Part shown: positions 1-64,000 of the stretch, one piece after another
Position numbering within the stretch: the stretch's first letter is position 1
Layout: each line of letters starts with the position of its first letter
Assembly (NCBI GenBank): GCA_016177735.1
Contig: JACOUS010000030.1
Span: 248,001-312,000, forward strand
Source of the DNA: Ignavibacteriales bacterium
GTDB taxonomy: Bacteria > Bacteroidota > Ignavibacteria > Ignavibacteriales > Melioribacteraceae
Direction: 5' to 3'
Length of the DNA: 64,000 nucleotides
Position numbers and translations under genes: made by a program
The notes under the pieces: model-generated
Databases searched by the model: none
What the model was told of the DNA's origin: nothing
What the model saw: only the letters and a program-made list of their open reading frames with translations

Positions 1-1
1 A

Positions 2-1228
2 CCGCTTATAGAAATTCTTTCAAAGAAAAGAATTCCCTTCAATTACTATTCTGGCACGAATCAGAATGAATTCCCCGATAATAATACAGCCAATAAACTA
101 CGGGTTCTTTTTCTAGATTTAAATATTTTTGAACTTAATAAAGATGCTAAAACAGTAATTAGTTCAATTCATGGCATATTAACAAGTTTTATACCGGATA
201 ATCCAAGCCCGTATTTATTAATTATTTGGAGTAAACAAGACAAAGAATATAAACATGCTTTAGAAGATCACTTCAAAAATATAATACCCCTAAAAACTCC
301 TTCTGAAATAATATTTTTATCAAAATCAAAATATTTCGATTACGTTGATAGCAAGTGGGTTCCCCAAACTGATTGTATCAATAAACTGACAACAGATCTT
401 ACATTAAAACTAGATAACATTTCCTTTTTGCGAAATCTAATTCGCTGGGAAAATATTGTTCATGAATCAACTACGAAAACAATAAATGAAATATCAAGTT
501 TTTATCCTCAAAATCAAGATTGGAATAAAAATACTTTGGCAATCATATATAAGTTAGCAAAATCAATTATTGGTAATGATGATATTTTGTCGACTGAGAA
601 TGAACAAAAATTTAAAAAAGCATTTATTCATATAAATAGCTTATTATTTGATAATGTCGAAAACTTTGTTTCAGAATCCGGATTAGGTAATACTACAAAT
701 ATAATAGACGGCAGAATTGATGAGGAAATTAGTATTCAAATAAATACTAAACTTCATACTAATAACAAGAATTTTTTAATTGATTCGTTTGAGCCGGGCA
801 ATTTATATTTACTTCCAATCATAAGAAATGAGCTTAATACAATTATTAGAAAAAAAGTGTTCAAGGGAAAATACGACTCATTGATGTCTTCTTTTCCTTG
901 GTTGGTGGAGTTAGATATTACGCCGATTTGTGATTATTCACAAGATAAAGAATATATCCGTACAATATTAGGCTTGGCTTTAAGTTATGAACAAAGAAAT
1001 ATCTGCGAAAAAAAAGGAGACTATTTTTATTTAACGCCAACATTTAAATTCAATTGTCAAAATAGATTCTTTTTATTTGATTTTCGTCAAATAAAAACAA
1101 CATCAAAAGAAGAAATTAAATCTCGAAAAATTATTCCAATACTTAAATTACGTCGTGAGTTGTGCTCCGACATTCAAGCAAGATTATCAAATCAAATTAA
1201 TAGACCTGGTGTTAGCTTCGTTGAATAA
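2..1228 (+). CDS. Unknown protein with receiver-like region, 5' end outside window
   Basis: The frame is open from the left edge, so this is the last ~408 residues of a longer protein; the internal TTG at 428 is not needed as a start. The first ~100 visible residues have alternating hydrophobic strands and acidic turns (RVLFLDLNI, then YLLIIWSKQD), which resembles the receiver-like domain found in some bacterial conflict systems. Near the C-terminus is a motif WLVELDITPICDY followed by Q-D-K. No catalytic residues can be assigned. It ends 29 bp before a Mig-type DNA glycosylase gene on the same strand, so the two probably belong to one defence or methylation-linked cluster that continues to the left. 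DNA is AT-rich compared with the genes from 12 kb onward. The family assignment is inference from pattern only. Confidence 0.6.
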   Translation, partial: PLIEILSKKRIPFNYYSGTNQNEFPDNNTANKLRVLFLDLNIFELNKDAKTVISSIHGILTSFIPDNPSPYLLIIWSKQDKEYKHALEDHFKNIIPLKTPSEIIFLSKSKYFDYVDSKWVPQTDCINKLTTDLTLKLDNISFLRNLIRWENIVHESTTKTINEISSFYPQNQDWNKNTLAIIYKLAKSIIGNDDILSTENEQKFKKAFIHINSLLFDNVENFVSESGLGNTTNIIDGRIDEEISIQINTKLHTNNKNFLIDSFEPGNLYLLPIIRNELNTIIRKKVFKGKYDSLMSSFPWLVELDITPICDYSQDKEYIRTILGLALSYEQRNICEKKGDYFYLTPTFKFNCQNRFFLFDFRQIKTTSKEEIKSRKIIPILKLRRELCSDIQARLSNQINRPGVSFVE

Positions 1229-1257
1229 CCAAAATCATTTTTAAAGGATGTTATGAT

Positions 1258-1890
1258 TTGTTTTATGTTAAAATTTTAAATTGGTTCAAAGTTAATAAAA
1301 GATATTTCATTTGGAGGGAAAACCCTACTCCTTATAAAATCATGATCGCTGAGTTCATGCTTCAACGAACGAAAGCAGCACAGGTTGAACCGGTTTATAA
1401 AAAATTTCTGAAACAATATCCTGAAGTTCTTTCACTCTCAAAAGCTAGAATCAGAAGTGTTGAGAAATATACTGCCTCACTTGGTCTTCATAAACGGGCT
1501 CGAAATTTCATTGATGCTGCAAGATATATAGTAGAAAATTTCAAAGATGAATACCCCAAGACAAGAAAGAAGTTATTGAGCATTCCTGGTGCTGGTGATT
1601 ATGTTGCGGGTGCAATTATGGCTGTATGTTATAATAATGCTGATTATGTTATTGATAGCAACATAGCCCGCTTTATTAATAGATTTTATGGTTTAAAACT
1701 TTACGGTGAGGTTAGGCGTAAAAAATTAATAATTGCAAAAGCGATGGAGATTTTCAAAACAAGTAACCAAAAGGAATTTTTATTTGCTCTACTTGATTTT
1801 ACAGCATTGATTTGCAAACCAATAAGACCGGGATGCTGTGATTGTCCGCTCAACAGTAAATGTAAGTATGAAGGTAAATTAGCATTGTAA
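1258..1890 (+). CDS. Mig/MutY-like HhH-GPD DNA glycosylase, probable G/T mismatch type
   Basis: A 210-residue helix-hairpin-helix DNA glycosylase with a [4Fe-4S] cluster. Visible: hairpin motif IPGAGDYVAGAI (residues ~110-121), catalytic Asp133 in VIDSNIARFINR, and cluster ligands C186-x6-C193-x2-C196-x5-C202. The position that is Lys in endonuclease III and Ser in MutY is Tyr115, as in the thymine glycosylase Mig of Methanothermobacter, and LLDFTALIC also resembles Mig. It lacks the C-terminal MutT-like domain of full MutY. Mig-type enzymes remove T from G/T mismatches arising from 5-methylcytosine deamination and tend to sit beside cytosine methyltransferases; one may lie left of the window. 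Start is TTG with AAAGGA 9 bp upstream; no in-frame ATG fits the family's N-terminus. Confidence 0.85.
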   Translation: MFYVKILNWFKVNKRYFIWRENPTPYKIMIAEFMLQRTKAAQVEPVYKKFLKQYPEVLSLSKARIRSVEKYTASLGLHKRARNFIDAARYIVENFKDEYPKTRKKLLSIPGAGDYVAGAIMAVCYNNADYVIDSNIARFINRFYGLKLYGEVRRKKLIIAKAMEIFKTSNQKEFLFALLDFTALICKPIRPGCCDCPLNSKCKYEGKLAL

Positions 1891-1967
1891 ATACTTCTGT
1901 ACCGTACCATCAACTGATTAATCTCATAATTAATTATATTGTGCACAACAACTATCTTTTCTTGAAT

Positions 1968-4900
1968 ATGAAAATGAAAACGATCCAACTTTCGAGCAAG
2001 TTTTTTACTGACAATTCATTATTTGGCGAAAACCAATTTCCCAAATTCGAATTTCACATAGCAAAAGAAATTAGAAAGAAGTACGAAGTTGACGATGAAT
2101 TATTTTCAATTGCGGGAAATGTTGTATTTACAAACAATCTTGCCGTGCGGAAATTTGTAAAAAAGATTAACGACAAAAGACCGATTGACATGCAAGTAAA
2201 AGCCGGCGAAGTAAATGCTGCCGGTCTGCTCGATGAAATTTATCATTACATGTTTAGATTGTACGAACAGCAAGTTAATCCCGGTGCTGTTAAAAAAGCG
2301 CTCGATCATCTCAACACAACTTTTGGTGCGGAGAGCACACGCAAAATTCTTTTCGATTTTGTTTCCGTATTCCCTCCGCTCGAAGTTTACAAAGGATATA
2401 CAAGCTCTTTCGATTACTTAAATTCGTTCACTGCCGACCGTTCCAATGCCAGGATTGTTCTCGAAGAAATGATTTTGTTATCGTTTGCTAATATTAATCC
2501 GGCTAACAAAAATATTCTTGAACTGTTCGATCAAAATTATCTTGCCGGGAAAGATTTGTTTGTAAAATCATTGAGCACACTCGAACTCTTTTTTCAAAAC
2601 GAAAAAAAGTTTGGTCCGGATAACCACGACCTCTTTACGTTTTTTAAGACGCCGATTTTTGCTAATCCCGACAGCATCGAAGCGCAGCTCGATTTTATCC
2701 GTGAGAAGTGGGGAATCCTTTTAGATGAAAAGTTTATTACGCGTTTGCTGAGCAGTAAAGATTTGATTCGAGAAGATTATTCTTTCGGAGGCTTCGGTGG
2801 AGTTGGCGGCGCACCGGCAGTCGTACCTCAATACAAAAGCAAAAAGATTGATGCAGATTTTTTGATGCTCGGCAAATCGGGTTACAAGTATGCCGCAGAC
2901 GTGTGGAAAGATTACGAAGAGCCTGAAAATTTTACGAGCGATATCGATTGGATGCCCAAAGTTGTTCTGCTTGCAAAAAATACTTACGTGTGGCTCGATC
3001 AATTATCAAAAAAATATCAGCGGCACATAAAAACTCTCGATCAAATTCCGGACGAAGAACTCGATCTGCTTGCAAGCCACGGCTTTAACGGGTTGTGGCT
3101 GATTGGAATTTGGGAACGAAGCGGTGCATCAAAAAAAATAAAACATATACTTGGGAACATTGATGCAGTTGCATCTGCGTATTCACTTTATGATTATCAA
3201 ATTGCATGGGATATCGGCGGAGAAGATGCATATAATAATTTGAATCACCGGGCACGTGCGCGCGGAATCCGGCTTGCGAGTGATATGGTTCCGAACCACA
3301 CCGGAATTTTTTCAAAGTGGGTTGTCGATCATCCCGATTATTTTATTCAAACAAATAATCCTCCGTTTCCAAATCATCGTTTCAGCGGACCCGATCTTTC
3401 CGATGACCAATCGGTTCAATTAAGAATTGAAGACGGCTACTGGAATCGTTCCGATGCAGCAGTTGTGTTTCAGAGAATTGATAACCGCACCGGTGAAACA
3501 ATTTATATTTATCACGGCAACGACGGAACCAACATGCCGTGGAATGATACCGCACAACTCAATATGCTGAAAGCTGAAGTGCGCGAAGCGGTGATACAAA
3601 AAATTTTTGAAGTCGCACGAAAGTTTTCGATCATCCGTTTTGATGCCGCGATGACGCTTGCCAAAAAACATTTTTCGCGTCTGTGGTATCCGGCTCCGGG
3701 CAGAGGAGGTGATATTCCTTCACGCACAGATTATGCAATGAGTCAAAAAGAATTTGATGAATTGTTTCCAAAAGAATTTTGGAGAGAGGTTGTTGATCGA
3801 ATAAATGCTGAGATGCCCGAAACACTTTTGCTTGCCGAAGCATTCTGGCTGATGGAAGGGTATTTTGTGCGTACCCTTGGAATGCACCGCGTTTACAATT
3901 CTGCTTTCATGCACATGATGATGAAAGAAGAAAATGCAAAGTACCGCGATCTAATTTCAAACACGCTCGAATTCGAGCCGGAGATTTTAAAACGATATGT
4001 GAACTTCATGAGCAACCCCGATGAAGAAACTGCGATTAAACAATTCGGAACGGACGATAAATATTTTGGCGTCTGTACAATGATGGTTACTCTGCCCGGT
4101 CTGCCGATGTTTGCGCATGGACAAATTGAAGGCTACACAGAAAAGTACGGAATGGAATACCAGCGCGCGTACTATCACGAAGTTCCGAATCAATGGCTTA
4201 TTGACCGTCATCAGCGCGAAATTTTTCCGTTGATGAAAAAGCGGTATCTCTTCAGTAATGTTACCAATTTTTGGCTCTTCGATTTTATCGACGGCTACGG
4301 GTCTGTTAACGAAAATGTTTTTGTATTCTCAAATTTTGAAAGAGGCGAACGAACACTTGTATTTTTTAATAACAAGTTCGAATATAGCTCCGGCAGAATT
4401 TTAAGCTCGTCTCCGAAACTTGTTGACAAACAATTACAAACCAAATCGCTTGCCGAAGCTCTTCAATTGAATTTATCGCCGGATCATTTTTATATGTTCC
4501 GCGAACATGTTTCCGGTCTCGAATATTTGAAATCGGGAAAAGATTTTGCAAACGGTTTCAATGTTGAACTTGGGGCATTCAAATATCTTGTCTATCTCGA
4601 CTTTCATGAAATATATGATGAAGACGGTAATTGGAAAAAATTAGCGCGCCGCTTGCAAGGCAATGGTGTCCCAAGTGTTGCTCGTACTTTTGCAGAAATG
4701 ATTCTCGAACCGGTTCACGCAGCGTTTGAAGAGTTGTTTGATCCGGAATCATTGAGCGGTTTCATTCAAACTTGCATACTTGATGAGGATGACGAACAGA
4801 GCAAAGAAGCAAGAATTAAATTTATTGATAAAAAATACGGCAAGCTGTTAAAAACTTTGAAGGCACATACCGGACAATCAAAAGATATAAAACCGATTCT

Positions 4901-5618
4901 AAACGATTTTGATAAAGAAATTCTTGCCGTAAAATCCTTAAATGAAATTTTAGAACAATATTTTCCGGCGGAAGCAAATATTATCAATAATGAATTGCAC
5001 AAAGCAGTTCTCACAAATCGTGATGCAAACTACAATGAAAACTCTTTGATGTTTGTGCTGAAACTTGCTGTCTCCAAAATTAATTGTTTGTTCGAAGGGA
5101 AAAGTGAGTTGGACAAGAAAAATTATATCGAAAAATTTCTTCTTGATACTCCGATCGGTAGAATACTTCAAAGGCTTGGCAAAGGCGGCTACGAAGTTGA
5201 ACGGGGAATAACTTTCTTGAATATTTTTAATGAACGAAACGAGATCGTTGATAATTTATTTGTGAGTGATAGCGGCGGTGAAAACAAAGAAGTTTCTCAC
5301 AGAAATAAAACGCTGATAAAATTTTTGGATAACAGCGATGTGAAAAATTATATCGGCGCGAATGAATATCACGGCACATTTTTTTACAGCAAAGAAAATT
5401 TTGAAGAGATTCTCTCCTGGATATTTACCTTTTCACTGCTGCAATCTGTTAATGCGAGAATGAGCAGCGGAGAAAATTCTAAAAAGAAAAACGGGGAAGA
5501 TTCAACAGTGCGCATAAACGAAATTAATCTTGCTTTCGCAGCATACAAAGAAATTGTCTCTCTTTCGGATGAATCGGGTTACAAACTTGATGCGTTGATG
5601 GATAAATTACAAGAATAA
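1968..5618 (+). CDS. GH13-family alpha-amylase-like enzyme with long flanking regions
   Basis: About 1216 residues, far longer than a typical GH13 enzyme (450-700). The catalytic barrel lies roughly at residues 370-840: region I SDMVPNH (Asp439, His444), region II IIRFDAAMTLAKKH with nucleophile Asp559, and region III LLAEAFW with acid/base Glu624. Region IV lacks the common NHD and reads FGTDDKYFG, followed by PGLPMFAHGQIEG, so the stabilising Asp must come from this variant. The N-terminal ~370 and C-terminal ~370 residues are mainly helical and unrecognised. No signal peptide is seen, so it is probably cytoplasmic and acts on glycogen or maltodextrin. ATG 1968 is chosen; a GTG at 1941 and an ATG at 1974 are alternatives, and no clear Shine-Dalgarno decides. 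Confidence 0.85.
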   Translation: MKMKTIQLSSKFFTDNSLFGENQFPKFEFHIAKEIRKKYEVDDELFSIAGNVVFTNNLAVRKFVKKINDKRPIDMQVKAGEVNAAGLLDEIYHYMFRLYEQQVNPGAVKKALDHLNTTFGAESTRKILFDFVSVFPPLEVYKGYTSSFDYLNSFTADRSNARIVLEEMILLSFANINPANKNILELFDQNYLAGKDLFVKSLSTLELFFQNEKKFGPDNHDLFTFFKTPIFANPDSIEAQLDFIREKWGILLDEKFITRLLSSKDLIREDYSFGGFGGVGGAPAVVPQYKSKKIDADFLMLGKSGYKYAADVWKDYEEPENFTSDIDWMPKVVLLAKNTYVWLDQLSKKYQRHIKTLDQIPDEELDLLASHGFNGLWLIGIWERSGASKKIKHILGNIDAVASAYSLYDYQIAWDIGGEDAYNNLNHRARARGIRLASDMVPNHTGIFSKWVVDHPDYFIQTNNPPFPNHRFSGPDLSDDQSVQLRIEDGYWNRSDAAVVFQRIDNRTGETIYIYHGNDGTNMPWNDTAQLNMLKAEVREAVIQKIFEVARKFSIIRFDAAMTLAKKHFSRLWYPAPGRGGDIPSRTDYAMSQKEFDELFPKEFWREVVDRINAEMPETLLLAEAFWLMEGYFVRTLGMHRVYNSAFMHMMMKEENAKYRDLISNTLEFEPEILKRYVNFMSNPDEETAIKQFGTDDKYFGVCTMMVTLPGLPMFAHGQIEGYTEKYGMEYQRAYYHEVPNQWLIDRHQREIFPLMKKRYLFSNVTNFWLFDFIDGYGSVNENVFVFSNFERGERTLVFFNNKFEYSSGRILSSSPKLVDKQLQTKSLAEALQLNLSPDHFYMFREHVSGLEYLKSGKDFANGFNVELGAFKYLVYLDFHEIYDEDGNWKKLARRLQGNGVPSVARTFAEMILEPVHAAFEELFDPESLSGFIQTCILDEDDEQSKEARIKFIDKKYGKLLKTLKAHTGQSKDIKPILNDFDKEILAVKSLNEILEQYFPAEANIINNELHKAVLTNRDANYNENSLMFVLKLAVSKINCLFEGKSELDKKNYIEKFLLDTPIGRILQRLGKGGYEVERGITFLNIFNERNEIVDNLFVSDSGGENKEVSHRNKTLIKFLDNSDVKNYIGANEYHGTFFYSKENFEEILSWIFTFSLLQSVNARMSSGENSKKKNGEDSTVRINEINLAFAAYKEIVSLSDESGYKLDALMDKLQE

Positions 5619-5636
5619 TAACAAGCATTTAATTTT

Positions 5637-6692
5637 ATGGGATATGATTTCCTAAAAATTCGAGAGCACATTACTGCAGTTTCTAAGGATACTATTAATC
5701 ATTCCCAGCTTACTGAACTAGTTAAAATCTCCCGTCTAATCATTCGGTCGTTTATTTATAATTATCGTTCGAATGCCCTGAAGTTACTTTCTAATCACGG
5801 TATTACATTGTTAGACTTATCTTACGACTGTATTGCAGAAGCTTTCAGACGAAATCAAGAGAACAAATTTTTTCTTATTAAAAAATTTATTTCTTCACTA
5901 AAAGAAGATATCGAAGATATTAATGAAACTAATCTCTTCCGCGCTTATAAAAGCTTCTTAATAAAAATAGCTTCAGTTCAGCTGTCCAGATTGTATTCAC
6001 AATACGATCCGATCGGCGCAAAAATTATCAGAAATATTAAAGATGCTATAAATGAAGCAGCATTGCAAAAATCCGAAAAGTTCATTTTGAAAAAAGAGCT
6101 TTGTGGAGATATTCTTATTGTTAAAGAATGTTTGCCGTCGGAAGTTGTTAATGAATTCCCTTTAGAAAGACTAGAAGCGGAATTTAGTATGGACGGCAAA
6201 AAATTAAATGTTGTAAATATGCTTGATCAGCTTTACAAAATTTTGTCGGAACAAGCAGAATACAGAAAGAGTGTTCTTCTTTGGGATGTTGTGGTGTTAT
6301 TCAAAAAATATTATGGTGCACTCTACGACAACAATTTTGAAATTAACGAAGACTTACTTTTATCCGGTATTAAAACCGATGGATTTGAAGAAGTAGAAAT
6401 TGCTCTGCTTAAACAAAAAATCGAAAACTTTATTAAAGAAAAAATATTTCTGGACTATCTGGTTAAATCAAAATTTAATAAAGAGGAAGCCGAATCGGTT
6501 TACTCAACAATAACAGATATTGTAAGTGACTTGTGTTCGGGGGTAAACACAAAGGAGACTATTTATGATTACTTCTCACATCATTATCAAATCAGTAAAA
6601 ATGATTACCTCAAAAATTATAAGACTAGACTTGAATACCTTGTAAAACTAGTACGTAGTGAGCTTTCAAACTATATGTTGAATGAAACATAA
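5637..6692 (+). CDS. Hypothetical helical protein, possibly sigma-70-like
   Basis: A 351-residue, almost entirely helical, basic protein without signal peptide or membrane segment. Residues ~45-135 (GITLLDLSYDCIAEAF, then FRAYKSFLIKIASVQLSRLY) have the spacing expected of a sigma-70 region 2-like helical bundle, and the C-terminal ~70 residues could be a region 4-like helical domain, but no helix-turn-helix is clear. Support for a sigma role is mostly contextual: the next gene encodes a zf-HC2-like zinc-finger membrane protein of anti-sigma type. It starts 18 bp after the GH13 gene, so co-transcription is likely. Function stays unassigned; a structural or regulatory protein with no sigma activity is equally possible. 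Confidence 0.65.
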   Translation: MGYDFLKIREHITAVSKDTINHSQLTELVKISRLIIRSFIYNYRSNALKLLSNHGITLLDLSYDCIAEAFRRNQENKFFLIKKFISSLKEDIEDINETNLFRAYKSFLIKIASVQLSRLYSQYDPIGAKIIRNIKDAINEAALQKSEKFILKKELCGDILIVKECLPSEVVNEFPLERLEAEFSMDGKKLNVVNMLDQLYKILSEQAEYRKSVLLWDVVVLFKKYYGALYDNNFEINEDLLLSGIKTDGFEEVEIALLKQKIENFIKEKIFLDYLVKSKFNKEEAESVYSTITDIVSDLCSGVNTKETIYDYFSHHYQISKNDYLKNYKTRLEYLVKLVRSELSNYMLNET

Positions 6693-6749
6693 TTTTTCAG
6701 CAAGGGCTTTTAACCGTTGCAATTATATTATAGAAAAGAGAAAAACAAA

Positions 6750-8150
6750 ATGTCATTACATATTTCCGATAGTAAATTAGAATTATATTTTCTCGACAGC
6801 TCACAATTAGAATTAGAAGAGCGCGAAAAAATTGAAAAACATATTTCCTCGTGTCCAATGTGCAGTGAGAATTTTGAGAAAGTGAAGGATTATTATTCAT
6901 TTATTCAAAAGAATATCAACGAAGACGAAGTTGGTGATTCACAGACTGCTAAAAAAATACTCGATCAAAACAATCCGGTTGGTGGATCCAAATTACTCTC
7001 TGAAAATAAACTTACGGTTAAAGTCTATAACGGTAATTATGAAATTGTTTCAGCAAGGGAGGAGCCGCTTGTCAAAAAAGTTGAAGACTTAATTAGAATT
7101 TACCCGTTGAGATTTGCCGGTGCTTTTGGCTTTGCCGGTTTGTTGATAGCTGTTTTTTTTATGATGTTGAAACCCGACAAAAAATATATTAATCCAACCC
7201 TTGCTGTTATAAAAGAAAACGTGTTAACTGTTTACAATGAAATGGGGGATGTGTTGTGGAAAAAAGCTGTTCCCGGTATAGAAAATTTTAGAACAGACCT
7301 TCCAAAAAATCAAAGCAATGTAAGAGGATTGCTGCTTGATGATTTAAATAACGACGGCATAAATGAATTATTAATTACGGGCAATTATTCTTATCGGGGA
7401 ATTTTTGCAAGCGATACAATTTACTGTTTTGATCCATCGGGGAATATTAAATGGAAATATGGATGTGGCAGTTTTTCCGCTTTGAATACCCCAAATTGGA
7501 AACACTCGCGCTGGCAAATCACCGATTACTTTGTCGTCAAAAGCAAAAAGGAGAAAAGATTATTCGTTATTGCCGGTACGAATTTTGCCCCTTCAAAAAT
7601 TTTTGAATTGGATTTCAATTCGGGGAAAATCAAACAAGAATTTTATAATTCAGGTGGAATTACCGCAGCGGTATTATTCGATGTAGATAATGACGGGTAT
7701 GACGAAATAATTCTTGGCGGAATAAATAATGCATTTAGTTCTGCTTTCACTGCTGTTTTTGAACCGGATAGCGTTAATGGATTTAGTCCCTCTACGGAAT
7801 TATATGTTCCTGATTCATTACAAAAAAATTCTGCTGTTAGGTACATTCTTTTCCGGGCAACCAATTATATGAAAGCTGTCAGTCTTACGGATTATAACAT
7901 GGTTAATCAATTCTTAATTTCAAAAGAAGAAAAAACAATTACTGTATATGCCGAAGAAGTCCCTGGTGATACCGAATATAATGGTTCTGTTCTTTACAAC
8001 TTTGATCTGGATTGGAATGTTCGTGGAGTGGTTCTATCTGATGATTTTGTTGCTAACTATAACCGTTTACTTGCTAAAGGAAAAGTAAAAGAACCGCTTG
8101 ACAGCAATTACACAAAAAAACTTGCTGAAGGAGTAACGTTCTTGAAATAA
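6750..8150 (+). CDS. Zinc-finger (zf-HC2-like) single-pass membrane protein with FG-GAP-like propeller
   Basis: 466 residues from ATG 6750; a TTG at 6717 would add 11 residues of poor quality. The N-terminal ~45 residues end in KHISSCPMC, the H-x3-C-x2-C zinc site of anti-sigma factors. One membrane helix follows at residues ~124-143 (FAGAFGFAGLLIAVFFMML). The remaining ~320 residues carry FG-GAP/VCBS-like acidic loops, for example DDLNNDGINE and DVDNDGYDE, typical of calcium-binding beta-propellers. The layout therefore places a cytoplasmic zinc finger and a periplasmic propeller on either side of the inner membrane, suitable for transmitting an envelope signal to the preceding possible sigma-like protein. 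No direct evidence of sigma binding exists. Confidence 0.7.
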   Translation: MSLHISDSKLELYFLDSSQLELEEREKIEKHISSCPMCSENFEKVKDYYSFIQKNINEDEVGDSQTAKKILDQNNPVGGSKLLSENKLTVKVYNGNYEIVSAREEPLVKKVEDLIRIYPLRFAGAFGFAGLLIAVFFMMLKPDKKYINPTLAVIKENVLTVYNEMGDVLWKKAVPGIENFRTDLPKNQSNVRGLLLDDLNNDGINELLITGNYSYRGIFASDTIYCFDPSGNIKWKYGCGSFSALNTPNWKHSRWQITDYFVVKSKKEKRLFVIAGTNFAPSKIFELDFNSGKIKQEFYNSGGITAAVLFDVDNDGYDEIILGGINNAFSSAFTAVFEPDSVNGFSPSTELYVPDSLQKNSAVRYILFRATNYMKAVSLTDYNMVNQFLISKEEKTITVYAEEVPGDTEYNGSVLYNFDLDWNVRGVVLSDDFVANYNRLLAKGKVKEPLDSNYTKKLAEGVTFLK

Positions 8151-8179
8151 AGTTTTGGAAATTAAACAGCTAAGACGCA

Positions 8180-8491
8180 TTAAACAATGACTATACTTTC
8201 TTTTTCAACTTCTTTTATAAAATCATTTCCGGATAAATAATCACTTGTTGGATAGGGGTGGGCTTCTATAATTGGGTACTTAATATTTACTTTAGAAAAC
8301 AATTTCAGATTTTCAAAAACATTATCTGTGAACTGATCCGAGATAAGCAATAAATCAATATCGGAATGTTCGTAAGCATTGTTTTTTACATACGATCCGA
8401 ATAAAAATACTTTGAAAAACGAAAGTCCTTTGGAACGGCATTCGTTAACAAAATCTGTAGCTGTTTTTATTGCAATTTCTCTTGGAGCCAT
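8180..8491 (-). CDS. MNT-type minimal nucleotidyltransferase (antitoxin-like)
   Basis: 103 residues with the nucleotidyltransferase signature G32-S33-x10-D44-x-D46 (FGSYVKNNAYEHSDIDLLL), the metal-binding motif of MntA-type enzymes. In characterised type VII systems MntA transfers AMP to its HEPN partner and neutralises it. It overlaps the 3' end of the upstream HEPN gene by 25 bp on the same strand, so the two are translationally linked. The C-terminal half is short, as in the family. It is convergent with the propeller gene that ends at 8150. Whether it acts as antitoxin here depends on the HEPN partner, whose active site is atypical. Confidence 0.85.
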   Translation of the reverse strand: MAPREIAIKTATDFVNECRSKGLSFFKVFLFGSYVKNNAYEHSDIDLLLISDQFTDNVFENLKLFSKVNIKYPIIEAHPYPTSDYLSGNDFIKEVEKESIVIV

Positions 8492-8862
8492 AGTTTAATC
8501 TCTTTTGTTTTAGCTATTATTTCATTCGTAAAATCATAATTACAAATCTGTTTCATTTTCGTTATATGTTCGGGGTATCTGCCTTCCAATTGAAAACGAT
8601 TTAAATTAAGCAAGAATTCATTTTGCTCATCAGATAACGTTAGGGGTGTTTGGGATAAAAGTAAATTGAGATTATGAGTTTTCGGCGGAACGTTTGTATC
8701 GTTGTGCTTTATCCACAATGCTTTACAGATTTTTTCAATTACAAGGTGAGCAAAAAACAAAGATTGAAGATATTTCTTACCTTCAAACAGAGTATTAACC
8801 ACCTCCCAGTCGTCTTCTGCTTGAGTGAGCCAATATTGAATATGCTCTTCTTTGCTTTTCAT
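8467..8862 (-). CDS. HEPN domain protein, partner of the MNT protein
   Basis: 131 residues from ATG 8862 (upstream codons in frame would add an unrelated Phe/Lys-rich stretch). Helical, with the HEPN-family helix LFFAHLVIEKICKALW and a later GRYPEH. The RNase motif R-x4-6-H of toxic HEPN proteins is not present: the only arginine close to a histidine gives R-x3-H (RYPEH). It may thus belong to the non-nucleolytic HEPN group that pairs with MNT proteins, or have a displaced active site. The gene is first in a two-gene operon with the nucleotidyltransferase and is divergent from the TIR gene, from which it is separated by 158 bp. Confidence 0.8.
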   Translation of the reverse strand: MKSKEEHIQYWLTQAEDDWEVVNTLFEGKKYLQSLFFAHLVIEKICKALWIKHNDTNVPPKTHNLNLLLSQTPLTLSDEQNEFLLNLNRFQLEGRYPEHITKMKQICNYDFTNEIIAKTKEIKLWLQEKLQ

Positions 8863-8882
8863 ACAACATAAAACTAATAATA

Positions 8883-8960
8883 TTTTTTTTGTGAAGCTAT
8901 TTTTGATAAAACATGATTTTTTTGTGAAGGACAAAGAAAAATTTAAAAACACAAAAAAAA
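8883..8960. promoter_or_regulatory. Candidate operator repeats between HEPN/MNT and TIR genes
   Basis: The 158 bp divergent region holds TTTTTTTGTGAAG at 8884-8896 and 8917-8929, exactly 33 bp apart (about three helical turns), and an inverted copy of the core (CACAAAAAAAA) at 8950-8960. Repeats in phase between two divergent genes suggest a shared operator, possibly bound by the HEPN/MNT complex. The A/T runs are partly explained by base composition, so the claim is modest. Confidence 0.35.
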
Positions 8961-9020
8961 TTTTCTGCAAATGTACCCCGGCGTGAGAATAGTATAGTAA
9001 CAAACCAACAAGGAGGGCAA

Positions 9021-9884
9021 ATGAAGGTCTATTTAATTTGGTCAGGTGAATTAAGCAGAGCTATTGCCCAAGCGTTTAAGGACTGGGTTCCAAATGTAAT
9101 AAGTAATGTTGAACTTTTTTTTTCTAAAAGTGATATCAGTGCTGGTACAAATTGGTTTCAAGAAATCTCAAAACAGCTTGAAAGCACCAACTTTGGGGTA
9201 ATTTTTCTTACCAAAGATAGTATTAATGCCCCCTGGATATTTTTTGAAACTGGAGCATTAGCAAAACACATATCCCAAGCTAGCATTTGCACTACTTTAA
9301 TTGATATTCAAACGACTGATATCGTTGGTCCTTTAACTCAATTTCAAGCAATAACCCTGAATAAAGAGGGGATGCTTGCATTAGCTAAATCAATAAATAA
9401 TTCAATAGATATACAACGTCTTCCTGACCGCATGTTATCTGATTTGTTTGAGATGAAGTGGCAAAGCTTTGAAGAAAAAATAAATGCAATTAAAATTTCA
9501 ATAAAAACCGTTACTACATCCCAGGCTTCTTTACCAAAACAGACGGAAAAAGAAGTAGTTGATGAAATACTGCGATTAACGCGTTCCATGAATCAAGCGA
9601 TGAATCAAGTACTGTCATACAAGAAAGAAGAATTACCCAAATCTGATGAACATGTAAAGGCGCAATTTTTAAAAGCTATTTCTACTTTAAAAATCAAAAA
9701 CAGAAAAATGCCATGCAATCTTTCTCTAATTAATGATGAGATACTTAGAGAAGACGAAAACTTTGATGTAAACAAAACAAGTTTTGGTTCTTTTGTTAAA
9801 CTCGCTATTTACTTTGAGGGGAAAGGAGTGATTACATTAGAAAAGCAAAATGATCATTATTACGTAAAATCAATTAATTTATGA
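9021..9884 (+). CDS. TIR-domain protein with putative C-terminal OST-HTH/LOTUS-like domain
   Basis: 287 residues, strong Shine-Dalgarno (AAGGAGGG). Residues 1-150 form a TIR domain: KVYLIWSGE at strand A, FFSKSDISAGTNW, IFLTKDSINAPW, and PWIFFETGALAK, in which Glu76 is at the position of the catalytic glutamate of NAD-cleaving TIR domains. A helical linker (~150-210) follows. Residues ~212-287 read like an OST-HTH/LOTUS winged helix: FLKAISTLKI, then NLSLINDEIL, FDVNKTSFGSFVKL and a final strand HYYVKSINL. LOTUS domains bind RNA, so this may be an RNA-sensing or RNA-targeted NADase. The TIR call is firm; the LOTUS call is inference. The gene is divergent from the HEPN/MNT pair and followed by a small membrane protein. 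Confidence 0.85.
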   Translation: MKVYLIWSGELSRAIAQAFKDWVPNVISNVELFFSKSDISAGTNWFQEISKQLESTNFGVIFLTKDSINAPWIFFETGALAKHISQASICTTLIDIQTTDIVGPLTQFQAITLNKEGMLALAKSINNSIDIQRLPDRMLSDLFEMKWQSFEEKINAIKISIKTVTTSQASLPKQTEKEVVDEILRLTRSMNQAMNQVLSYKKEELPKSDEHVKAQFLKAISTLKIKNRKMPCNLSLINDEILREDENFDVNKTSFGSFVKLAIYFEGKGVITLEKQNDHYYVKSINL

Positions 9885-9952
9885 AAGGCCAAAGCAAAAT
9901 GAGAAAATTTCAAAAATAAAGTTGTCCCTTTTTAATACGAGGTTTTTATAAA

Positions 9953-9994
9953 ATGAAATTCTTAAAAGCTCTATTAACAAGTAAGTGGATATAA
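9953..9994 (+). CDS. Possible 13-codon leader peptide
   Basis: ATG at 9953, preceded by ACGAGG about 10 bp upstream, reads MKFLKALLTSKWI and stops with TAA at 9992-9994, directly abutting the ATG of the next gene. The good ribosome-binding site belongs to this mini-ORF and the membrane-protein ATG has none of its own, so expression of the latter could depend on re-initiation. Its short length makes chance occurrence possible. Confidence 0.3.
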   Translation: MKFLKALLTSKWI

Positions 9995-10291
9995 ATGAAC
10001 GAGACTTACCAGACATTTGGCCAAACACTTAGGATGCCTTTTTTTCTTATTGCTCTCCTATTTTGGACAGTAGATGTGTTCCCTTTTATTTTCTCATTTG
10101 CGTTAATTTGTGCAGTTGGTCAGGTTATTTTATTCCCCTTCTTTTATTTTCTCGCGTTTATATTTAAAGCATTTGTAGGCGAGGGAGTGCCAAGTTTTAA
10201 AAATTACTGGATTGATTATACAGCCCGGTATCTCAGATGGCTTAACTTAGGCTACAAAAGAATTTATGTTTGGTTTATTAGTGGGAAATAA
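9995..10291 (+). CDS. Small two-helix membrane protein of unknown function
   Basis: 98 residues, with two hydrophobic segments at ~14-34 (FFLIALLFWTVDVFPFIFSF) and ~36-62, then a basic amphipathic tail (YLRWLNLGYKRIYVWF). No recognised family. It lies 110 bp downstream of the TIR gene on the same strand and directly after a 13-codon mini-ORF. Small membrane proteins beside TIR genes can be effectors or anchors, but nothing in the sequence proves a link. AT-rich like its neighbours. Confidence 0.55.
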   Translation: MNETYQTFGQTLRMPFFLIALLFWTVDVFPFIFSFALICAVGQVILFPFFYFLAFIFKAFVGEGVPSFKNYWIDYTARYLRWLNLGYKRIYVWFISGK

Positions 10292-10403
10292 TCTTACAAA
10301 AATGTGTCTTGATTTTTGGGGTGCATTACAAAAAAATTAATTCTTGTTAAATAATTCCACTGAAACGAATCTTCAATTAAAAATAAAATTTTAGGAGGCT
10401 GCC

Positions 10404-11213
10404 GTGAAGCTAAAAATATATTTGCTCTTCTTTTTGTTACTCAGTTCATTATCGTATTCACAACAATTTAATTTGCTCTGGGAAAAAAGTATTCACGTAA
10501 ATGGTAGATTGTTTTTATTTGGAGACTTTAATAATGATAAATCATTAGATTTTGCATATACCGCCGAAGACAGTTTAATCATATTTGATAGTAACATGCA
10601 CGAATTATATTCAACTGATAAAGTTCCGTACTTGGATAGATATCTAAGTCCTATTGATATTACTGGTGATGGATATGCGGAAGTTTTTGCTAGTGTACAT
10701 GGTGGAGGCGGTATTGAAAAAATTGGGATTTATGATCTTATTCAAAAGGAATTTGTTTTTGAATACATTAATAAATTTGTTGGTTCCAGCAGTTGTTATT
10801 TCAGTTTAGTGGAGGATATAAATGGTGATGGTTTTATAGACATTATTATATCAAATGCTGACAGTAAAAATAATTATGATCCTGATATTACCTTATTTTT
10901 TTCAACTGATGTGCCGTTTACTAAAGTAAATAATGATTCAAATGTTCAGAATAGTTTCAAATTGAACCAAAACTATCCTAATCCATTCAATCCTTCTACA
11001 ACTATTCAATTTTCTGTTCCCAAAACGGAATCAGTGACTCTTGATGTTTATGATATACTTGGAAGAAATGTAACAAACCTTGTTAATGAAGGAAAAACTT
11101 CCGGCAATTATAAAGTAGAATTTAACGGGAGTAATCTTTCAAGCGGTGTCTACTTTTATCGATTGCAAGCCGGCAATTATTCAGATACAAAAAAATTTCT
11201 TCTCTTAAAGTAA
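10404..11213 (+). CDS. Secreted FG-GAP-like protein with T9SS type A sorting domain
   Basis: 269 residues starting at GTG 10404 behind TAGGAGGCTG. A signal peptide (KIYLLFFLLLSSLSYS) leads to a short propeller-like region with acidic loops (DFNNDKSLDF, DITGDGYAE, DINGDGFID), i.e. only a few FG-GAP-like repeats, fewer than a full seven-blade propeller. The last ~80 residues are a type IX sorting domain: NQNYPNPFNPSTTIQFSVP, YDILGRNV, SSGVYFYRLQAG and a basic end KKFLLLK. The protein is thus exported by Sec, then across the outer membrane by T9SS and probably attached at the surface. The short propeller suggests an internally truncated or minimal member. It stands alone, followed by a hairpin. 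Confidence 0.85.
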   Translation: MKLKIYLLFFLLLSSLSYSQQFNLLWEKSIHVNGRLFLFGDFNNDKSLDFAYTAEDSLIIFDSNMHELYSTDKVPYLDRYLSPIDITGDGYAEVFASVHGGGGIEKIGIYDLIQKEFVFEYINKFVGSSSCYFSLVEDINGDGFIDIIISNADSKNNYDPDITLFFSTDVPFTKVNNDSNVQNSFKLNQNYPNPFNPSTTIQFSVPKTESVTLDVYDILGRNVTNLVNEGKTSGNYKVEFNGSNLSSGVYFYRLQAGNYSDTKKFLLLK

Positions 11214-11235
11214 TTTTAGATTAGCTTTAAAATGG

Positions 11236-11271
11236 GAAAGCGGTCGCTGTATTTACTATATGACCGCTTTC
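11236..11271 (+). terminator. Hairpin after T9SS cargo gene
   Basis: GAAAGCGGTC (11236-11245) and GACCGCTTTC (11262-11271) form a perfect 10 bp stem with a 16-nt loop, 20 bp after the stop codon. No T-run follows, so it is a weak intrinsic terminator or an mRNA-stabilising hairpin. Confidence 0.5.
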
Positions 11272-11358
11272 TCAAGAGGGGTTATGTGAGTATAAGGGAA
11301 ACTTTTATTTTAATAAACGATTAAAAATGAATCCTCGTTCAATAAAGAGATAAAAAAA

Positions 11359-11949
11359 TTATACTTTCCTAATCCCGTTCTTTGTTAAGTATTTTATGTT
11401 CTGCCTGATTTTGTTCAGCGTCAAAGATTTCGGGTTGCTTGCCCAATGGTGCAGAAGATTTCTAATTGCACCGAAGATGTAATAGCGAAATATTTTTACA
11501 TCGAGGGCACTGCTGAACTCACCTTTCTCAATTCCTTCTTTTACAACTTTTTCGCCTTCGTCCAAAAATTTTTCGTAGTAATCAATAAAGTCATCTTGCC
11601 TTGTTCTTGCATGATTGTTCTGTTCATTCACAAACACTATTGCCAGTGAAGGGTTTTCTGTGAATACATCAAAGATTAGATCGATGATTCCATCAATTTT
11701 TTCAGATGCAGAAAGTGCTTTGTTGGAAGAGAGAAGTTTCAACTCGCCTAACATATTTTCCCACAGATCCTTAAATATTTTTATCAACAAATCATCTTTG
11801 TTTTTGAAATAGACATAAACGCTTCCGGTTGCAACCGATGCTTTTTCGGCAATCTTGGAAATTTTTGCTTTGTGAAAACCGTCTTCGGCAAAAACTTTTA
11901 CAGCCGCTTCAAGAATATCTTTCTCTTTATTTCCTTCTTTTATTCTCAT
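11359..11949 (-). CDS. TetR-family transcriptional regulator
   Basis: 196 residues. N-terminal helix-turn-helix: ILEAAVKVFAEDGFHKAKISKIAEKASVATGSVYVYFKNKDDLL (residues ~13-56, shown here in part as AEKASVATGSVYVYFKNK) is the classic TetR domain. The C-terminal ~130 residues are the helical ligand/dimer domain and resemble the fatty-acid-type regulators (FadR/YsiA-like), which is only a suggestion. A 14 bp palindrome right upstream fits an autoregulatory operator. The gene is on the same strand as, and downstream of, nfnAB, but 150 bp apart with its own promoter, so it is probably separately transcribed. Confidence 0.9.
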   Translation of the reverse strand: MRIKEGNKEKDILEAAVKVFAEDGFHKAKISKIAEKASVATGSVYVYFKNKDDLLIKIFKDLWENMLGELKLLSSNKALSASEKIDGIIDLIFDVFTENPSLAIVFVNEQNNHARTRQDDFIDYYEKFLDEGEKVVKEGIEKGEFSSALDVKIFRYYIFGAIRNLLHHWASNPKSLTLNKIRQNIKYLTKNGIRKV

Positions 11950-11962
11950 GCAGAGTGATTAC

Positions 11963-12006
11963 TGAATCGTGATTCAAAAATAAAATAAATGATATAACAT
12001 TGTCAA
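11963..12006 (-). promoter_or_regulatory. Promoter and palindromic operator of the TetR gene
   Basis: TGAATC-GT-GATTCA (11963-11976) is a perfect inverted repeat 13 bp before the TetR start. On the minus strand it directly follows a -35 TTGACA (12006-12001) and a weak -10 TTATTT (11983-11978) with 17 bp spacing, so a bound repressor would cover the transcription start. TGAAT-type palindromes are used by TetR-family fatty-acid regulators. Confidence 0.55.
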
Positions 12007-12070
12007 CAAATCAGCGGTTAATAAATTTTTGACAAAGCAATGATGAGGTGAAAAAAATGATAAACAAAAG

Positions 12071-12094
12071 AGAGACGGGATGTATCCCGTCTCT
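12071..12094. repeat. Dispersed palindrome of the GAGACG/CGTCTC type
   Basis: AGAGACGGGAT-GT-ATCCCGTCTCT forms a perfect 11 bp stem with a 2-nt loop and is followed by AC. It lies between the TetR promoter and the 3' end of nfnB. Related palindromes lie at 22290-22347, and a palindrome of the same style is in the transposase remnant at 34470. It could also work as a terminator for nfnB, though no T-run is present. Confidence 0.7.
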
Positions 12095-12102
12095 ACGAAG
12101 AA

Positions 12103-13623
12103 TCAATTCACGGTAACTTTTTCTTTTTCAAATTCTTCGACGAGCATTTTGTTTATTGCAGCGGCGGCGCGTCTGCCTTCACCCATGGCAAGAATTACTG
12201 TTGCGGCGCCGAGCACAATATCTCCGCCGGCAAAAATTTTATCAACGGATGTCTTCTGATTTTCATCTACTAAAATATTTCCCCACTTATTCACATTAAT
12301 TTCCGGAGTTGTTTGGCTGATCAACGGGTTACTACTGTTGCCGATTGCAACTATCACCGTGTCAACTTCCAAAATAAATTCGCTATTGGGGATAACAACG
12401 GGTCTGCGTCTGCCCGAACTATCCGGTTCGCCGAGTTCGTAACGCAAACATTCCATTGAATTAACGCGTCCTTTTTCATCGCCCAAAATTCTTTTTGCAT
12501 TTTGCAGAAAATAAAATTCAATCCCTTCTTCTTTTGCGTGTTCAACTTCTTCTTTGCGCGCCGGCATTTCTACCTCGGTCCTTCTGTAAACAACATAAAC
12601 ATTTTCGGCACCGAGACGTTTTGCCATTCGAGCCGAATCCATTGCAACATTACCTCCGCCGAGTACAGCAACATTTTTAGAAGGATAAATCGGTGTGTCT
12701 GCTTTTCCTTTTTCGAAAGCGCGCATAAGATTTGTACGTGTTAAATATTCATTGGCGGAAAAAACACCGACGAGATTTTCACCTTCTATATTCATGAATA
12801 GAGGAAGCCCGGCACCGGTACCGATAAATATTGCATCATATCCGTCTTTATCCATCAAGTCGATCAGCTTTCTTGTTTTGCCAACCACAAAATTTGTTTT
12901 GAACTCAACACCCATTGCAGAGAGCGTTTCAATTTCTCTATCAATAATATTATTCGGTAATCTGAATTCAGGGATACCATAACGAAGCACACCGCCGAGT
13001 TTATGAAATGCTTCGAACACCGTTACATGATGTCCTTCTCTTCGGCAGTCTGCGGCAACAACTAACCCAGCCGGACCACTGCCAACGACAGCAACTTTTT
13101 TCCCGGTTCCAGGTTTTATTTCCGGCACAGAAATTTTGCCGGTTGATCTTTCCCAATCGGCAATGAATCTTTCAAGTCTGCCAATTGCCACTGCTTTATC
13201 AATATCTTTTAACGCTTTGCCAACAGTACAATTTTGCTGGCATTGAACTTCTTGCGGACAAACTCTTCCGCAAATTGCCGGAAGGAGAGAAGCTTCTTTA
13301 ATTACGGAGGCGGCATTTTCAAAATCTTCATGCGCAACGTGATCGATAAATCTTGGTATATCAATTTTAACCGGACAGTCTTCAACACAATTTTTCTTTA
13401 CACACTGTAAGCATCTCATCGCTTCGATTCTTGCTTGTTCGAGTGTGTAACCGAGTGCAACTTCATCGAGATTGCGAATTCTTTCATGCGGATTTTGAGA
13501 CGGCATTTCTTGCGGCGGAATGTGTGTCCGTTCTTTCGGTTTCATGTCGTCGATTCTGGAAATGTATTCAACAATAAGTTGTTTTGCTTCTTCGGATAAT
13601 TGTTCGGCAGTTTTGGAAATCAT
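12103..13623 (-). CDS. nfnB: NfnB-type / glutamate synthase small subunit-like FAD oxidoreductase
   Basis: 506 residues from ATG 13623, which overlaps the nfnA stop as ATGA; an upstream in-frame start at 13665 would lie inside nfnA. N-terminal cysteine-rich iron-sulfur domain: CLQCVKKNCVEDCPV and CGRVCPQEVQCQQNC (residues ~70-135). Two dinucleotide folds follow: VAVVGSGPAGLVVAADC (~176) for FAD and NVAVLGGGNVAMDSARMA (~315) for NADPH, then GGDIVLGAATVI near the C-terminus. With the adjacent NfnA this is best explained as the electron-bifurcating ferredoxin:NADP oxidoreductase, coupling NADPH to NADH and ferredoxin. Homologues called GltD or SudA share the fold, but no large glutamate synthase subunit is adjacent. 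Confidence 0.85.
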   Translation of the reverse strand: MISKTAEQLSEEAKQLIVEYISRIDDMKPKERTHIPPQEMPSQNPHERIRNLDEVALGYTLEQARIEAMRCLQCVKKNCVEDCPVKIDIPRFIDHVAHEDFENAASVIKEASLLPAICGRVCPQEVQCQQNCTVGKALKDIDKAVAIGRLERFIADWERSTGKISVPEIKPGTGKKVAVVGSGPAGLVVAADCRREGHHVTVFEAFHKLGGVLRYGIPEFRLPNNIIDREIETLSAMGVEFKTNFVVGKTRKLIDLMDKDGYDAIFIGTGAGLPLFMNIEGENLVGVFSANEYLTRTNLMRAFEKGKADTPIYPSKNVAVLGGGNVAMDSARMAKRLGAENVYVVYRRTEVEMPARKEEVEHAKEEGIEFYFLQNAKRILGDEKGRVNSMECLRYELGEPDSSGRRRPVVIPNSEFILEVDTVIVAIGNSSNPLISQTTPEINVNKWGNILVDENQKTSVDKIFAGGDIVLGAATVILAMGEGRRAAAAINKMLVEEFEKEKVTVN

Positions 13624-14474
13624 CGCACAGCCTCCTTCTGTTGAATTTGTTGTTCGAGGTAGCATTGATGCATCGTTCTTTCAAATTCTTTGTAGGAATT
13701 GAGGCGCGAGATCATGTTATCAAAATTAACTTTGTGTCCGTCGAATTCAGGACCGTCAACGCAGACAAATTTAACTTCGTTGCCAACGTTTACTCTGCAT
13801 CCGCCGCACATTCCGGTGCCGTCAACCATAATTGTGTTTAACGAAACTTGCGTAAACACTTCGTACGGTCTCGTCGTTTCCGAACAGAATTTCATCATGA
13901 TAGGAGGACCAATTGCAATTACCATATTTGGTTTCGGACTTCGTTCGCAAATTTCTTTTAGCGGTTCGGTAACAAGAGCTTTTCTTCCGTACGAGCCGTC
14001 ATCGGTGCATAAAATAAATTCATCTGCAATCGCTTTCATTTTGTCTTCAAGAATAATTAATTCTTTTGTGCGTGCGCCGATAATCGTAATAACATTATTG
14101 CCGGCTTTCTTCAAAGCTTGTGCAATCGGGTGAAGCGGTGCAACACCAATTCCGCCGCCAACGCAAACAACAGTTCCAAAATTTTCGATATGAGTTGGTT
14201 TGCCGAGCGGTCCAACAAGCGCCGGTATTTCTTCCCCTTCTTTTAGTAACGATAATGTTAATGTGCTTTTACCAACCACCTGAAAAATTATCGTGATCGA
14301 ACCTTCGCTTAAATCTGCATCTGCAATTGTAAGAGGAATCCTTTCTCCGTAATCTTCATCTACTTGAAGAATGATAAATTGTCCGGCAGATCTTTCTTCC
14401 GCAATCAGCGGAGCGTGCAGCTTCATAAGAAAAACATCTTTCGATAACTGCTGTCTGAATAATATTTTGCTCAT
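13620..14474 (-). CDS. nfnA: NfnA-type FAD/[2Fe-2S] NAD-binding subunit
   Basis: 284 residues of the ferredoxin-NADP reductase/dihydroorotate dehydrogenase electron-transfer family. FAD region: ERIPLTIAD (residues ~55-63); NAD region: VCVGGGIGVAPLHPIAQALK (~107-126); C-terminal [2Fe-2S] site: GTGMCGGCRVNVG followed by FVCVDGPEFDGH. Length and order match NfnA/SudB. The stop codon overlaps the nfnB start by ATGA, so the subunits are translationally coupled. The start has a good Shine-Dalgarno (CGAGGAGA). The complex would be cytoplasmic and exchange electrons among NADH, NADPH and ferredoxin. It is divergent from pntAA across a long imperfect palindrome. Confidence 0.85.
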   Translation of the reverse strand: MSKILFRQQLSKDVFLMKLHAPLIAEERSAGQFIILQVDEDYGERIPLTIADADLSEGSITIIFQVVGKSTLTLSLLKEGEEIPALVGPLGKPTHIENFGTVVCVGGGIGVAPLHPIAQALKKAGNNVITIIGARTKELIILEDKMKAIADEFILCTDDGSYGRKALVTEPLKEICERSPKPNMVIAIGPPIMMKFCSETTRPYEVFTQVSLNTIMVDGTGMCGGCRVNVGNEVKFVCVDGPEFDGHKVNFDNMISRLNSYKEFERTMHQCYLEQQIQQKEAVR

Positions 14475-14512
14475 TTAATCTCCTCGTAATGGGCGAGAAA
14501 TTTACAACCACA

Positions 14513-14671
14513 GCTGTCCCAAACTTTATTGACATGATTAAAACTCTTGTAAGGACGACTATATTATCAAAAAAATTATATGTTTTACAAATAACACCAA
14601 CATAATTTTTTGTCGTCACAACAAGTTATTACTTGCTTTAATCAGATTGTCAAAGAAAAGTTTGGGGCAGC
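14513..14671. repeat. 159 bp imperfect palindrome, MITE-like, in the 378 bp nfnA/pntAA gap
   Basis: Ends GCTGTCCCAAACTTT (14513-14527) and AAAGTTTGGGGCAGC (14657-14671) match as inverted repeats at 14 of 15 positions. Pairing continues inward: TTGACA/TGTCAA, TGATTAAA (14535-14542)/TTTAATCA (14637-14644), CTTGT/ACAAG, GACGAC (14554-14559)/GTCGTC (14612-14617). A single end of the same type is seen at 42116-42130. It has no coding capacity and fits a miniature inverted-repeat element, though a bidirectional regulatory structure is possible. The rest of the gap is AT-rich and shows nothing else clear. Confidence 0.6.
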
Positions 14672-14852
14672 CATATAATTAACGACACAAAAATATGGAG
14701 TTTTCTATCTCATAAAAAAGAAAAATATCTTTTCACTGCTTTGTAAAAATTTCAGGGATTGATTTGGAAAAATGTTGATGATATAAATTTGGCTCGCTGA
14801 AACCTAATTGCTAAATTGTGCTGAAAAAAAATTTTAAAAAGGAGAATGTGTC

Positions 14853-15998
14853 GTGATTATAGCGGTACCGAAAGAAATTATGCCCGGAGAAAATAGAACG
14901 GCTGTTGTGCCCGATGTTGCTGCGAAGTTGATCAAAAAAGGTTTTGAAGTTCATGTTGAAAAAGATGCCGGCATCAACGCCGGATTTACGAATGAAAGAT
15001 ATGAACAAGCCGGTGCAAAATTATTTTCCGATCTTCATCAATTATATTCTTCTGCAGATATTGTTTTGAAAGTGCAAAGACCAACCGAGCACCCGGATTT
15101 TAAAAAGAATGAACTTGATTTGATGAAAAAGGGAACACTGCTGATAACATTTTTGTATTCGCTCCATTATCCCGAAACAGCGAAGAGAGCCGCAGAAGCC
15201 GGAGTCGATGTAATTTCTATGGACGCACTGCCGCGAACAACTTTAGCACAAAGAATGGATGCGTTAAGTTCGCAAGCAAATTTAGCCGGTTACAAAAGTG
15301 TGATACTTTCTGCAAATTATCTCCGCAAAATTTTCCCGATGATGATGACGGCTGCCGGAACAATTTCTCCGGCAAAAGTTGTGATTATGGGAGCCGGTGT
15401 TGCCGGTCTTTCCGCACTCGGAACAGCAAAACGGCTCGGTGCTGTTGTTGAAGTTTCGGATGTGCGTCCTCAAGTAAAAGAAGAAGTCCAAAGTCTTGGC
15501 GGAAAATTTATTGAAGTTCCTACCGATGCATCTATGCAGGATTCCGGCGGATATGCAAAAGAACAATCGGAAGAATTTTTGAAGAAACAGAAAGAACTGA
15601 TATTCAAACATATTACCGAAGCAGATATTGTAATAACTACCGCGCTCGTGCCCGGTAAAAAAGCGCCGCTGCTTGTTACCGAAGAGATGGTAAAAAAAAT
15701 GAGACCCGGTTCTGTTGTGCTCGATATGGCGGTTGAGTTCGGCGGCAACTGCGAAGTAAGCGAAAAGGGAAAAACAGTTTCAAAGTATGATGTAACAATT
15801 ATCGGTGAGCCGAATCTTCCATCGCTTGTGCCGTATCATGCAAGCGAAATGTATTCTAAAAATTTGCAAAACTTGATCGAATATTTTTCCAAAGACGGAA
15901 AATTTGTTCACAACATGGAAGATGAAATTCTCAAGGGAGCTACTATTGTTAAAGACGGACAGATTCTTCACGAGAGAACGAAGGAGTCACTCAAGTAA
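14853..15998 (+). CDS. pntAA: NAD(P) transhydrogenase subunit alpha, NAD(H)-binding part
   Basis: 381 residues, GTG start behind AAAGGAG. It is the soluble dI component of proton-translocating transhydrogenase. Visible: AlaDH/PNT N-terminal IIAVPKEIMPGENRTAVVP, the RMDALSSQANLAGYK loop (~129-143) used in NAD binding, the Rossmann motif VVIMGAGVAGLSALGTAKRLGA (~171-192, written here as two parts VVIMGAGVAG and LSALGTAKRL), and VTIIGEPNLPS. Followed by the two membrane subunit genes, giving the three-polypeptide architecture. The complex transfers hydride from NADH to NADP+ using the proton gradient. The gap of 238 bp before pntAB is larger than usual for an operon and carries a small repeat. 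Confidence 0.95.
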   Translation: MIIAVPKEIMPGENRTAVVPDVAAKLIKKGFEVHVEKDAGINAGFTNERYEQAGAKLFSDLHQLYSSADIVLKVQRPTEHPDFKKNELDLMKKGTLLITFLYSLHYPETAKRAAEAGVDVISMDALPRTTLAQRMDALSSQANLAGYKSVILSANYLRKIFPMMMTAAGTISPAKVVIMGAGVAGLSALGTAKRLGAVVEVSDVRPQVKEEVQSLGGKFIEVPTDASMQDSGGYAKEQSEEFLKKQKELIFKHITEADIVITTALVPGKKAPLLVTEEMVKKMRPGSVVLDMAVEFGGNCEVSEKGKTVSKYDVTIIGEPNLPSLVPYHASEMYSKNLQNLIEYFSKDGKFVHNMEDEILKGATIVKDGQILHERTKESLK

Positions 15999-16022
15999 AG
16001 CAGATACTGGCTAATCTAAAAT

Positions 16023-16059
16023 ACGAAGTACGATCCGCCGTAGGCGGAACGAAGTACGA
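16023..16059. repeat. 15 bp palindrome flanked by 11 bp direct repeats
   Basis: TCCGCCGTAGGCGGA (16034-16048) abuts ACGAAGTACGA on both sides (16023-16033 and 16049-16059) with no bases between. The layout resembles insertion of a tiny palindrome with target duplication, or slippage. It sits in the 238 bp gap between pntAA and pntAB; the remainder of that gap shows no gene or clear site. Confidence 0.6.
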
Positions 16060-16236
16060 ATTAAAAATGCATGGACACATGATTGCTTAAAAGCATGGTT
16101 TAATTTAGTGTTATACTTTAACAAGTATCAAGCATCTAGTATCCCGTAGCTGATTTATGACAAAAGTACGAGAGAGCAAGAATGAAAAGAAAAACTAATA
16201 ACAAAATGAATAAATATTTTTAGCGAGGAGAAAAAA

Positions 16237-16521
16237 ATGGAAGGTGTCGGATTCATAATGTTGATTTATGTTTTCATGCTGGCGGTGTTTGTGGGGTTTG
16301 AATTGATCAGCAAAGTACCGCCGATACTGCACACGCCTTTGATGTCCGGTTCGAATGCAATTTCGGGAATTACAATTGTCGGATCATTAATTGCTGCCGG
16401 TGCAGAAGAATTTACAATAAGCACAATACTTGGAACAATTGCGGTAGCGTTTGCGATGATTAATGTTGTGGGCGGTTATCTCGTTACCGATAGAATGTTA
16501 AAAATGTTTAAGAAAAAGTGA
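16237..16521 (+). CDS. pntAB: NAD(P) transhydrogenase subunit alpha, membrane part
   Basis: 94 residues with three membrane helices (residues ~6-24, ~36-55, ~62-82), typical of the separate dII alpha piece. The motif PPILHTPLMSGSNAISGITIVG is split by function: HTPLMSG.NAISG is highly conserved in all transhydrogenases. The start has AGCGAGGAGA upstream. pntB begins 7 bp after the stop, so the two are co-translated. Forms the proton channel together with PntB. Confidence 0.95.
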   Translation: MEGVGFIMLIYVFMLAVFVGFELISKVPPILHTPLMSGSNAISGITIVGSLIAAGAEEFTISTILGTIAVAFAMINVVGGYLVTDRMLKMFKKK

Positions 16522-16528
16522 GCGAGCC

Positions 16529-17911
16529 ATGAGAATTCTTATTGAGATAAGTTACTTAATTTCTTCGGCGCTTTTCATCTTCGGAATAAAAATGTTGAGC
16601 TCACCGAAAACCGCACGGAAAGGTAATTTCCTTTCTGCTATCGGAATGCTGATTGCAATTGTTGTTACGCTTCTCGATCAACACGTTTTAACTTACGAAT
16701 ATATTTTGATCGGCGGTTTAGCCGGTTCTATTGCGGGAGTTATTTTAGCTGTTAAAACTCCGATGACCGGAATGCCGCAAATGGTTGGTATGTTGAACGG
16801 ATTCGGCGGCGGCGCATCAACTTTAGTTGCCTTATCGGAATTTTATAAACTTAGCGGCAGCGTTCCAACCGAAACCGGAATTGCAATTATTGCAAGCTTG
16901 CTTATCGGCGGCGTTACGTTTACCGGCTCGATGATTGCATTCGGCAAACTGCAAGGACTTGTAACCGGCAAAGTTGTAAAATACAAAGGACAGCATGCGA
17001 TCAATCTTTTGATGCTGGTTTTTGTAATTGGCGCCGGAGTTTATGTTGTAATGAATCCGATGACTACATTGAATCTTGCTTTGCTGTTAACATTTATTTC
17101 ACTTGTACTTGGCGTAACACTTGTACTTCCGATCGGCGGCGCAGATATGCCGGTTGCAATTTCACTTTTAAACTCGTATTCGGGAATGGCGGGTGCAACG
17201 ACGGGATTTGTTTTGCAGAACAATGAATTAATAATTGCCGGTTCGCTTGTTGGTGCATCGGGAATTATATTAACAAATATTATGTGCAAAGCGATGAATC
17301 GTTCGTTGATGAATGTAGTTTTGGGCGGATGGGATTCTGCCGGGACTGTTTCAACAGCTTCAACAACTTCTCAAAAAGGTCAGGTGAAATCAATCGATCC
17401 GGATGAACTTGCAATGATATTTGATGTCGCGGAAAGTATAATAATTGTTCCCGGTTACGGAATGGCAGTTGCACAAGCACAACATGCTGTTCGCGATCTT
17501 GTAAACTCACTCGAAGCAAAAGGGAAGAAAGTCCGTTTTGCAATTCATCCGGTTGCCGGAAGAATGCCGGGGCACATGAATGTTCTGCTTGCAGAAGCAC
17601 AAATCTCATATGATAAAATGCTTGCGATGGAAGATATTAATGATGATTTCCCGACTACAGACATTGCGTTAATTATTGGTGCGAATGACGTTGTTAATCC
17701 GGCTGCGCGGCATGATAAAAATAGCCCGATCTTCGGTATGCCGATTTTGAATGTTGATTATGCAAAAACAGTTGTGATAAACAAACGCTCTATGAGCGCC
17801 GGTTATGCCGGAATTGATAACGAATTGTTTTTCTATCCGAATGCGTTGATGTATTTCGGAGATGCAAAAGATGCAGTAACTAAGTTAGTCCACGAAATAA
17901 AAAATTTGTGA
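16529..17911 (+). CDS. pntB: NAD(P) transhydrogenase subunit beta
   Basis: 460 residues. The N-terminal ~270 residues hold about eight to nine membrane helices (dII beta), and the C-terminal ~180 residues are the NADP(H)-binding dIII domain with VPGYGMAVAQAQH (~302-314), HPVAGRMPGHMNVLLAEA (~345-362), IGANDVVNPAA (~395-405) and the KRSMSAGYAGI loop (~427). All motifs for NADP binding are intact. It completes the pntAA-pntAB-pntB set in the inner membrane and is followed by a strong terminator. Confidence 0.97.
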   Translation: MRILIEISYLISSALFIFGIKMLSSPKTARKGNFLSAIGMLIAIVVTLLDQHVLTYEYILIGGLAGSIAGVILAVKTPMTGMPQMVGMLNGFGGGASTLVALSEFYKLSGSVPTETGIAIIASLLIGGVTFTGSMIAFGKLQGLVTGKVVKYKGQHAINLLMLVFVIGAGVYVVMNPMTTLNLALLLTFISLVLGVTLVLPIGGADMPVAISLLNSYSGMAGATTGFVLQNNELIIAGSLVGASGIILTNIMCKAMNRSLMNVVLGGWDSAGTVSTASTTSQKGQVKSIDPDELAMIFDVAESIIIVPGYGMAVAQAQHAVRDLVNSLEAKGKKVRFAIHPVAGRMPGHMNVLLAEAQISYDKMLAMEDINDDFPTTDIALIIGANDVVNPAARHDKNSPIFGMPILNVDYAKTVVINKRSMSAGYAGIDNELFFYPNALMYFGDAKDAVTKLVHEIKNL

Positions 17912-17923
17912 TTGCTCTCCTTC

Positions 17924-17960
17924 AAAGATTCCATCTTTAAAAAGATGGAATCTTTTTCAA
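17924..17960 (+). terminator. Intrinsic terminator after pntB
   Basis: AAAGATTCCATCTTT (17924-17938), a 2-nt loop, then AAAGATGGAATCTTT (17941-17955) running into TTTTC. A 15 bp perfect stem with a T-run; it can act in both directions. Confidence 0.9.
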
Positions 17961-18091
17961 TAAAACTTTTTCACTTTTTCTAAACTCAAGACAAAACTCT
18001 CCGATAATAAGTATAAAAATTGGGAACAGAGGGGTGGGGTCAAAATGAATAATTAATATTTCATTCTGTTTAATTATGGAGAATTATATAT

Positions 18092-20335
18092 ATGAAAAAA
18101 CTATTGGGCAATCTTAAGGTCTCACTCAAACTAACTTTAATCTCCGTTGCATTCGTAATTCCCATTCTTGTGCTTCTGTACTTTTTAACCGCAGAACAAA
18201 ATATTAGAATTGACTTCGCACAAAAAGAAATTTATGGCGATGAATATTTGCGTCCGCTAAAAGGTCTTATGGAGCTGGCGCCGGATTACAAACATCTCAA
18301 CCACAATCAATCAAACGGTACAACCAACAGTTCCGATGCAAAACAAGTGGAATCAAAAATAGATAATCTGTTTGCTGAAATTGAAAATACGGAGACCAAG
18401 TTGGGAGAATCTCTTAGTACTAAAGAGAAATTAGAGGAACTGAAATCAGTCTGGGCTTCTCTTAAAAAAAATCCGGGTGATTCAGAGAAAGGGAAAGAAT
18501 TTATTTCAGGTATCAGGGGAATGATTTCATATGTTGGCGATAAATCAAATCTTATTCTTGATCCCGACCTCGACAGTTATTACATAATGGATGCTGTACT
18601 GCTCAAGCTTCCGGAGAACATGGATTTATTGTATCAGATACTAACTTATGGTAATGACATTGTTTTGAAAGGAAATTTAACACCCGAAGAGAAAACTGAA
18701 TTGATTGTGAAAACCGGTTTGCTTAAATCGAATTCCGAAGCTTTGACTACCGGAGTGAATGTTGCGTTTGATAATAACCCGGCAGAGAATCTAAAGGGTT
18801 CTCTTGCAGACGGTTTGACTACGACAAATAACGGAGTAAATAGTTTCCTCCGGCTGGTCAATAAAAAAATTCTTTATACTGACACAATTGCTGTTTCTTC
18901 AATTGAATATGAAGCGGCGGCTAAAGAAGCGTTAAAAGCTAATTTTGATTTTTGGGATGCGGCAGCTGCTGATCTTGATGAATTATTGCAAGCACGAATT
19001 GATGGTTTCAATAGCAGCAAATATTTTACTCTTGGAAGTGTTGCAATTGTTCTTGTCCTTTCTCTAGGCTTCGTATTTTTTATTACGAAGAATATTACTA
19101 CATCAATTTTGACTTTGGCAAACAGTGCAAAACAATTTTCCGAAGGGGAAAATAATATTAAAGTAGAGATTGATTCGAAAGATGAACTCGGGATGCTCGC
19201 TTCAGTTTTTAATGAAATGATCGTGAAGATTAACGAATCAATTCAGACCGTCAGGAAGGAAAAAGAAGATGTTGAGAAAAAAATAGAGATAGCTGTTAAA
19301 GAATCAGAAGAGAAAAATATTTATCTCGCAGAGAGTGTTGATACAATGCTGAAAAGCATTGAACGCTTTGCTGATGGTGATTTATCCGTCCAGCTAAACG
19401 TACTAACCAACGATGACATCGGCAAACTATACAACGGTTTTAACAAAGCCGTAATTTCAATAAAAGAACTTATCTATTCTTTAACGGATACAATAAATGC
19501 AACAACCAATGTTGCTTCACAGCTCTCTTCAAGTACGGGTGATTTAGCCGCCGGTTTCGAAGAGCAAGGAAATCAAACTTCCGAAGTTGCATCTGCAATT
19601 TCCGAAATGACCTCTACAATTTATGATACAACAAAGAATGCAAACAATGCTGCTAAAGCCGCAAACAAAGCCGGCGATTTTGCGAAGGAAGGCGGCACAG
19701 TTGTTAAAGAAACCGTTGAAGGTATGAATAGGATTGCACAAGTTGTTACCAACGCATCGCAAACAGTAGATGGATTGGGAAAAAGTTCGGATCAGATCGG
19801 TGAAATAATTCAAGTGATTGATGATATTGCAGATCAAACAAATCTGCTTGCTCTGAATGCGGCTATTGAAGCAGCACGTGCCGGCGAACAAGGAAGAGGA
19901 TTTGCAGTAGTTGCAGATGAAGTTCGTAAACTTGCCGAAAGAACTACCAAAGCAACAAAAGAAATTGCCGGCATGATTAAACAAATTCAGCAAGAAACAA
20001 AAGTTGCTGTTGCATCCATTGCCGCCGGTAAAACCGAAGTTGAAAGAGGAAAAGAACTTGCCGCAAAAGCCGGTGTTGCTTTGCAGGAAATCATCAAAGC
20101 ATCCGATGAAGTGCTTGGAGTTATTAATCAAGTTGCGGCGGCAAGCGAAGAGCAATCTGCAGCGGCTGAACAGATAAATAATAATATTGTAAACATCAGC
20201 AAAGTTGTGAATGATTCGGCAATGAATATGAATCACATAGTTAAAGCGTCGGAGAGTTTGAACGATCTCAATATTAATCTGAAAGAATTGATCAGCAGTT
20301 TCAGCATCAGCAAAGATGAGGTTCTTGCCGCGTAA
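18092..20335 (+). CDS. Methyl-accepting chemotaxis protein
   Basis: 747 residues. Membrane helices at ~12-33 and ~310-330 bracket a ~275-residue helical periplasmic sensor domain without a recognised ligand motif. A HAMP domain (~331-383) and a coiled linker follow, including a second HAMP-like repeat ([14 protein letters not shown], ~430). The signalling tip is at ~576-618 ([20 protein letters not shown], then [18 protein letters not shown]), identical to the CheA/CheW-binding hairpin of classic receptors. No C-terminal CheR pentapeptide is seen. It is transcribed alone between terminators, with no che genes nearby; the output might be motility or a gliding or other Che-like pathway. Confidence 0.95.
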
Positions 20336-20354
20336 GATTTGTAGAATTAGCAAT

Positions 20355-20396
20355 CAACCTTTAAGGTCATAAAAGATCTTAAAGGTTGAGTTTTAT
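20355..20396. terminator. Bidirectional terminator between chemoreceptor and PAP2 genes
   Basis: CAACCTTTAAG (20355-20365) pairs with CTTAAAGGTTG (20378-20388), a perfect 11 bp stem, followed by AGTTTTATTT. It lies between convergent genes, 19 bp after one stop and about 10 bp from the other, so it probably serves both. Confidence 0.85.
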
Positions 20397-20397
20397 T

Positions 20398-21186
20398 TCA
20401 CAACGGCAGTGTTATAATTAATACTTGTTCGCTCTGAATTTCTATTAACGTTTCTTTTGCATCATGTTGTTTGTGCACCCACTCGGCAACAAAAAATCCA
20501 ACCGCAGCACCGAGGAAAGTATCCGAGAGCCAATGTTTATCCTGATAGATGCGTGAGAACGCGGTTACAAGCGAAGGTATGTAAACAACATATTTTACAA
20601 AATCCGATTTTGAATTTTTAGAAATGATTGTTGAAAGAGAAAAAGCCACACTTGTGTGTCCGGAAGGAAGCGACCAATTGTCGTTTGAAAATTTCGTGAA
20701 CGGATGAAAAGTAAAACTGCCTTCGTTTGTATATGGGCGTGATCTGCCGGTGCCGAATTTAATTATTTGAGTAACTCCCGCCGTATAAATTCCCGATTGA
20801 ATTATCTCAAACGCTGTTCTTTTGTTCGAATCATTGTCTGATGAAATTCCGCTGATTGCAAAAATTCCTGAAATCAAAAGAGTTGTGTACGGCTCGCCCC
20901 AAATTCTTGCGGCTTCAATCGGGAAGCTGCTGTAGAATGACCGATCTTTCAACATTTCATTTCTTAACGGCTCATCGGCTTGCATAACGAGATAAGTTGA
21001 AGCGGCAATTAAACCGAACGTGCCAAAATCTTTTGCATCCCAGTTAAATGGCTGTTTCAAAAAATTTTCTGATTCTGTTCCAAACTGTTTTAGATTATAC
21101 GATTGCTGGGAGAAAACGATTATGTGCGATGCTAAAATGAAGAGGAGCGTAAATGCGGTAAAATTTATTCTTCCGGGTAAATTCAT
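20398..21186 (-). CDS. PAP2-family lipid phosphatase
   Basis: 262 residues from ATG 21186; a TTG eight codons upstream is less likely. Signal peptide or first helix: INFTAFTLLFILASHIIVFSQQ. The three phosphatase motifs are all visible: K-x6-RP in KFGTGRSRPY (~181), PSGH in LPSGHTSVAFS (~208), and SR-x5-H-x3-D in SRIYQDKHWLSD (~240). The enzyme dephosphorylates lipid phosphates such as undecaprenyl or phosphatidyl phosphates on the periplasmic face. Unlike many members it has a cleavable-looking N-terminus and few membrane segments. It is monocistronic and convergent with the chemoreceptor. Confidence 0.9.
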   Translation of the reverse strand: MNLPGRINFTAFTLLFILASHIIVFSQQSYNLKQFGTESENFLKQPFNWDAKDFGTFGLIAASTYLVMQADEPLRNEMLKDRSFYSSFPIEAARIWGEPYTTLLISGIFAISGISSDNDSNKRTAFEIIQSGIYTAGVTQIIKFGTGRSRPYTNEGSFTFHPFTKFSNDNWSLPSGHTSVAFSLSTIISKNSKSDFVKYVVYIPSLVTAFSRIYQDKHWLSDTFLGAAVGFFVAEWVHKQHDAKETLIEIQSEQVLIITLPL

Positions 21187-21338
21187 TTGTTCTGTTTTGT
21201 TTTGATGCAAATATAAAAAGTTTTCCTTCGACTGATAAAAAATTGATACAACAATTTTTAGTTCAGCAAGTCTAAAGAACTGTAACTTATCGGGAAATAG
21301 ACAAGTCTTAATCAGTGTAAAATAAACGGAGGCACAAA

Positions 21339-22268
21339 ATGAAAATGGAATTAAGTTCGAGCTTGTTAAACAAAAAAGCGCTTTCTTTGTTGATCTTTAT
21401 GGTAAGTATATTTTTTGCGGTTGATCTTCAAGCAAGTAAATTGGAACTGATAAAAGAAAAATCATTTCAGGTAAAACCGGGCGGCGGGCTGCAAGTTGAA
21501 GCATCAGGTGCCGATGTTAAAATTATGAGCTGGGATAAAGAAGAAGTCCATGTGAAAATTTTTGGCAATGAACGTGCACGGGAAAAAATGAGATTCGAAA
21601 TCGAGCAGGCTGAAAACGGTGTTCGTGTTCTCGTAAAGAAGAGAAGTTCATGGTCGTTTTTTGAATGGGGCGGCTACGATGTAAAAATTGAAGCGATGGT
21701 TCCGAAAAATTATAATCCCGGTATTACAACGTCCGGAGGAGATATTTCAGTTTATAGTTTAACCGGCAGATTCGAACTAAAAACATCCGGCGGTGATGTT
21801 TCATCGAAAGATACAAACGGCGAATTGATGGTTAGAACTTCCGGCGGAGATATCACACTCACAAATCACAACGGTAATTCGGATATAAGCACTTCGGGGG
21901 GAGATATCCGCACTATTAAGATGAACGGAAATCTGAGAGCATCTACTTCCGGCGGAGATGTTGATGTTGATTGCTCGAACGGGAAAGTAAGTGTCGGAAC
22001 TTCCGGTGGTGATGTTACCGTTTCATATTCCGGCGACGGCAGAGGAATTAAAGCCACAACATCAGGAGGTGATATTAGAATAAAAGTTCCGGCAGATATT
22101 AAAGCAAAGGTTGATCTCGAAACGCACGGCGGAGAAATTGACTGCAATTTTAACAACTCGAAAAACTCGAAAGTTAAACGCGGTGAGTTTCATGCAGAGT
22201 TTAACGGCGGCGGAGAACTTCTTTATTGCAGCACATCCGGCGGAGATATTATTATAACAGAAAAATAA
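21339..22268 (+). CDS. DUF4097-type secreted beta-helix protein with GGD repeats
   Basis: 309 residues with signal peptide (SLLIFMVSIFFAVDLQASK). After ~90 residues the chain is a ladder of short repeats of the form TSGGD[I/V] followed by ~12-17 residues; nine or so copies are visible (residues ~130-305), for example TTSGGDISVYSL, TSGGDVSSKD, TSGGDITLTN. This is the DUF4097 'putative adhesin' family, expected to fold as a beta-solenoid. The repeat number is higher and more regular than usual for the family. No T9SS domain, so probably periplasmic. Has AAACGGAGG upstream. Role unknown; the family is often described near envelope-stress genes. Confidence 0.85.
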   Translation: MKMELSSSLLNKKALSLLIFMVSIFFAVDLQASKLELIKEKSFQVKPGGGLQVEASGADVKIMSWDKEEVHVKIFGNERAREKMRFEIEQAENGVRVLVKKRSSWSFFEWGGYDVKIEAMVPKNYNPGITTSGGDISVYSLTGRFELKTSGGDVSSKDTNGELMVRTSGGDITLTNHNGNSDISTSGGDIRTIKMNGNLRASTSGGDVDVDCSNGKVSVGTSGGDVTVSYSGDGRGIKATTSGGDIRIKVPADIKAKVDLETHGGEIDCNFNNSKNSKVKRGEFHAEFNGGGELLYCSTSGGDIIITEK

Positions 22269-22289
22269 TTCCGGCGATAAAAGATACAT

Positions 22290-22347
22290 GTGGAGACGTT
22301 CCGCGAACATCTCCACCAGTTTAGAGACGGCTCACCGGGTCGTCTCT
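22290..22347. repeat. Two tandem dispersed palindromes
   Basis: GTGGAGACGTTC-CGC-GAACATCTCCAC (22290-22316, one mismatch) and AGAGACG...CGTCTCT (22323-22347), the latter followed by AC. Both share the GAGACG/CGTCTC arms with the palindrome at 12071-12094. They follow the DUF4097 gene and may also reduce read-through. Confidence 0.65.
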
Positions 22348-22454
22348 ACCTCATTTCGATAATAGTTCAAATTTTTGTCAATTGTAAAAGAAACCATTTT
22401 TAACTACCTTTTGTACAACAAATTATTTTATCAATCCCACTAAAAAGGTGTACT

Positions 22455-22694
22455 ATGAAGCTTGATTGGAACCAGTTCATGGGTAAGACATTGAACATTA
22501 CTCTTTTCGAAAACTATGGAGTGGTTTACGGTGCAAACGAAAAAGAGCATCCTACTTTTTATGAAATAGTTTTTAAGGTTGGCAAATTAACCGCCGCATA
22601 CGATGATGGTCTATTGATTGAATCGAGCCGCGAACAACAAGCCTTTAATATTTTTGTCCCCTACAATTCGATAAAATGCGTAGAAATATTTTAA
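22455..22694 (+). CDS. Small protein of unknown function upstream of T9SS plug
   Basis: 79 residues, mostly beta-strand-like, no signal peptide or membrane segment (MKLDWNQFMGKTLNITLFE.., ending FVPYNSIKCVEIF). AAAAAGGTG lies upstream of the ATG. Its last 19 bp overlap the start of the plug gene, indicating translational coupling. The sequence resembles small Sm-like or barrel proteins only loosely; no family is recognised. Its conservation with the plug gene would be the key clue to function. Confidence 0.6.
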   Translation: MKLDWNQFMGKTLNITLFENYGVVYGANEKEHPTFYEIVFKVGKLTAAYDDGLLIESSREQQAFNIFVPYNSIKCVEIF

Positions 22695-23926
22695 TTCTTT
22701 TTCTTGCCGGAATTTTTTCCAATCCTCTTTTACTTAATGCTCAGGATATTCAAGTAAAAAGTCTCAGAGTTTTTTCTTCATCCGATCAAACTTCTTTTCC
22801 GCTGATTGATATTTCCAATCCTGAAAAGAGCAGTATCACGATAGAGTTCGATGTGCAATCGGAATATCAACCCGATTTTAGTATTCTCTTTAGATTTTGT
22901 GACGATAATTGGAACCCGGTGGAAAATACTTTTCTGCTCAATCCGATTCACAACACGGAATATAATTTATGGTTCGATAGACTTCCGCTGAGAATCAAAG
23001 GGGCGAAGTATCATTACTCCGGAAATTTTCCGAATGAAAATGTAACTTTTCCTTTTTCGGGCAAATGGAAATTTTTTGTTATCGATCCGCAAGAACCCGA
23101 TCACATTTATGCCGAAGGAAAATTTTATGTTGTTTATCCCGAAGTGAAATTAAATACGAAGATTACGAAAGTAAGAGAGGAAGGAGAGACCTCCGAGATT
23201 GCAATTTTGGGAAGAAACATTACTATCAGCACATCTTTTACTTTGCCCGATTCATTGTTCCCTCATTACGTAAAACTTGTTGAAGTGATCGTTAATAAAA
23301 AAATTGATTACCCGATTATTGTGGATAGACTCACTTTTAACGAAGAAAGATTTTATGATTGGAACGGAAGCAGCAAATTTACTTTTACGGCAAAAGAAAT
23401 TAGACCGGGGAACGAATACCGCCACACAGATTTTCGGGATGAAAATATTTTTAATCAGCCGGTAATCAATCCGCAGCGTGTTGGAATCGAAACTTCCAAT
23501 CTTTTTAAAAAAGGCAGAAGAGATTTTAACGGCGGAAGCGAACTGCGGAATTACAAAGACGATTACGCTGAATATGTCGATGTGAATTTTAAAATCCGTC
23601 CGCCCGAAAATATTACATCGCCGGTATTTCTTGTCGGTTCGTTCAATGATTGGCAGGTTTTTCCGCAGTATGAAATGTTTGACGACGACGGGCTTCTATT
23701 TCTAAAACTGAATTTGAAACGCGGCGCGTACGATTACCAATTTGTTACCGGCGAAGTTATTGACGGCAAAATTGTGAACATCGATTGGAACATTCTCGAA
23801 GGAAATTTTTGGGAAACGGAAAATGATTATCACGTTTTTCTTTTTTATGAAACAAAAGAGAAAGGCGGTTACGATAAAATTATTGGATATCAGAAAATAA
23901 ATTCCTGTGAAATATGGAAACACTAA
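22676..23926 (+). CDS. T9SS plug protein (DUF5103)
   Basis: 416 residues with signal peptide (ILILFLAGIFSNPLLLNAQ). The N-terminal half has the DUF5103 features FRFCDDNWNPVENTFLLNP and GKWKFFVIDP; the C-terminal half has an early-set fold resembling glycogen-binding domains (VFLVGSFNDWQVFP, then GAYDYQFVTG). Structures of the T9SS translocon show a protein of this family blocking the periplasmic side of the SprA barrel when PorV is absent. Together with sprA and porX elsewhere in the window it supports a working T9SS. It overlaps its upstream neighbour by 19 bp and the next gene by 13 bp, forming a three-gene unit. Confidence 0.8.
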   Translation: MRRNILILFLAGIFSNPLLLNAQDIQVKSLRVFSSSDQTSFPLIDISNPEKSSITIEFDVQSEYQPDFSILFRFCDDNWNPVENTFLLNPIHNTEYNLWFDRLPLRIKGAKYHYSGNFPNENVTFPFSGKWKFFVIDPQEPDHIYAEGKFYVVYPEVKLNTKITKVREEGETSEIAILGRNITISTSFTLPDSLFPHYVKLVEVIVNKKIDYPIIVDRLTFNEERFYDWNGSSKFTFTAKEIRPGNEYRHTDFRDENIFNQPVINPQRVGIETSNLFKKGRRDFNGGSELRNYKDDYAEYVDVNFKIRPPENITSPVFLVGSFNDWQVFPQYEMFDDDGLLFLKLNLKRGAYDYQFVTGEVIDGKIVNIDWNILEGNFWETENDYHVFLFYETKEKGGYDKIIGYQKINSCEIWKH

Positions 23927-24903
23927 AAGTTGGCGTAATCGGAACCGGACATCTCGGAAGATTACACATCAAATTATTTCAACAAGTTAGCAATTGTTCT
24001 TTGGTCGGCATTTATGACAAAGATTACGAAAAAGCAAAAAGTGCCGGCGCGGAATTCAAAATTCCGGTTTATGAAAATATCGATGACTTATTTGCAAATG
24101 TTGACGCAGTTTCGATTGTTGCATCAACAAGTGCTCATTATGATTTAGTTAAACTGGCATTCGCCAGCAGCAAACATGTGTTCGTTGAAAAACCGATAAC
24201 ATCGAATATCGCAGAAGCGGAAGAGCTTGTAAAAATTGCAGACGAAAGGAAATTGAATTTTCAAGTCGGACATATTGAAAGATTCAACCCGGCGCTCGTC
24301 TCGCTCGAAAAATATAATTTGAATCCGATGTTTGTGCAGACTGACCGCCTCGCACAATTTAATCCGCGCGGAACCGATGTTGCAGTTGTTCTCGATTTGA
24401 TGATTCACGATATCGATATAATTTTAAGTTTGGTGAAGAGCGAAGTGAAAGAAGTGAAAGCCAGCGGCGTTGCAGTTGTATCCGATTCGATTGACATTGC
24501 CAATGCACGAATCGAATTTGAAAACGGTGCAGTTGCAAATGTTACGGCGAGCAGAATTTCCCAAAAGAAAATGCGCAAGATGAGAATGTTTCAGAGAGAT
24601 GCTTACATCACTCTTGATTTTATAACCGGTTCATCGGAAGTTTACCGGCTTGCAGAGCCAAACAGTTTGAGCGGAAATTCGTATATCTCGTTTGGAGAAA
24701 TCGGAGTTGGCGATAAGAAAAAAATTGTTGTGTACGAACAACCCGAACAAGTTGAAATAAACGCACTCAAACATGAATTGCAGCTGTTCGTTAATTCGAT
24801 AATTAAAAAAGAAGTCCCGGCTGTTACCGGTGCAGACGGCTTGCGAGCACTCAAAGTTGCAGAGATGATTATTAATAAAATTCATGAATCGGCTTTGAAG
24901 TAA
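23914..24903 (+). CDS. Gfo/Idh/MocA-family dehydrogenase
   Basis: 329 residues. N-terminal NAD(P) Rossmann fold: KVGVIGTGHLGRLHIKLFQ (~4-22); the family lysine motif VEKPITSNIAEA (~90-101, catalytic Lys in EKP); C-terminal domain with GHIERFNPAL and LMIHDIDIILSL. The substrate cannot be read from sequence; homologues in this phylum are commonly linked to lipopolysaccharide or nucleotide-sugar metabolism, which would agree with lptD downstream. It overlaps the plug gene by 13 bp. Confidence 0.9.
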   Translation: METLKVGVIGTGHLGRLHIKLFQQVSNCSLVGIYDKDYEKAKSAGAEFKIPVYENIDDLFANVDAVSIVASTSAHYDLVKLAFASSKHVFVEKPITSNIAEAEELVKIADERKLNFQVGHIERFNPALVSLEKYNLNPMFVQTDRLAQFNPRGTDVAVVLDLMIHDIDIILSLVKSEVKEVKASGVAVVSDSIDIANARIEFENGAVANVTASRISQKKMRKMRMFQRDAYITLDFITGSSEVYRLAEPNSLSGNSYISFGEIGVGDKKKIVVYEQPEQVEINALKHELQLFVNSIIKKEVPAVTGADGLRALKVAEMIINKIHESALK

Positions 24904-24960
24904 GAAATGTTTGATAACAAAAATATTATTTAGTTATAGAAAATTGGTGAGTTAAAATTG

Positions 24961-25120
24961 CCCCGACATTTTCCGTGTAAACGGAATTCCGCTTTGCGGC
25001 GATATGCCGGGGAGGTGTGGAAGAAATAAAGATGAACTTGGCTATAGCCAAAATTTTAGATGCAATGTGCGACTAAAGTCGAAGATTTTTCTAACTGTGT
25101 CCACGATCTAAATGTCGTGG
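24961..25120. repeat. String of small inverted repeats in the 287 bp gap before lptD
   Basis: Outer pair CCCCGACAT (24961-24969)/ATGCCGGGG (25004-25012) encloses ACGGAATTCCGC. Then TTGGCTATAGCCAA (25038-25051), CGACTAAAGTCG (25070-25081) and CCACGA...TCGTGG (25101-25120) followed by CAATTTTT. The 541 bp gap before sprA has the same kinds of stem and a matching GG(A/G)ATTCCGC core, so both look like decayed copies of one dispersed element family. No ORF is seen. Confidence 0.6.
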
Positions 25121-25190
25121 CAATTTTTGTACATGAAAATATGCTGTGTATGAACTCAAATAAAAATTAATCTCAGCAATTCAAAACATC

Positions 25191-27776
25191 ATGAAGTATC
25201 TTCCAATAATATTACTAATGTTAATTGCTTGCGCCCTTAACGCGCAGACGGATACTTCATTTGTAAAATCGAAAGCTGATACGATTTCGGTGCATGCAGA
25301 TACACTTGCCGCCGATACTTCCAAATCCGGCAAATCCGATATTGATGCTGTTGTTACTGCAACGGCGAAAGACTCGCTCATTTACGATGTTCGTAACAAA
25401 AAAATGTTTATTTACGGTTCGGGCGATCTAAAATTCAAAACAACACAATTAACTGGCGGTAAAATTTTTGTCGATTACGATAAGAACGAACTCGAAGCAT
25501 TTGGTGTTGAAGACACTGCAGATACTGCAAAATCAAAATTGAAAGACACTCCCGTTTTAAAAGAAGGAACAGACGAATACGAAGGTACATGGCTTCGATA
25601 TAATTTTAGAAATCAGAGCGGATACATTTCTATGGCAAAGAATAAAGAAGAGGATTCACGTTACGAAGGAGAGAAAGTAAAAAAAGTAAACAAGGATACT
25701 TATTTTATTGATGAAGGAATGTTTACCACTTGCGAGGACGACACACCGCACACTTACTTTACTGCTGATGAAATGAAAGTTATTCAAGGAGATAAAATTA
25801 TTGCACGTTGGGTTTTTATGCACATCGGCGGTGTGCCTTTCCCGGTTCCGCTGCCGTTCGGAGTGTTTCCGAATTCTACGGGAAGAAGATCGGGGATTAT
25901 TATTCCAAGTTACGGGCAAGACGCTTCACGCGGTCAATATTTTTATAACTTCGGATATTTTTGGGCGATGAACGATTACATGGATTTAACTTTGAACGGA
26001 GATTTTTATTCTAAAGGAGGATACGGCTTAAGAAGCAGATACCGCTATGCCGTGCGTTATGATTTTTCTGGAAGTTTCGAAGCCGGTTATTCAAAAATAA
26101 AAGTTGGCGAAAGCACCGACCCGGTTTCCAAAAGACAAGATGTGGATAACTGGAGACTTTCGTTGTCTCACAGTCAACAGATTGACCCGACAATGAATCT
26201 TTCTGCTAATCTAAGTTTTCAATCGAGTAATTACTTAAGACAAAACAGTATCAGCTACGATAATCTTTTACAGCAGAGCATTTATTCCACAGCAACTTTT
26301 AACAAACGCTGGGGCGATAACAAAAGTTTGGGTATCAACTACAGCCGCAATCAATATCTCGACAATGGAAATATTGATGAGGTTTTACCGAACATCAGTT
26401 TCAACATGAATACTGTTTATCCTTTTGCGAGAAACGGACAAGCAGCAAGCAGCGATAAAAAATGGTACGAATATTTGGGATATAGTTATTCAGGAAGATT
26501 TTCCAACAACCGGAAAAAAACAAAAGGGAATTTGCAAATACATGGCGGTTTCCAGCATGATCTTTCTTTCAGTGCTTCTCCCAAACTTGGATACTTCAAT
26601 GTTTCGCCAAGTTTTGCTTATCAAGAAAGATGGTACAACAAAAGAATAGAAAAAGAATTTGCTGAAGTAGAAAAAGTAAATTCCGAAACCGGAGCTGTAG
26701 AAAAACACGATACAGTAATTACAAAGGAAATTAAAGAGATAAATTTTGTTCGAACGTTTTCAGCAAGTGTTTCGGCATCGACAAGAATGTACGGTATTTT
26801 CCAGCCGAACGTTTTGGGAATCGAAGCTTTCAGACATACTATTTCACCTTCAATTTCTTACAGATACACACCTGATTTTTCATCCGACACTTGGGGGTAC
26901 TACGGTTCGTATATTGATAAGAACGGCAAAGCCGTAAAGTATAATAAATCCGAAGGGCAGATTTTTGGCGGTCCAGTTAGTGGTGAGGCACAAAGCCTCA
27001 ATTTTTCTGTTTATAATATTTTTGAAATCAAAACAGCAAAAGATCCGAGCGACACAACCAAAAATAAAGAAGCCAATAAAATTCAATTACTGAATTTAGA
27101 CGCCAACTTCTATTATAATTTTGCCGCCGATAGTCTCAAATTGTCTGATCTAAATTTGGGTTACCGTACACAAGTTGGAAACCTACTTAGTTTTTCCGGT
27201 TCGTCATCTTATACTTTTTATGATTATGCCGGTATTAATAAAATTAATAAATATCTTGCCTCTGCCGGAAAAGGTTTGTTCCGCTTAACCAATCTTTATT
27301 TTACAATCTCGGCAAATTTGAGCGGAGAGAAATCCGAAAGTAAAAAAGGGAATGCCAAACAAAGCGGAGAAGACGACGAGTACGCATTCCAAAAAAAGAA
27401 TTACACTTCACTTTACGATCACGAACAAACACCTGATTTCAGCATACCGTGGAATTTGAGTTTGAGTTACACGTACAATGTTTCAAAGCCATCACCCGAT
27501 GCCGGAACTAAATCATCAAGCGTCAATGCAAATCTAAGTTTTAGCCTTACCGAATATTGGAAATTTACTTTGCGCGGTAGTTATGATTTCCAGACGAAAC
27601 AGATCGGTGCACCGCAGATAACAATTTACCGCGACCTCCACGAATGGGAAATGAATTTAGTTTGGAACCCTATCGGCACGTACAGAGGATTTAGATTTGA
27701 GATTCGAATGAAAGCCCCGGAATTTCAAGATCTCAAAGTCACCAAATCCGGCGGTCTCTTTTCCGGCAGAAGGTAA
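25191..27776 (+). CDS. lptD: LptD-like LPS-assembly outer membrane protein
   Basis: 861 residues with signal peptide (IILLMLIACALNAQ). The N-terminal ~60 residues are Asp/Thr/Lys-rich, followed by a jelly-roll OstA-like region (~65-190: MFIYGSGDLKFKTTQLTGG, YRYEGEKVKKVNKDTYFI-type strands), the motif GGVPFPVPLPFGVFP and GIIIPSYG (~220-245), then ~600 residues of aromatic-rich beta strands forming the barrel. LptD, with LptE, places lipopolysaccharide in the outer leaflet; its presence shows a lipopolysaccharide-bearing outer membrane. The loop KKGNAKQSGEDDEYA is low-complexity. Cysteines are few, so the disulfide-controlled maturation of E. coli LptD is unlikely here. Confidence 0.85.
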   Translation: MKYLPIILLMLIACALNAQTDTSFVKSKADTISVHADTLAADTSKSGKSDIDAVVTATAKDSLIYDVRNKKMFIYGSGDLKFKTTQLTGGKIFVDYDKNELEAFGVEDTADTAKSKLKDTPVLKEGTDEYEGTWLRYNFRNQSGYISMAKNKEEDSRYEGEKVKKVNKDTYFIDEGMFTTCEDDTPHTYFTADEMKVIQGDKIIARWVFMHIGGVPFPVPLPFGVFPNSTGRRSGIIIPSYGQDASRGQYFYNFGYFWAMNDYMDLTLNGDFYSKGGYGLRSRYRYAVRYDFSGSFEAGYSKIKVGESTDPVSKRQDVDNWRLSLSHSQQIDPTMNLSANLSFQSSNYLRQNSISYDNLLQQSIYSTATFNKRWGDNKSLGINYSRNQYLDNGNIDEVLPNISFNMNTVYPFARNGQAASSDKKWYEYLGYSYSGRFSNNRKKTKGNLQIHGGFQHDLSFSASPKLGYFNVSPSFAYQERWYNKRIEKEFAEVEKVNSETGAVEKHDTVITKEIKEINFVRTFSASVSASTRMYGIFQPNVLGIEAFRHTISPSISYRYTPDFSSDTWGYYGSYIDKNGKAVKYNKSEGQIFGGPVSGEAQSLNFSVYNIFEIKTAKDPSDTTKNKEANKIQLLNLDANFYYNFAADSLKLSDLNLGYRTQVGNLLSFSGSSSYTFYDYAGINKINKYLASAGKGLFRLTNLYFTISANLSGEKSESKKGNAKQSGEDDEYAFQKKNYTSLYDHEQTPDFSIPWNLSLSYTYNVSKPSPDAGTKSSSVNANLSFSLTEYWKFTLRGSYDFQTKQIGAPQITIYRDLHEWEMNLVWNPIGTYRGFRFEIRMKAPEFQDLKVTKSGGLFSGRR

Positions 27777-28082
27777 TTTCTTTTCCTCAAGTTTTGTTTC
27801 TACCATTTCAAACTATTCTTCTTTTATCGTTTCTATTGTTAGAAAAAATTTAGATAATACTTGACAAAGTCATAAATTATCATTTTCTTCGCACTGTTTT
27901 TCCTAAATTATTAAAGTACATAAGTTGCTTTGACGTAGTAAATAAGGCGAGAACACCGCCGCATCTTATTAATTCCAGTTTGTAATTATATCGTAAAATC
28001 AAAAGAGAAGAAAAATCGCAGTGGGCTGCTAAGTTTTATAAACGGGGGAATTTTTTTTTATTAAAAAGGGAGGTAATCTATA
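27777..28082. other. 306 bp gap upstream of first amt gene
   Basis: AT-rich, no ORF. TTGACA occurs at 27861-27866 without a convincing -10 at the right spacing. No sigma-54 motif, hairpin terminator or known riboswitch was recognised. The last bases (AAAGGGAGG, 28065-28073) are the ribosome-binding site of the amt gene. Confidence 0.5.
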
Positions 28083-29381
28083 ATGGAAAACAAAATAATA
28101 TTTGATACAATGTGGGTTTTGTTTACGGCGATGCTTGTGTTTTTTATGAATCTCGGATTTGCACTTGTAGAATCGGGATTTGCACAAAGTAAAAATGCCG
28201 TGAATATTCTCTCGAAAAATTTTATTGTGTTTGCCGTTTCATCGCTTGCTTTTTGGGTAATTGGCTGGGGATTGATGTTTGGCGATGGCAGCAGTTTTAT
28301 CGGATTGAACGGTTTGCTTGGTCTCGGTGGAAGCGATAACAGTCCGGCAACCGGAGATGCATATTCCGGAATTTATTCTGCAATGAGCTGGGCAACGGTA
28401 CCGTTGCTTGCAAAATTTTTCTTTCAACTTGTGTTTGCGGGAACAGCAGCAACAATTGTTTCCGGTGCAGTTGCAGAGAGAATTAAATACATCGCTTTTA
28501 TAGTTTTCTCATTTGTACTAGTTGCAATAATGTACCCGATTACCGGTCACTGGATTTGGGGCGGCGGCTGGCTTGCTCAACTCGGTTTTTGGGATTTTGC
28601 CGGGTCAACTGTTGTGCACTCTGTCGGCGGCTGGGCAGCGCTCACCGGCGCAATTATTCTCGGACCTCGTATTGGAAAATATAAAGGCGGAAAAGTTTTT
28701 CCGATTCCCGGTCACAACATGACTTCCGCTACAATTGGAGTTTTGGTTCTTTGGCTTGGCTGGTTTGGTTTTAATCCCGGAAGTACAATGGCGGCAGACC
28801 CCGAAGCTATTGCTCGAATTTGTATTACGACAAACAGTGCCGCTATTGCCGGTATATTAACATCAACTGCAGTCGCATGGATTGTTCTCGGCAAACCTGA
28901 TTTAAGCATGACGATTAACGGATGTCTTGCCGGTTTGGTTGCTGTAACTGCCGGATGTGCTTATGTAAGCGTTGGAAGCTCGCTGATTATTGGAGCTGTT
29001 GCCGGTGTAATTGTTGTTTTTGCTGTAATTGGTTTTGATAAATTAAAAATTGACGATCCGGTTGGTGCTCTCGCCGTGCATCTCGTCAACGGTGTTTTCG
29101 GAACATTGGCAGTTGGTCTTTTTGCACAAGATGTTTTTATGCCCGGTACTACCGGCAACGGACTTTTCTTCGGCGGCGGCTTTACATTGCTTATTAATCA
29201 ATTGATCGGTGTTATTTCTGTGGGCGCGTTTACTTTTGTTGTTTCATTTGTTGTTTGGACTGTTTTGAAAAAAACTATCGGCATTCGTGTTTCCGAGAAA
29301 GAAGAACTTGAGGGACTCGATGTTGGCGAACATGGTATGGAAGCATATCCTGATTTTGAAAAAATACCTACGAGAATATAA
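28083..29381 (+). CDS. amt: Ammonium transporter (Amt/MEP/Rh), without signal peptide
   Basis: 432 residues with eleven predicted membrane helices. The twin pore histidines are in STVVHSVGGWAALTGA and GALAVHLVNGVFGTLAVG; also visible are the family motifs MWVLFTAMLVFFMNLGFALVE at the start (periplasmic gate helix) and GHNMTSATIGVLVLWLGWFGFNPGS. It imports ammonium across the inner membrane. glnK follows 68 bp downstream, the usual amt-glnK pairing in which PII blocks the transporter at high nitrogen. It is only moderately similar to the second Amt at 30331 and shorter, so the two are not recent duplicates. Confidence 0.95.
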   Translation: MENKIIFDTMWVLFTAMLVFFMNLGFALVESGFAQSKNAVNILSKNFIVFAVSSLAFWVIGWGLMFGDGSSFIGLNGLLGLGGSDNSPATGDAYSGIYSAMSWATVPLLAKFFFQLVFAGTAATIVSGAVAERIKYIAFIVFSFVLVAIMYPITGHWIWGGGWLAQLGFWDFAGSTVVHSVGGWAALTGAIILGPRIGKYKGGKVFPIPGHNMTSATIGVLVLWLGWFGFNPGSTMAADPEAIARICITTNSAAIAGILTSTAVAWIVLGKPDLSMTINGCLAGLVAVTAGCAYVSVGSSLIIGAVAGVIVVFAVIGFDKLKIDDPVGALAVHLVNGVFGTLAVGLFAQDVFMPGTTGNGLFFGGGFTLLINQLIGVISVGAFTFVVSFVVWTVLKKTIGIRVSEKEELEGLDVGEHGMEAYPDFEKIPTRI

Positions 29382-29446
29382 TCTTAAATGTTATGCTGGC
29401 ATTTAACACAATTTTGAAAAAGAATAATAAAAAAACAACGAGGTAA

Positions 29447-29788
<342 letters not shown>

Positions 29789-29853
29789 AAAAAAAATATT
29801 CCTCAGGAAAGTTACAACCAACACAATGCCTCCTCTTTGTTCGAGTTGTTTTT

Positions 29854-29889
29854 AGCCCGGTTGAGATGTGAAGTCCGCCGGGCTTTTTC
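29854..29889 (+). terminator. Intrinsic terminator after glnK copy 1
   Basis: AGCCCGG (29854-29860) pairs with CCGGGCT (29878-29884), then TTTTC. Between the stop and this stem lies a stretch conserved with glnK copy 2 (TTCCTCAGGAA palindrome, CCTCCTCTTTGTTCGAG). Confidence 0.85.
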
Positions 29890-30123
29890 ATTTATCAAAA
29901 CGGAATAACAATTCTAATTCACGAACTGTAATAAACTAACCGCTAAAAAATTTTTTGTACAAAACCGTTTCCCCGCTTGCATCATTCGAAATAATTATTA
30001 TATTTGCGGTTAGAAACCTAAATAATTTAGGGAAATTCACCAAACACAAGAAATAATTAAGGTAATATTAGGTTACCTACTTACTATGATGATTTTTTGC
30101 ATAAAATATAATAGATGTAACAA

Positions 30124-30211
30124 GAGTAGTCCGGTTGAAAAACAAAATTCGTTACCGGGTGATGCACTCTCCCGAAACTACTTCAGTAGAATAATAAGAC
30201 GTGAGTAGTCC
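30124..30211 (+). ncRNA. Candidate structured leader upstream of second amt
   Basis: Within the 542 bp gap 29789-30330. AGTAGT (30125-30130) pairs with ACTACT (30177-30182) and the adjoining CCGGT (30131-30135) with ACCGG (30154-30158). CGGG (30156-30159) could instead pair with CCCG (30171-30174). GAGTAGTCC is repeated at 30124-30132 and 30203-30211, so ACTACT has two possible partners. This looks like a possible two-state RNA, but no known riboswitch class is recognised and the promoter is not located. The rest of the gap is AT-rich with no ORF. Confidence 0.3.
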
Positions 30212-30330
30212 TTCCGATTGATCATTTTATTAAAATGCTATTTATCGAAAGATCACTGTTCCAAGTGAGTAAGAAAAGAATATTTAATAATCATAAGTGA
30301 ATAACTATTAACTATAAATAAGGAGATAAT

Positions 30331-31860
30331 ATGAAAGGAAATAATATTACAGCTCTTCTTCTGTTTATCTTTTTGCTGCTTGTTGTAATTGCACCTTCAA
30401 ATTCATTTGCCGATCCGGATCCATCCGGTGCGAACACCGGAACCATTAATGATGTACCGGCGGCTACAGCCGGTCAACCAACAGTTGAAGAAGTTGGTGC
30501 TGTTGCCGGGCACAATAAAATATCCATAAACATTATGTGGACTCTCGTTGCCGGGTTTCTCGTAATGTTTATGCAAGCCGGATTTGCAATGGTTGAAACC
30601 GGTTTTACTCGTGCAAAAAACGTTGCCCACACAATGGGAATGAATTTTCTTGTTTATGCAATCGGAATGATCGGATTTTGGATCAGCGGTTTTGCATTCA
30701 TGTTTGGCGGTGTAGGTGCAATTGGTGCACTTGGCGGTACACCCGGTTTGAACAGTATGTTTTCAATCGAGTTGTTCGGCAAAACATTTGAACTCGTTGG
30801 GTATAGCGGGTTCTTTTTGAACAATGCGGTTTATGATGTTGGTGTGTTCACGCTATTTTTATTCCAGATGGTATTTATGGATACAACAGCAACAATTCCG
30901 ACCGGCTCGATGGCTGAGAGGTGGAAATTCACAGCGTTTATTATATATGGATTTTTTATTTCAATGATTGTTTACCCGTTGTTCGGAAACTGGGTATGGG
31001 GTGGCGGCTGGCTTGCAGACCTCGGTGTAAATTTCGGATTGGGTCACGGTCATGTTGATTTTGCCGGTTCATCGGTTGTTCACCTGGTTGGCGGTGTTGC
31101 AGCACTTGCCGGCGCAATTGTAATTGGACCGAGAATCGGAAAGTATACGAGAGACGGAAAAGTAAATGCAATTCCGGGTCATAATATTCCGATGGCTATG
31201 GTAGGAACGTTTATTCTTGCTTTCGGATGGTTTGGCTTTAATGCCGGCTCAACATTAGCGGGTACAGATCTAAGAATTGGAGTTGTTGCAACAAATACAA
31301 TGATCGCTTCCGGTGCGGGTGCTCTTGTCGCAACTATTTTTATGCTTATCAAATTCAAGAAACCTGATCCAAGTATGATGGCTAACGGACTGCTTGCCGG
31401 TTTGGTTGCAATTACAGCGCCGTGTGCGTTTGTTAATTCATGGGCATCGTTTGTGATTGGTGCAATTGCCGGCGTACTTGTAGTAGCCGCAGTTTTCTTT
31501 ATCGATCACAAATTGCATATTGATGATCCGGTTGGTGCTGTTGCTGTTCACGGCGTTAACGGTGCGTGGGGCGTTTTATCGCTTGGACTTTTTGCAGACG
31601 GTTCTTACGGTGACGGATGGAACGGTGTTGCCGGAGGTGTTAAAGGTTTGTTCTACGGAGACGGCGGACAGTTTGCTGCTCAGCTTATCGGTACACTAAC
31701 ATGTATTATATTTGTTTTTGCTCTGATGTACGGTTTCTTCAAAATTCAACACAAGTTGTTTGGTATTAGAGTTAATGCCGAAGATGAAGTTGAAGGACTC
31801 GATACGCCTGAGATGGGTGTTCTCGGTTACGATTATTCGAGCGGACCCGAACAGAAATAA
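30331..31860 (+). CDS. amt: Ammonium transporter with N-terminal signal and linker
   Basis: 509 residues, AAGGAGA upstream. A signal peptide (LLLFIFLLLVVIAPSNSFA) and ~45-residue Ala/Pro/Thr/Gly-rich linker precede eleven membrane helices, as in E. coli-type AmtB, which is also made with a signal sequence. Pore histidines lie in GSSVVHLVGGVAALAGA and VAVHGVNGAWGVLSLG. The C-terminal tail (GIRVNAEDEVEGLDTPEMG) is the GlnK-contacting region. A porin gene and glnK copy 2 follow, giving an amt-porin-glnK unit that probably handles ammonium from the outer membrane inwards. A possible structured leader precedes it. Confidence 0.95.
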   Translation: MKGNNITALLLFIFLLLVVIAPSNSFADPDPSGANTGTINDVPAATAGQPTVEEVGAVAGHNKISINIMWTLVAGFLVMFMQAGFAMVETGFTRAKNVAHTMGMNFLVYAIGMIGFWISGFAFMFGGVGAIGALGGTPGLNSMFSIELFGKTFELVGYSGFFLNNAVYDVGVFTLFLFQMVFMDTTATIPTGSMAERWKFTAFIIYGFFISMIVYPLFGNWVWGGGWLADLGVNFGLGHGHVDFAGSSVVHLVGGVAALAGAIVIGPRIGKYTRDGKVNAIPGHNIPMAMVGTFILAFGWFGFNAGSTLAGTDLRIGVVATNTMIASGAGALVATIFMLIKFKKPDPSMMANGLLAGLVAITAPCAFVNSWASFVIGAIAGVLVVAAVFFIDHKLHIDDPVGAVAVHGVNGAWGVLSLGLFADGSYGDGWNGVAGGVKGLFYGDGGQFAAQLIGTLTCIIFVFALMYGFFKIQHKLFGIRVNAEDEVEGLDTPEMGVLGYDYSSGPEQK

Positions 31861-31933
31861 TTCCTTTTTTGAAAATTCATTAGTGATAAATAACTGAACA
31901 AAAATTAATTTGTAAATAAAAAGGAGTATTCAT

Positions 31934-32656
31934 ATGAAATCGTATGTTATAAAATTTTTCGGTATTAGTCTTCTATTCTTGCTTGTAAGTTTAAGTTCTA
32001 CATCAGCGCAGTCAATATCTGTTAATGCGGATTTTGTAAGCAGATACATCTGGCGCGGTATTGATTTGGGCGCGAATACACCAAGTCTTCAACCAAGCGT
32101 TAAATTAACTGCCGGAGGATTGACAGCTGGATTTTGGGGCGCGTATGCTTTTTCAAACTCGGACGCATTGGAAGAAATTGATTTATACGCAAGTTATTCT
32201 TTTGCCTTAGCAGAATCAGGTACATTAAGTGTGGGTCTTACAGACTATATGAATCCGAACAGCGGCACTAAAATTGGAAATATTCATAATCATAATGATG
32301 AAAAAGGTCCCGGCGCTCATTTTGTTGAATTAAATGCCGGATATACAGGACCGGAAAGTTTTCCAATCTCATTGAGCTTTAATACGTTTCTTTATAATGT
32401 GGCGGAAAACCCGATCTATTTTCAAGTTGGATATGCAACTGCACTTGATGGAGTTGGTCTGAACTTATTCGTGGGTGGTACACCGGGCGAAGACGGCGGG
32501 TATTACGGCGCTACTGATTTCAGCATTATTAATGTTGGCTTCACTGCTACAAGAAGCATTAAAATCAGCGATAGTTTCAGTGTGCCGATTTTTGGTTCGG
32601 TTATTCTTAATCCGGCTTCCGAAAACCTATTTTATGTTTTAGGATTTAGTTTGTAA
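31934..32656 (+). CDS. TorF-family putative outer membrane porin
   Basis: 240 residues, AAAAGGAG upstream, signal peptide (ISLLFLLVSLSSTSAQ). Then alternating beta strands beginning VNADFVSRYIWRGIDLGANTPSLQP, a hallmark of the TorF/Gcw_chp family, and ending with a C-terminal aromatic strand FYVLGFSL. The small barrel size fits the family. It lies between the second amt and the second glnK, an order also met in other bacteria, so it may help ammonium or amines cross the outer membrane; this role is inferred from location. Confidence 0.85.
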   Translation: MKSYVIKFFGISLLFLLVSLSSTSAQSISVNADFVSRYIWRGIDLGANTPSLQPSVKLTAGGLTAGFWGAYAFSNSDALEEIDLYASYSFALAESGTLSVGLTDYMNPNSGTKIGNIHNHNDEKGPGAHFVELNAGYTGPESFPISLSFNTFLYNVAENPIYFQVGYATALDGVGLNLFVGGTPGEDGGYYGATDFSIINVGFTATRSIKISDSFSVPIFGSVILNPASENLFYVLGFSL

Positions 32657-32704
32657 TTTGAAGCCGAAGCCCGAAAAAATATTAAAAAGAAAACAACGAG
32701 GTAA

Positions 32705-33046
<342 letters not shown>

Positions 33047-33111
33047 AAAAAATATTCCTCAGGAAAGTCACAACCGACACAATGCCTCCTCTTTGTTCGA
33101 GTTGTTAATTG

Positions 33112-33136
33112 CCCGGCAGCAATGCCGGGTTTTTTA
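33112..33136 (+). terminator. Intrinsic terminator after glnK copy 2
   Basis: CCCGGCA (33112-33118), loop GCAA, TGCCGGG (33123-33129), then six T residues. It is different in sequence from the copy 1 terminator and marks the place where the duplicated block ends. Confidence 0.9.
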
Positions 33137-33190
33137 TGAACTATTTTTTTGAGTATGTTGTAATAGAATGAAAGATAATTCTGATTTTGT

Positions 33191-34435
33191 ATGCCACTGA
33201 AGAAAGTTGTAATCATCGGCGGAGGTTTCGGAGGTTTGACTGCCGCCAAAGAATTAAAAAATGCAAATCTCGATATCACACTGATTGACAAAACGAATCA
33301 TCATTTATTTCAACCGCTTCTTTATCAAGTTGCAACGGCGGCTCTTTCTCCGGCAGATGTTGCCGCACCGATCCGGGCAATATTGAACAAACAAAAAAAC
33401 ATCCGCGTAATTATGGGCGAAGTAAACCGAATCGATACTTCATCAAAAAAAGTTTTTCTCAACGGCGATGCCTTCGATTACGATTATTTGATTACCGCAG
33501 TCGGTTCGCGCCACTCATATTTTGGAAATGATAAGTGGGAAAAATTTGCGCCCGGTTTAAAAACAATTAATGATGCATTGAAACTCCGCGAGAAAATTCT
33601 TCTCTCGTTTGAAAAAGCAGAACGGCTAAACGACGAAAAAGAAATTAAGAAACAGATGACGTTTGTTATTGTCGGCGGCGGACCGACCGGCGTTGAACTT
33701 GCCGGTGCAATTGCTGAGATTGCGCGTGTAACAATGTTGAAAGATTTCAGGAAAATTAATCCGGCAAAAACAAAAATAATTTTGGTTGAAGCGCTCGATA
33801 GATTACTAACCGCATTCGATCGGCAGCTGAGTGCAAAGGCAAATGAATCTTTGGAAGAACTCGGTGTAACAGTTTTGTTGAACAGACGTGTTGTTGATAT
33901 TAACGAACGCGGCGTTCAATTCGAAAATGAAATGATTGAAACGCCGAATGTTATTTGGGCTGCCGGCAATACAATCCCGTCAATTGTCAGCTCGTTAAAT
34001 TCCGAAACGGATAGAGCCGGAAGAGCAATTGTTGAAAATGATTGCTCGCTCAAAAATCATCCGGAAATTTTTGTAATTGGCGATGCGGCTTTGTTTATCG
34101 AGAACGGGAAACCGTTGCCGGGAATTGCACCGGCCGCAATTCAACAAGGAAGATATGTTGCAAAAATTATTGCAAATGGAATTCCAAAAGAGGGGAGAAA
34201 ACCTTTTAAATATTTTGATAAAGGAATTCTTGCAACAATCGGGAAAGCGAAAGCGGTGATGCAAATCGGCGGCGTGAAAGCATCCGGATGGTTCGCGTGG
34301 ATTGCGTGGGTGTTTGTTCACATTTTATATTTGATCGGGTTCCGCAACCGTTACAAAGTTTTGGCAGAATGGATTTGGCTTTACGTTACCAATCGCCACG
34401 GGATAAGATTGATTACACAAAAAACGGAAATGTAA
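33191..34435 (+). CDS. ndh: Type II NADH dehydrogenase (NDH-2) family protein
   Basis: 414 residues. FAD site VVIIGGGFGGLTAAKEL (residues ~6-22), Q-loop LFQPLLYQVATAAL (~42-55) typical of NDH-2, NAD site FVIVGGGPTGVELAGAIAE (~159-177), FVIGDAA (~296) and quinone-site motif APAAIQQGRYVA (~316). The C-terminal part contains an amphipathic or membrane stretch WFAWIAWVFVHILYLIGF (~370-387) for monotopic binding at the inner membrane. It oxidises NADH and reduces quinone without proton pumping. Monocistronic; a transposase remnant on the other strand abuts its 3' end. Confidence 0.9.
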   Translation: MPLKKVVIIGGGFGGLTAAKELKNANLDITLIDKTNHHLFQPLLYQVATAALSPADVAAPIRAILNKQKNIRVIMGEVNRIDTSSKKVFLNGDAFDYDYLITAVGSRHSYFGNDKWEKFAPGLKTINDALKLREKILLSFEKAERLNDEKEIKKQMTFVIVGGGPTGVELAGAIAEIARVTMLKDFRKINPAKTKIILVEALDRLLTAFDRQLSAKANESLEELGVTVLLNRRVVDINERGVQFENEMIETPNVIWAAGNTIPSIVSSLNSETDRAGRAIVENDCSLKNHPEIFVIGDAALFIENGKPLPGIAPAAIQQGRYVAKIIANGIPKEGRKPFKYFDKGILATIGKAKAVMQIGGVKASGWFAWIAWVFVHILYLIGFRNRYKVLAEWIWLYVTNRHGIRLITQKTEM

Positions 34436-34746
34436 AAAAAAAATAGTACGATGCAGTATGTATTTGTAAGGGCACGGCATGCCGTGCCCCTACCATTAAT
34501 GATAATAATTCCATGAACATGATTTGGCATGATGACGTAATAATCTATTTCTGTTTGAGGGAAATGTGCCGGAATATTTTGCCGGCATTCATCAGCAATT
34601 TTACCAAAAAGATTCAACTCCATCTTTCCATTTCTTATTCTCCCGAACGAATACTTACGCTCATCGGTACAAATGGTTACGTAATACCACCATGGTGTTG
34701 TATAATCAAATTCTTTTAATCGGATTGAGCGCCGGTTGAATTCCAT
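34436..34746 (-). pseudogene. Truncated REP-associated (Y1/RAYT-type) transposase
   Basis: From ATG 34746 the N-terminal ~85 residues match the TnpA_REP/Y1 family: PWWYYVTICTDERKYSFG and the HUH motif in IMPNHVHGIII. The frame then runs into a perfect palindrome translated GRGTACRA and on into the 3' end of the ndh gene. The downstream half with the catalytic tyrosine is missing, so it is a non-functional fragment. Such single-strand transposases act on REP-like palindromes, and the palindrome at the break is notable in view of related repeats in other gaps. Confidence 0.8.
34470..34489. repeat. 20 bp perfect palindrome at the break of the RAYT fragment
   Basis: GGGCACGGCATGCCGTGCCC, followed by CTAC after one C, as the other dispersed palindromes at 12071 and 22323 end CTCTAC. 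It lies inside the reading frame of the transposase remnant. Confidence 0.8.
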
Positions 34747-34847
34747 TTAATAACCTATTTAAAAATCATATCTGTGAAATCCATTGATACTATCCGTCAT
34801 TTTTTTACGGGTCATCGTCATTCTATTAAAATCCAAAACCATAATTT

Positions 34848-35606
34848 CTAAATCAATTTCATATCTCTCAGAAACGGAAATTTATTTCGCGTCTCGTTCA
34901 CCAAACTCAAATCAAATTCGCACTCAATAATTTTTTCTTCGTTTTCGCACATCACAATTTCATTTCCCATCGGGTCGAACACCGCACTGCACCCGTTGTA
35001 TTTGTGTTGCGTATCTTCACCGACTCTATTTGCGCCGATCACAAAACATTGGTTTTCAATTGCACGAGCTTTCAACAAAGTTTTCCAATGCTCAATTCGG
35101 GGGATGGGCCAGTTTGCAATGTTGATAATTAATTCAACTCCTTCTTTTGCATACAAGCGGTATAATTCCGGAAAGCGTAGATCGTAACAAATTGTTAAAC
35201 CGATTTTCACATTGCCGATATTTGTAACAACTATTTCTTTCGATGCGCGGTAGTAAACATCTTCTTTGCCGTAACTGAACGGATGAATCTTTCTGTAGCG
35301 TGCAGCAATCAATCCTTTATAAAAGTGAACGAGTGAATTATAAAAACCTTCTTCTGTTCGTTCGATTATTCCGGCAAAAACATTTGTATCGAGTTCGTGC
35401 GAAACATTCATGAAAAACCTTGTTGATATGCCGTCGATATCTTCTGCAAATTTTTCAGCACTCATCGTAAAACCGGTTAATGTTAGTTCCGGAAAAATTA
35501 TCAGGTCCGGTTTGCCGTTATAATTGCCCAGCAGCTTTTCAATTTTTTTGATGCTGCTTAACGGATTTTCCCATTCGGGTGTGTATTGAACGATTGCGGC
35601 TTTCAT
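34848..35606 (-). CDS. Carbon-nitrogen hydrolase (nitrilase superfamily, omega-amidase-like)
   Basis: 252 residues from ATG 35606 (an in-frame start at 35633 would add nine basic residues). The Glu-Lys-Cys triad is visible: Glu in FPELTLTGF (~45), Lys in YRKIHPF (~108) and Cys in GLTICYDLRFPELYR (~141). Sequence around the cysteine matches the omega-amidase/YafV branch, which hydrolyses 2-oxoglutaramate or related amides in metabolite repair. Cytoplasmic. It is alone on its strand and divergent from the SpmAB-like gene. Confidence 0.85.
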   Translation of the reverse strand: MKAAIVQYTPEWENPLSSIKKIEKLLGNYNGKPDLIIFPELTLTGFTMSAEKFAEDIDGISTRFFMNVSHELDTNVFAGIIERTEEGFYNSLVHFYKGLIAARYRKIHPFSYGKEDVYYRASKEIVVTNIGNVKIGLTICYDLRFPELYRLYAKEGVELIINIANWPIPRIEHWKTLLKARAIENQCFVIGANRVGEDTQHKYNGCSAVFDPMGNEIVMCENEEKIIECEFDLSLVNETRNKFPFLRDMKLI

Positions 35607-35712
35607 TAAGCGACCCCTTTTTTGTCGTTTCAAATTTATGGAATCAAAATAAAAATGTCTTTTTCAAAAAGAATAATTATTTTTTCGCAACCTTTTACAG
35701 CAATAGGCAAAA

Positions 35713-37320
35713 ATGCTAAACTATATTTGGCTTGCACTCCTATTTATCGGCATTGCAACTGCCGTAACCACTGATATTTCCGATACTGCTGCCAATAAAT
35801 TTCAGAACGGTGAAAAGCTTTACGTCCTTACAAAATTTGATCATTCAAAAATTGATTCCGAAAAAGTTTTTAATGCCGGCATTTACGTGAGCACGAAGGT
35901 GTTCAACGATTTTTATCGCACCAAAGAAAAAGAGAACATTTTGCAGACGGCAAAATTCTCTTACAACAAAGAAGAAAAAAAATTTGCTGTCTTTATCGAG
36001 GTTGATGAAAAGAGTCCGGCAATCTGGAAAGAGATGGCGAGCGCATCGGGCAACGAAAAAGATTTGACCGGCAAAATTATTTTACGTGAACGAATCGATT
36101 CGGTTTACTACACAGCTTCTTTGATACTTGAAGCCGTTTCATTTGTAAAAATGAAAGACGTTACAAACGCCGCAATTGATTACGCCGCCAATGCGGTAAA
36201 AATCGCGTTAGGGCTGATCGGCATAATGGCTCTCTGGCTCGGCATCATGAAAATTGCAGAGCAAGCCGGATTGATTTCAATAATTGCAAAGAGTGTAAAG
36301 CCGTTAACGAAATTTTTATTCCCTGATGTACCGCACGATCATCCGGCAATCGGTTCGATCATCATGAATATTTCTGCGAACATGCTTGGTTTGGGAAATG
36401 CCGCAACTCCGTTCGGACTCAAAGCGATGGCAGAACTCGATTCGTTGAACCCCGAAAAGGGAACAGCAACAAATGCGATGTGCACTTTTCTTGCGATCAA
36501 CACAGCCGGATTAACTTTGATACCGGCAACAGCAATTGCAATACGCGCATCTGCCGGAAGCAGTGACCCGACAATTATAATCGGCACATCTTTTTTCGGG
36601 GCGCTGTGCGCAACATTAACCGGCATTGCCGCAGCTAAAACATTGGAAAAATTTTCGATACCAAATTTTAATTTTGCGGCGTGGTTCAAATCCAACTTGA
36701 AATTTCTTTCCGCATTTTTAATTACTGCCGCAGCAATTGTTTTTCTCTTTACATCCGGCGCACTCAGTTTATTTGAAGGCGGGATGATCAAATCAATAAT
36801 ACAGATTGTGTCAACTCTTGCGATCCCTTTAATCATTTTAACATTTGTTACTTACGGTGTTTTCAAAAAAGTAAAACTGTATGAAGTTTTTGTTGAAGGT
36901 GCCAAAGAAGGATTTAATGTCGCCGTAAAAATTATTCCGTATCTCGTTGCAATGCTTGTTGCAATCGGAATATTCCGCGCGGGCGGTGCAATGGATTTTC
37001 TTGTTTTGATTTTGTCGCCGGTTACAAATTGGATCGGAATGCCGGCAGAAGCATTGCCGATGGCTTTGATGCGCCCGCTTTCGGGAAGCGGTTCGCTCGG
37101 AATTATGTCTGAAATTATTTCAGTACACGGTGCGGATTCATTCATCGGCATTTTGGTCTCAACAATTATGGGAAGTACCGAAACGACATTTTATGTTTTG
37201 GCGCTCTACTTCGGTACGGTTGGTATTAAGCGAACAAGGCATGCGGTTACAGCCGGTGTTCTTGCGGATATTGCCGGCATTCTTGCAGCTCTATTTATTG
37301 TTAAACTTTTGTTTGGATAA
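35713..37320 (+). CDS. SpmA-SpmB-like nucleoside-recognition (GATE) membrane protein
   Basis: 535 residues. An N-terminal helix (YIWLALLFIGIATAVTTDI) and ~110-residue soluble region are followed by two Gate/nucleoside-recognition domains: the first at ~150-310 (NMLGLGNAATPFGLKAMAELD, of which GLGNAATPFG is diagnostic) and the second at ~370-530 (LMRPLSGSGSLGIMSEI, STETTFYVLALYFG). In Bacillus these are two proteins, SpmA and SpmB, involved in spore dehydration; in non-sporulating bacteria the fused form is common and its substrate is unknown. The next gene starts 6 bp after the stop, so they are co-transcribed. Confidence 0.85.
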   Translation: MLNYIWLALLFIGIATAVTTDISDTAANKFQNGEKLYVLTKFDHSKIDSEKVFNAGIYVSTKVFNDFYRTKEKENILQTAKFSYNKEEKKFAVFIEVDEKSPAIWKEMASASGNEKDLTGKIILRERIDSVYYTASLILEAVSFVKMKDVTNAAIDYAANAVKIALGLIGIMALWLGIMKIAEQAGLISIIAKSVKPLTKFLFPDVPHDHPAIGSIIMNISANMLGLGNAATPFGLKAMAELDSLNPEKGTATNAMCTFLAINTAGLTLIPATAIAIRASAGSSDPTIIIGTSFFGALCATLTGIAAAKTLEKFSIPNFNFAAWFKSNLKFLSAFLITAAAIVFLFTSGALSLFEGGMIKSIIQIVSTLAIPLIILTFVTYGVFKKVKLYEVFVEGAKEGFNVAVKIIPYLVAMLVAIGIFRAGGAMDFLVLILSPVTNWIGMPAEALPMALMRPLSGSGSLGIMSEIISVHGADSFIGILVSTIMGSTETTFYVLALYFGTVGIKRTRHAVTAGVLADIAGILAALFIVKLLFG

Positions 37321-37326
37321 AAATTT

Positions 37327-38277
37327 ATGAAAGTTTTTATCACGCGGAAATTTCCGGGTGAACCGGAAAAAATTTTGAAAGCGGAAGGATTCGATGCATC
37401 GGTTTATCAAAGTGAAGAACCGGTGCCGCGAAATGAATTTTTGAACAAGTGTAAAAATGCCGATGCAATTATTACGTCACTCACGGATAAAGTTGATAAA
37501 GAAGCGCTCGATACATTTACAAAATGTAAAGTTGTTGCGAACTATGCAGTCGGTTACAACAATATAGATGTTGATTACGCCCGTAAGAAAAAAATAATAA
37601 TAACAAATACGCCGGATGTGTTGACCGATGCAACTGCAGATGTTGCCGCATCGTTAATTCTTGGATGTGCGAGAAGATTGCGGGAAGGTGAAGCAATAAT
37701 GCGTGCTGCCGATTCAATTAATTGGAAACCTTCGTTTCTTCTCGGCTTGGAATTGAAAAACAAAACATTGGGAATTATCGGTGCGGGAAGAATCGGACAA
37801 GCAACCGCAAAAAGAATGCATGGTTTTGGGTGTAAGATTATTTATTTCAACCGCTCCAAAAAAGAAAATTTTGAAAAAGAAATCGGTGCAAAGAAAGTTT
37901 CGTTAAATACTCTATTAAAAAATTCCGACATTGTTTCTGTGCATCTTCCATTGAACGAAAAAACATTTCACCTTTTGGATGAAGAGAAATTAAAACTGCT
38001 GAAGCCCGACTCGATTATTGTTAACACTTCACGCGGAGAAGTAATAGAAGAAATGGCATTGATAAAACTTTTGAAGAAGAAAAAAATATTCGGTGCCGGA
38101 TTTGATGTTTACGAGGGCGAACCGAAAATAAATCCCGAATTGCAAAAACTCGATAACGTGTTTTTGCTTCCTCACATCGGCAGCGCAACAATTGAAACCC
38201 GTTTTGCGATGTCGGCACTGTGCGTGCAAAATGTTACAAATGTTTTGAAAGGGAAGAAGCCGGTAACACCGGTGTAA
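37327..38277 (+). CDS. D-2-hydroxyacid dehydrogenase (glyoxylate/hydroxypyruvate reductase-like)
   Basis: 316 residues. NAD site LGIIGAGRIGQATAKRM (~148-164); catalytic Arg in NTSRGEVI (~235), Glu in YEGEP (~263) and His in LPHIGSAT (~281), all in place. The YNNIDVDYARKK and TPDVLTDATADVA stretches resemble glycerate dehydrogenase/glyoxylate reductase. It reduces glyoxylate or hydroxypyruvate with NAD(P)H. Follows the SpmAB-like gene by 6 bp. The basic residue pair NRSK after the second strand (RSKKENF) hints at NADPH preference. Confidence 0.9.
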   Translation: MKVFITRKFPGEPEKILKAEGFDASVYQSEEPVPRNEFLNKCKNADAIITSLTDKVDKEALDTFTKCKVVANYAVGYNNIDVDYARKKKIIITNTPDVLTDATADVAASLILGCARRLREGEAIMRAADSINWKPSFLLGLELKNKTLGIIGAGRIGQATAKRMHGFGCKIIYFNRSKKENFEKEIGAKKVSLNTLLKNSDIVSVHLPLNEKTFHLLDEEKLKLLKPDSIIVNTSRGEVIEEMALIKLLKKKKIFGAGFDVYEGEPKINPELQKLDNVFLLPHIGSATIETRFAMSALCVQNVTNVLKGKKPVTPV

Positions 38278-38331
38278 TCATGAGATGTGAGAAAATATTT
38301 CTTTGTTGTAATAAAATTTGAAAAGAAATAG

Positions 38332-38412
38332 ACCACAGGTGATGCGGATTAAACTGATTACCACTGATAAAATTCGTTCTAATCCGTTTCTCTATTAAAT
38401 CCGTGTACTATT
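38332..38412. repeat. Degenerate inverted repeat with ATCCG motifs
   Basis: CGGATTA (38345-38351) pairs with TAATCCG (38380-38386), and a further AAATCCGTGT follows at 38398. This resembles the decayed 'GGATTA...TAATCC' dispersed repeats of this phylum. The rest of the 243 bp gap between the dehydrogenase and ald genes has no ORF or clear site. Confidence 0.35.
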
Positions 38413-38520
38413 ACGGTGTAGGTTTAGCATAAAGAGTTTTGGTAGGAATGGCAAAATTCTTTTCTTGCGGTAAGAAGATTCATTTAGCTATTTTTCGTAC
38501 AAACATAAATGTGAATTAAT

Positions 38521-39642
38521 ATGCGAATAGGAATTCCGAAAGAAAGTCATCAAGAAGAAAAAAGAATTGCACTGGCGCCAGCCGGTGTTGATGCACTTGT
38601 AAAATCCGGTCACACTGTTTTTATTGAAACCGGTGCCGGTGCCGACAGCCATTTTACCGATGAAGAATTTAGAAACGTCGGCGCGAACATTGTCTATAAT
38701 GTTGAAGAAGTTTATCAGCGTTCCGAGATGATTGTGAAAGTTGCACCGCTAACGGAAGAAGAAGCAGACATGCTTCAGGAAGAGCAGACAATTTTTTCAT
38801 TTCTCTATCTCGCAGTCGGCAAGAAAAATATTATCGAAAAGCTACTCAAGAAAAAAATTACTGCAATTGCTTACGAGTTAATTGAAAAAGACGATCAGCT
38901 TCCGATACTTCAATCGATGAGCGAAATTGCCGGGCAGCTTGCAATACAAATGGGTGAAAGATTTTTGGGAAGCGATTTCCCGAACAGCCGCGGAATTTTG
39001 ATGGGAGGCATTGCCGGAGTAGCGCCCGCTGCCGTAGTTATTCTCGGCGCGGGCGTGGTTGGCTTTCATGCCGCTCAAGCCGCTCATGCAAGAGGCGCGC
39101 ATGTTATTGTGCTCGATAAAGATTTACGCAGACTGAAAAGAATCAAAAATGATATTTCGCAAAACATCACAACTGTTGCGGCAAATCCGTACACAATTGC
39201 ACGAGGTGCTAAGTTTGCAGATCTGCTAATCGGTGCTGTTCAAATCAAAGCGGAAAAAACTCCGAATCTTGTTACCGAAGCAATGGTAAAAACAATGAAG
39301 AAAGGCGCTGTTGTTGTCGATGTATCGATTGATCAAGGCGGATGTGTTGAAACGAGCAGACCCACTTCAATATCCGATCCGGTTTTTATTCTGCACAATG
39401 TTATTCATTATTGCGTGCCGAATATGCCGGCGCTTGTTTCGAGAACCGCGAGTTACGGATTAACAAATGTTTCGCTTGAATATATTCTTGAAATTGCAGA
39501 CAACGGTTTATCGCGCGCGCTGCTCGGCAATAACGGACTTGCAAAGGGAGTCTGCACATTTAGCGGCTTCTGTTCTAATGAAAGTATTGCAGAAGCATTT
39601 AATATCGAATACCGCCGGCTTCATTTATTCTCTACAAATTAA
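38521..39642 (+). CDS. ald: Alanine dehydrogenase
   Basis: 373 residues, typical length. RIGIPKESHQEEKRIALAPAGV at the N-terminus (split as GIPKESHQEEKR and IALAPAG), NAD site VVILGAGVVGFHAAQAAHARGA (~175), KKGAVVVDVSIDQGGCVETSRPTS (DVSIDQGGCVETS, ~265-277) and HYCVPNMPALVSRTAS (~303), all diagnostic of Ald and separating it from the related transhydrogenase alpha subunit. It interconverts alanine and pyruvate with NAD, and so assimilates or releases ammonium. No Shine-Dalgarno is visible. The CoA transferase gene begins 13 bp downstream. Confidence 0.93.
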   Translation: MRIGIPKESHQEEKRIALAPAGVDALVKSGHTVFIETGAGADSHFTDEEFRNVGANIVYNVEEVYQRSEMIVKVAPLTEEEADMLQEEQTIFSFLYLAVGKKNIIEKLLKKKITAIAYELIEKDDQLPILQSMSEIAGQLAIQMGERFLGSDFPNSRGILMGGIAGVAPAAVVILGAGVVGFHAAQAAHARGAHVIVLDKDLRRLKRIKNDISQNITTVAANPYTIARGAKFADLLIGAVQIKAEKTPNLVTEAMVKTMKKGAVVVDVSIDQGGCVETSRPTSISDPVFILHNVIHYCVPNMPALVSRTASYGLTNVSLEYILEIADNGLSRALLGNNGLAKGVCTFSGFCSNESIAEAFNIEYRRLHLFSTN

Positions 39643-39655
39643 ACAGAGTTAATTA

Positions 39656-41008
39656 ATGACACTCGAACAAATCAAAATTGAAAAACCACTCAATGCACTG
39701 TGGATTAAAAAGTATAATGCAAAGCTGATGTCTGCCGATGATGCCGTGAAGGTGATAAAGTCAAACGATAAAATTATCATACAGCCGGGTTGTGCCGCAC
39801 CGCTTGAATTAATTAAAGCGATGGTGAGAAGAAAAGATGAATTGAGCGATGTAGAAATTTATCACATACTTGTTGTTGGGGATCTTCCGTATGTTCAGCC
39901 GGGAATGGAAAAACATTTTAAGCACAAGGCGTTTTTTATCGGCGGCAATACAAGAAATGCAATCAACGAAGGACGCGCAGAATTTATTCCGATATTTCTT
40001 TCCGAAGTAACGATGCTTTTTAAACGCGGAGTTATTCAAGCCGATGTTGCATTGATTCATGTTTCTCCGCCGGATGAACACGGCTTCTGCAGTTACGGGA
40101 TAGACGTGGGCAATATTAAAACTCCGGCAGAGAAAGCAAAATGTATAATTGCACAAGTGAACAAACGGATGCCGCGCGCGTTGGGGAACAGTTTTATTCA
40201 TGTGAACAAAATAGATTTCCTTGTTGAAGTTGATCAACCGCTGATGGAACTTCCGCAGATCGATCCCGATGCTGCGAAAGAAGAGCTTGAGATTTATGAT
40301 AAAATCGGGAAACATATTTCTACATTGATTGAAGACGGCTCCACTTTACAAATGGGCATCGGTGCAATCCCGGATGCAGTATTAAAATATCTGCACGATA
40401 AAAATGATCTCGGCGTTCACACCGAAATGTTTTCAGACGGACTTGTTGATCTTGTAGAAGCCGGAATTGTTAACGGCGAGAAGAAAACTTTGCATCCGGG
40501 GAAGATTGTTGCCGGTTTTGTACTCGGTACAAAAAAATCATTTAACTTTATCGATAACAATCCGATCTTCGAATTTCATCCGCAAGAATATGTTAATGAT
40601 CCTTTTTTGATTGCGAAGAATTATAAAATGGTTGCAATCAATTCGGCAATCGAAGTTGATTTGACCGGTCAAGTTTGCTCGGATACAATCGGCACAAAGT
40701 TTTACAGCGGTATCGGCGGGCAAGTAGATTTTGTGCGCGGTGCGGCTCATTCCGAAGGCGGCAAACCGATTATCGCTCTGCCTTCGGCAACACGCGATTT
40801 GAAGTTCGGCAAAATTACTACAATGCTGAAACCCGGTGCCGGAGTTGTTACTTCTCGCGGCGATGTTCACTACGTTGTTACCGAATACGGCATTGCATAT
40901 CTTTTCGGAAAATCGATTCAGGAAAGAGTGCGCGCGTTGATAGAAATTGCTCATCCGGTTTTTAGGGACGAGCTTACAGAATTCGCAAGAAAAATTTATC
41001 ACATATAA
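39656..41008 (+). CDS. Acetyl-CoA hydrolase/transferase family CoA transferase
   Basis: 450 residues of the Cat1/4-hydroxybutyrate CoA-transferase family. Catalytic glutamate is Glu257 in GVHTEMFSDGLVDL; other motifs are IQPGCAAPLELIKAM (~43), MGIGAIPDAVLKYL (~235) and IALPSATRDLKFG (~370), GVVTSRGDVHYVVTEYG (~398). It moves CoA among short acyl groups such as acetate, butyrate or succinate. Co-directional and 13 bp behind ald, suggesting amino-acid fermentation or overflow acetate handling. The specific acid pair cannot be told from sequence. Confidence 0.88.
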   Translation: MTLEQIKIEKPLNALWIKKYNAKLMSADDAVKVIKSNDKIIIQPGCAAPLELIKAMVRRKDELSDVEIYHILVVGDLPYVQPGMEKHFKHKAFFIGGNTRNAINEGRAEFIPIFLSEVTMLFKRGVIQADVALIHVSPPDEHGFCSYGIDVGNIKTPAEKAKCIIAQVNKRMPRALGNSFIHVNKIDFLVEVDQPLMELPQIDPDAAKEELEIYDKIGKHISTLIEDGSTLQMGIGAIPDAVLKYLHDKNDLGVHTEMFSDGLVDLVEAGIVNGEKKTLHPGKIVAGFVLGTKKSFNFIDNNPIFEFHPQEYVNDPFLIAKNYKMVAINSAIEVDLTGQVCSDTIGTKFYSGIGGQVDFVRGAAHSEGGKPIIALPSATRDLKFGKITTMLKPGAGVVTSRGDVHYVVTEYGIAYLFGKSIQERVRALIEIAHPVFRDELTEFARKIYHI

Positions 41009-41013
41009 TAATG

Positions 41014-41032
41014 CCCTTCCCTTTGGGAAGGG
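41014..41032. repeat. Hairpin repeat directly before the PPP phosphatase gene
   Basis: CCCTTCCC (41014-41021), loop TTT, GGGAAGGG (41025-41032), then TTGGGATGGGC. The stem sits in the 40 bp between the CoA transferase stop and the ATG at 41049 and overlaps the translation-initiation region, so it may act as a terminator or reduce initiation. It has the look of a dispersed repeat of this phylum. Confidence 0.55.
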
Positions 41033-41048
41033 TTGGGATGGGCTTTTA

Positions 41049-41738
41049 ATGATTGCAGTCATCGGCGATATTCACGGATGCTTTTACACTCTTCTTGAAC
41101 TTTACGGCAAGATTTTAAAAAGCTACAACGGAATACAAGTATATACAGTCGGCGATCTTGTTGACCGCGGTAATCACAGCTACGAAGTTGTGAAATTTGT
41201 TTTGGAAAATAATATTATGATGACTCCCGGCAATCACGATTACATGTTTTATTATTTCTTTAAAGATCCGTCAAGCGTGTTTGCACGTTCGTGGCTCTTC
41301 AACGGCAACGAAACAACTTTGGAATCGTACGAGAATCATCAGAACGAAATGTTTACGCATCTCGAGTTTATTAAATCCGTACCACTCTATTATAATCTAA
41401 CGGATTGTTTTATCTGCCACGCCGGCATTTCGTACCAGTATGAAAAATCATTGCCCGAAAATTTCCAAAATAATCTCGATGCACTCGATCCGTTCATTAA
41501 AAATGATTTAAAGACTGATAAAGGAGTTTTGTGGACACGCGACCCGCTGCTCAATCTCGGCAAACTTCAAATTGTCGGTCACACAAAACAAATGGAGATA
41601 ACATTGGTTGAAGATTCGAACGCACTTTATATCGATACCGGTGCATGTGTCGGCAATAAACTTTGCGCGGTTGTTGTTCACGAGAATAACATAATTGAAA
41701 CGATTGAGGAAAAAACACATTTGAACGACATCATCTGA
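41049..41738 (+). CDS. PPP-family serine/threonine phosphatase or diadenosine tetraphosphatase-like
   Basis: 229 residues from ATG 41049; in-frame codons farther upstream lie inside the preceding gene. Metal-site motifs GDIHG (residues 6-10), GDLVDRG (~38-44) and GNHDY (~63), then CHAGIS (~122) and GHTKQ (~179), define the PPP phosphoesterase family. Size and order fit the bacterial PrpA/ApaH-like group. It hydrolyses phosphoproteins or dinucleoside polyphosphates; the sequence does not decide. Last gene of the ald-CoA transferase group, but a hairpin separates it. Confidence 0.88.
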   Translation: MIAVIGDIHGCFYTLLELYGKILKSYNGIQVYTVGDLVDRGNHSYEVVKFVLENNIMMTPGNHDYMFYYFFKDPSSVFARSWLFNGNETTLESYENHQNEMFTHLEFIKSVPLYYNLTDCFICHAGISYQYEKSLPENFQNNLDALDPFIKNDLKTDKGVLWTRDPLLNLGKLQIVGHTKQMEITLVEDSNALYIDTGACVGNKLCAVVVHENNIIETIEEKTHLNDII

Positions 41739-42279
41739 TATAACTATTTGAAATGGGAGTGATGGCTATACCAAGGCTTGTGGCAATTAAAAAAGACGAT
41801 AAAATTTTTTTGCGAGTATGATTTAAAATAGCCGCGACATTCGAGTCATGGGAAAGAATAAAAAAACTGATGCGGTTTCAACCGCAATTTATAATACTAA
41901 TTCCGGCTAAAGCCGTTTTTGATTTTTAAATTTATACCACGAGATATCACCGTTTTGCGGGATTCCGCATTCGCGGAAAATCTCGTTGCAATTTTCTTTT
42001 GTTATTAATAATTAACTGTCGCTATCTACAGTAGGCTTTATGTATGAACTCCTCAATGAGGCTTTAGTCCCGGTTTTGATAACTTAGCGGGTTATCCAAT
42101 TTTTATCTCCGTCAAAAAGTTTGGGGCGGCAACGAGACAGATAAATGAATTGCAAAAGAAAAAATTTTTAATAATCTTTGTCACGAACATTTAAGGAGGT
42201 TTATCGAATAATCTATACAATAATTATTTCCAATAATCAGTAGGTATTTACTATTTCTTCCGAACAAAAAAATATTCTG
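41739..42279. repeat. 541 bp repeat-rich gap upstream of sprA
   Basis: No ORF. Contains TGCGGTTTCAACCGCA (41871-41886), CGGCTAAAGCCG (41904-41915), ACGAGAT (41939-41945)/ATCTCGT (41980-41986) around GGGATTCCGC, CCTCAATGAGG near 42052, and AAAGTTTGGGGCGGC (42116-42130), which matches the ends of the 14513-14671 palindrome. It is a pile of decayed dispersed elements. AAGGAGG at 42192 is far from the sprA start, and no promoter is evident. Confidence 0.6.
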
Positions 42280-45200
42280 ATGCACGCGGTCAAGATTTTA
42301 TTGCTGCCTATCTTGATTGCCGCAGTTGTAAGTTTATTCGGTTTTACAAACCAGGTACAATCTCAATTTGGCAAACAGCTTCTGCTCGATGCGTGTTTTA
42401 ATTATATCAATGAATTGGGACAAGCAGAAGGGTTGACCATCACGCCGCAAAAAACCGGGAAAGATTTATCAATAATAGAAGCGCCTCCGCCGGTTACGAA
42501 TTTTGCTCTCCCCGATACAACAATAAAAGGCGATACAATAAAACTTGCCGATACAACGCATGTTGTACTTTCCAAAAAAGATTCTTTGCTATTAAAAGCC
42601 AAACAAGATTCTCTCAAGAGAATTGAATTACTATCGCAAGATTCTACCGCACGTTTAAAATATTTTAGAGCCGAACGTTCTGATTACTATTCCGTACTGT
42701 TCAGAACGAAAAAAACTTCGGCGTTTTTTGTTCAGCCGTCTGCCGCATCTGTAATTCGCACTGCCGAACTCGATTCAACCGGGACTAAAGTAATTATAAA
42801 AGAAAAAATTGCCGGGCAAGAAGCAAAAGTTTTTCTGGAAATTCCGCTTGAAGAATATATCAAACTGCGACTTGAAGCAATTGACCGCGATCTTTGGGAA
42901 CAGCAAGGTTACAAATATGAAATCAAATCCGATAAAAAAGATTTGAGTCAGTTACTTACGGATATAACAAACATAGAAATTCCTCTGCCGAGTACATCGA
43001 TCTTGAGCATTTTCGGTCCGCCGAAAATTAATTTAAAGATTTCCGGTTCGGTAGATATTCACGGTGCATGGCGGAACGAAACAACAACCGGTGTTACTAC
43101 TTCGGCGTTCGGCAATACGCGCAATGAACCGGACTTCAAACAACAAGTACAGATTAATTTGAGCGGCACGATTGGCGATAAACTAAATCTTTCTGCCGAC
43201 TGGAATACCGAAAGACAATTTCAGTACGAGAACCAGTTAAAAATAAAATACACCGGTTATGATGATGAAATAATACAAAGCATCGAAGCCGGTAACGTAT
43301 CATTGCAGACCTCTCCGCTTGTTGGTGGAAGCGAAGCATTGTTCGGTGTAAAAGCTTTGATGAAAATGGGACCGTTTAGTTTAACGGCACTCGCTTCGCA
43401 AAAGAAAGGCGAAGTTCAGGAAGTTTCGGTAAGCGGCGGTTCGAAATCGCAAACGTTCACAATCAGAGCATACAATTATTCGCAAAACCATTATTTTATT
43501 GATTCAATGTATGCAAACAAAGCTCTCAATATTTTTAATGATTACTATGGAAATCCAACCGCAGTAATTAACCGTCAGGAACTGCGTGTGAAAGATATTG
43601 AAGTTTGGAAAAGTGTAACCGGCTTAACAAATAAAGAAACTGAAAGAAAGGCAAACGCATTTATTGATCTTAAAGACAAAAAGAATGACAATTATGAAAG
43701 TAGAAGAAATAGCGGCGAGCAGTCGATAGCCGGTAGGCAAGAAGTTGGGGGACGATTTGTTAAATTAACAGCCGGAACAGATTATACTATGCATGATGCG
43801 ACCGGTTTTATAAGCTTTAAAACTCAAATTCAGGACAACGAAGCTATTGCTGTTGCTTATAGAACTGAGGGACCAACGAGCGGCAAAGAAGATGATGTTT
43901 ACTACGGCGAGTTGCTAAAAGATGTTCAAGGTGATTCGACAATCATAGTGTTAAAACTGATCAAACCAAAAAATTTGCAGCCTCAGTTCAAAGACGCGTG
44001 GAAATTGCAATTAAGAAATATTTACCCGATCGGCGGAATGGAAATTCAGAAAGAGGGATTTGAACTCGATATCAAATATGAAGTGAGCGGCAGCGAGGCA
44101 CAGTCCGAAGATAACGGTGTAAAATTTTTACAAGCATTTGGCTTGGATAAATATGATGCGAGTGGTTCAATTGCTACACCCGACGGCAATTTCGATTTTG
44201 ACGAAGGAAGAACAATTCTCTCAGCTACCGGCGAAATTATTTTCCCGGTACTTCAGCCTTTTGGCGATGACTTCCCGTCTACTCTTAATCCTGATTATAA
44301 ATACGATGCCGTTTACGACACTACTGTTAATGGCGCGCAAGATGTTAAAGCCAAAGATAAATTTATTATAACCGGAAAATATTCTGCATCAACTTCTTCT
44401 GTTTACAATGTAGGATTTAACGTTGTTGAAAATTCCGTGAAAGTTTATTTGGATAACCAGCTCTTGCAAGAGGGCGCAGATTATTCTGTTGATTACAATC
44501 TCGGTCAGGTAATTATCAGGAACAGCAATGCGGTACAACCGGGCAGAAATCTTAGAATCACTTATGAACAGAACGATCTCTTCCAGCTTGCATCAAAAAC
44601 ATTAATCGGTCTGCGCGGCTTGTATGAATTTAATAAAGAAACAACACTCGGTTTTTCGTTCTTGAATTTGAACCAGCAGACATTAAGCGATAAAGTTAGA
44701 ATAGGCGAGGAACCGCTCAACAATTCTATTTATGGTGTCGATTTCAAAACGAGTGTTCAGCTTCCATTTATTACAAAGGCACTCGACAAAATTATTTCAA
44801 CAAGTGCACCTTCAAGCTGGACTTTGAATGCCGAGTATGCTTATATAAATCCGGACCCGAATACAAAAAAGAGTACTGTCGCAAGCGACCAAGAGCAAAG
44901 TATTGCTTACATTGACGATTTTGAGGGAACGAAAAAGACGATCCCGATTGGAGTTGGATATACATCGTGGAAAGATATCAGCGTGCCGGATAGTCTTCCC
45001 TACATTTCTAAACTGCCTCTGATGACTCCAATGGCTGATGTTTTCCAAAGCCCGATCGATGCACAGATGAATTACAAGGCAAAAGCATACTGGTATAATA
45101 TTCCGCGCGGCGGAGTTTCTGTTGATACATTATTCGGCGGAAGAAGACAAGCAACAAGAGATCAAAATGTAGTTACGGTTTTGGATTTAGTCTATTTGCC

Positions 45201-48200
45201 AAATCAAAAAGGTTACTATAACTGGTACCCGAGTTTGGTTGATAAATCCAAAAACTGGGCTGGAATTATGAAGCCCCTTTCGTCAACAGCAAGTAATCTT
45301 ACGGATGAAAATATCGAGTTCATAGAATTTTGGGTTAACGTTGCAAGCGGACAGCCCGATTTAAAACTCAACATTGATCTTGGACAAATTAGCGAAGACG
45401 TAATCCCAAACGGTGTGCTTGATACTGAAGATGGCGATGGTGATGATAATCTTGAACAAGAAGACGATACCGGTCTCGACGGTTTGGGTGCTGAAGAGAC
45501 GAGAGTTGGTTGGTTCGATGCACAAGAACCGGGTTATAATTCTAACAACACCGATCCGAGTAATGATAATTATACATATACATCCGGCAGTCTTGATTTT
45601 TCAGGAATAAACGGTACCGAAAGGAATTCAAAATCTGTCGAGTTCAAACTGCCTGACACGGAAGATTTAAATAGAAATTTTACAATTGATGCTGTCAACA
45701 GTTATTTCAGATACGAAGTAAAATTGGATACGAATCAGGCAGCCAACCCCTTCATTCAAGGTAAAGGCGGAAGCGGATGGTATCTTTATAGAATTCCGTT
45801 GAAAGATTATATCAAAACAATTGGCAGCCCGAGCTTATCTGTTGTTGAAACAATTCGTTTGTGGATTTCGGGCATCGACGACGTAGTTCAATTAAGATTT
45901 GCCGAAATGAATCTCGTTGGTAACCAATGGGAAAAACAACTTCGAAAGGCAGTCGGTTCTCTGCCTGAAGTTACGATCAATGATACTGTTCTAACTCTTT
46001 CAACAATCAGCTATGAAGATAATCCGGCATATATAATTCCTCCCGGTGTTAACCGCGAAAAAGACAGAACGCAAACCGACGCTAATATTTTTAAGAATGA
46101 GCAGTCGCTAAATCTTGTTTTAACTGAACTTGATGATGGCGACAACAGAGAAGTAGTAAAGTATCTTTACAAACCGCTCGACCTTTTTAATTACAAAGAG
46201 ATGAAACTTTTCCTTCATGCTGATACAGATACATTAGCCGGCTCAGTTTCTTACTATAAAGATACAACTGATTACGCTTCGGAAGTTTATATTCGCTTCG
46301 GGACTGACTCAACCAACTTTTATGAATACAGACAACCTCTGAGATCCAACCCAAATTTTTTGCAAGATAACTGGACTGAAATCAGTTTAAAATTTTCTGA
46401 ACTTACTGCAATCAAGCAGCAGGATACAAGCCAAACAAAACAATATTTCCAAGTTCCGGTTCCCGGTTTGGAAGGACATAAATATGGAGTCCGCGGTAAA
46501 CCTTCATTAACTATGGTTAAATTTTTCCTGATTGGAGTTGTTAACCCAAGAGATAAAGGAACACCCGGAGAAAAAATCTCGGGCAGTGTTTGGATTAATG
46601 AATTACGCGTGCTCGGCGCTGATGATACTCCGGGTTGGGCTTACACTGCTTCAACATCACTTGCGCTTGCTGATTTGATGAGAATAAATTTCAATATCAG
46701 TCAAACAAATCCCTACTTCCATAAACTTGGTGATCGTTTCGGTAATCGTACAAACAGTGTCAACTGGAATACTTCAGTTAATCTCGATGTATTAAAATTA
46801 CTGCCGGTTAATCTGCCCGGAAGCAGTTTAAGTGTTGTATATAGCAGAAATGAACAAACAAGCAATCCGCTTTATATGCCCGGTACAGATATTAAAATTT
46901 CCTCTGCACAAGAACAGACCCGCGAGCGGATGATTAAAGATGGCGCCGATCCGGCTTTGATTGAACAAACACTGAAGGATATGAAAAACCAAACACAATC
47001 CGTCAGCGTCAGCGAAACATGGACTTTATCTAATATCAAAATAAAAATACCAACCGAACTGTGGTACATCCGCGATACGTTCAACAGTTTGAGTTTCACT
47101 TTCAATTACAATAAATCGTCCTCAAGGTCGCCCACTGTAAAAAACAGTGCAAACTGGATGTGGAATGCATCGGCAAATTATTCGGTTGCATTCAGCCGCG
47201 ATCTTTACTTTAAACCGCTTGATATTCCGTTACTCGGTGATCTGCTCAGCATCTTTACCGATTATAAGGATGTAAAAATTTATTTTGCACCGCAGTCGGT
47301 GACGGCAAATGTGACTGCAAATAGAAAAAGAAATTATTCCTTAAATAGAAATACATCAACAACAGCAGCTACAACAACAAAGCCGAACATATTGCGAGAT
47401 TTTACTTCAACACGCGGTGCCGGATTCAATTGGAATTTAACCGAAGGCGGTTTGTTAAATTTATCGATGGCTTACAATTTCGATATTGCTTCTACATTGA
47501 GCAGATTATTAGTCGAGGAAGGAACCGGGCGAGAAAGAACTGAAAGCGAAATCTGGTCCGATATTTTTGGCGGCAATTTATTTGGCGATGATATCAACTA
47601 CAGACAGAATTTTGATTTGAGAGCAAATCCGAAACTTCCTTCGTTCGGCGATATTAATCGTTACGTTACTCTAACTACATCTTACGGGGTTTCATATTCT
47701 TGGCAGAATAATTTGACGCAAGGCGAGTTTGGTAGAAGTGCCGGTTACTCAAATAGAATTACTGCCGGATTAACGATAAGATTGAAATCGATGGTTGCGC
47801 CGCTTTTCCAATCCGAACAGCCGGCTCAACAGCAGAAACAGCAGGCACCACCTCCGCAAAGACAAGAAGGCGGCAGAGGCGGAAAAAGAAGTCAAAAACC
47901 GGCCGGCGGTGAAATTAAAAGAGCCGATACAACTGAAGATCTACCGGCTCTCAAAGATTCGATTGCAATAAACGATACTTCCCTTATAGATAAAAATATA
48001 GCTAGTGAAGACAGTGCAATCATTCACGAAGACTCACTCGAAGTTGATGATGGACCAAACAAATTACAAATAGGGTTCGAGTATTTGAAGCTCGCCGTTA
48101 AGTGGATTCTATTTGATTACGACCAGATATCAATTAATTTTTCGCAGAGCAGTAGTTACGCCGGCGATGCGCTTGCCGGAGCCGGAACGGGCTTCAATAA

Positions 48201-49290
48201 TTTTTGGGGAATAAATCAGAGCTACGCAAAAGGTCCTTCAAGATTATTTATGCTCGGTTTATCGAATGATCTTGGTCAGCGCGCTTTTGGTGCAAATTTT
48301 CATGACAATTTTACTCAAAAGAACGACCTCAATTTAAAAACATCGAGACCGCTTTGGGAAGGCGCACAACTCGATATTAACTGGAGTGTTGGATGGGGGA
48401 TTAGTAAATCTTTAACAATGCGCTCTGATTCACTCACCGGTATTGTTGATACAACCAATGTTACATCAACCGGTACCATAGACCGTTCATTTTTGTCGTT
48501 AGGTTCTTGGTTTGGTAGCGGTATTAAAGACGTACATAATAAATATAATGACAAAACTGCCGAGGGATTGTCTGATGCCTTTATAAAAGGTTTTGAAACG
48601 ATTCCGTGGCTGTCCAAAGTACCATTTTTCAAAGATATCTTTAAATATATTCCGCGACCCAATTGGAGTTTTAGCTGGTCGGGTCTCGAAAAATATTCGA
48701 TCTTTAGTTTTGCAAAACGAGTATCGTTACAGCATTCGTATTCTTCAAAATACAATGAAGGATGGAAAATAAACCCCGATGGTGATAAAGAAATACAAAC
48801 GCAGCGTGTCGATTATGGATTCTCTCCTTTGGTTGGATTGACTTTCCAATTTGATCAACTCTTCGGTGGAAATTTCCAAAGCTCTGCAAGATTTTCTACA
48901 AAGACCGGCTACAGTGCTGGTACTTCAACAAGAAATATAACGGAAACTTTTTCCAACGATATAAATATTTCGGCAAGTTATTCTAAAACCGGTTTTGAAC
49001 TTCCGCTTTTTGGTCTTTCGCTGAAAAACGATGTTGAAATTTCTTTCTCATATACCAGAGGTCAATCTACAAGTACTATCTTTGACATGGATAAGTTTGA
49101 TGAAAAGGGGAGGGTGCAAGACGGCAAGATAAATACGACGATAGAACCTAAAATTAAATATGTGATGAGTTCGCGTGTAACGTTATCGATCTTTTACAGA
49201 AGAACAAGTATCGAGCCGAAAGGTTCGAATAAAATTCCGCCGACAGTTACAAACGAAGCCGGGCTTGATGTTCACATTGCCATTCAATAA
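42280..49290 (+). CDS. sprA: T9SS outer-membrane translocon SprA (Sov)
   Basis: 2336 residues, in the usual range for SprA. Signal peptide (ILLLPILIAAVVSLFGF). Family landmarks: IEAGNVSLQTSPLVGGSEALFGVKALMKMG (part: AGNVSLQTSPLVGG, ~345), YFIDSMYANK, the acidic turn LDTEDGDGDDNLEQEDD (~1048) and IDDFEGTKKTIP (~883), then aromatic C-terminal strands. SprA forms a 36-stranded barrel through which folded T9SS cargo leaves the periplasm. An odd Gln/Pro/Gly/Arg-rich low-complexity stretch lies near residues 1845-1875, followed by an Asp/Ser-rich one (to ~1925). porX begins 25 bp downstream, an arrangement that may allow joint control. Confidence 0.95.
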   Translation: MHAVKILLLPILIAAVVSLFGFTNQVQSQFGKQLLLDACFNYINELGQAEGLTITPQKTGKDLSIIEAPPPVTNFALPDTTIKGDTIKLADTTHVVLSKKDSLLLKAKQDSLKRIELLSQDSTARLKYFRAERSDYYSVLFRTKKTSAFFVQPSAASVIRTAELDSTGTKVIIKEKIAGQEAKVFLEIPLEEYIKLRLEAIDRDLWEQQGYKYEIKSDKKDLSQLLTDITNIEIPLPSTSILSIFGPPKINLKISGSVDIHGAWRNETTTGVTTSAFGNTRNEPDFKQQVQINLSGTIGDKLNLSADWNTERQFQYENQLKIKYTGYDDEIIQSIEAGNVSLQTSPLVGGSEALFGVKALMKMGPFSLTALASQKKGEVQEVSVSGGSKSQTFTIRAYNYSQNHYFIDSMYANKALNIFNDYYGNPTAVINRQELRVKDIEVWKSVTGLTNKETERKANAFIDLKDKKNDNYESRRNSGEQSIAGRQEVGGRFVKLTAGTDYTMHDATGFISFKTQIQDNEAIAVAYRTEGPTSGKEDDVYYGELLKDVQGDSTIIVLKLIKPKNLQPQFKDAWKLQLRNIYPIGGMEIQKEGFELDIKYEVSGSEAQSEDNGVKFLQAFGLDKYDASGSIATPDGNFDFDEGRTILSATGEIIFPVLQPFGDDFPSTLNPDYKYDAVYDTTVNGAQDVKAKDKFIITGKYSASTSSVYNVGFNVVENSVKVYLDNQLLQEGADYSVDYNLGQVIIRNSNAVQPGRNLRITYEQNDLFQLASKTLIGLRGLYEFNKETTLGFSFLNLNQQTLSDKVRIGEEPLNNSIYGVDFKTSVQLPFITKALDKIISTSAPSSWTLNAEYAYINPDPNTKKSTVASDQEQSIAYIDDFEGTKKTIPIGVGYTSWKDISVPDSLPYISKLPLMTPMADVFQSPIDAQMNYKAKAYWYNIPRGGVSVDTLFGGRRQATRDQNVVTVLDLVYLPNQKGYYNWYPSLVDKSKNWAGIMKPLSSTASNLTDENIEFIEFWVNVASGQPDLKLNIDLGQISEDVIPNGVLDTEDGDGDDNLEQEDDTGLDGLGAEETRVGWFDAQEPGYNSNNTDPSNDNYTYTSGSLDFSGINGTERNSKSVEFKLPDTEDLNRNFTIDAVNSYFRYEVKLDTNQAANPFIQGKGGSGWYLYRIPLKDYIKTIGSPSLSVVETIRLWISGIDDVVQLRFAEMNLVGNQWEKQLRKAVGSLPEVTINDTVLTLSTISYEDNPAYIIPPGVNREKDRTQTDANIFKNEQSLNLVLTELDDGDNREVVKYLYKPLDLFNYKEMKLFLHADTDTLAGSVSYYKDTTDYASEVYIRFGTDSTNFYEYRQPLRSNPNFLQDNWTEISLKFSELTAIKQQDTSQTKQYFQVPVPGLEGHKYGVRGKPSLTMVKFFLIGVVNPRDKGTPGEKISGSVWINELRVLGADDTPGWAYTASTSLALADLMRINFNISQTNPYFHKLGDRFGNRTNSVNWNTSVNLDVLKLLPVNLPGSSLSVVYSRNEQTSNPLYMPGTDIKISSAQEQTRERMIKDGADPALIEQTLKDMKNQTQSVSVSETWTLSNIKIKIPTELWYIRDTFNSLSFTFNYNKSSSRSPTVKNSANWMWNASANYSVAFSRDLYFKPLDIPLLGDLLSIFTDYKDVKIYFAPQSVTANVTANRKRNYSLNRNTSTTAATTTKPNILRDFTSTRGAGFNWNLTEGGLLNLSMAYNFDIASTLSRLLVEEGTGRERTESEIWSDIFGGNLFGDDINYRQNFDLRANPKLPSFGDINRYVTLTTSYGVSYSWQNNLTQGEFGRSAGYSNRITAGLTIRLKSMVAPLFQSEQPAQQQKQQAPPPQRQEGGRGGKRSQKPAGGEIKRADTTEDLPALKDSIAINDTSLIDKNIASEDSAIIHEDSLEVDDGPNKLQIGFEYLKLAVKWILFDYDQISINFSQSSSYAGDALAGAGTGFNNFWGINQSYAKGPSRLFMLGLSNDLGQRAFGANFHDNFTQKNDLNLKTSRPLWEGAQLDINWSVGWGISKSLTMRSDSLTGIVDTTNVTSTGTIDRSFLSLGSWFGSGIKDVHNKYNDKTAEGLSDAFIKGFETIPWLSKVPFFKDIFKYIPRPNWSFSWSGLEKYSIFSFAKRVSLQHSYSSKYNEGWKINPDGDKEIQTQRVDYGFSPLVGLTFQFDQLFGGNFQSSARFSTKTGYSAGTSTRNITETFSNDINISASYSKTGFELPLFGLSLKNDVEISFSYTRGQSTSTIFDMDKFDEKGRVQDGKINTTIEPKIKYVMSSRVTLSIFYRRTSIEPKGSNKIPPTVTNEAGLDVHIAIQ

Positions 49291-49315
49291 CATTAACCAA
49301 CAAAAAAAATCTTAT

Positions 49316-50887
49316 ATGAAAAAAAATAAAATCCTTTGGGTAGATGACGAAATCGAGATGCTGCGTTCGCACATCATTTTCTTGAATGAAAAAGGATATG
49401 ATGTTGAAACCGTAACCAACGGCGAAGATGCAATTACCAAAGTGCGCGGCAAACAGTTCGATTTGATTTTCCTCGATGAAATGATGGCGGGTCTCGGCGG
49501 TTTGGAAACTCTTGCGCAAATAAAAGAAATTAATCCGAACATCCCGGTTGTGATGGTTACAAAAAGCGAAGAAGAATCTTTGATGCACGATGCAATCGGA
49601 AGTAAAATTTCGGATTATTTGATTAAACCGGTTGTGCCGTCGCAAGTTTTGATGGTCTGCAAAAAAATTCTCGAGAGTAAAAAAATTTCCGTTGAGTATG
49701 TTGCAAAAGATTATCTGCATGACTTTAATGAAATTTCGCGCAGACTTTTGATGGAGCCCGATCAAGATGATTGGATCGAACTCTACCTGAAACTTGTCGG
49801 CTGGGATATGGAACTTGATGAACACCCCGAAGTTAATTTACGGCAAACGCTTGTCGAGCAGAAGAAAGAATGCAATCAGGAATTTTCGAAGTATGTCGAA
49901 AAAAATTATAAAAGATGGACTGATTCCCCCGGCGGCGAAGCTGCGCCGGCATTAACGGTGCAGATACTGGATAAATATGTTCTGCCGCATGTTGCAAGAT
50001 CTGCCGGACCGGTTTTTTTATTTGTGATCGACTGCCTTCGTTACGATCAATGGCTTGTGATGGAAAAACATTTGACGGAAATTTTTAACATCCAAAAAGA
50101 TTTTTATTACGCAATTCTTCCGACCGCAACCCCGTATGCACGCAATGCTCTATTTGCCGGATTGTTCCCTTCCGAAATAGAAAAACATTATCCCGATCTT
50201 TGGACTACGATGAACGATGATGAAAACAGCATGAACAAATATGAGAAGGAACTGCTTCAGCTTCTGCTCAACCGAAGAAAAATTGAACTGCGCAATGAAT
50301 TGAAGTATATAAAAATAATCGATCCCGAAGTTGGAAGAAATTTTGAACAGAATGTTTTATCGCACAAGAAAACTCATTTCATGGCTGTCGTGGTAAATTT
50401 TCTGGATATGATTGCGCACGGAAGATCCGATTCGCAGATATTAAAAGAAATTGCGCCGGATGAATCTGCATACAGATCGCTTACGAATAGCTGGTTCCAG
50501 CATTCGTATTTGTTAAATACGTTCCGTGCAATTGCAGAAATCCCGAAAGCAAAAATAATTGTTACTACCGATCACGGAAGTATCAGAACTTTACGCGGTG
50601 CAAAAGTTTTGGGCGACAAAGAAGCTTCGACAAATCTTCGTTTCAAGTTCGGACGAAATTTAAAAGTTGACGACAAACATGCTATCTTCATAAAAAATCC
50701 TCTCGATTATAAACTTCCGAAACGCGGAGTTACAATAAGCTACATAATTGCAAAAGAGGATTATTATTTTGTTTATCCGACCGACTACCATAAATATTTA
50801 AGTTACTATAAAGACAGCTTTCAACACGGAGGAATTTCGATGGAAGAAATGATCCTCCCGGTTGTAACGATGGAGAGCAGAGCATAA
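49316..50887 (+). CDS. porX: PorX-like response regulator with PglZ/alkaline phosphatase-fold domain
   Basis: 523 residues from ATG 49316; an in-frame start at 49265 would overlap sprA and is less likely. Receiver domain (1-120): ILWVDDEIEML, phosphoacceptor Asp in LIFLDEMM (~53), VTKSEEE, and KPV (~104). A helical linker leads to the PglZ-type domain (~205-515): FVIDCLRYDQW and TDHGSIR carry the metal-binding Asp/His residues. In Porphyromonas and Flavobacterium PorX, with the sensor PorY, controls T9SS and hydrolyses oligonucleotides. Located right after sprA and followed without a gap by tsaE. Adjacent porY is not seen. Confidence 0.92.
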   Translation: MKKNKILWVDDEIEMLRSHIIFLNEKGYDVETVTNGEDAITKVRGKQFDLIFLDEMMAGLGGLETLAQIKEINPNIPVVMVTKSEEESLMHDAIGSKISDYLIKPVVPSQVLMVCKKILESKKISVEYVAKDYLHDFNEISRRLLMEPDQDDWIELYLKLVGWDMELDEHPEVNLRQTLVEQKKECNQEFSKYVEKNYKRWTDSPGGEAAPALTVQILDKYVLPHVARSAGPVFLFVIDCLRYDQWLVMEKHLTEIFNIQKDFYYAILPTATPYARNALFAGLFPSEIEKHYPDLWTTMNDDENSMNKYEKELLQLLLNRRKIELRNELKYIKIIDPEVGRNFEQNVLSHKKTHFMAVVVNFLDMIAHGRSDSQILKEIAPDESAYRSLTNSWFQHSYLLNTFRAIAEIPKAKIIVTTDHGSIRTLRGAKVLGDKEASTNLRFKFGRNLKVDDKHAIFIKNPLDYKLPKRGVTISYIIAKEDYYFVYPTDYHKYLSYYKDSFQHGGISMEEMILPVVTMESRA

Positions 50888-51313
50888 ATGGAACTCGTGC
50901 TCGAAAGAGAATCTGCCGTTGAACAAGATACAACGGAAGCAGCAAATTATTTTGCTTCGCTTATTCAGCCCGGAGATTTGATTCTGCTCAACGGAAATTT
51001 AGGTTCCGGCAAAACTTTTTTTGTTAAAGCTGTTTGCGGCAATTACGGCATTAATAATGTATCGAGTCCAAGTTTTGCAATTGTGAACGAATACAACGGT
51101 ACAAAAAAAATTTATCATTTTGATTTTTACCGCATCAAAAAAATTTCCGAGTTGTACGATATCGGCTTCGAAGATTATTTGAACGACAGCGATGCAATAA
51201 CATTTGTAGAGTGGGCTGATCTTTGGAGCGAAATTTTCCCGGCAAAATATTACAAAATAAATTTTGAATTTGTGAGCGGCGAAAAAAGAATTATCCGGAT
51301 TACCAAGCAATGA
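50888..51313 (+). CDS. tsaE: TsaE, tRNA threonylcarbamoyladenosine ATPase
   Basis: 141 residues. Walker A GNLGSGKTFF (~38-47), family motif VSSPSFAIVNEYNG (~57-70) and FVEWAD (~107), all typical. TsaE drives the cycle of the TsaB-TsaD complex that makes t6A37 in ANN-decoding tRNAs; tsaB is the next gene with an ATGA overlap. The start codon immediately follows the porX stop (TAA ATG), so T9SS regulator and tRNA modification genes are in one transcript. Confidence 0.95.
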   Translation: MELVLERESAVEQDTTEAANYFASLIQPGDLILLNGNLGSGKTFFVKAVCGNYGINNVSSPSFAIVNEYNGTKKIYHFDFYRIKKISELYDIGFEDYLNDSDAITFVEWADLWSEIFPAKYYKINFEFVSGEKRIIRITKQ

Positions 51314-51966
51314 AAAACCCGTTCCCGATATTGGCAATAGAAACATCCGGCACACTTTGCAGTGTTGCACTTCTGCTCGATGAAAAAAAATATCATGAAA
51401 TAAACATTCTTGATAAACACGTTCATTCGGAAAAACTGCTTGAAATGATTGATGCAATTTTGAAAATGTCCGGCAGACAGATGCGGGATTTGTCGCACAT
51501 CGCAGTTTCAAACGGACCGGGTTCGTTTACCGGATTGAGAATCGGGCTTTCAGCCGCAAAAGGACTGGCATTCGGTGCATCGCTTCCGATAATTCCGGTC
51601 CCGACTTTTGCTGCACTTGCTTTGCAGATATCAAATTTTATTTCAGCCGGGGAAAAATTCGGAATTATTAAAAATGCCAGCGTTGAAGACGCTTATTATT
51701 CCGAATTTATTTTCGATGGAAAGGATGTGAATACAGTTGAAACGGTCCAGCTAATTCATAAAAATGATTTAAAAGAGAAGGCAAAGAATCTAAAATTTTT
51801 GTTTGGCGATCAAATTGCAAACTTTGAAGTTAGAGAAACAATTGGTCCGCATGCATACTATATTGGTTTGTGGTCTTATTTATTTGGGAAGGATTTATTA
51901 ATTTTTGATTACGATTATCTCGAACCCAATTATTTGAAAAAATTTATAGCAAAGGTGAAAAAATGA
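51310..51966 (+). CDS. tsaB: TsaB, tRNA t6A biosynthesis scaffold
   Basis: 218 residues of the ASKHA fold: ILAIETSGTLCSVALL (~6-21), HSEKLLEMID (~37), ISNGPGSFTGLRIGLSAAKGLA-type motif (visible as NGPGSFTGLRIG, ~68-79). It is a partner of TsaD and TsaE in t6A formation. ATGA overlaps with tsaE at its start and with the DUF1573 gene at its end show tight coupling. The C-terminal half is shortened and diverged, which is normal for TsaB. Confidence 0.95.
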   Translation: MKNPFPILAIETSGTLCSVALLLDEKKYHEINILDKHVHSEKLLEMIDAILKMSGRQMRDLSHIAVSNGPGSFTGLRIGLSAAKGLAFGASLPIIPVPTFAALALQISNFISAGEKFGIIKNASVEDAYYSEFIFDGKDVNTVETVQLIHKNDLKEKAKNLKFLFGDQIANFEVRETIGPHAYYIGLWSYLFGKDLLIFDYDYLEPNYLKKFIAKVKK

Positions 51967-52685
51967 AAAAGCTGGCAATATTGTTTTTGTTGATATCCGG
52001 CATTACAGTTATAGCGCAAAGTCAATCGCCGAAAATTACTTCCCCGAAACCCGAACACGACTTCGGCGAAATTTTGGAAGGTGCGGTTGTTTCTCATTCA
52101 TTCGAAATAATGAACAGCGGAACGGAAGATTTGAAAATTGATAAAGTTCAGGCGTCATGCGGATGCACTGCTGTTCAGCCTACAAAAAAAATATTAAAGC
52201 CCGGCGAAAAAACTACAGTCAAAGTTGAGTTCGATTCTGAAAACAGACTCGGTCTTCAGCACAAATATGTTTATGTTACCACAAATGATCCGCAGAACCA
52301 GCAATTCAAATTATCTTTCACCGCCAATGTTGTGGAAAAGCTTTCGAACACAAACGGCAAAAACCCGAAACTTGTTCTTGTTCAAAATCAATTTGATTAC
52401 GGAACGGTTGAAGAAGGAAAGATTGTAGAAACAAAAATAAGTTTCAAAAATTCCGGCAGCAGCGTTCTCGAAATCAAAGATGTAAAAACATCGTGTGGAT
52501 GTACAGCCGCAATGCTCAGCAGTAAAACCTTAAAGCCCGGCGAAACCGGTTCTTTAAGAATTGAATTGGATACTGCAAACCGTAACGGAAAGTTAACGCG
52601 GACTGTTACTTTGCTTTCGAACGATCCAGACAGTCCGAATCAAACTATTACACTATTTGCCAACATTGAGCAGAGAAAAAAATAA
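51963..52685 (+). CDS. Secreted DUF1573 protein with two repeats
   Basis: 240 residues, signal peptide ([16 protein letters not shown]). Two Ig-like DUF1573 repeats (~25-120 and ~130-235), each with the motif V-x4-SCGCTA ([13 protein letters not shown] and [14 protein letters not shown]) and a KPGE turn. Such proteins are frequent in this phylum and probably sit in the periplasm or outer membrane; the SCGC cysteines may bind metal or form disulfides. Function is unknown. It overlaps tsaB by ATGA and accD by TAATG. Confidence 0.88.
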
Positions 52686-53527
52686 TGGGATGGTTTAAAA
52701 GAAAAAAAGAAAATATTTCACCCGATAGTAAAAAAACAGATATACCGGATGGGCAGTGGTCGAAATGTGAAGATTGCGGCGAGATAATCCATAATAAACA
52801 ACTTGAGTTTAATACCTGGGTCTGCCCGAAGTGCAGTTATCATTTTAGAATCGGGAGCGAACAGTACATCTCAATAATTTTTGATAAGAGCTCTTTCAAA
52901 GAGTATGATAAAAAAATGCGTTCGGGTGATCCGCTCGAATTTACCGATACAAAAAAATACACCGATAGAGTTACAGCTACAATCAAAAAATCCGGCTTGA
53001 ATGATGCAGTAAAAACCGGAGTCGGAAAAATTGAAGGCAAGAAAGCAGCATTTGCTTGTATGGATTTCGGATTCATCGGCGGAAGTATGGGCTCCGTAGT
53101 CGGTGAAAAAATTGCACGGATAATTGATGTTGCTTACGAAGAAAAAATTGCGATGATAATTATCAGTCAAAGCGGCGGCGCGAGAATGATGGAAGGTGCA
53201 TTCTCATTGATGCAAATGGGCAAAACAAGCGCACGCCTTGCACGTCTTGCCGATGCTAAATTACCGTTCATATCCGTATTAACTGATCCGACAACCGGCG
53301 GAGTTACTGCAAGTTTTGCTATGCTTGGTGATGTTATAATTGCCGAGCCGAAGGCTCTGATTGGGTTTGCCGGTCCGCGTGTAATTAAACAAACAATCGG
53401 ACGTGATCTGCCGGAAGGTTTTCAACGATCAGAATTTTTGTTAGAGAATGGTTTCCTCGATTTTATTGTGAGCAGAAAACAATTGAAAGAAAAGTTATCG
53501 TTGATGATTAGTTATCTAACAAATTGA
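52685..53527 (+). CDS. accD: Acetyl-CoA carboxylase carboxyltransferase subunit beta
   Basis: 280 residues. N-terminal zinc ribbon [20 protein letters not shown] (C-x2-C...C-x2-C, residues ~24-46), then the crotonase-like domain with FMGGSMG-equivalent [19 protein letters not shown] (~135) and [22 protein letters not shown] ([11 protein letters not shown] ~160), [18 protein letters not shown] (~200) and [11 protein letters not shown] (~228). With AccA it carboxylates acetyl-CoA in fatty-acid synthesis. Starts within the stop of the preceding gene (TAATG). accA is not nearby. The window's BirA is the matching biotin-loading enzyme. Confidence 0.96.
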
Positions 53528-53536
53528 CAACATCGA

Positions 53537-53779
53537 ATGCCGACAGTTTTAAGATGGAAAGGATTTCGATTTTATTTTTATAGTCACGAAACAAGTGAAC
53601 CGCCGCACATACACGTTGATAAAGAAAATAAATCCGCCAAGTTTTGGTTAAATCAGCCGGCATTAGCGAGAAATATTGGCTATAGTGTTAAAGAACTTGG
53701 TCAGATACAGAACATAATAGAAGAAAAACAAGATTTAATATTGGAGAAATGGAATGGGTATTTTGGCATATCAAGCTGA
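53537..53779 (+). CDS. DUF4160 protein
   Basis: 80 residues. MPTVLRWKGFRFYFYSHE followed by PPHIHVDKENKSAKFW is the DUF4160 signature. In many genomes it is paired with DUF2442, and such pairs have been suspected of being toxin-antitoxin modules on the basis of context. It starts 10 bp after accD and overlaps the DUF2442 gene by 26 bp. Nuclease or other activity cannot be read from the sequence. Confidence 0.88.
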   Translation: MPTVLRWKGFRFYFYSHETSEPPHIHVDKENKSAKFWLNQPALARNIGYSVKELGQIQNIIEEKQDLILEKWNGYFGISS

Positions 53780-54026
53780 TGAGCGGGTAAAAAAAGTAAA
53801 AATAGAGAACGATATGCTGTGCGTTGATCTCTATGATGGGCGTGTGATTTCTGTGCCGCTTGCATGGTATCCGAAGCTTTTTGCAGCGAAGAAAAAACAA
53901 CTTCTCAATTGGGAAATCTCTGGCGGTGGTTACGGTATTCATTGGCCCGAGCTTGATGAGGATTTAAGCACGGAAGGATTATTACGAGGTGCACCGGCTC
54001 CGAAAGTATTTTCTAAAACCGCTTGA
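53754..54026 (+). CDS. DUF2442 protein
   Basis: 90 residues. VKKVKIENDMLCVDLYDGRVISVPLAWYPKL is the DUF2442 core (visible in parts: LYDGRVISVPLAWYP, NWEISGGGYGIHWPELDED). Usually found right after a DUF4160 gene, and thought to be the partner protein, possibly DNA-binding. Overlap with the preceding gene indicates coupled translation. It is convergent with the cysteine desulfurase gene. The C-terminal tail (LRGAPAPK) is conserved among relatives. Confidence 0.88.
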   Translation: MGILAYQADERVKKVKIENDMLCVDLYDGRVISVPLAWYPKLFAAKKKQLLNWEISGGGYGIHWPELDEDLSTEGLLRGAPAPKVFSKTA

Positions 54027-54042
54027 CACAATAAGGTATTAA

Positions 54043-55197
54043 TTATCTTCTAAATTTTTCAGCCATTTTTTTTAACACTTCCAAAGTGTATTCGACTTCT
54101 TCCAAAGTATTTTGCGAGCCGAACGAAAACCTGATTGTACCATTGGCATCTTCAACGGAATAACCCGCGCTTAAAATTACATGTGACGGTTTCAGTGTTC
54201 CGGAAGTGCAAGCCGCACCGTTTGAAACTGCAACTCCGTTGATATCCATGTACATCAACATTGCTTCGGGATCGTTCCGGTAAAATTCCGAATTAAATGT
54301 GATGCTCAAAATGTAGGGAAGGGGGTCGGCTCCGCCATTCAATCGAATTCCTTTGCTATCAATTGATGACAATCCTTTCACAAATTCATCACGGATTTTT
54401 TTTACACGATCGTAATTATAGTTGATTTCATTTTGCGCGATGTGGATTGCCTCAGCGAAACCGACAATAGCCGCAACGTTTTCCGTGCCGCCTCTTCTGT
54501 TCCTTTCTTGCGAGCCTCCGAATATCAGAGGGGAAATAGGTGTGCCGCTTTTTACAAATGCAAGACCGATTCCTTTCGGTCCGTTAATTTTGTGCGCCGA
54601 AGCCGAGAGCGAATCAACGCCAAGTTCTTTTACGTTGATGTTTATTTTTCCAAAACTCTGTACAGTGTCGGTATGGATAAATGATCCGTTCTTTTTTGAA
54701 ATGTCCGCGATTTGTTTTATATCATTTTGCGAACCGGTCTCATTATTTATATGAATGATCGAAACAAGCGAAGTTTGTTCAGAAAGATTCTTTTCGAATG
54801 TACGGTAATTAAAAATCGTTTCGGGAAGTACATCGTTGTAGATTACAACAAAATTGTTTTTCTCAAGTTCTTCTGCTGTTTCAAGTATTGAATGATGCTC
54901 GGCTTTCGAAATTATAATTTGATTCTTTTTGCTTTCGAGTAATTCTGTCTTTGCGATTCCGGAGAGGCAGAAATTATTTGCTTCGGTGCCGCCGCTTGTA
55001 AAATAAATTTCGCTTTCATCCGCGTTAATAAATTGCGCCACTGTTTCTCGTGCTTCTTCAATTGCAACACGTGTAGTTCTTCCGAATGAATGTATCGAAG
55101 ACGGATTGCCGAATTCATCGCTCAAAAATTTTTTCATCTTCTCGAAAACTTTCGGATGGAGCGGAGTAGTGGCGGCATTATCAAAATAAACTTTCAT
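54043..55197 (-). CDS. Cysteine desulfurase (NifS/IscS family)
   Basis: 384 residues from ATG 55197 (a TTG one codon upstream is unlikely), with AAAGG upstream. Pyridoxal-phosphate lysine in SASAHKINGPKGIG (~203), His in SKAEHHSILE (~103), and the catalytic cysteine in NGAACTSGTLKPSHV (~324). The length of the active loop fits the group I desulfurases that work with iron-sulfur scaffolds or in tRNA thiolation. No iscU, nifU or mnmA is adjacent, so the sulfur acceptor is not known. Start lies 17 bp from the birA stop: the two are co-transcribed, birA first. Confidence 0.93.
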   Translation of the reverse strand: MKVYFDNAATTPLHPKVFEKMKKFLSDEFGNPSSIHSFGRTTRVAIEEARETVAQFINADESEIYFTSGGTEANNFCLSGIAKTELLESKKNQIIISKAEHHSILETAEELEKNNFVVIYNDVLPETIFNYRTFEKNLSEQTSLVSIIHINNETGSQNDIKQIADISKKNGSFIHTDTVQSFGKININVKELGVDSLSASAHKINGPKGIGLAFVKSGTPISPLIFGGSQERNRRGGTENVAAIVGFAEAIHIAQNEINYNYDRVKKIRDEFVKGLSSIDSKGIRLNGGADPLPYILSITFNSEFYRNDPEAMLMYMDINGVAVSNGAACTSGTLKPSHVILSAGYSVEDANGTIRFSFGSQNTLEEVEYTLEVLKKMAEKFRR

Positions 55198-55214
55198 CAA
55201 ACAACCTTTTGTGC

Positions 55215-55994
55215 TTAGCGCAGACTAACATCGCCGTAATGGATTTTTTCGGTTTTATCGCCGGCTTTTAAAATTAAGAATCCGTTCTCATCGATATCTT
55301 CGAACAAGCCGGTTCTCATTTTATCGTCTTCAATAATTTTAATTTTCTCGCCGATCATTTTACAGCGGTTGCGCCAGTCGTTTAATACTTTAGTCGGTTC
55401 ATCGTGAGCAATATCAACCATAGTTTCAAAATTGTTTAGCACTTCGCTCAATAATTTTTCTCTGCTGACAAGCTCCTTAAATTCTCGTCTGATCGATGTA
55501 GGCTGAATTTCAAACTTGCCGGGAAAGTTGGGCTGATTAACATTGATCCCGATTCCGATTGCGAGCTTCGAAATCTTGTTTGCTTTGGAAGTTGATTCGA
55601 TTAAAATGCCCGCAATTTTTTTCTTATTTACTAAAACGTCGTTGGGCCACTTTAATTCAACATTAAGCTGGTATAAATTTTCGATAGCCTGTGCAACGGA
55701 AAGTGAAGCTCCGAGATTAATAACATTAACGTTGTACTCTTTCAAATCATGTTTCAGTAAAACAGAAAAAGTTAAATTCTGCCCGGCATTGCTAATCCAA
55801 ACTCTATCTTTTCTTCCTCTCCCTTTTAACTGGTATTCAGCTAAAAGTACAGTGCCGTTCTGGCTAAAATCTTTGTTGTTCAATAAAACAGTGTTGGTCG
55901 AATCAATTTCATCGCAGTAAATGAAATTTCTTCCGATAAACTCGGTGTCGAGCTTAATATCAAATTCTTCAATGTTGAACACTTTGTCCTCCAT
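55215..55994 (-). CDS. birA: Biotin--[acetyl-CoA-carboxylase] ligase, short form
   Basis: 259 residues; the catalytic and C-terminal domains only, with no N-terminal winged helix, so it cannot repress biotin genes. Motifs: DEIDSTNTVLLNN (~28-40), KGRGRKDRVWIS (~58-69, the GRGR-x-R biotinyl-AMP loop), VELKWPNDVLVNKKKIAGILIE (KWPNDVLVNKKKIAG, ~110). It attaches biotin to carboxylase carriers such as AccB. First gene of a two-gene unit with the cysteine desulfurase. Confidence 0.93.
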   Translation of the reverse strand: MEDKVFNIEEFDIKLDTEFIGRNFIYCDEIDSTNTVLLNNKDFSQNGTVLLAEYQLKGRGRKDRVWISNAGQNLTFSVLLKHDLKEYNVNVINLGASLSVAQAIENLYQLNVELKWPNDVLVNKKKIAGILIESTSKANKISKLAIGIGINVNQPNFPGKFEIQPTSIRREFKELVSREKLLSEVLNNFETMVDIAHDEPTKVLNDWRNRCKMIGEKIKIIEDDKMRTGLFEDIDENGFLILKAGDKTEKIHYGDVSLR

Positions 55995-56155
55995 GCGTTA
56001 CAATGTGGAATGTGAACTAAAGTCTTGATGTGTGACGAATCATCATAGCACTAATTAATTTTTTCTAGAAGCTTGTCAAAAATACAGATACTTATCAGAA
56101 ACATGAATTTTTCTTAATTAATTTATTTATAAGCAGTTATAAGAATTTTGTCTTG

Positions 56156-56171
56156 TGGCACAGGCATTGCA
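56156..56171 (+). promoter_or_regulatory. Sigma-54 (RpoN) promoter of the hsp20-dnaK-hsp20 cluster
   Basis: TGGCAC-AGGCA-TTGCA is an exact match to the -24/-12 consensus TGGCAC-N5-TTGC(A/T) with the obligatory GG-N10-GC spacing. Transcription would begin near 56182, 24 bp before the Hsp20 start and its AAAAAGGAGA site. A TTCTAGAA palindrome (56063-56070) about 90 bp upstream could be an activator site. Neither CIRCE nor a sigma-32-like promoter was seen. Confidence 0.75.
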
Positions 56172-56205
56172 ATTATTAAGACAAAAATAAAAAAGGAGAT
56201 CAGCC

Positions 56206-56646
56206 ATGACACTCATAAAATTTGAACCCTTAAGAGAATTAGAAACTATTCACGACAGATTTCAAAGATTCTTTGACGAGTTTTCTAATTTGGGATTCCC
56301 TTTCAATGATAATTTTTATCCGAGAATTGATATTGCGGAAGATGAAAATAAAATAAATGTAACTGCAGAAATTCCCGGAGTAAAAAAAGATCAAATCAAA
56401 ATTACATTGCAAGATAACATTTTAACAATAGAAGGCGAAAAGAAAAAAGAAGAAGAACAAAAGAGCCGCAACTTTTACAGAGTGGAAAGATCTTACGGAA
56501 GTTTTAAACGAAGCTTCACTCTGCCGGTAGAAGTCGATTCCGATAAAGTAGAAGCAAAATTTGAAGACGGCACGCTAAATATCTCGCTAAAAAAAATGGA
56601 GCCGAAATCAAAACACAAAAATGAAAAGCTAATTGAATTGAATTAA
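56206..56646 (+). CDS. Hsp20 small heat shock protein
   Basis: 146 residues. Alpha-crystallin domain ~40-135: RIDIAEDENKINVTAEIPGVKKDQIKITL (PGVKKDQI, ~64), GEKKKEEEQKSRNFYRVERSYGSFKRSFTLP (ERSYGSFKRSFTLP, ~101), AKFEDGTLNISLKK (A-x3-NG-x-L equivalent, ~125). A short amphipathic N-terminus and a C-terminal Lys/Glu-rich tail. Holds unfolded proteins for DnaK, whose gene follows 46 bp downstream. Led by a sigma-54 promoter match. Confidence 0.95.
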   Translation: MTLIKFEPLRELETIHDRFQRFFDEFSNLGFPFNDNFYPRIDIAEDENKINVTAEIPGVKKDQIKITLQDNILTIEGEKKKEEEQKSRNFYRVERSYGSFKRSFTLPVEVDSDKVEAKFEDGTLNISLKKMEPKSKHKNEKLIELN

Positions 56647-56692
56647 ACGAATCAGTGCAATAAAATTTATCACTTAATAAATAGGAATTACA

Positions 56693-58621
56693 ATGGGAAA
56701 AATAATTGGAATTGATCTTGGAACAACAAACTCTTGCGTTTCCGTAATGGAAGGAAACGAACCGGTTGTTATACCAAATTCTGAAGGCGGAAGAACAACG
56801 CCTTCCGTTGTAGCATTTACAAAAAACGGCGAACGTTTGGTTGGTCAGCCGGCAAAAAGACAAGCGGTTACAAATCCAAAGAATACCGTCTTTTCGATAA
56901 AGCGTTTTATGGGAAGAAGACTTGATGAAGTTGATACCGAATCGAAGGAAGTTCCGTACGAAGTAGCATCGGGCGATAGCGGCTCTGCACGTGTTCAAAT
57001 AAGTGATAGATTGTATTCGCCTCCGGAAATTTCATCAATGATTTTGCAGAAGATGAAAAAGACTGCAGAAGATTATCTCGGTCAAGAAGTTACCGAAGCA
57101 GTTATCACTGTTCCGGCGTATTTCAATGATGCACAAAGACAGGCAACAAAAGATGCCGGTGAAATTGCCGGACTTCATGTGAAAAGAATTATCAACGAAC
57201 CAACTGCCGCAGCATTGGCTTACGGATTGGATAAAAAACACAAAGATCAAATTGTTGCCGTTTATGATCTTGGCGGAGGAACTTTTGATGTATCTGTTTT
57301 GCAAATAGGCGAAGGAGTTTTCGAAGTTAAATCTACAAACGGCGATACACATCTCGGCGGTGATGATTTTGATCAGCGCTTGATTGATTTTCTCGCCGAT
57401 GAATTCAAAAATCAGGAAGGCATTGATTTACGCAAAGATCCGATGGCTCTGCAAAGATTGAAAGAAGCCGCAGAGAAAGCAAAGATCGAGCTTTCGTCTT
57501 CTATGCAGACAGATGTTAATCTTCCGTTTATAACGGCAACTCAGGAAGGTCCGAAACATTTGAACATTGCTATAGCGCGTTCAAAGTTCGAGCAGCTTGT
57601 TGATGATCTTATTCAAAGAACTGCTGGTCCGTGTGAAAAAGCAATTAAGGATGCAAATGTAACTCCATCACAAATTGACGAAGTAATTTTAGTGGGCGGT
57701 TCAACACGTGTTCCCAAAGTTCAGGAACTTGTAAAAAAAATATTTGCAAAAGAGCCGCACAAAGGTGTTAACCCGGACGAAGTAGTTGCAGTCGGTGCGG
57801 CAATTCAAGGCGGTGTTTTAGCCGGCGATGTAAAAGATGTACTCTTGCTCGATGTTACACCGCTTTCGCTTGGAATTGAAACTCTCGGCAGTGTAATGAC
57901 AGTCTTAATTCCGGCAAACACAACAATTCCAACACGCAAAAGTGAAGTATTTTCTACTGCATCGGATAGTCAGCCATCGGTAGAAATTCATGTGCTTCAG
58001 GGCGAACGCCCGATGGCGGCAGATAACAGATCACTTGGCAGATTCCATCTCGATGGAATTCCGCCGGCGCCGCGCGGCATTCCACAAATTGAAGTTACAT
58101 TCGATATTGATGCAAACGGTATTCTGCATGTTTCTGCAAAAGATAAAGCTACGAACAAAGAACAGAGCATCAGAATTACTTCTTCGAGCGGATTATCAAA
58201 AGACGAAATAGAAAAAATGAAACAGACTGCGAAAGAACATGCCGCAGAAGATAAAAAGAAAAAAGAATCTGCAGAAGTTCACAATGTGGCAGATAGTTTG
58301 GTTTTCCAAACGAAGAAACAGATTCAGGAACTCGGCGATAAAATACCGGCTGATGCGAAGAGCAGACTCGAAAGTGAAATCACAAAAGTTGAAGACGCAC
58401 TGAAAACAAATGATGCCGATAAAATTAAATCGGCGACTGACGGGTTAACAAAAGTTTGGAATGAGATTGCACAAAATCTTTATCAACAACAAGGTGCGCC
58501 CGGTGAACAACAAACTGCACAAGATGCCGAAGCCGAGCAACAGAAATCTTCTTCGCAAAAGAAAGATGACCGTAATGTTCAAGATGCATCCTACGAAGTT
58601 GTTGATGACGACAAAAAATAA
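56693..58621 (+). CDS. dnaK: Chaperone DnaK (Hsp70)
   Basis: 642 residues, the standard length. ATPase domain: [18 protein letters not shown] (3-20), [17 protein letters not shown] (~139-155), [15 protein letters not shown] (~190), [13 protein letters not shown] (~335). Substrate domain with [17 protein letters not shown] (~387-403), then the C-terminal lid ending in a Gln/Glu/Ser-rich tail and EVVDDDKK. All features of the housekeeping form. grpE and dnaJ are not adjacent; instead small heat shock genes flank it on both sides, making a holdase-foldase cassette. Confidence 0.97.
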
Positions 58622-58656
58622 GGAAGTAAAATTTTTACAAATTAATTGGAGTAACA

Positions 58657-59049
58657 ATGACACAAAATAAAGAGGCAGTTGAAGTTAAAACCTCGAGCAG
58701 CTGGGACGAAGCTCTGGAAAAAGAATCATGGATTGCGCCATTAATTGATATTTACGAAACCGCAGACGATTATTTTCTTACGGCTTTCATGCCCGGCGTT
58801 GCAAAGGAAAATGTAAAAATCAAACTTGAGGACGGCAACCTTGTTATAATGGGGCGGATCGATTACGATTCCACGTTGGACAAAAAATATGTTCTCAAAG
58901 AAACCGAAACCGGCAACTACTACCGTAGATTCAAAATTGCGGACAGTATTGATGAATCAAAAATTGATGCCCGGCTTGAAAACGGAATTCTGAATGTAAA
59001 ACTTCCGAAACACGAAAGAGTAAAACCAAAGACGATTGAAATAAAGTAA
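58657..59049 (+). CDS. Second Hsp20-family protein
   Basis: 130 residues, only distantly related to the first Hsp20. Alpha-crystallin domain ~26-125: DIYETADDYFLTAFMPGVAKENVKIKLEDG (FMPGVAKENVKI, ~45), YYRRFKIADSIDESKIDARLENGILNVKLPK (DARLENGILNVKLP, ~105-118). Ends ERVKPKTIEIK. The N-terminus is short and acidic. Starts 35 bp after dnaK and is followed by a strong terminator, so it closes the chaperone operon. Two different Hsp20 proteins could form mixed oligomers. Confidence 0.92.
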   Translation: MTQNKEAVEVKTSSSWDEALEKESWIAPLIDIYETADDYFLTAFMPGVAKENVKIKLEDGNLVIMGRIDYDSTLDKKYVLKETETGNYYRRFKIADSIDESKIDARLENGILNVKLPKHERVKPKTIEIK

Positions 59050-59075
59050 TAACTTTTATTGCAATTGTTATTTCC

Positions 59076-59110
59076 GAAAGGCGAGCCGTTGGGTTCGCCT
59101 TTCTATTTTT
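59076..59110 (+). terminator. Intrinsic terminator of the chaperone cluster
   Basis: GAAAGGCGAGCC (59076-59087), loop GTTG, GGTTCGCCTTTC (59092-59103; one G-T pair), then TATTTTTT. Confidence 0.93.
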
Positions 59111-59191
59111 TAAATCCCCCGTGATGTATCTTTGCGGCAGTTTTTATTCAACACTGTTGAATGCTTTGAAAATAGGGCTTAACTTAATGTT

Positions 59192-61174
59192 ATGAAAAAG
59201 TTATTTGTCGTTCTGCTTCTAATAATTCTTTCTTTGCTTCTTTATTTTGCGGAGGAAGTAAGTACACATTCAACCGAAACTGTTATTCAAAAAACTTATG
59301 ATTACTCATCCGGCTTGCTCAAAGCCGAACAGAACCGCCTCGATATTCGTAACAAATATGATATTGAAGTTAGTTTAGATACTCATCAGAAAGAAATTTC
59401 AGCAACAGAAAAAATAATTTGGTACAACAAAACAGAATTCCCGACAAACGAAATCCATTTTCATCTTTATGCGAATGCGTACAAGAGCAGCAAAACAGAA
59501 TTTGCAAAAGGATATAATATCAGTTCGCCGGATGCACAGACTGAAATTAAAATCAGCAATCTTTTAATTGACGGCGCAGAGAAAGAATTGATTTATTTTC
59601 AGCCGGAAATTCCAAATTTTCATGACAGTACAGTTGCGAAAGTTATTCTCGATAAAACAATTCAACCGGGGGATTCGGTAGTAATTAATTTTGATTACTC
59701 GATGAAGATTCCGCGTTCGGTTAAACGTTTTGGATACGCATCCGGCAGAAATTTTTTCTTTGTATCACAATGGTTCCCAAAAGTAGGTGTGTTTGAAAAC
59801 GGGAAATGGGTTTGCAGCCAGTATTATCCGTATCTAAATTTTTATTCCGACTTCGGTAATTACCGCGTAAAAATTGATGTGCCCAAAAATTATGTCGTTG
59901 GTTCAACCGGTGTGGCGGTATCAAAAAATGAAGAGGAAAAAACGAACATATACGAAATTGTACAAACCGGTGTTCACGATTTTGTATGGTTTGCAACGGA
60001 TGAAATACTTCAACACAATGATGTTTACAATCGTTCGGATGGATCGCAGATTCAGATAAACGCTTTTGTTCAACCCGAACGAAAAAAATATTTTCAGCGC
60101 TACATTCAATGTGTAAAAAATTGTCTCGAGTTTTTCGAAAAACATATCGGTACTTATCCTTATCAAAATGTTACGCTTGTTGATGTACCGCGCACAAGCG
60201 GTTCCGGCGGAATGGAATATCCGACACTATTTACCGTTAGTGCCGATTTATTTTCGCCGCAGCCGACCGGCAATCCGGAATATCTTGTTGCCCATGAATT
60301 TTCCCATCAATTTTTTTACGGACTGCTTGCCAGCAACGAAGTTTACGAAGCCTGGCTTGACGAAGGATTTACTTCTTACATTGCTACAAAAATAATGTAC
60401 GAATACTATCCCGATATTTTTGTTTACTTCACGATTGCTTCGTACGTGCCGGTTTTCGGACTCGAATTTTTATCTTACAACGGCATCCCGATAATTTACA
60501 CGCTCGTTGATGTTCAACTTCCGGAAGGAGCGCGAAGTATTTCTACTTATTATCGCAATTTAACCATTGGCGCAATTGCAGATACTTCTTACAAACTTCC
60601 ATCGAGATTATCGTACGTTGTTAATTCATACAGCAAACCGGAATTGGTACTTCATACTTTGGAAAGATATCTCGGCGAAGAAAAGATGATGAAAATTTTG
60701 AAAGACTATTACGAGTATTTTAAATACAAGCATCCGAAAGCAGAAGATTTTATCGGGATTGTACAAAAAAATTCCGGCGAAGATATGAAATGGTTCTTTG
60801 ATGAATTTTACAGCTCTTCAAAAGTATTTGATTACCGGATCAGTGCAGTTAATAAGATTTCAGAAAATGAATACGAAGTTGTTGCCGAAAGATTGCATGA
60901 CGGTATCTTCAAAAACGAAATTTGTTTGTACACCGAAAAAGATACTTTGAAAACAAAATGGGAAGGCGCAGAACGCTGGAAAATTTTCAAGTTCAAAACC
61001 GCGGATAAAGTGATTGCAGCCGCAATCGATCCGCAAAGGAAAAATCTTCTCGATATAAATTTTGCGAACAATTCATACACACTCGAACCGCGGGCTGTGG
61101 CTTCAATGTCGCTTGCCATTCGTGTCTTTTTCTGGGTGCAAAATGCTTTAATGATTTTGGGCAGCATCGGATGA
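59192..61174 (+). CDS. M1-family metallopeptidase (aminopeptidase N-like), exported
   Basis: 660 residues with an N-terminal signal or anchor (LFVVLLLIILSLLLYFAEE). Substrate/exopeptidase motif SGGMEYPTL (~337-345, equivalent to GxMEN), zinc site HEFSH (His368, His372) with the third ligand Glu in WLDEGFTSY (~391). The C-terminal ~120 residues lack the ARM-repeat domain of full-size aminopeptidase N. The final segment (IRVFFWVQNALMILGS) is hydrophobic. It is probably a periplasmic peptidase. Overlaps the next gene by ATGA. Confidence 0.9.
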   Translation: MKKLFVVLLLIILSLLLYFAEEVSTHSTETVIQKTYDYSSGLLKAEQNRLDIRNKYDIEVSLDTHQKEISATEKIIWYNKTEFPTNEIHFHLYANAYKSSKTEFAKGYNISSPDAQTEIKISNLLIDGAEKELIYFQPEIPNFHDSTVAKVILDKTIQPGDSVVINFDYSMKIPRSVKRFGYASGRNFFFVSQWFPKVGVFENGKWVCSQYYPYLNFYSDFGNYRVKIDVPKNYVVGSTGVAVSKNEEEKTNIYEIVQTGVHDFVWFATDEILQHNDVYNRSDGSQIQINAFVQPERKKYFQRYIQCVKNCLEFFEKHIGTYPYQNVTLVDVPRTSGSGGMEYPTLFTVSADLFSPQPTGNPEYLVAHEFSHQFFYGLLASNEVYEAWLDEGFTSYIATKIMYEYYPDIFVYFTIASYVPVFGLEFLSYNGIPIIYTLVDVQLPEGARSISTYYRNLTIGAIADTSYKLPSRLSYVVNSYSKPELVLHTLERYLGEEKMMKILKDYYEYFKYKHPKAEDFIGIVQKNSGEDMKWFFDEFYSSSKVFDYRISAVNKISENEYEVVAERLHDGIFKNEICLYTEKDTLKTKWEGAERWKIFKFKTADKVIAAAIDPQRKNLLDINFANNSYTLEPRAVASMSLAIRVFFWVQNALMILGSIG

Positions 61175-62061
61175 TACGATACACAAAAAATATTTTAATT
61201 CACGGTGTCCGCACGGTTGCATACAATTCAAAACTTGTTTTGCTGCTTTGGGCTTTCAATGCTTTATCGGCGCTGGTATTAACTGTGCCGATATTAAAAA
61301 TTCTTATAGATAATCTCGGCAATTCATTAATCAGCGACAGCCTCGCACATAATTTTGATTACATCTGGTTTTTGCAATTCAAAAAAATTTATGAAGTGCA
61401 GTTTGAACAGATGCCGTTGAGCATTTACAGCGTTGTGGGCATTTATACTCTGCTGCAAACTTTTTTTCTCGGCGGCATGATTTCGATTTTTAACATTCCC
61501 GAAAAAAATCATGTTGTGGATTTCTTTTACGGCGGTGTAAAATATTTTTTCCGCTTCTTAAAAGTTTTGCTGATCTCGCTTTTCTTTTTTGCCGCCGCAT
61601 TTAAGATCAACGAGTACCTCGGCGATTTGATAACTTACCTTTTCGTCAACTCGGAAAATGTGTACGCGGACTTTTCACTCAAAGCAATCCGGTATGTTCT
61701 GCTTGTCTTTTTTATCGGCGTTGTTACTTTGTTCTCCGATTACATTAAAGTTTCTCTCGCTGTTCATGATAAAACAAAAGTGATAAAAGAATTTTATTCG
61801 GTCGGAGCGTTCATTAAAAATAATTTCATGAAAATATTTACCGTGTTTTTGATAGTTGCAATTATCGGCGCACTCGGTGCGGTCATTTATAATCTTATCG
61901 GCAGATTTATTCCGCGAACGCCGTACTATTTCCTGGTCATTTCCTTTATTCTTCAGCAAATGTTAATTATCTTTCGATTGTTTGTTAGAATGCTGTTCAG
62001 CGCTACGGAAGTAAATTTATACAAAGATTTAAGCGCAGATATTGTTTCGGCAGAAAATTAA
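61171..62061 (+). CDS. Multi-pass membrane protein of unknown function
   Basis: 296 residues with six or so hydrophobic segments (~20-45, ~85-108, ~130-150, ~168-190, ~222-245, ~255-278). No cofactor or catalytic motif. It starts inside the stop of the peptidase gene (ATGA), so the two proteins probably work together in the inner membrane, although the nature of the link is unknown. The def gene starts 12 bp downstream. Confidence 0.75.
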   Translation: MIRYTKNILIHGVRTVAYNSKLVLLLWAFNALSALVLTVPILKILIDNLGNSLISDSLAHNFDYIWFLQFKKIYEVQFEQMPLSIYSVVGIYTLLQTFFLGGMISIFNIPEKNHVVDFFYGGVKYFFRFLKVLLISLFFFAAAFKINEYLGDLITYLFVNSENVYADFSLKAIRYVLLVFFIGVVTLFSDYIKVSLAVHDKTKVIKEFYSVGAFIKNNFMKIFTVFLIVAIIGALGAVIYNLIGRFIPRTPYYFLVISFILQQMLIIFRLFVRMLFSATEVNLYKDLSADIVSAEN

Positions 62062-62073
62062 CGAAAGGTAAGT

Positions 62074-62619
62074 ATGGCGATCCTTCCAATTACAGTTTAC
62101 GGCGACAAAATTTTACGCCAGAAAACAAAACCGATTACGGCTGTTAACGATAAAATAATCGAGCTGATTCGTAACATGTTTGATACAATGCGGAATGCAA
62201 GCGGTGTAGGTCTCGCGGCTAATCAGGTTAACTTCGGCGGTTCTATTTTTGTAATTGATCTCAAAGGCGTTGAAGGCTACGAAAAATTTAAACCGGTGGC
62301 GATGATCAATCCGCAGATAATTCTTGTATCCGATGAAACTATTGTTAGAGAAGAAGGATGTTTAAGTCTGCCCAATTTAAGAGCGGAAGTTGAAAGACCG
62401 AAGTCGATTAAAGTCCGTTACTTGAACACGGATGAGAAAGAAGTTGAACTTGAATTAGACAATTTTTTTGCGCGTGTGATATTACATGAGTACGATCATC
62501 TAATCGGAAAAATGATACCCGATAGAGTTGATGAAGAAGTGAGAAAGATGCTTCAAAAAGAATTGGAGAAGATAAAGAAGAGGAAAGTTGAAGTTGATTA
62601 TCCGATCACAGAAAAATAA
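62074..62619 (+). CDS. def: Peptide deformylase
   Basis: 181 residues. The three metal/catalytic motifs are present: GVGLAANQV (~47-55), EEGCLSLP (~93-100) and HEYDHLIGKM (~140-149), the last with the Glu/His set HE-x2-H. It removes the formyl group from new proteins. Twelve bp behind the membrane-protein gene with CGAAAGGTAAG upstream, and followed by fmt, the enzyme which adds that formyl group to Met-tRNA; def-fmt is a widespread pairing. Confidence 0.96.
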   Translation: MAILPITVYGDKILRQKTKPITAVNDKIIELIRNMFDTMRNASGVGLAANQVNFGGSIFVIDLKGVEGYEKFKPVAMINPQIILVSDETIVREEGCLSLPNLRAEVERPKSIKVRYLNTDEKEVELELDNFFARVILHEYDHLIGKMIPDRVDEEVRKMLQKELEKIKKRKVEVDYPITEK

Positions 62620-62703
62620 TCACGTTTCAAATTCTGTAACTACAACAACATTGTACGGGCTGTCCCATCAGATTTTGTTCATAATTTGGCGCACGGGGAA
62701 GAA

Positions 62704-63642
62704 GTGAAAATTGTTTTTATGGGCACACCCGATTTTGCAGTCCCTTCATTAAAAATTCTTCTTGAAAGTAAACACTCTGTTGAAGCCGTTGTTACAGCAC
62801 CGGATAAAGAAAGGGGCAGAGGAAGGCAAGTAACATTTACTCCGGTAAAACAATTTGCACTCGAAAAGAATCTGAAAGTTTTTACTCCCGAAAGATTGCG
62901 TGATGAAAATTTTGTCAATGCGATGAAAGAGATTCAGCCCGACCTTTTTGTTGTAGTGGCGTTTCGGATTTTGCCGCACGAGATTTTTGCTATCCCGAAA
63001 TTCGGTTCGTTCAATCTTCACGGTTCGCTTTTGCCGAAATACCGTGGCGCCGCGCCGATTCAATGGGCAATTATCAACGGCGAAATAGAAACCGGCGTTA
63101 CTACTTTTTTTCTTGATGAAAAAGTTGATACAGGAAATATCATTCTTCAAGAAAAAATGATGATTGATGAAAAAGATAATCTCGGAACTGTTCACGATAA
63201 AATGATGATGCTTGGCGCAGAGCTGGTTTTGAAAACCGTCGAACAAATTTCTGATGGCACGGTTAAACTTTCCAAACAAGAAGATTCGCTTGCGACGCCG
63301 GCACCAAAAATTACAAAAGAAGTTTGCGAAATTAAGTGGAACAAATCTGCAGTAGAGATTCACAATTTAGTGCGCGGACTTTCACCGTATCCATGCGCGT
63401 ATTTTGTGCTGAACGGAAAGCATTACAAAGTTTTTAGAACAAAAATTGTAACCGAAAGTATGATGGTAAATGTAAAATTTGGTTCTACTATCAACTTTCA
63501 GCCAACAACCAACAACATACAACTAACCCCAAAAGAAATATTTATAAAAACCGGGAACGGAATTTTACAAATACTCGAACTTCAGCCTGAAGGAAGAAAA
63601 CGGATGACGGCTGAAGAATTTTTGAGAGGGTACAAATTTTAG
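62704..63642 (+). CDS. fmt: Methionyl-tRNA formyltransferase
   Basis: 312 residues from GTG 62704, which has GGGGAAG upstream; a TTG at 62686 would add six residues. N-terminal formyltransferase fold: KIVFMGTPDFAVPSLKIL (residues 2-19), folate/catalytic motif FNLHGSLLPKYRGAAPIQWAI (NLHGSLLPKYRG, ~104-115) with Asn/His, then FFLDEKVDTGNI (~138). The C-terminal OB domain begins near 205. A linker loop around residues 260-275 is rich in Thr/Asn/Gln and probably disordered. Works with def in the start-Met formylation cycle. Confidence 0.96.
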   Translation: MKIVFMGTPDFAVPSLKILLESKHSVEAVVTAPDKERGRGRQVTFTPVKQFALEKNLKVFTPERLRDENFVNAMKEIQPDLFVVVAFRILPHEIFAIPKFGSFNLHGSLLPKYRGAAPIQWAIINGEIETGVTTFFLDEKVDTGNIILQEKMMIDEKDNLGTVHDKMMMLGAELVLKTVEQISDGTVKLSKQEDSLATPAPKITKEVCEIKWNKSAVEIHNLVRGLSPYPCAYFVLNGKHYKVFRTKIVTESMMVNVKFGSTINFQPTTNNIQLTPKEIFIKTGNGILQILELQPEGRKRMTAEEFLRGYKF

Positions 63643-63660
63643 CGGAGCTGGAAAAATTTT

Positions 63661-64000
63661 ATGAGAAACAATCGTTATGAAAGTGTGCTTGAAGCAATCG
63701 GCAGAACGCCCATCGTAAAACTCGGCAACATTTCAAAAGGTTTGAAAGCAAACATCTATGCAAAACTTGAATTCATGAATCCCGGCGGCAGCATCAAAGA
63801 CCGCATTGCACGATACATGATTGAAAAAGGAGAACGCGAAGGAAAGATAAAACCCGGAGATACAATAATTGAAAATTCGTCCGGCAACACTGCGATGGGC
63901 TTGGCAATTGTGTGCAGACAAAAAGGATACAAACTGAAAATTGTTATCCGTAACACTACAAGCAAAGAAAAAATTAAAATGCTTGAAGTACTCGGCGTTG
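63661..64000 (+). CDS. Cysteine synthase/cystathionine beta-synthase family protein, 3' end outside window
   Basis: ATG 63661, 18 bp after fmt; 113 residues are visible before the window ends. VLEAIGRTPIVKLGNI, the pyridoxal-phosphate lysine in PGGSIKDRIARYMIE (~44), and phosphate loop ENSSGNTAMGLAI (~77-89) identify fold type II. The loop has SSGNTAMG rather than TSGNTGIG, which is closer to cystathionine beta-synthase-like or O-phosphoserine sulfhydrylase members than to CysK. Substrate choice would be settled by the missing part, including whether CBS domains follow. Confidence 0.85.
   Translation, partial: MRNNRYESVLEAIGRTPIVKLGNISKGLKANIYAKLEFMNPGGSIKDRIARYMIEKGEREGKIKPGDTIIENSSGNTAMGLAIVCRQKGYKLKIVIRNTTSKEKIKMLEVLGV

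Follow-up and report, generated by a model that had tools for sequence, protein, structure and literature searches.

The whole stretch of DNA analysed here (64,000 nucleotides, referred to as the window) encodes a TIR protein that we read, on balance, as an immune effector that belongs to a large and mobile family and whose swappable tail supplies the input. The tail of the window protein appears to be LOTUS/OST-HTH-like, of the kind found behind NYN RNases, and RNA or an RNA-protein complex (RNP) would therefore be its most likely trigger. The TIR half and a conserved linker helix would constitute a fixed catalytic and assembly unit, and the C-terminal 80 residues an exchangeable input domain (sensor or bait), which in the window protein may be a divergent winged helix related to the LOTUS/OST-HTH domains. 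The RNA or RNP would be one appearing in phage-infected cells, and upon activation the TIR domain would oligomerise and either use up NAD+ or form a nucleotide signal. A tail acting as input and a TIR domain acting as output are likely by analogy with SpbK, and the input is probably received through the LOTUS-like fold, considering the RNA-binding role predicted for OST-HTH domains in PMC2848206.

The gene is intact. Its reading frame begins with an ATG at 9021, runs for 287 codons and closes with a stop at 9882-9884, and a ribosome-binding site precedes the start; the opposite strand, read in register, contains many stops. The genome of the window is rated 99.99% complete, and the window lies within a 384-kb contig. 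Features of the gene and the recognised tails of three relatives are collected in Table 1.

Table 1. Features of the TIR gene in the window, and tails of relatives recognised by Pfam.
Feature	Position	Strand	Basis
Complete TIR gene with predicted LOTUS-like tail, 287 aa	9021..9884	+	ORF reading
Ribosome-binding site aaggagg	9010..9016	+	read from sequence, just 5' of ATG 9021
TIR domain, residues 1-150	9021..9470	+	Pfam TIR_2, AlphaFold, Foldseek
WxxxE motif W72-E76, putative catalytic glutamate	9234..9248	+	W72, F75, E76 invariant in 143 rows
Linker helix, conserved (E182, R188), residues 176-202	9546..9626	+	conservation, model helix, DNA breaks
LOTUS-like (OST-HTH-related) winged-helix domain, predicted, residues 207-287	9639..9881	+	Stanieria NYN tail, WH_eIF2D, hhalign
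Core segment F248-L261 (FDVNKTSFGSFVKL)	9762..9803	+	gap-free hhalign alignment of the tail pair to OST-HTH FDPRNYGYRKLGEL (P 0.023)
Gene of a TIR protein with RNA_pol_A_CTD tail	L065 5001-5795		Pfam, 8.5e-10
Gene of a TIR protein with PcrA_UvrD_tudor tail	L040 5001-5792		Pfam, 9.4e-10
HTH_24 tail	L107		Pfam, 1.3e-5

The N-terminal half of the window protein matches Pfam TIR_2 (PF13676) at E 2.9e-6 with 28.2 bits, just above the cut-off of 28, and the same model matches 142 of 143 family members at E <= 0.01. Two further models extend beyond the domain, PADLOC TIR-TM matching residues 1-205 (E 8.8e-57) and PHROG 13899 matching residues 1-247 (E 2.3e-63). In a 143-row family alignment, composed of the window protein and 142 of its 163 distinct relatives (the first 145 listed minus three near-copies), G42, G59, W72, F75, E76, G78 and P104 are invariant; W72-E76 is presumably the WxxxE motif with the catalytic glutamate. 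The sequence-only reading, which had placed an open reading frame at 9021-9884 and a TIR domain with Glu76 at residues 1-150, is borne out in both respects by the start, stop and ribosome-binding site, by the TIR_2 match above its cut-off and by the invariance of E76. Unusual residues are found at four nearly fixed TIR positions, Y4, I6, L32 and S67, which are F, S, P and N, respectively, in at least 93% (up to 99%) of the relatives, so that full activity of the window protein is not assured; the domain is a putative NADase or signal-forming enzyme. In the AlphaFold model, built with 63 relatives, block means over residues 1-150 are 86-98, except for 76 and 67 at residues 31-50, and in a Foldseek search with the full model the top match was SPARTA TIR-APAZ, followed at rank 2 by the SpbK filament and at rank 31 by AbTir.

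At least 508 family relatives were confirmed in genomes, and the best 80 of these were retained; viral contigs yielded 121 relatives of the TIR protein, 80 of them retained. Relatives also occur in 11 records of the plasmid collection and 6 of the phage collection. The distribution is patchy near home. Among 97 close genomes, five have a match at E <= 0.001; one of the five is the own genome, and two of the matches are weak (6e-5 and 8e-4). In the own phylum 8 of 395 genomes match at E <= 1e-8, again with the own genome counted. Two relatives sit between the holin and antiterminator Q genes of a lambda-like prophage or phage, and one is encoded by the P2-like phage P2_AC1 (AC1). Other members were seen in further settings. 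A 14-kb Acidithiobacillus plasmid (L007 4001-8002) carries three clustered genes annotated as TIR proteins, and one member (L034) comes from an archaeal MAG (Methanothrix), to which its contig is possibly mis-binned. Two cyanobacterial members have a tail type of their own in common; cas10/Cmr2 (type III CRISPR) lies 98 bases downstream of one (L013 3001-3843), and a type III CRISPR RAMP gene lies about 1.4 kb upstream of the other (L010 4001-4834), beyond transposase genes.

Comparison of the sequences indicates that this family keeps its TIR half and exchanges its tail. Similarity among relatives ends past about residue 198, and the 166 distinct tails (173 proteins) fall into 84 clusters, including 65 singletons, when linked at phmmer E <= 1e-3, a criterion that would miss distant relations. 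Unlinked tails are carried by TIR parts that are up to 90.7% identical. Between the two halves lies the linker helix, in which 95% of the 142 relatives retain E182 and 97% retain R188. The segment from E182 to R188 (window 9564-9584) is conserved near the level of the TIR active site, although it lies outside the domain. A PDB match of the linker to mite allergens was weak and was dropped. The DNA of eight pairs of relatives was compared, taken mostly from the top of a list of pairs with similar TIR parts and unlinked tails, and the breaks seen fall at codons 179-196, within the linker helix. In three pairs (L126/L129, L117/L126 and L110/L128), the DNA is alike up to codons 184, 194 and 196, respectively, and then differs; similarity resumes no more than about 60 bases past the stop and continues for over 300 bases. 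In three others (L142/L145, L134/L166 and L130/L161), similarity is lost at codons 179-190 and does not resume over any long stretch. The pair L117/L129 shows no DNA break, and the pair L051/L055 gives no information, since the contig of L055 stops where the gene does.

Three of ten proteins scanned have a tail above the Pfam cut-off (Table 1), and seven have none. Over the 143 members, 37 Pfam families match at E <= 0.01, TIR models included, and most of the 25 listed are single weak matches. The tail of a further member (L071) contains four cysteines in two CxxC pairs and looks zinc-ribbon-like by eye, with no Pfam match at E <= 0.01. As an alternative to an RNA input, the winged-helix tail of the window protein may be a protein- or DNA-binding bait copied from phage-attacked cellular machinery, an integrated decoy that sets off the TIR domain once it is bound or modified by a phage factor. 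Direct sensing of a phage protein by a one-gene TIR is exemplified by SpbK, according to PMC11984713. Furthermore, other tails of the family copy cellular contact domains, namely the RNA polymerase alpha-CTD and the PcrA/UvrD tudor domain, and it is the latter that is carried by L040, whose TIR half is the closest to that of the window protein (41.9% identical). However, tails with a known domain are as few as counted above, and we know of no phage partner for any tail. The prediction of RNA binding for OST-HTH domains in PMC2848206 also argues against a bait of this kind, which we consider possible but doubtful.

One clear relative of the window tail was found in a 7.3-billion-base collection (tblastn, 2e-5), the C-terminus of an NYN nuclease of Stanieria cyanosphaera, in which 25 of 65 residues (38%) are identical over residues 207-271 of the window protein. 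The N-terminus of the Stanieria protein is an NYN domain (E 2.2e-17), and nearly all bacterial OST-HTH domains stand behind such a nuclease domain and are predicted to bind RNA, according to PMC2848206. The Pfam winged-helix model WH_eIF2D matches the window protein below threshold, at E 0.0022 for the whole protein and 4.5e-4 for the isolated domain, and also matches the Stanieria tail below threshold at E 5.5e-5. Run against 198 genomes, this model found one match better (1.2e-4) and one somewhat weaker (0.0015) than that of the window protein (5.2e-4), both in stop-broken frames, so that the WH_eIF2D match taken alone is moderate evidence. At the site of the Ghxph motif, which OST-HTH domains carry in the insertion that precedes helix 3 (PMC2848206), the window tail has SFGSF and the Stanieria tail SFKSF; the hydrophobic/polar/hydrophobic pattern is kept, and the motif glycine is replaced by serine.

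Profile comparisons place the tail pair, rather than the window tail by itself, near the OST-HTH domains. Pfam OST-HTH (PF12872) is absent from the matches at E <= 10 of both the whole window protein and its isolated domain, with HMMER filters that discard most matches above about E 0.1; the model has no match in the own genome of the window at E <= 0.01 and none in the Stanieria tail. Three sets of OST-HTH sequences were assembled: 20 loci of the own phylum, NYN-type by eye; 23 with the addition of three cyanobacterial NYN proteins confirmed by a local OST-HTH profile, among them L226 (Pfam OST-HTH, 8.5e-10); and 29 with the further addition of six cyanobacterial NYN tails chosen by eye (L223, L225, L227, L230, L231 and L232), two of which were scanned with Pfam, giving a sub-threshold OST-HTH match for L223 (0.017) and none for L232. 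In hhalign, the paired window and Stanieria tails reached P 0.023, 0.0013 and 6e-5 against the sets of 20, 23 and 29, respectively, and 1.3e-4 against 8 divergent sequences, scores that were equalled by 11, 1, 0 and 0 of 300 column shuffles and that weigh the pair and not the window tail alone. Ranked by itself in a field of 2177 sequences, which comprised 2000 shuffled versions of it and 176 tails of other proteins besides, the window tail came 65th, 7th and 2nd with the three sets (E 9.8, 1.7 and 0.23), none of them significant without Stanieria, and first, tied with a shuffle, with the 8 divergent sequences (E 0.13, not significant). Profiles that include the Stanieria tail score the window tail at E 5.7e-6 or 3.1e-8, mostly reflecting Stanieria itself, and a reverse HMM search was not significant, its best real match being the OST-HTH domain of L226 (i-E 0.49). 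AlphaFold yields no trusted fold for the tail, with a mean pLDDT of 62.9 for the tail alone and block means of 46-71 over residues 201-287 of the full model.

Other searches for the tail gave little. None of the 178 other family proteins, a number that includes duplicates and fragments, has the tail (best E 0.34), and in viral contigs no relative was confirmed with the window protein, its tail or the tail pair as query. A search of 196 genomes with the tail gave weak, partial matches, found in 14 other genomes with E values from 8.4e-5 to 0.05. Eight of the 14 matched loci resemble RNase HIII N-termini by eye (L183-L186, L188, L190, L192 and L195, in several genomes of the same order), and the other six resemble unrelated proteins by eye. 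All 14 were set aside as partial and weak, yet they weigh against certainty about the fold. A single match in 25 genomes lies in a frame with three stops and another in 244 genomes (L219) in a pilin-like frame by eye, and both were judged to be chance; in the PDB, the tail weakly matched chains of haemagglutinin and augmin, and these matches were dropped.

These results bring up a second alternative, in which the tail would be a small domain without kinship to LOTUS, or one whose resemblance to it is too distant for function. The 65th rank and the 11 equally good shuffles with the 20 canonical OST-HTH sequences are consistent with it, as are the better WH_eIF2D match in a broken frame, the RNase HIII-like loci and the poorly trusted model. 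On the other side, the NYN-nuclease match is independent of the OST-HTH and WH_eIF2D models, the Stanieria protein has the architecture of OST-HTH proteins and is itself matched by WH_eIF2D, at most 1 of 300 shuffles reaches the observed score with the wider OST-HTH sets, and the RNase HIII-like matches span at most about 52 of the 80 residues. This second alternative is unlikely, and a LOTUS-like winged-helix tail is moderately supported by these comparisons. We call the tail LOTUS-like and not a member of OST-HTH because the Pfam, single-sequence and reverse tests were non-significant, the motif site reads SFGSF, and the hhalign result belongs to the pair only. The sequence-only reading had proposed a LOTUS winged helix at about residues 212-287; the NYN-tail relative and hhalign speak for it, whereas the missing Pfam OST-HTH match, the change from glycine to serine and a pLDDT of 63 do not. 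Its FD-x3-SFG core needs correction to FD-x4-SFG (F248, D249, S254, F255 and G256). Profile-profile comparison, which it had suggested as a check, related the tail pair to OST-HTH and left the window tail alone without significance. It had also named a lack of homologues with this C-terminal part next to a TIR domain as a refutation; the count is indeed zero among the 178, an absence that does not discriminate because tail exchange is common in this TIR family.

In the neighbourhood of the gene, a HEPN (2e-15) and minimal nucleotidyltransferase (4.6e-9) pair of the HEPN/MNT toxin-antitoxin type, identified by Pfam, lies upstream and divergent from it (8180-8871, minus strand), and a 98-aa ORF with two hydrophobic segments lies directly downstream (9995-10291, plus strand). 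Synteny with a relative of another genus is kept at 1941-8150 and 12103-14474, with other genes in between, which fits a variable cargo site. T9SS sorting domains are also encoded near the TIR gene and would suit a genome from the Bacteroidota/Ignavibacteria side. A third alternative, compatible with the other readings, is an AC1-type TIR and membrane system, in which a TIR signal would open the small membrane protein encoded downstream; the two TM proteins of the AC1 locus and the two hydrophobic segments of the 98-aa ORF suggest it, but that ORF has no PADLOC or Pfam family match and is matched only twice, weakly (E 0.006 and 0.008), among 38 other genomes, and a small TM gene adjoins the TIR gene in 17 of 173 family loci, making this the least probable of the three, at a low level. 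The same count rules out a TIR and TM partnership as the general design, and the family is without a general membrane partner.

The preferred reading, an immune effector with an exchangeable input tail, can be carried further, if tentatively, to a cassette-exchange immune receptor with a constant TIR half and recombined sensor or decoy tails, some of which would be copies of cellular contact domains (alpha-CTD, UvrD tudor, HTH and NYN-type LOTUS). The window member might then be the first LOTUS-like, RNA-directed or RNA-triggered TIR enzyme without an Argonaute. Plant NLRs with integrated decoys are a parallel for such exchanged tails. The sequence-only reading did not know of a description of an RNA-switched or RNA-directed TIR as an antiviral design; in principle a TIR switched on by nucleic acid is already known from SPARTA. 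In the open-access literature, no description was found of a TIR and OST-HTH/LOTUS fusion (PMC8195603 included) or of tail cassette exchange in a TIR family, nothing was found on TIR-TM and 2TM-1TM-TIR as phage defence, and a search for integrated decoys together with bacterial anti-phage TIR proteins gave only a plant review. One catalytic half with exchanged tails, a few of them recognisable cellular copies, would make phage recognition testable tail by tail, and swapping the tails and observing whether the phage range follows would address how one-protein bacterial TIR systems recognise phages. LOTUS domains are RNA-binding modules of germ-cell granules and NYN RNases; a true LOTUS-like tail would link these modules to TIR-based immunity.

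Several known systems resemble the window protein in part. CAP12/Pycsar TIR effectors answer the cyclic nucleotides of a partner cyclase. Their model (PF10137) matches 30 of the 143 family members at E <= 0.01 (best 1.6e-5), the window protein not being among them, and no cyclase model match was found among the window neighbours scanned. SPARTA, a short Argonaute with TIR-APAZ, is the best PDB match of the window model; it includes an APAZ domain and pairs with an Argonaute that has a guide RNA, whereas the window protein has no APAZ match in Pfam and no Argonaute was found among four neighbour proteins scanned (the 98-aa ORF, MNT, HEPN and 10404-11213). The three-gene AC1 locus, cloned whole, protected E. 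coli C from lambda, LF82_P8 and P2, as reported in PMC9122126. Its products are TIR-TM, 1TM-TIR and 2TM-TIR by PADLOC, the latter two being TM proteins; the AC1 TIR protein has a homologous TIR half and linker (35.5% over window residues 1-204) and a C-terminal part unlike that of the window protein. Partners of the 1TM-TIR and 2TM-TIR types were not found beside the window gene, which is flanked by the TM ORF without a PADLOC match on one side and by the HEPN and nucleotidyltransferase genes on the other. SpbK of ICEBs1 is a TIR NADase activated by the phage portal protein YonE, which it binds via its non-TIR part (PMC11984713), and, like the window protein, it combines a sensor part and a TIR effector in a single protein; in SpbK, as described in that source, the sensor is N-terminal and the TIR domain C-terminal, in contrast to the TIR domain at residues 1-150 of the window protein. 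In the bacterial NYN/LK-nuclease-OST-HTH proteins described in PMC2848206, a domain like the window tail occupies the same C-terminal slot, with NYN as the effector in place of the TIR domain of the window protein.
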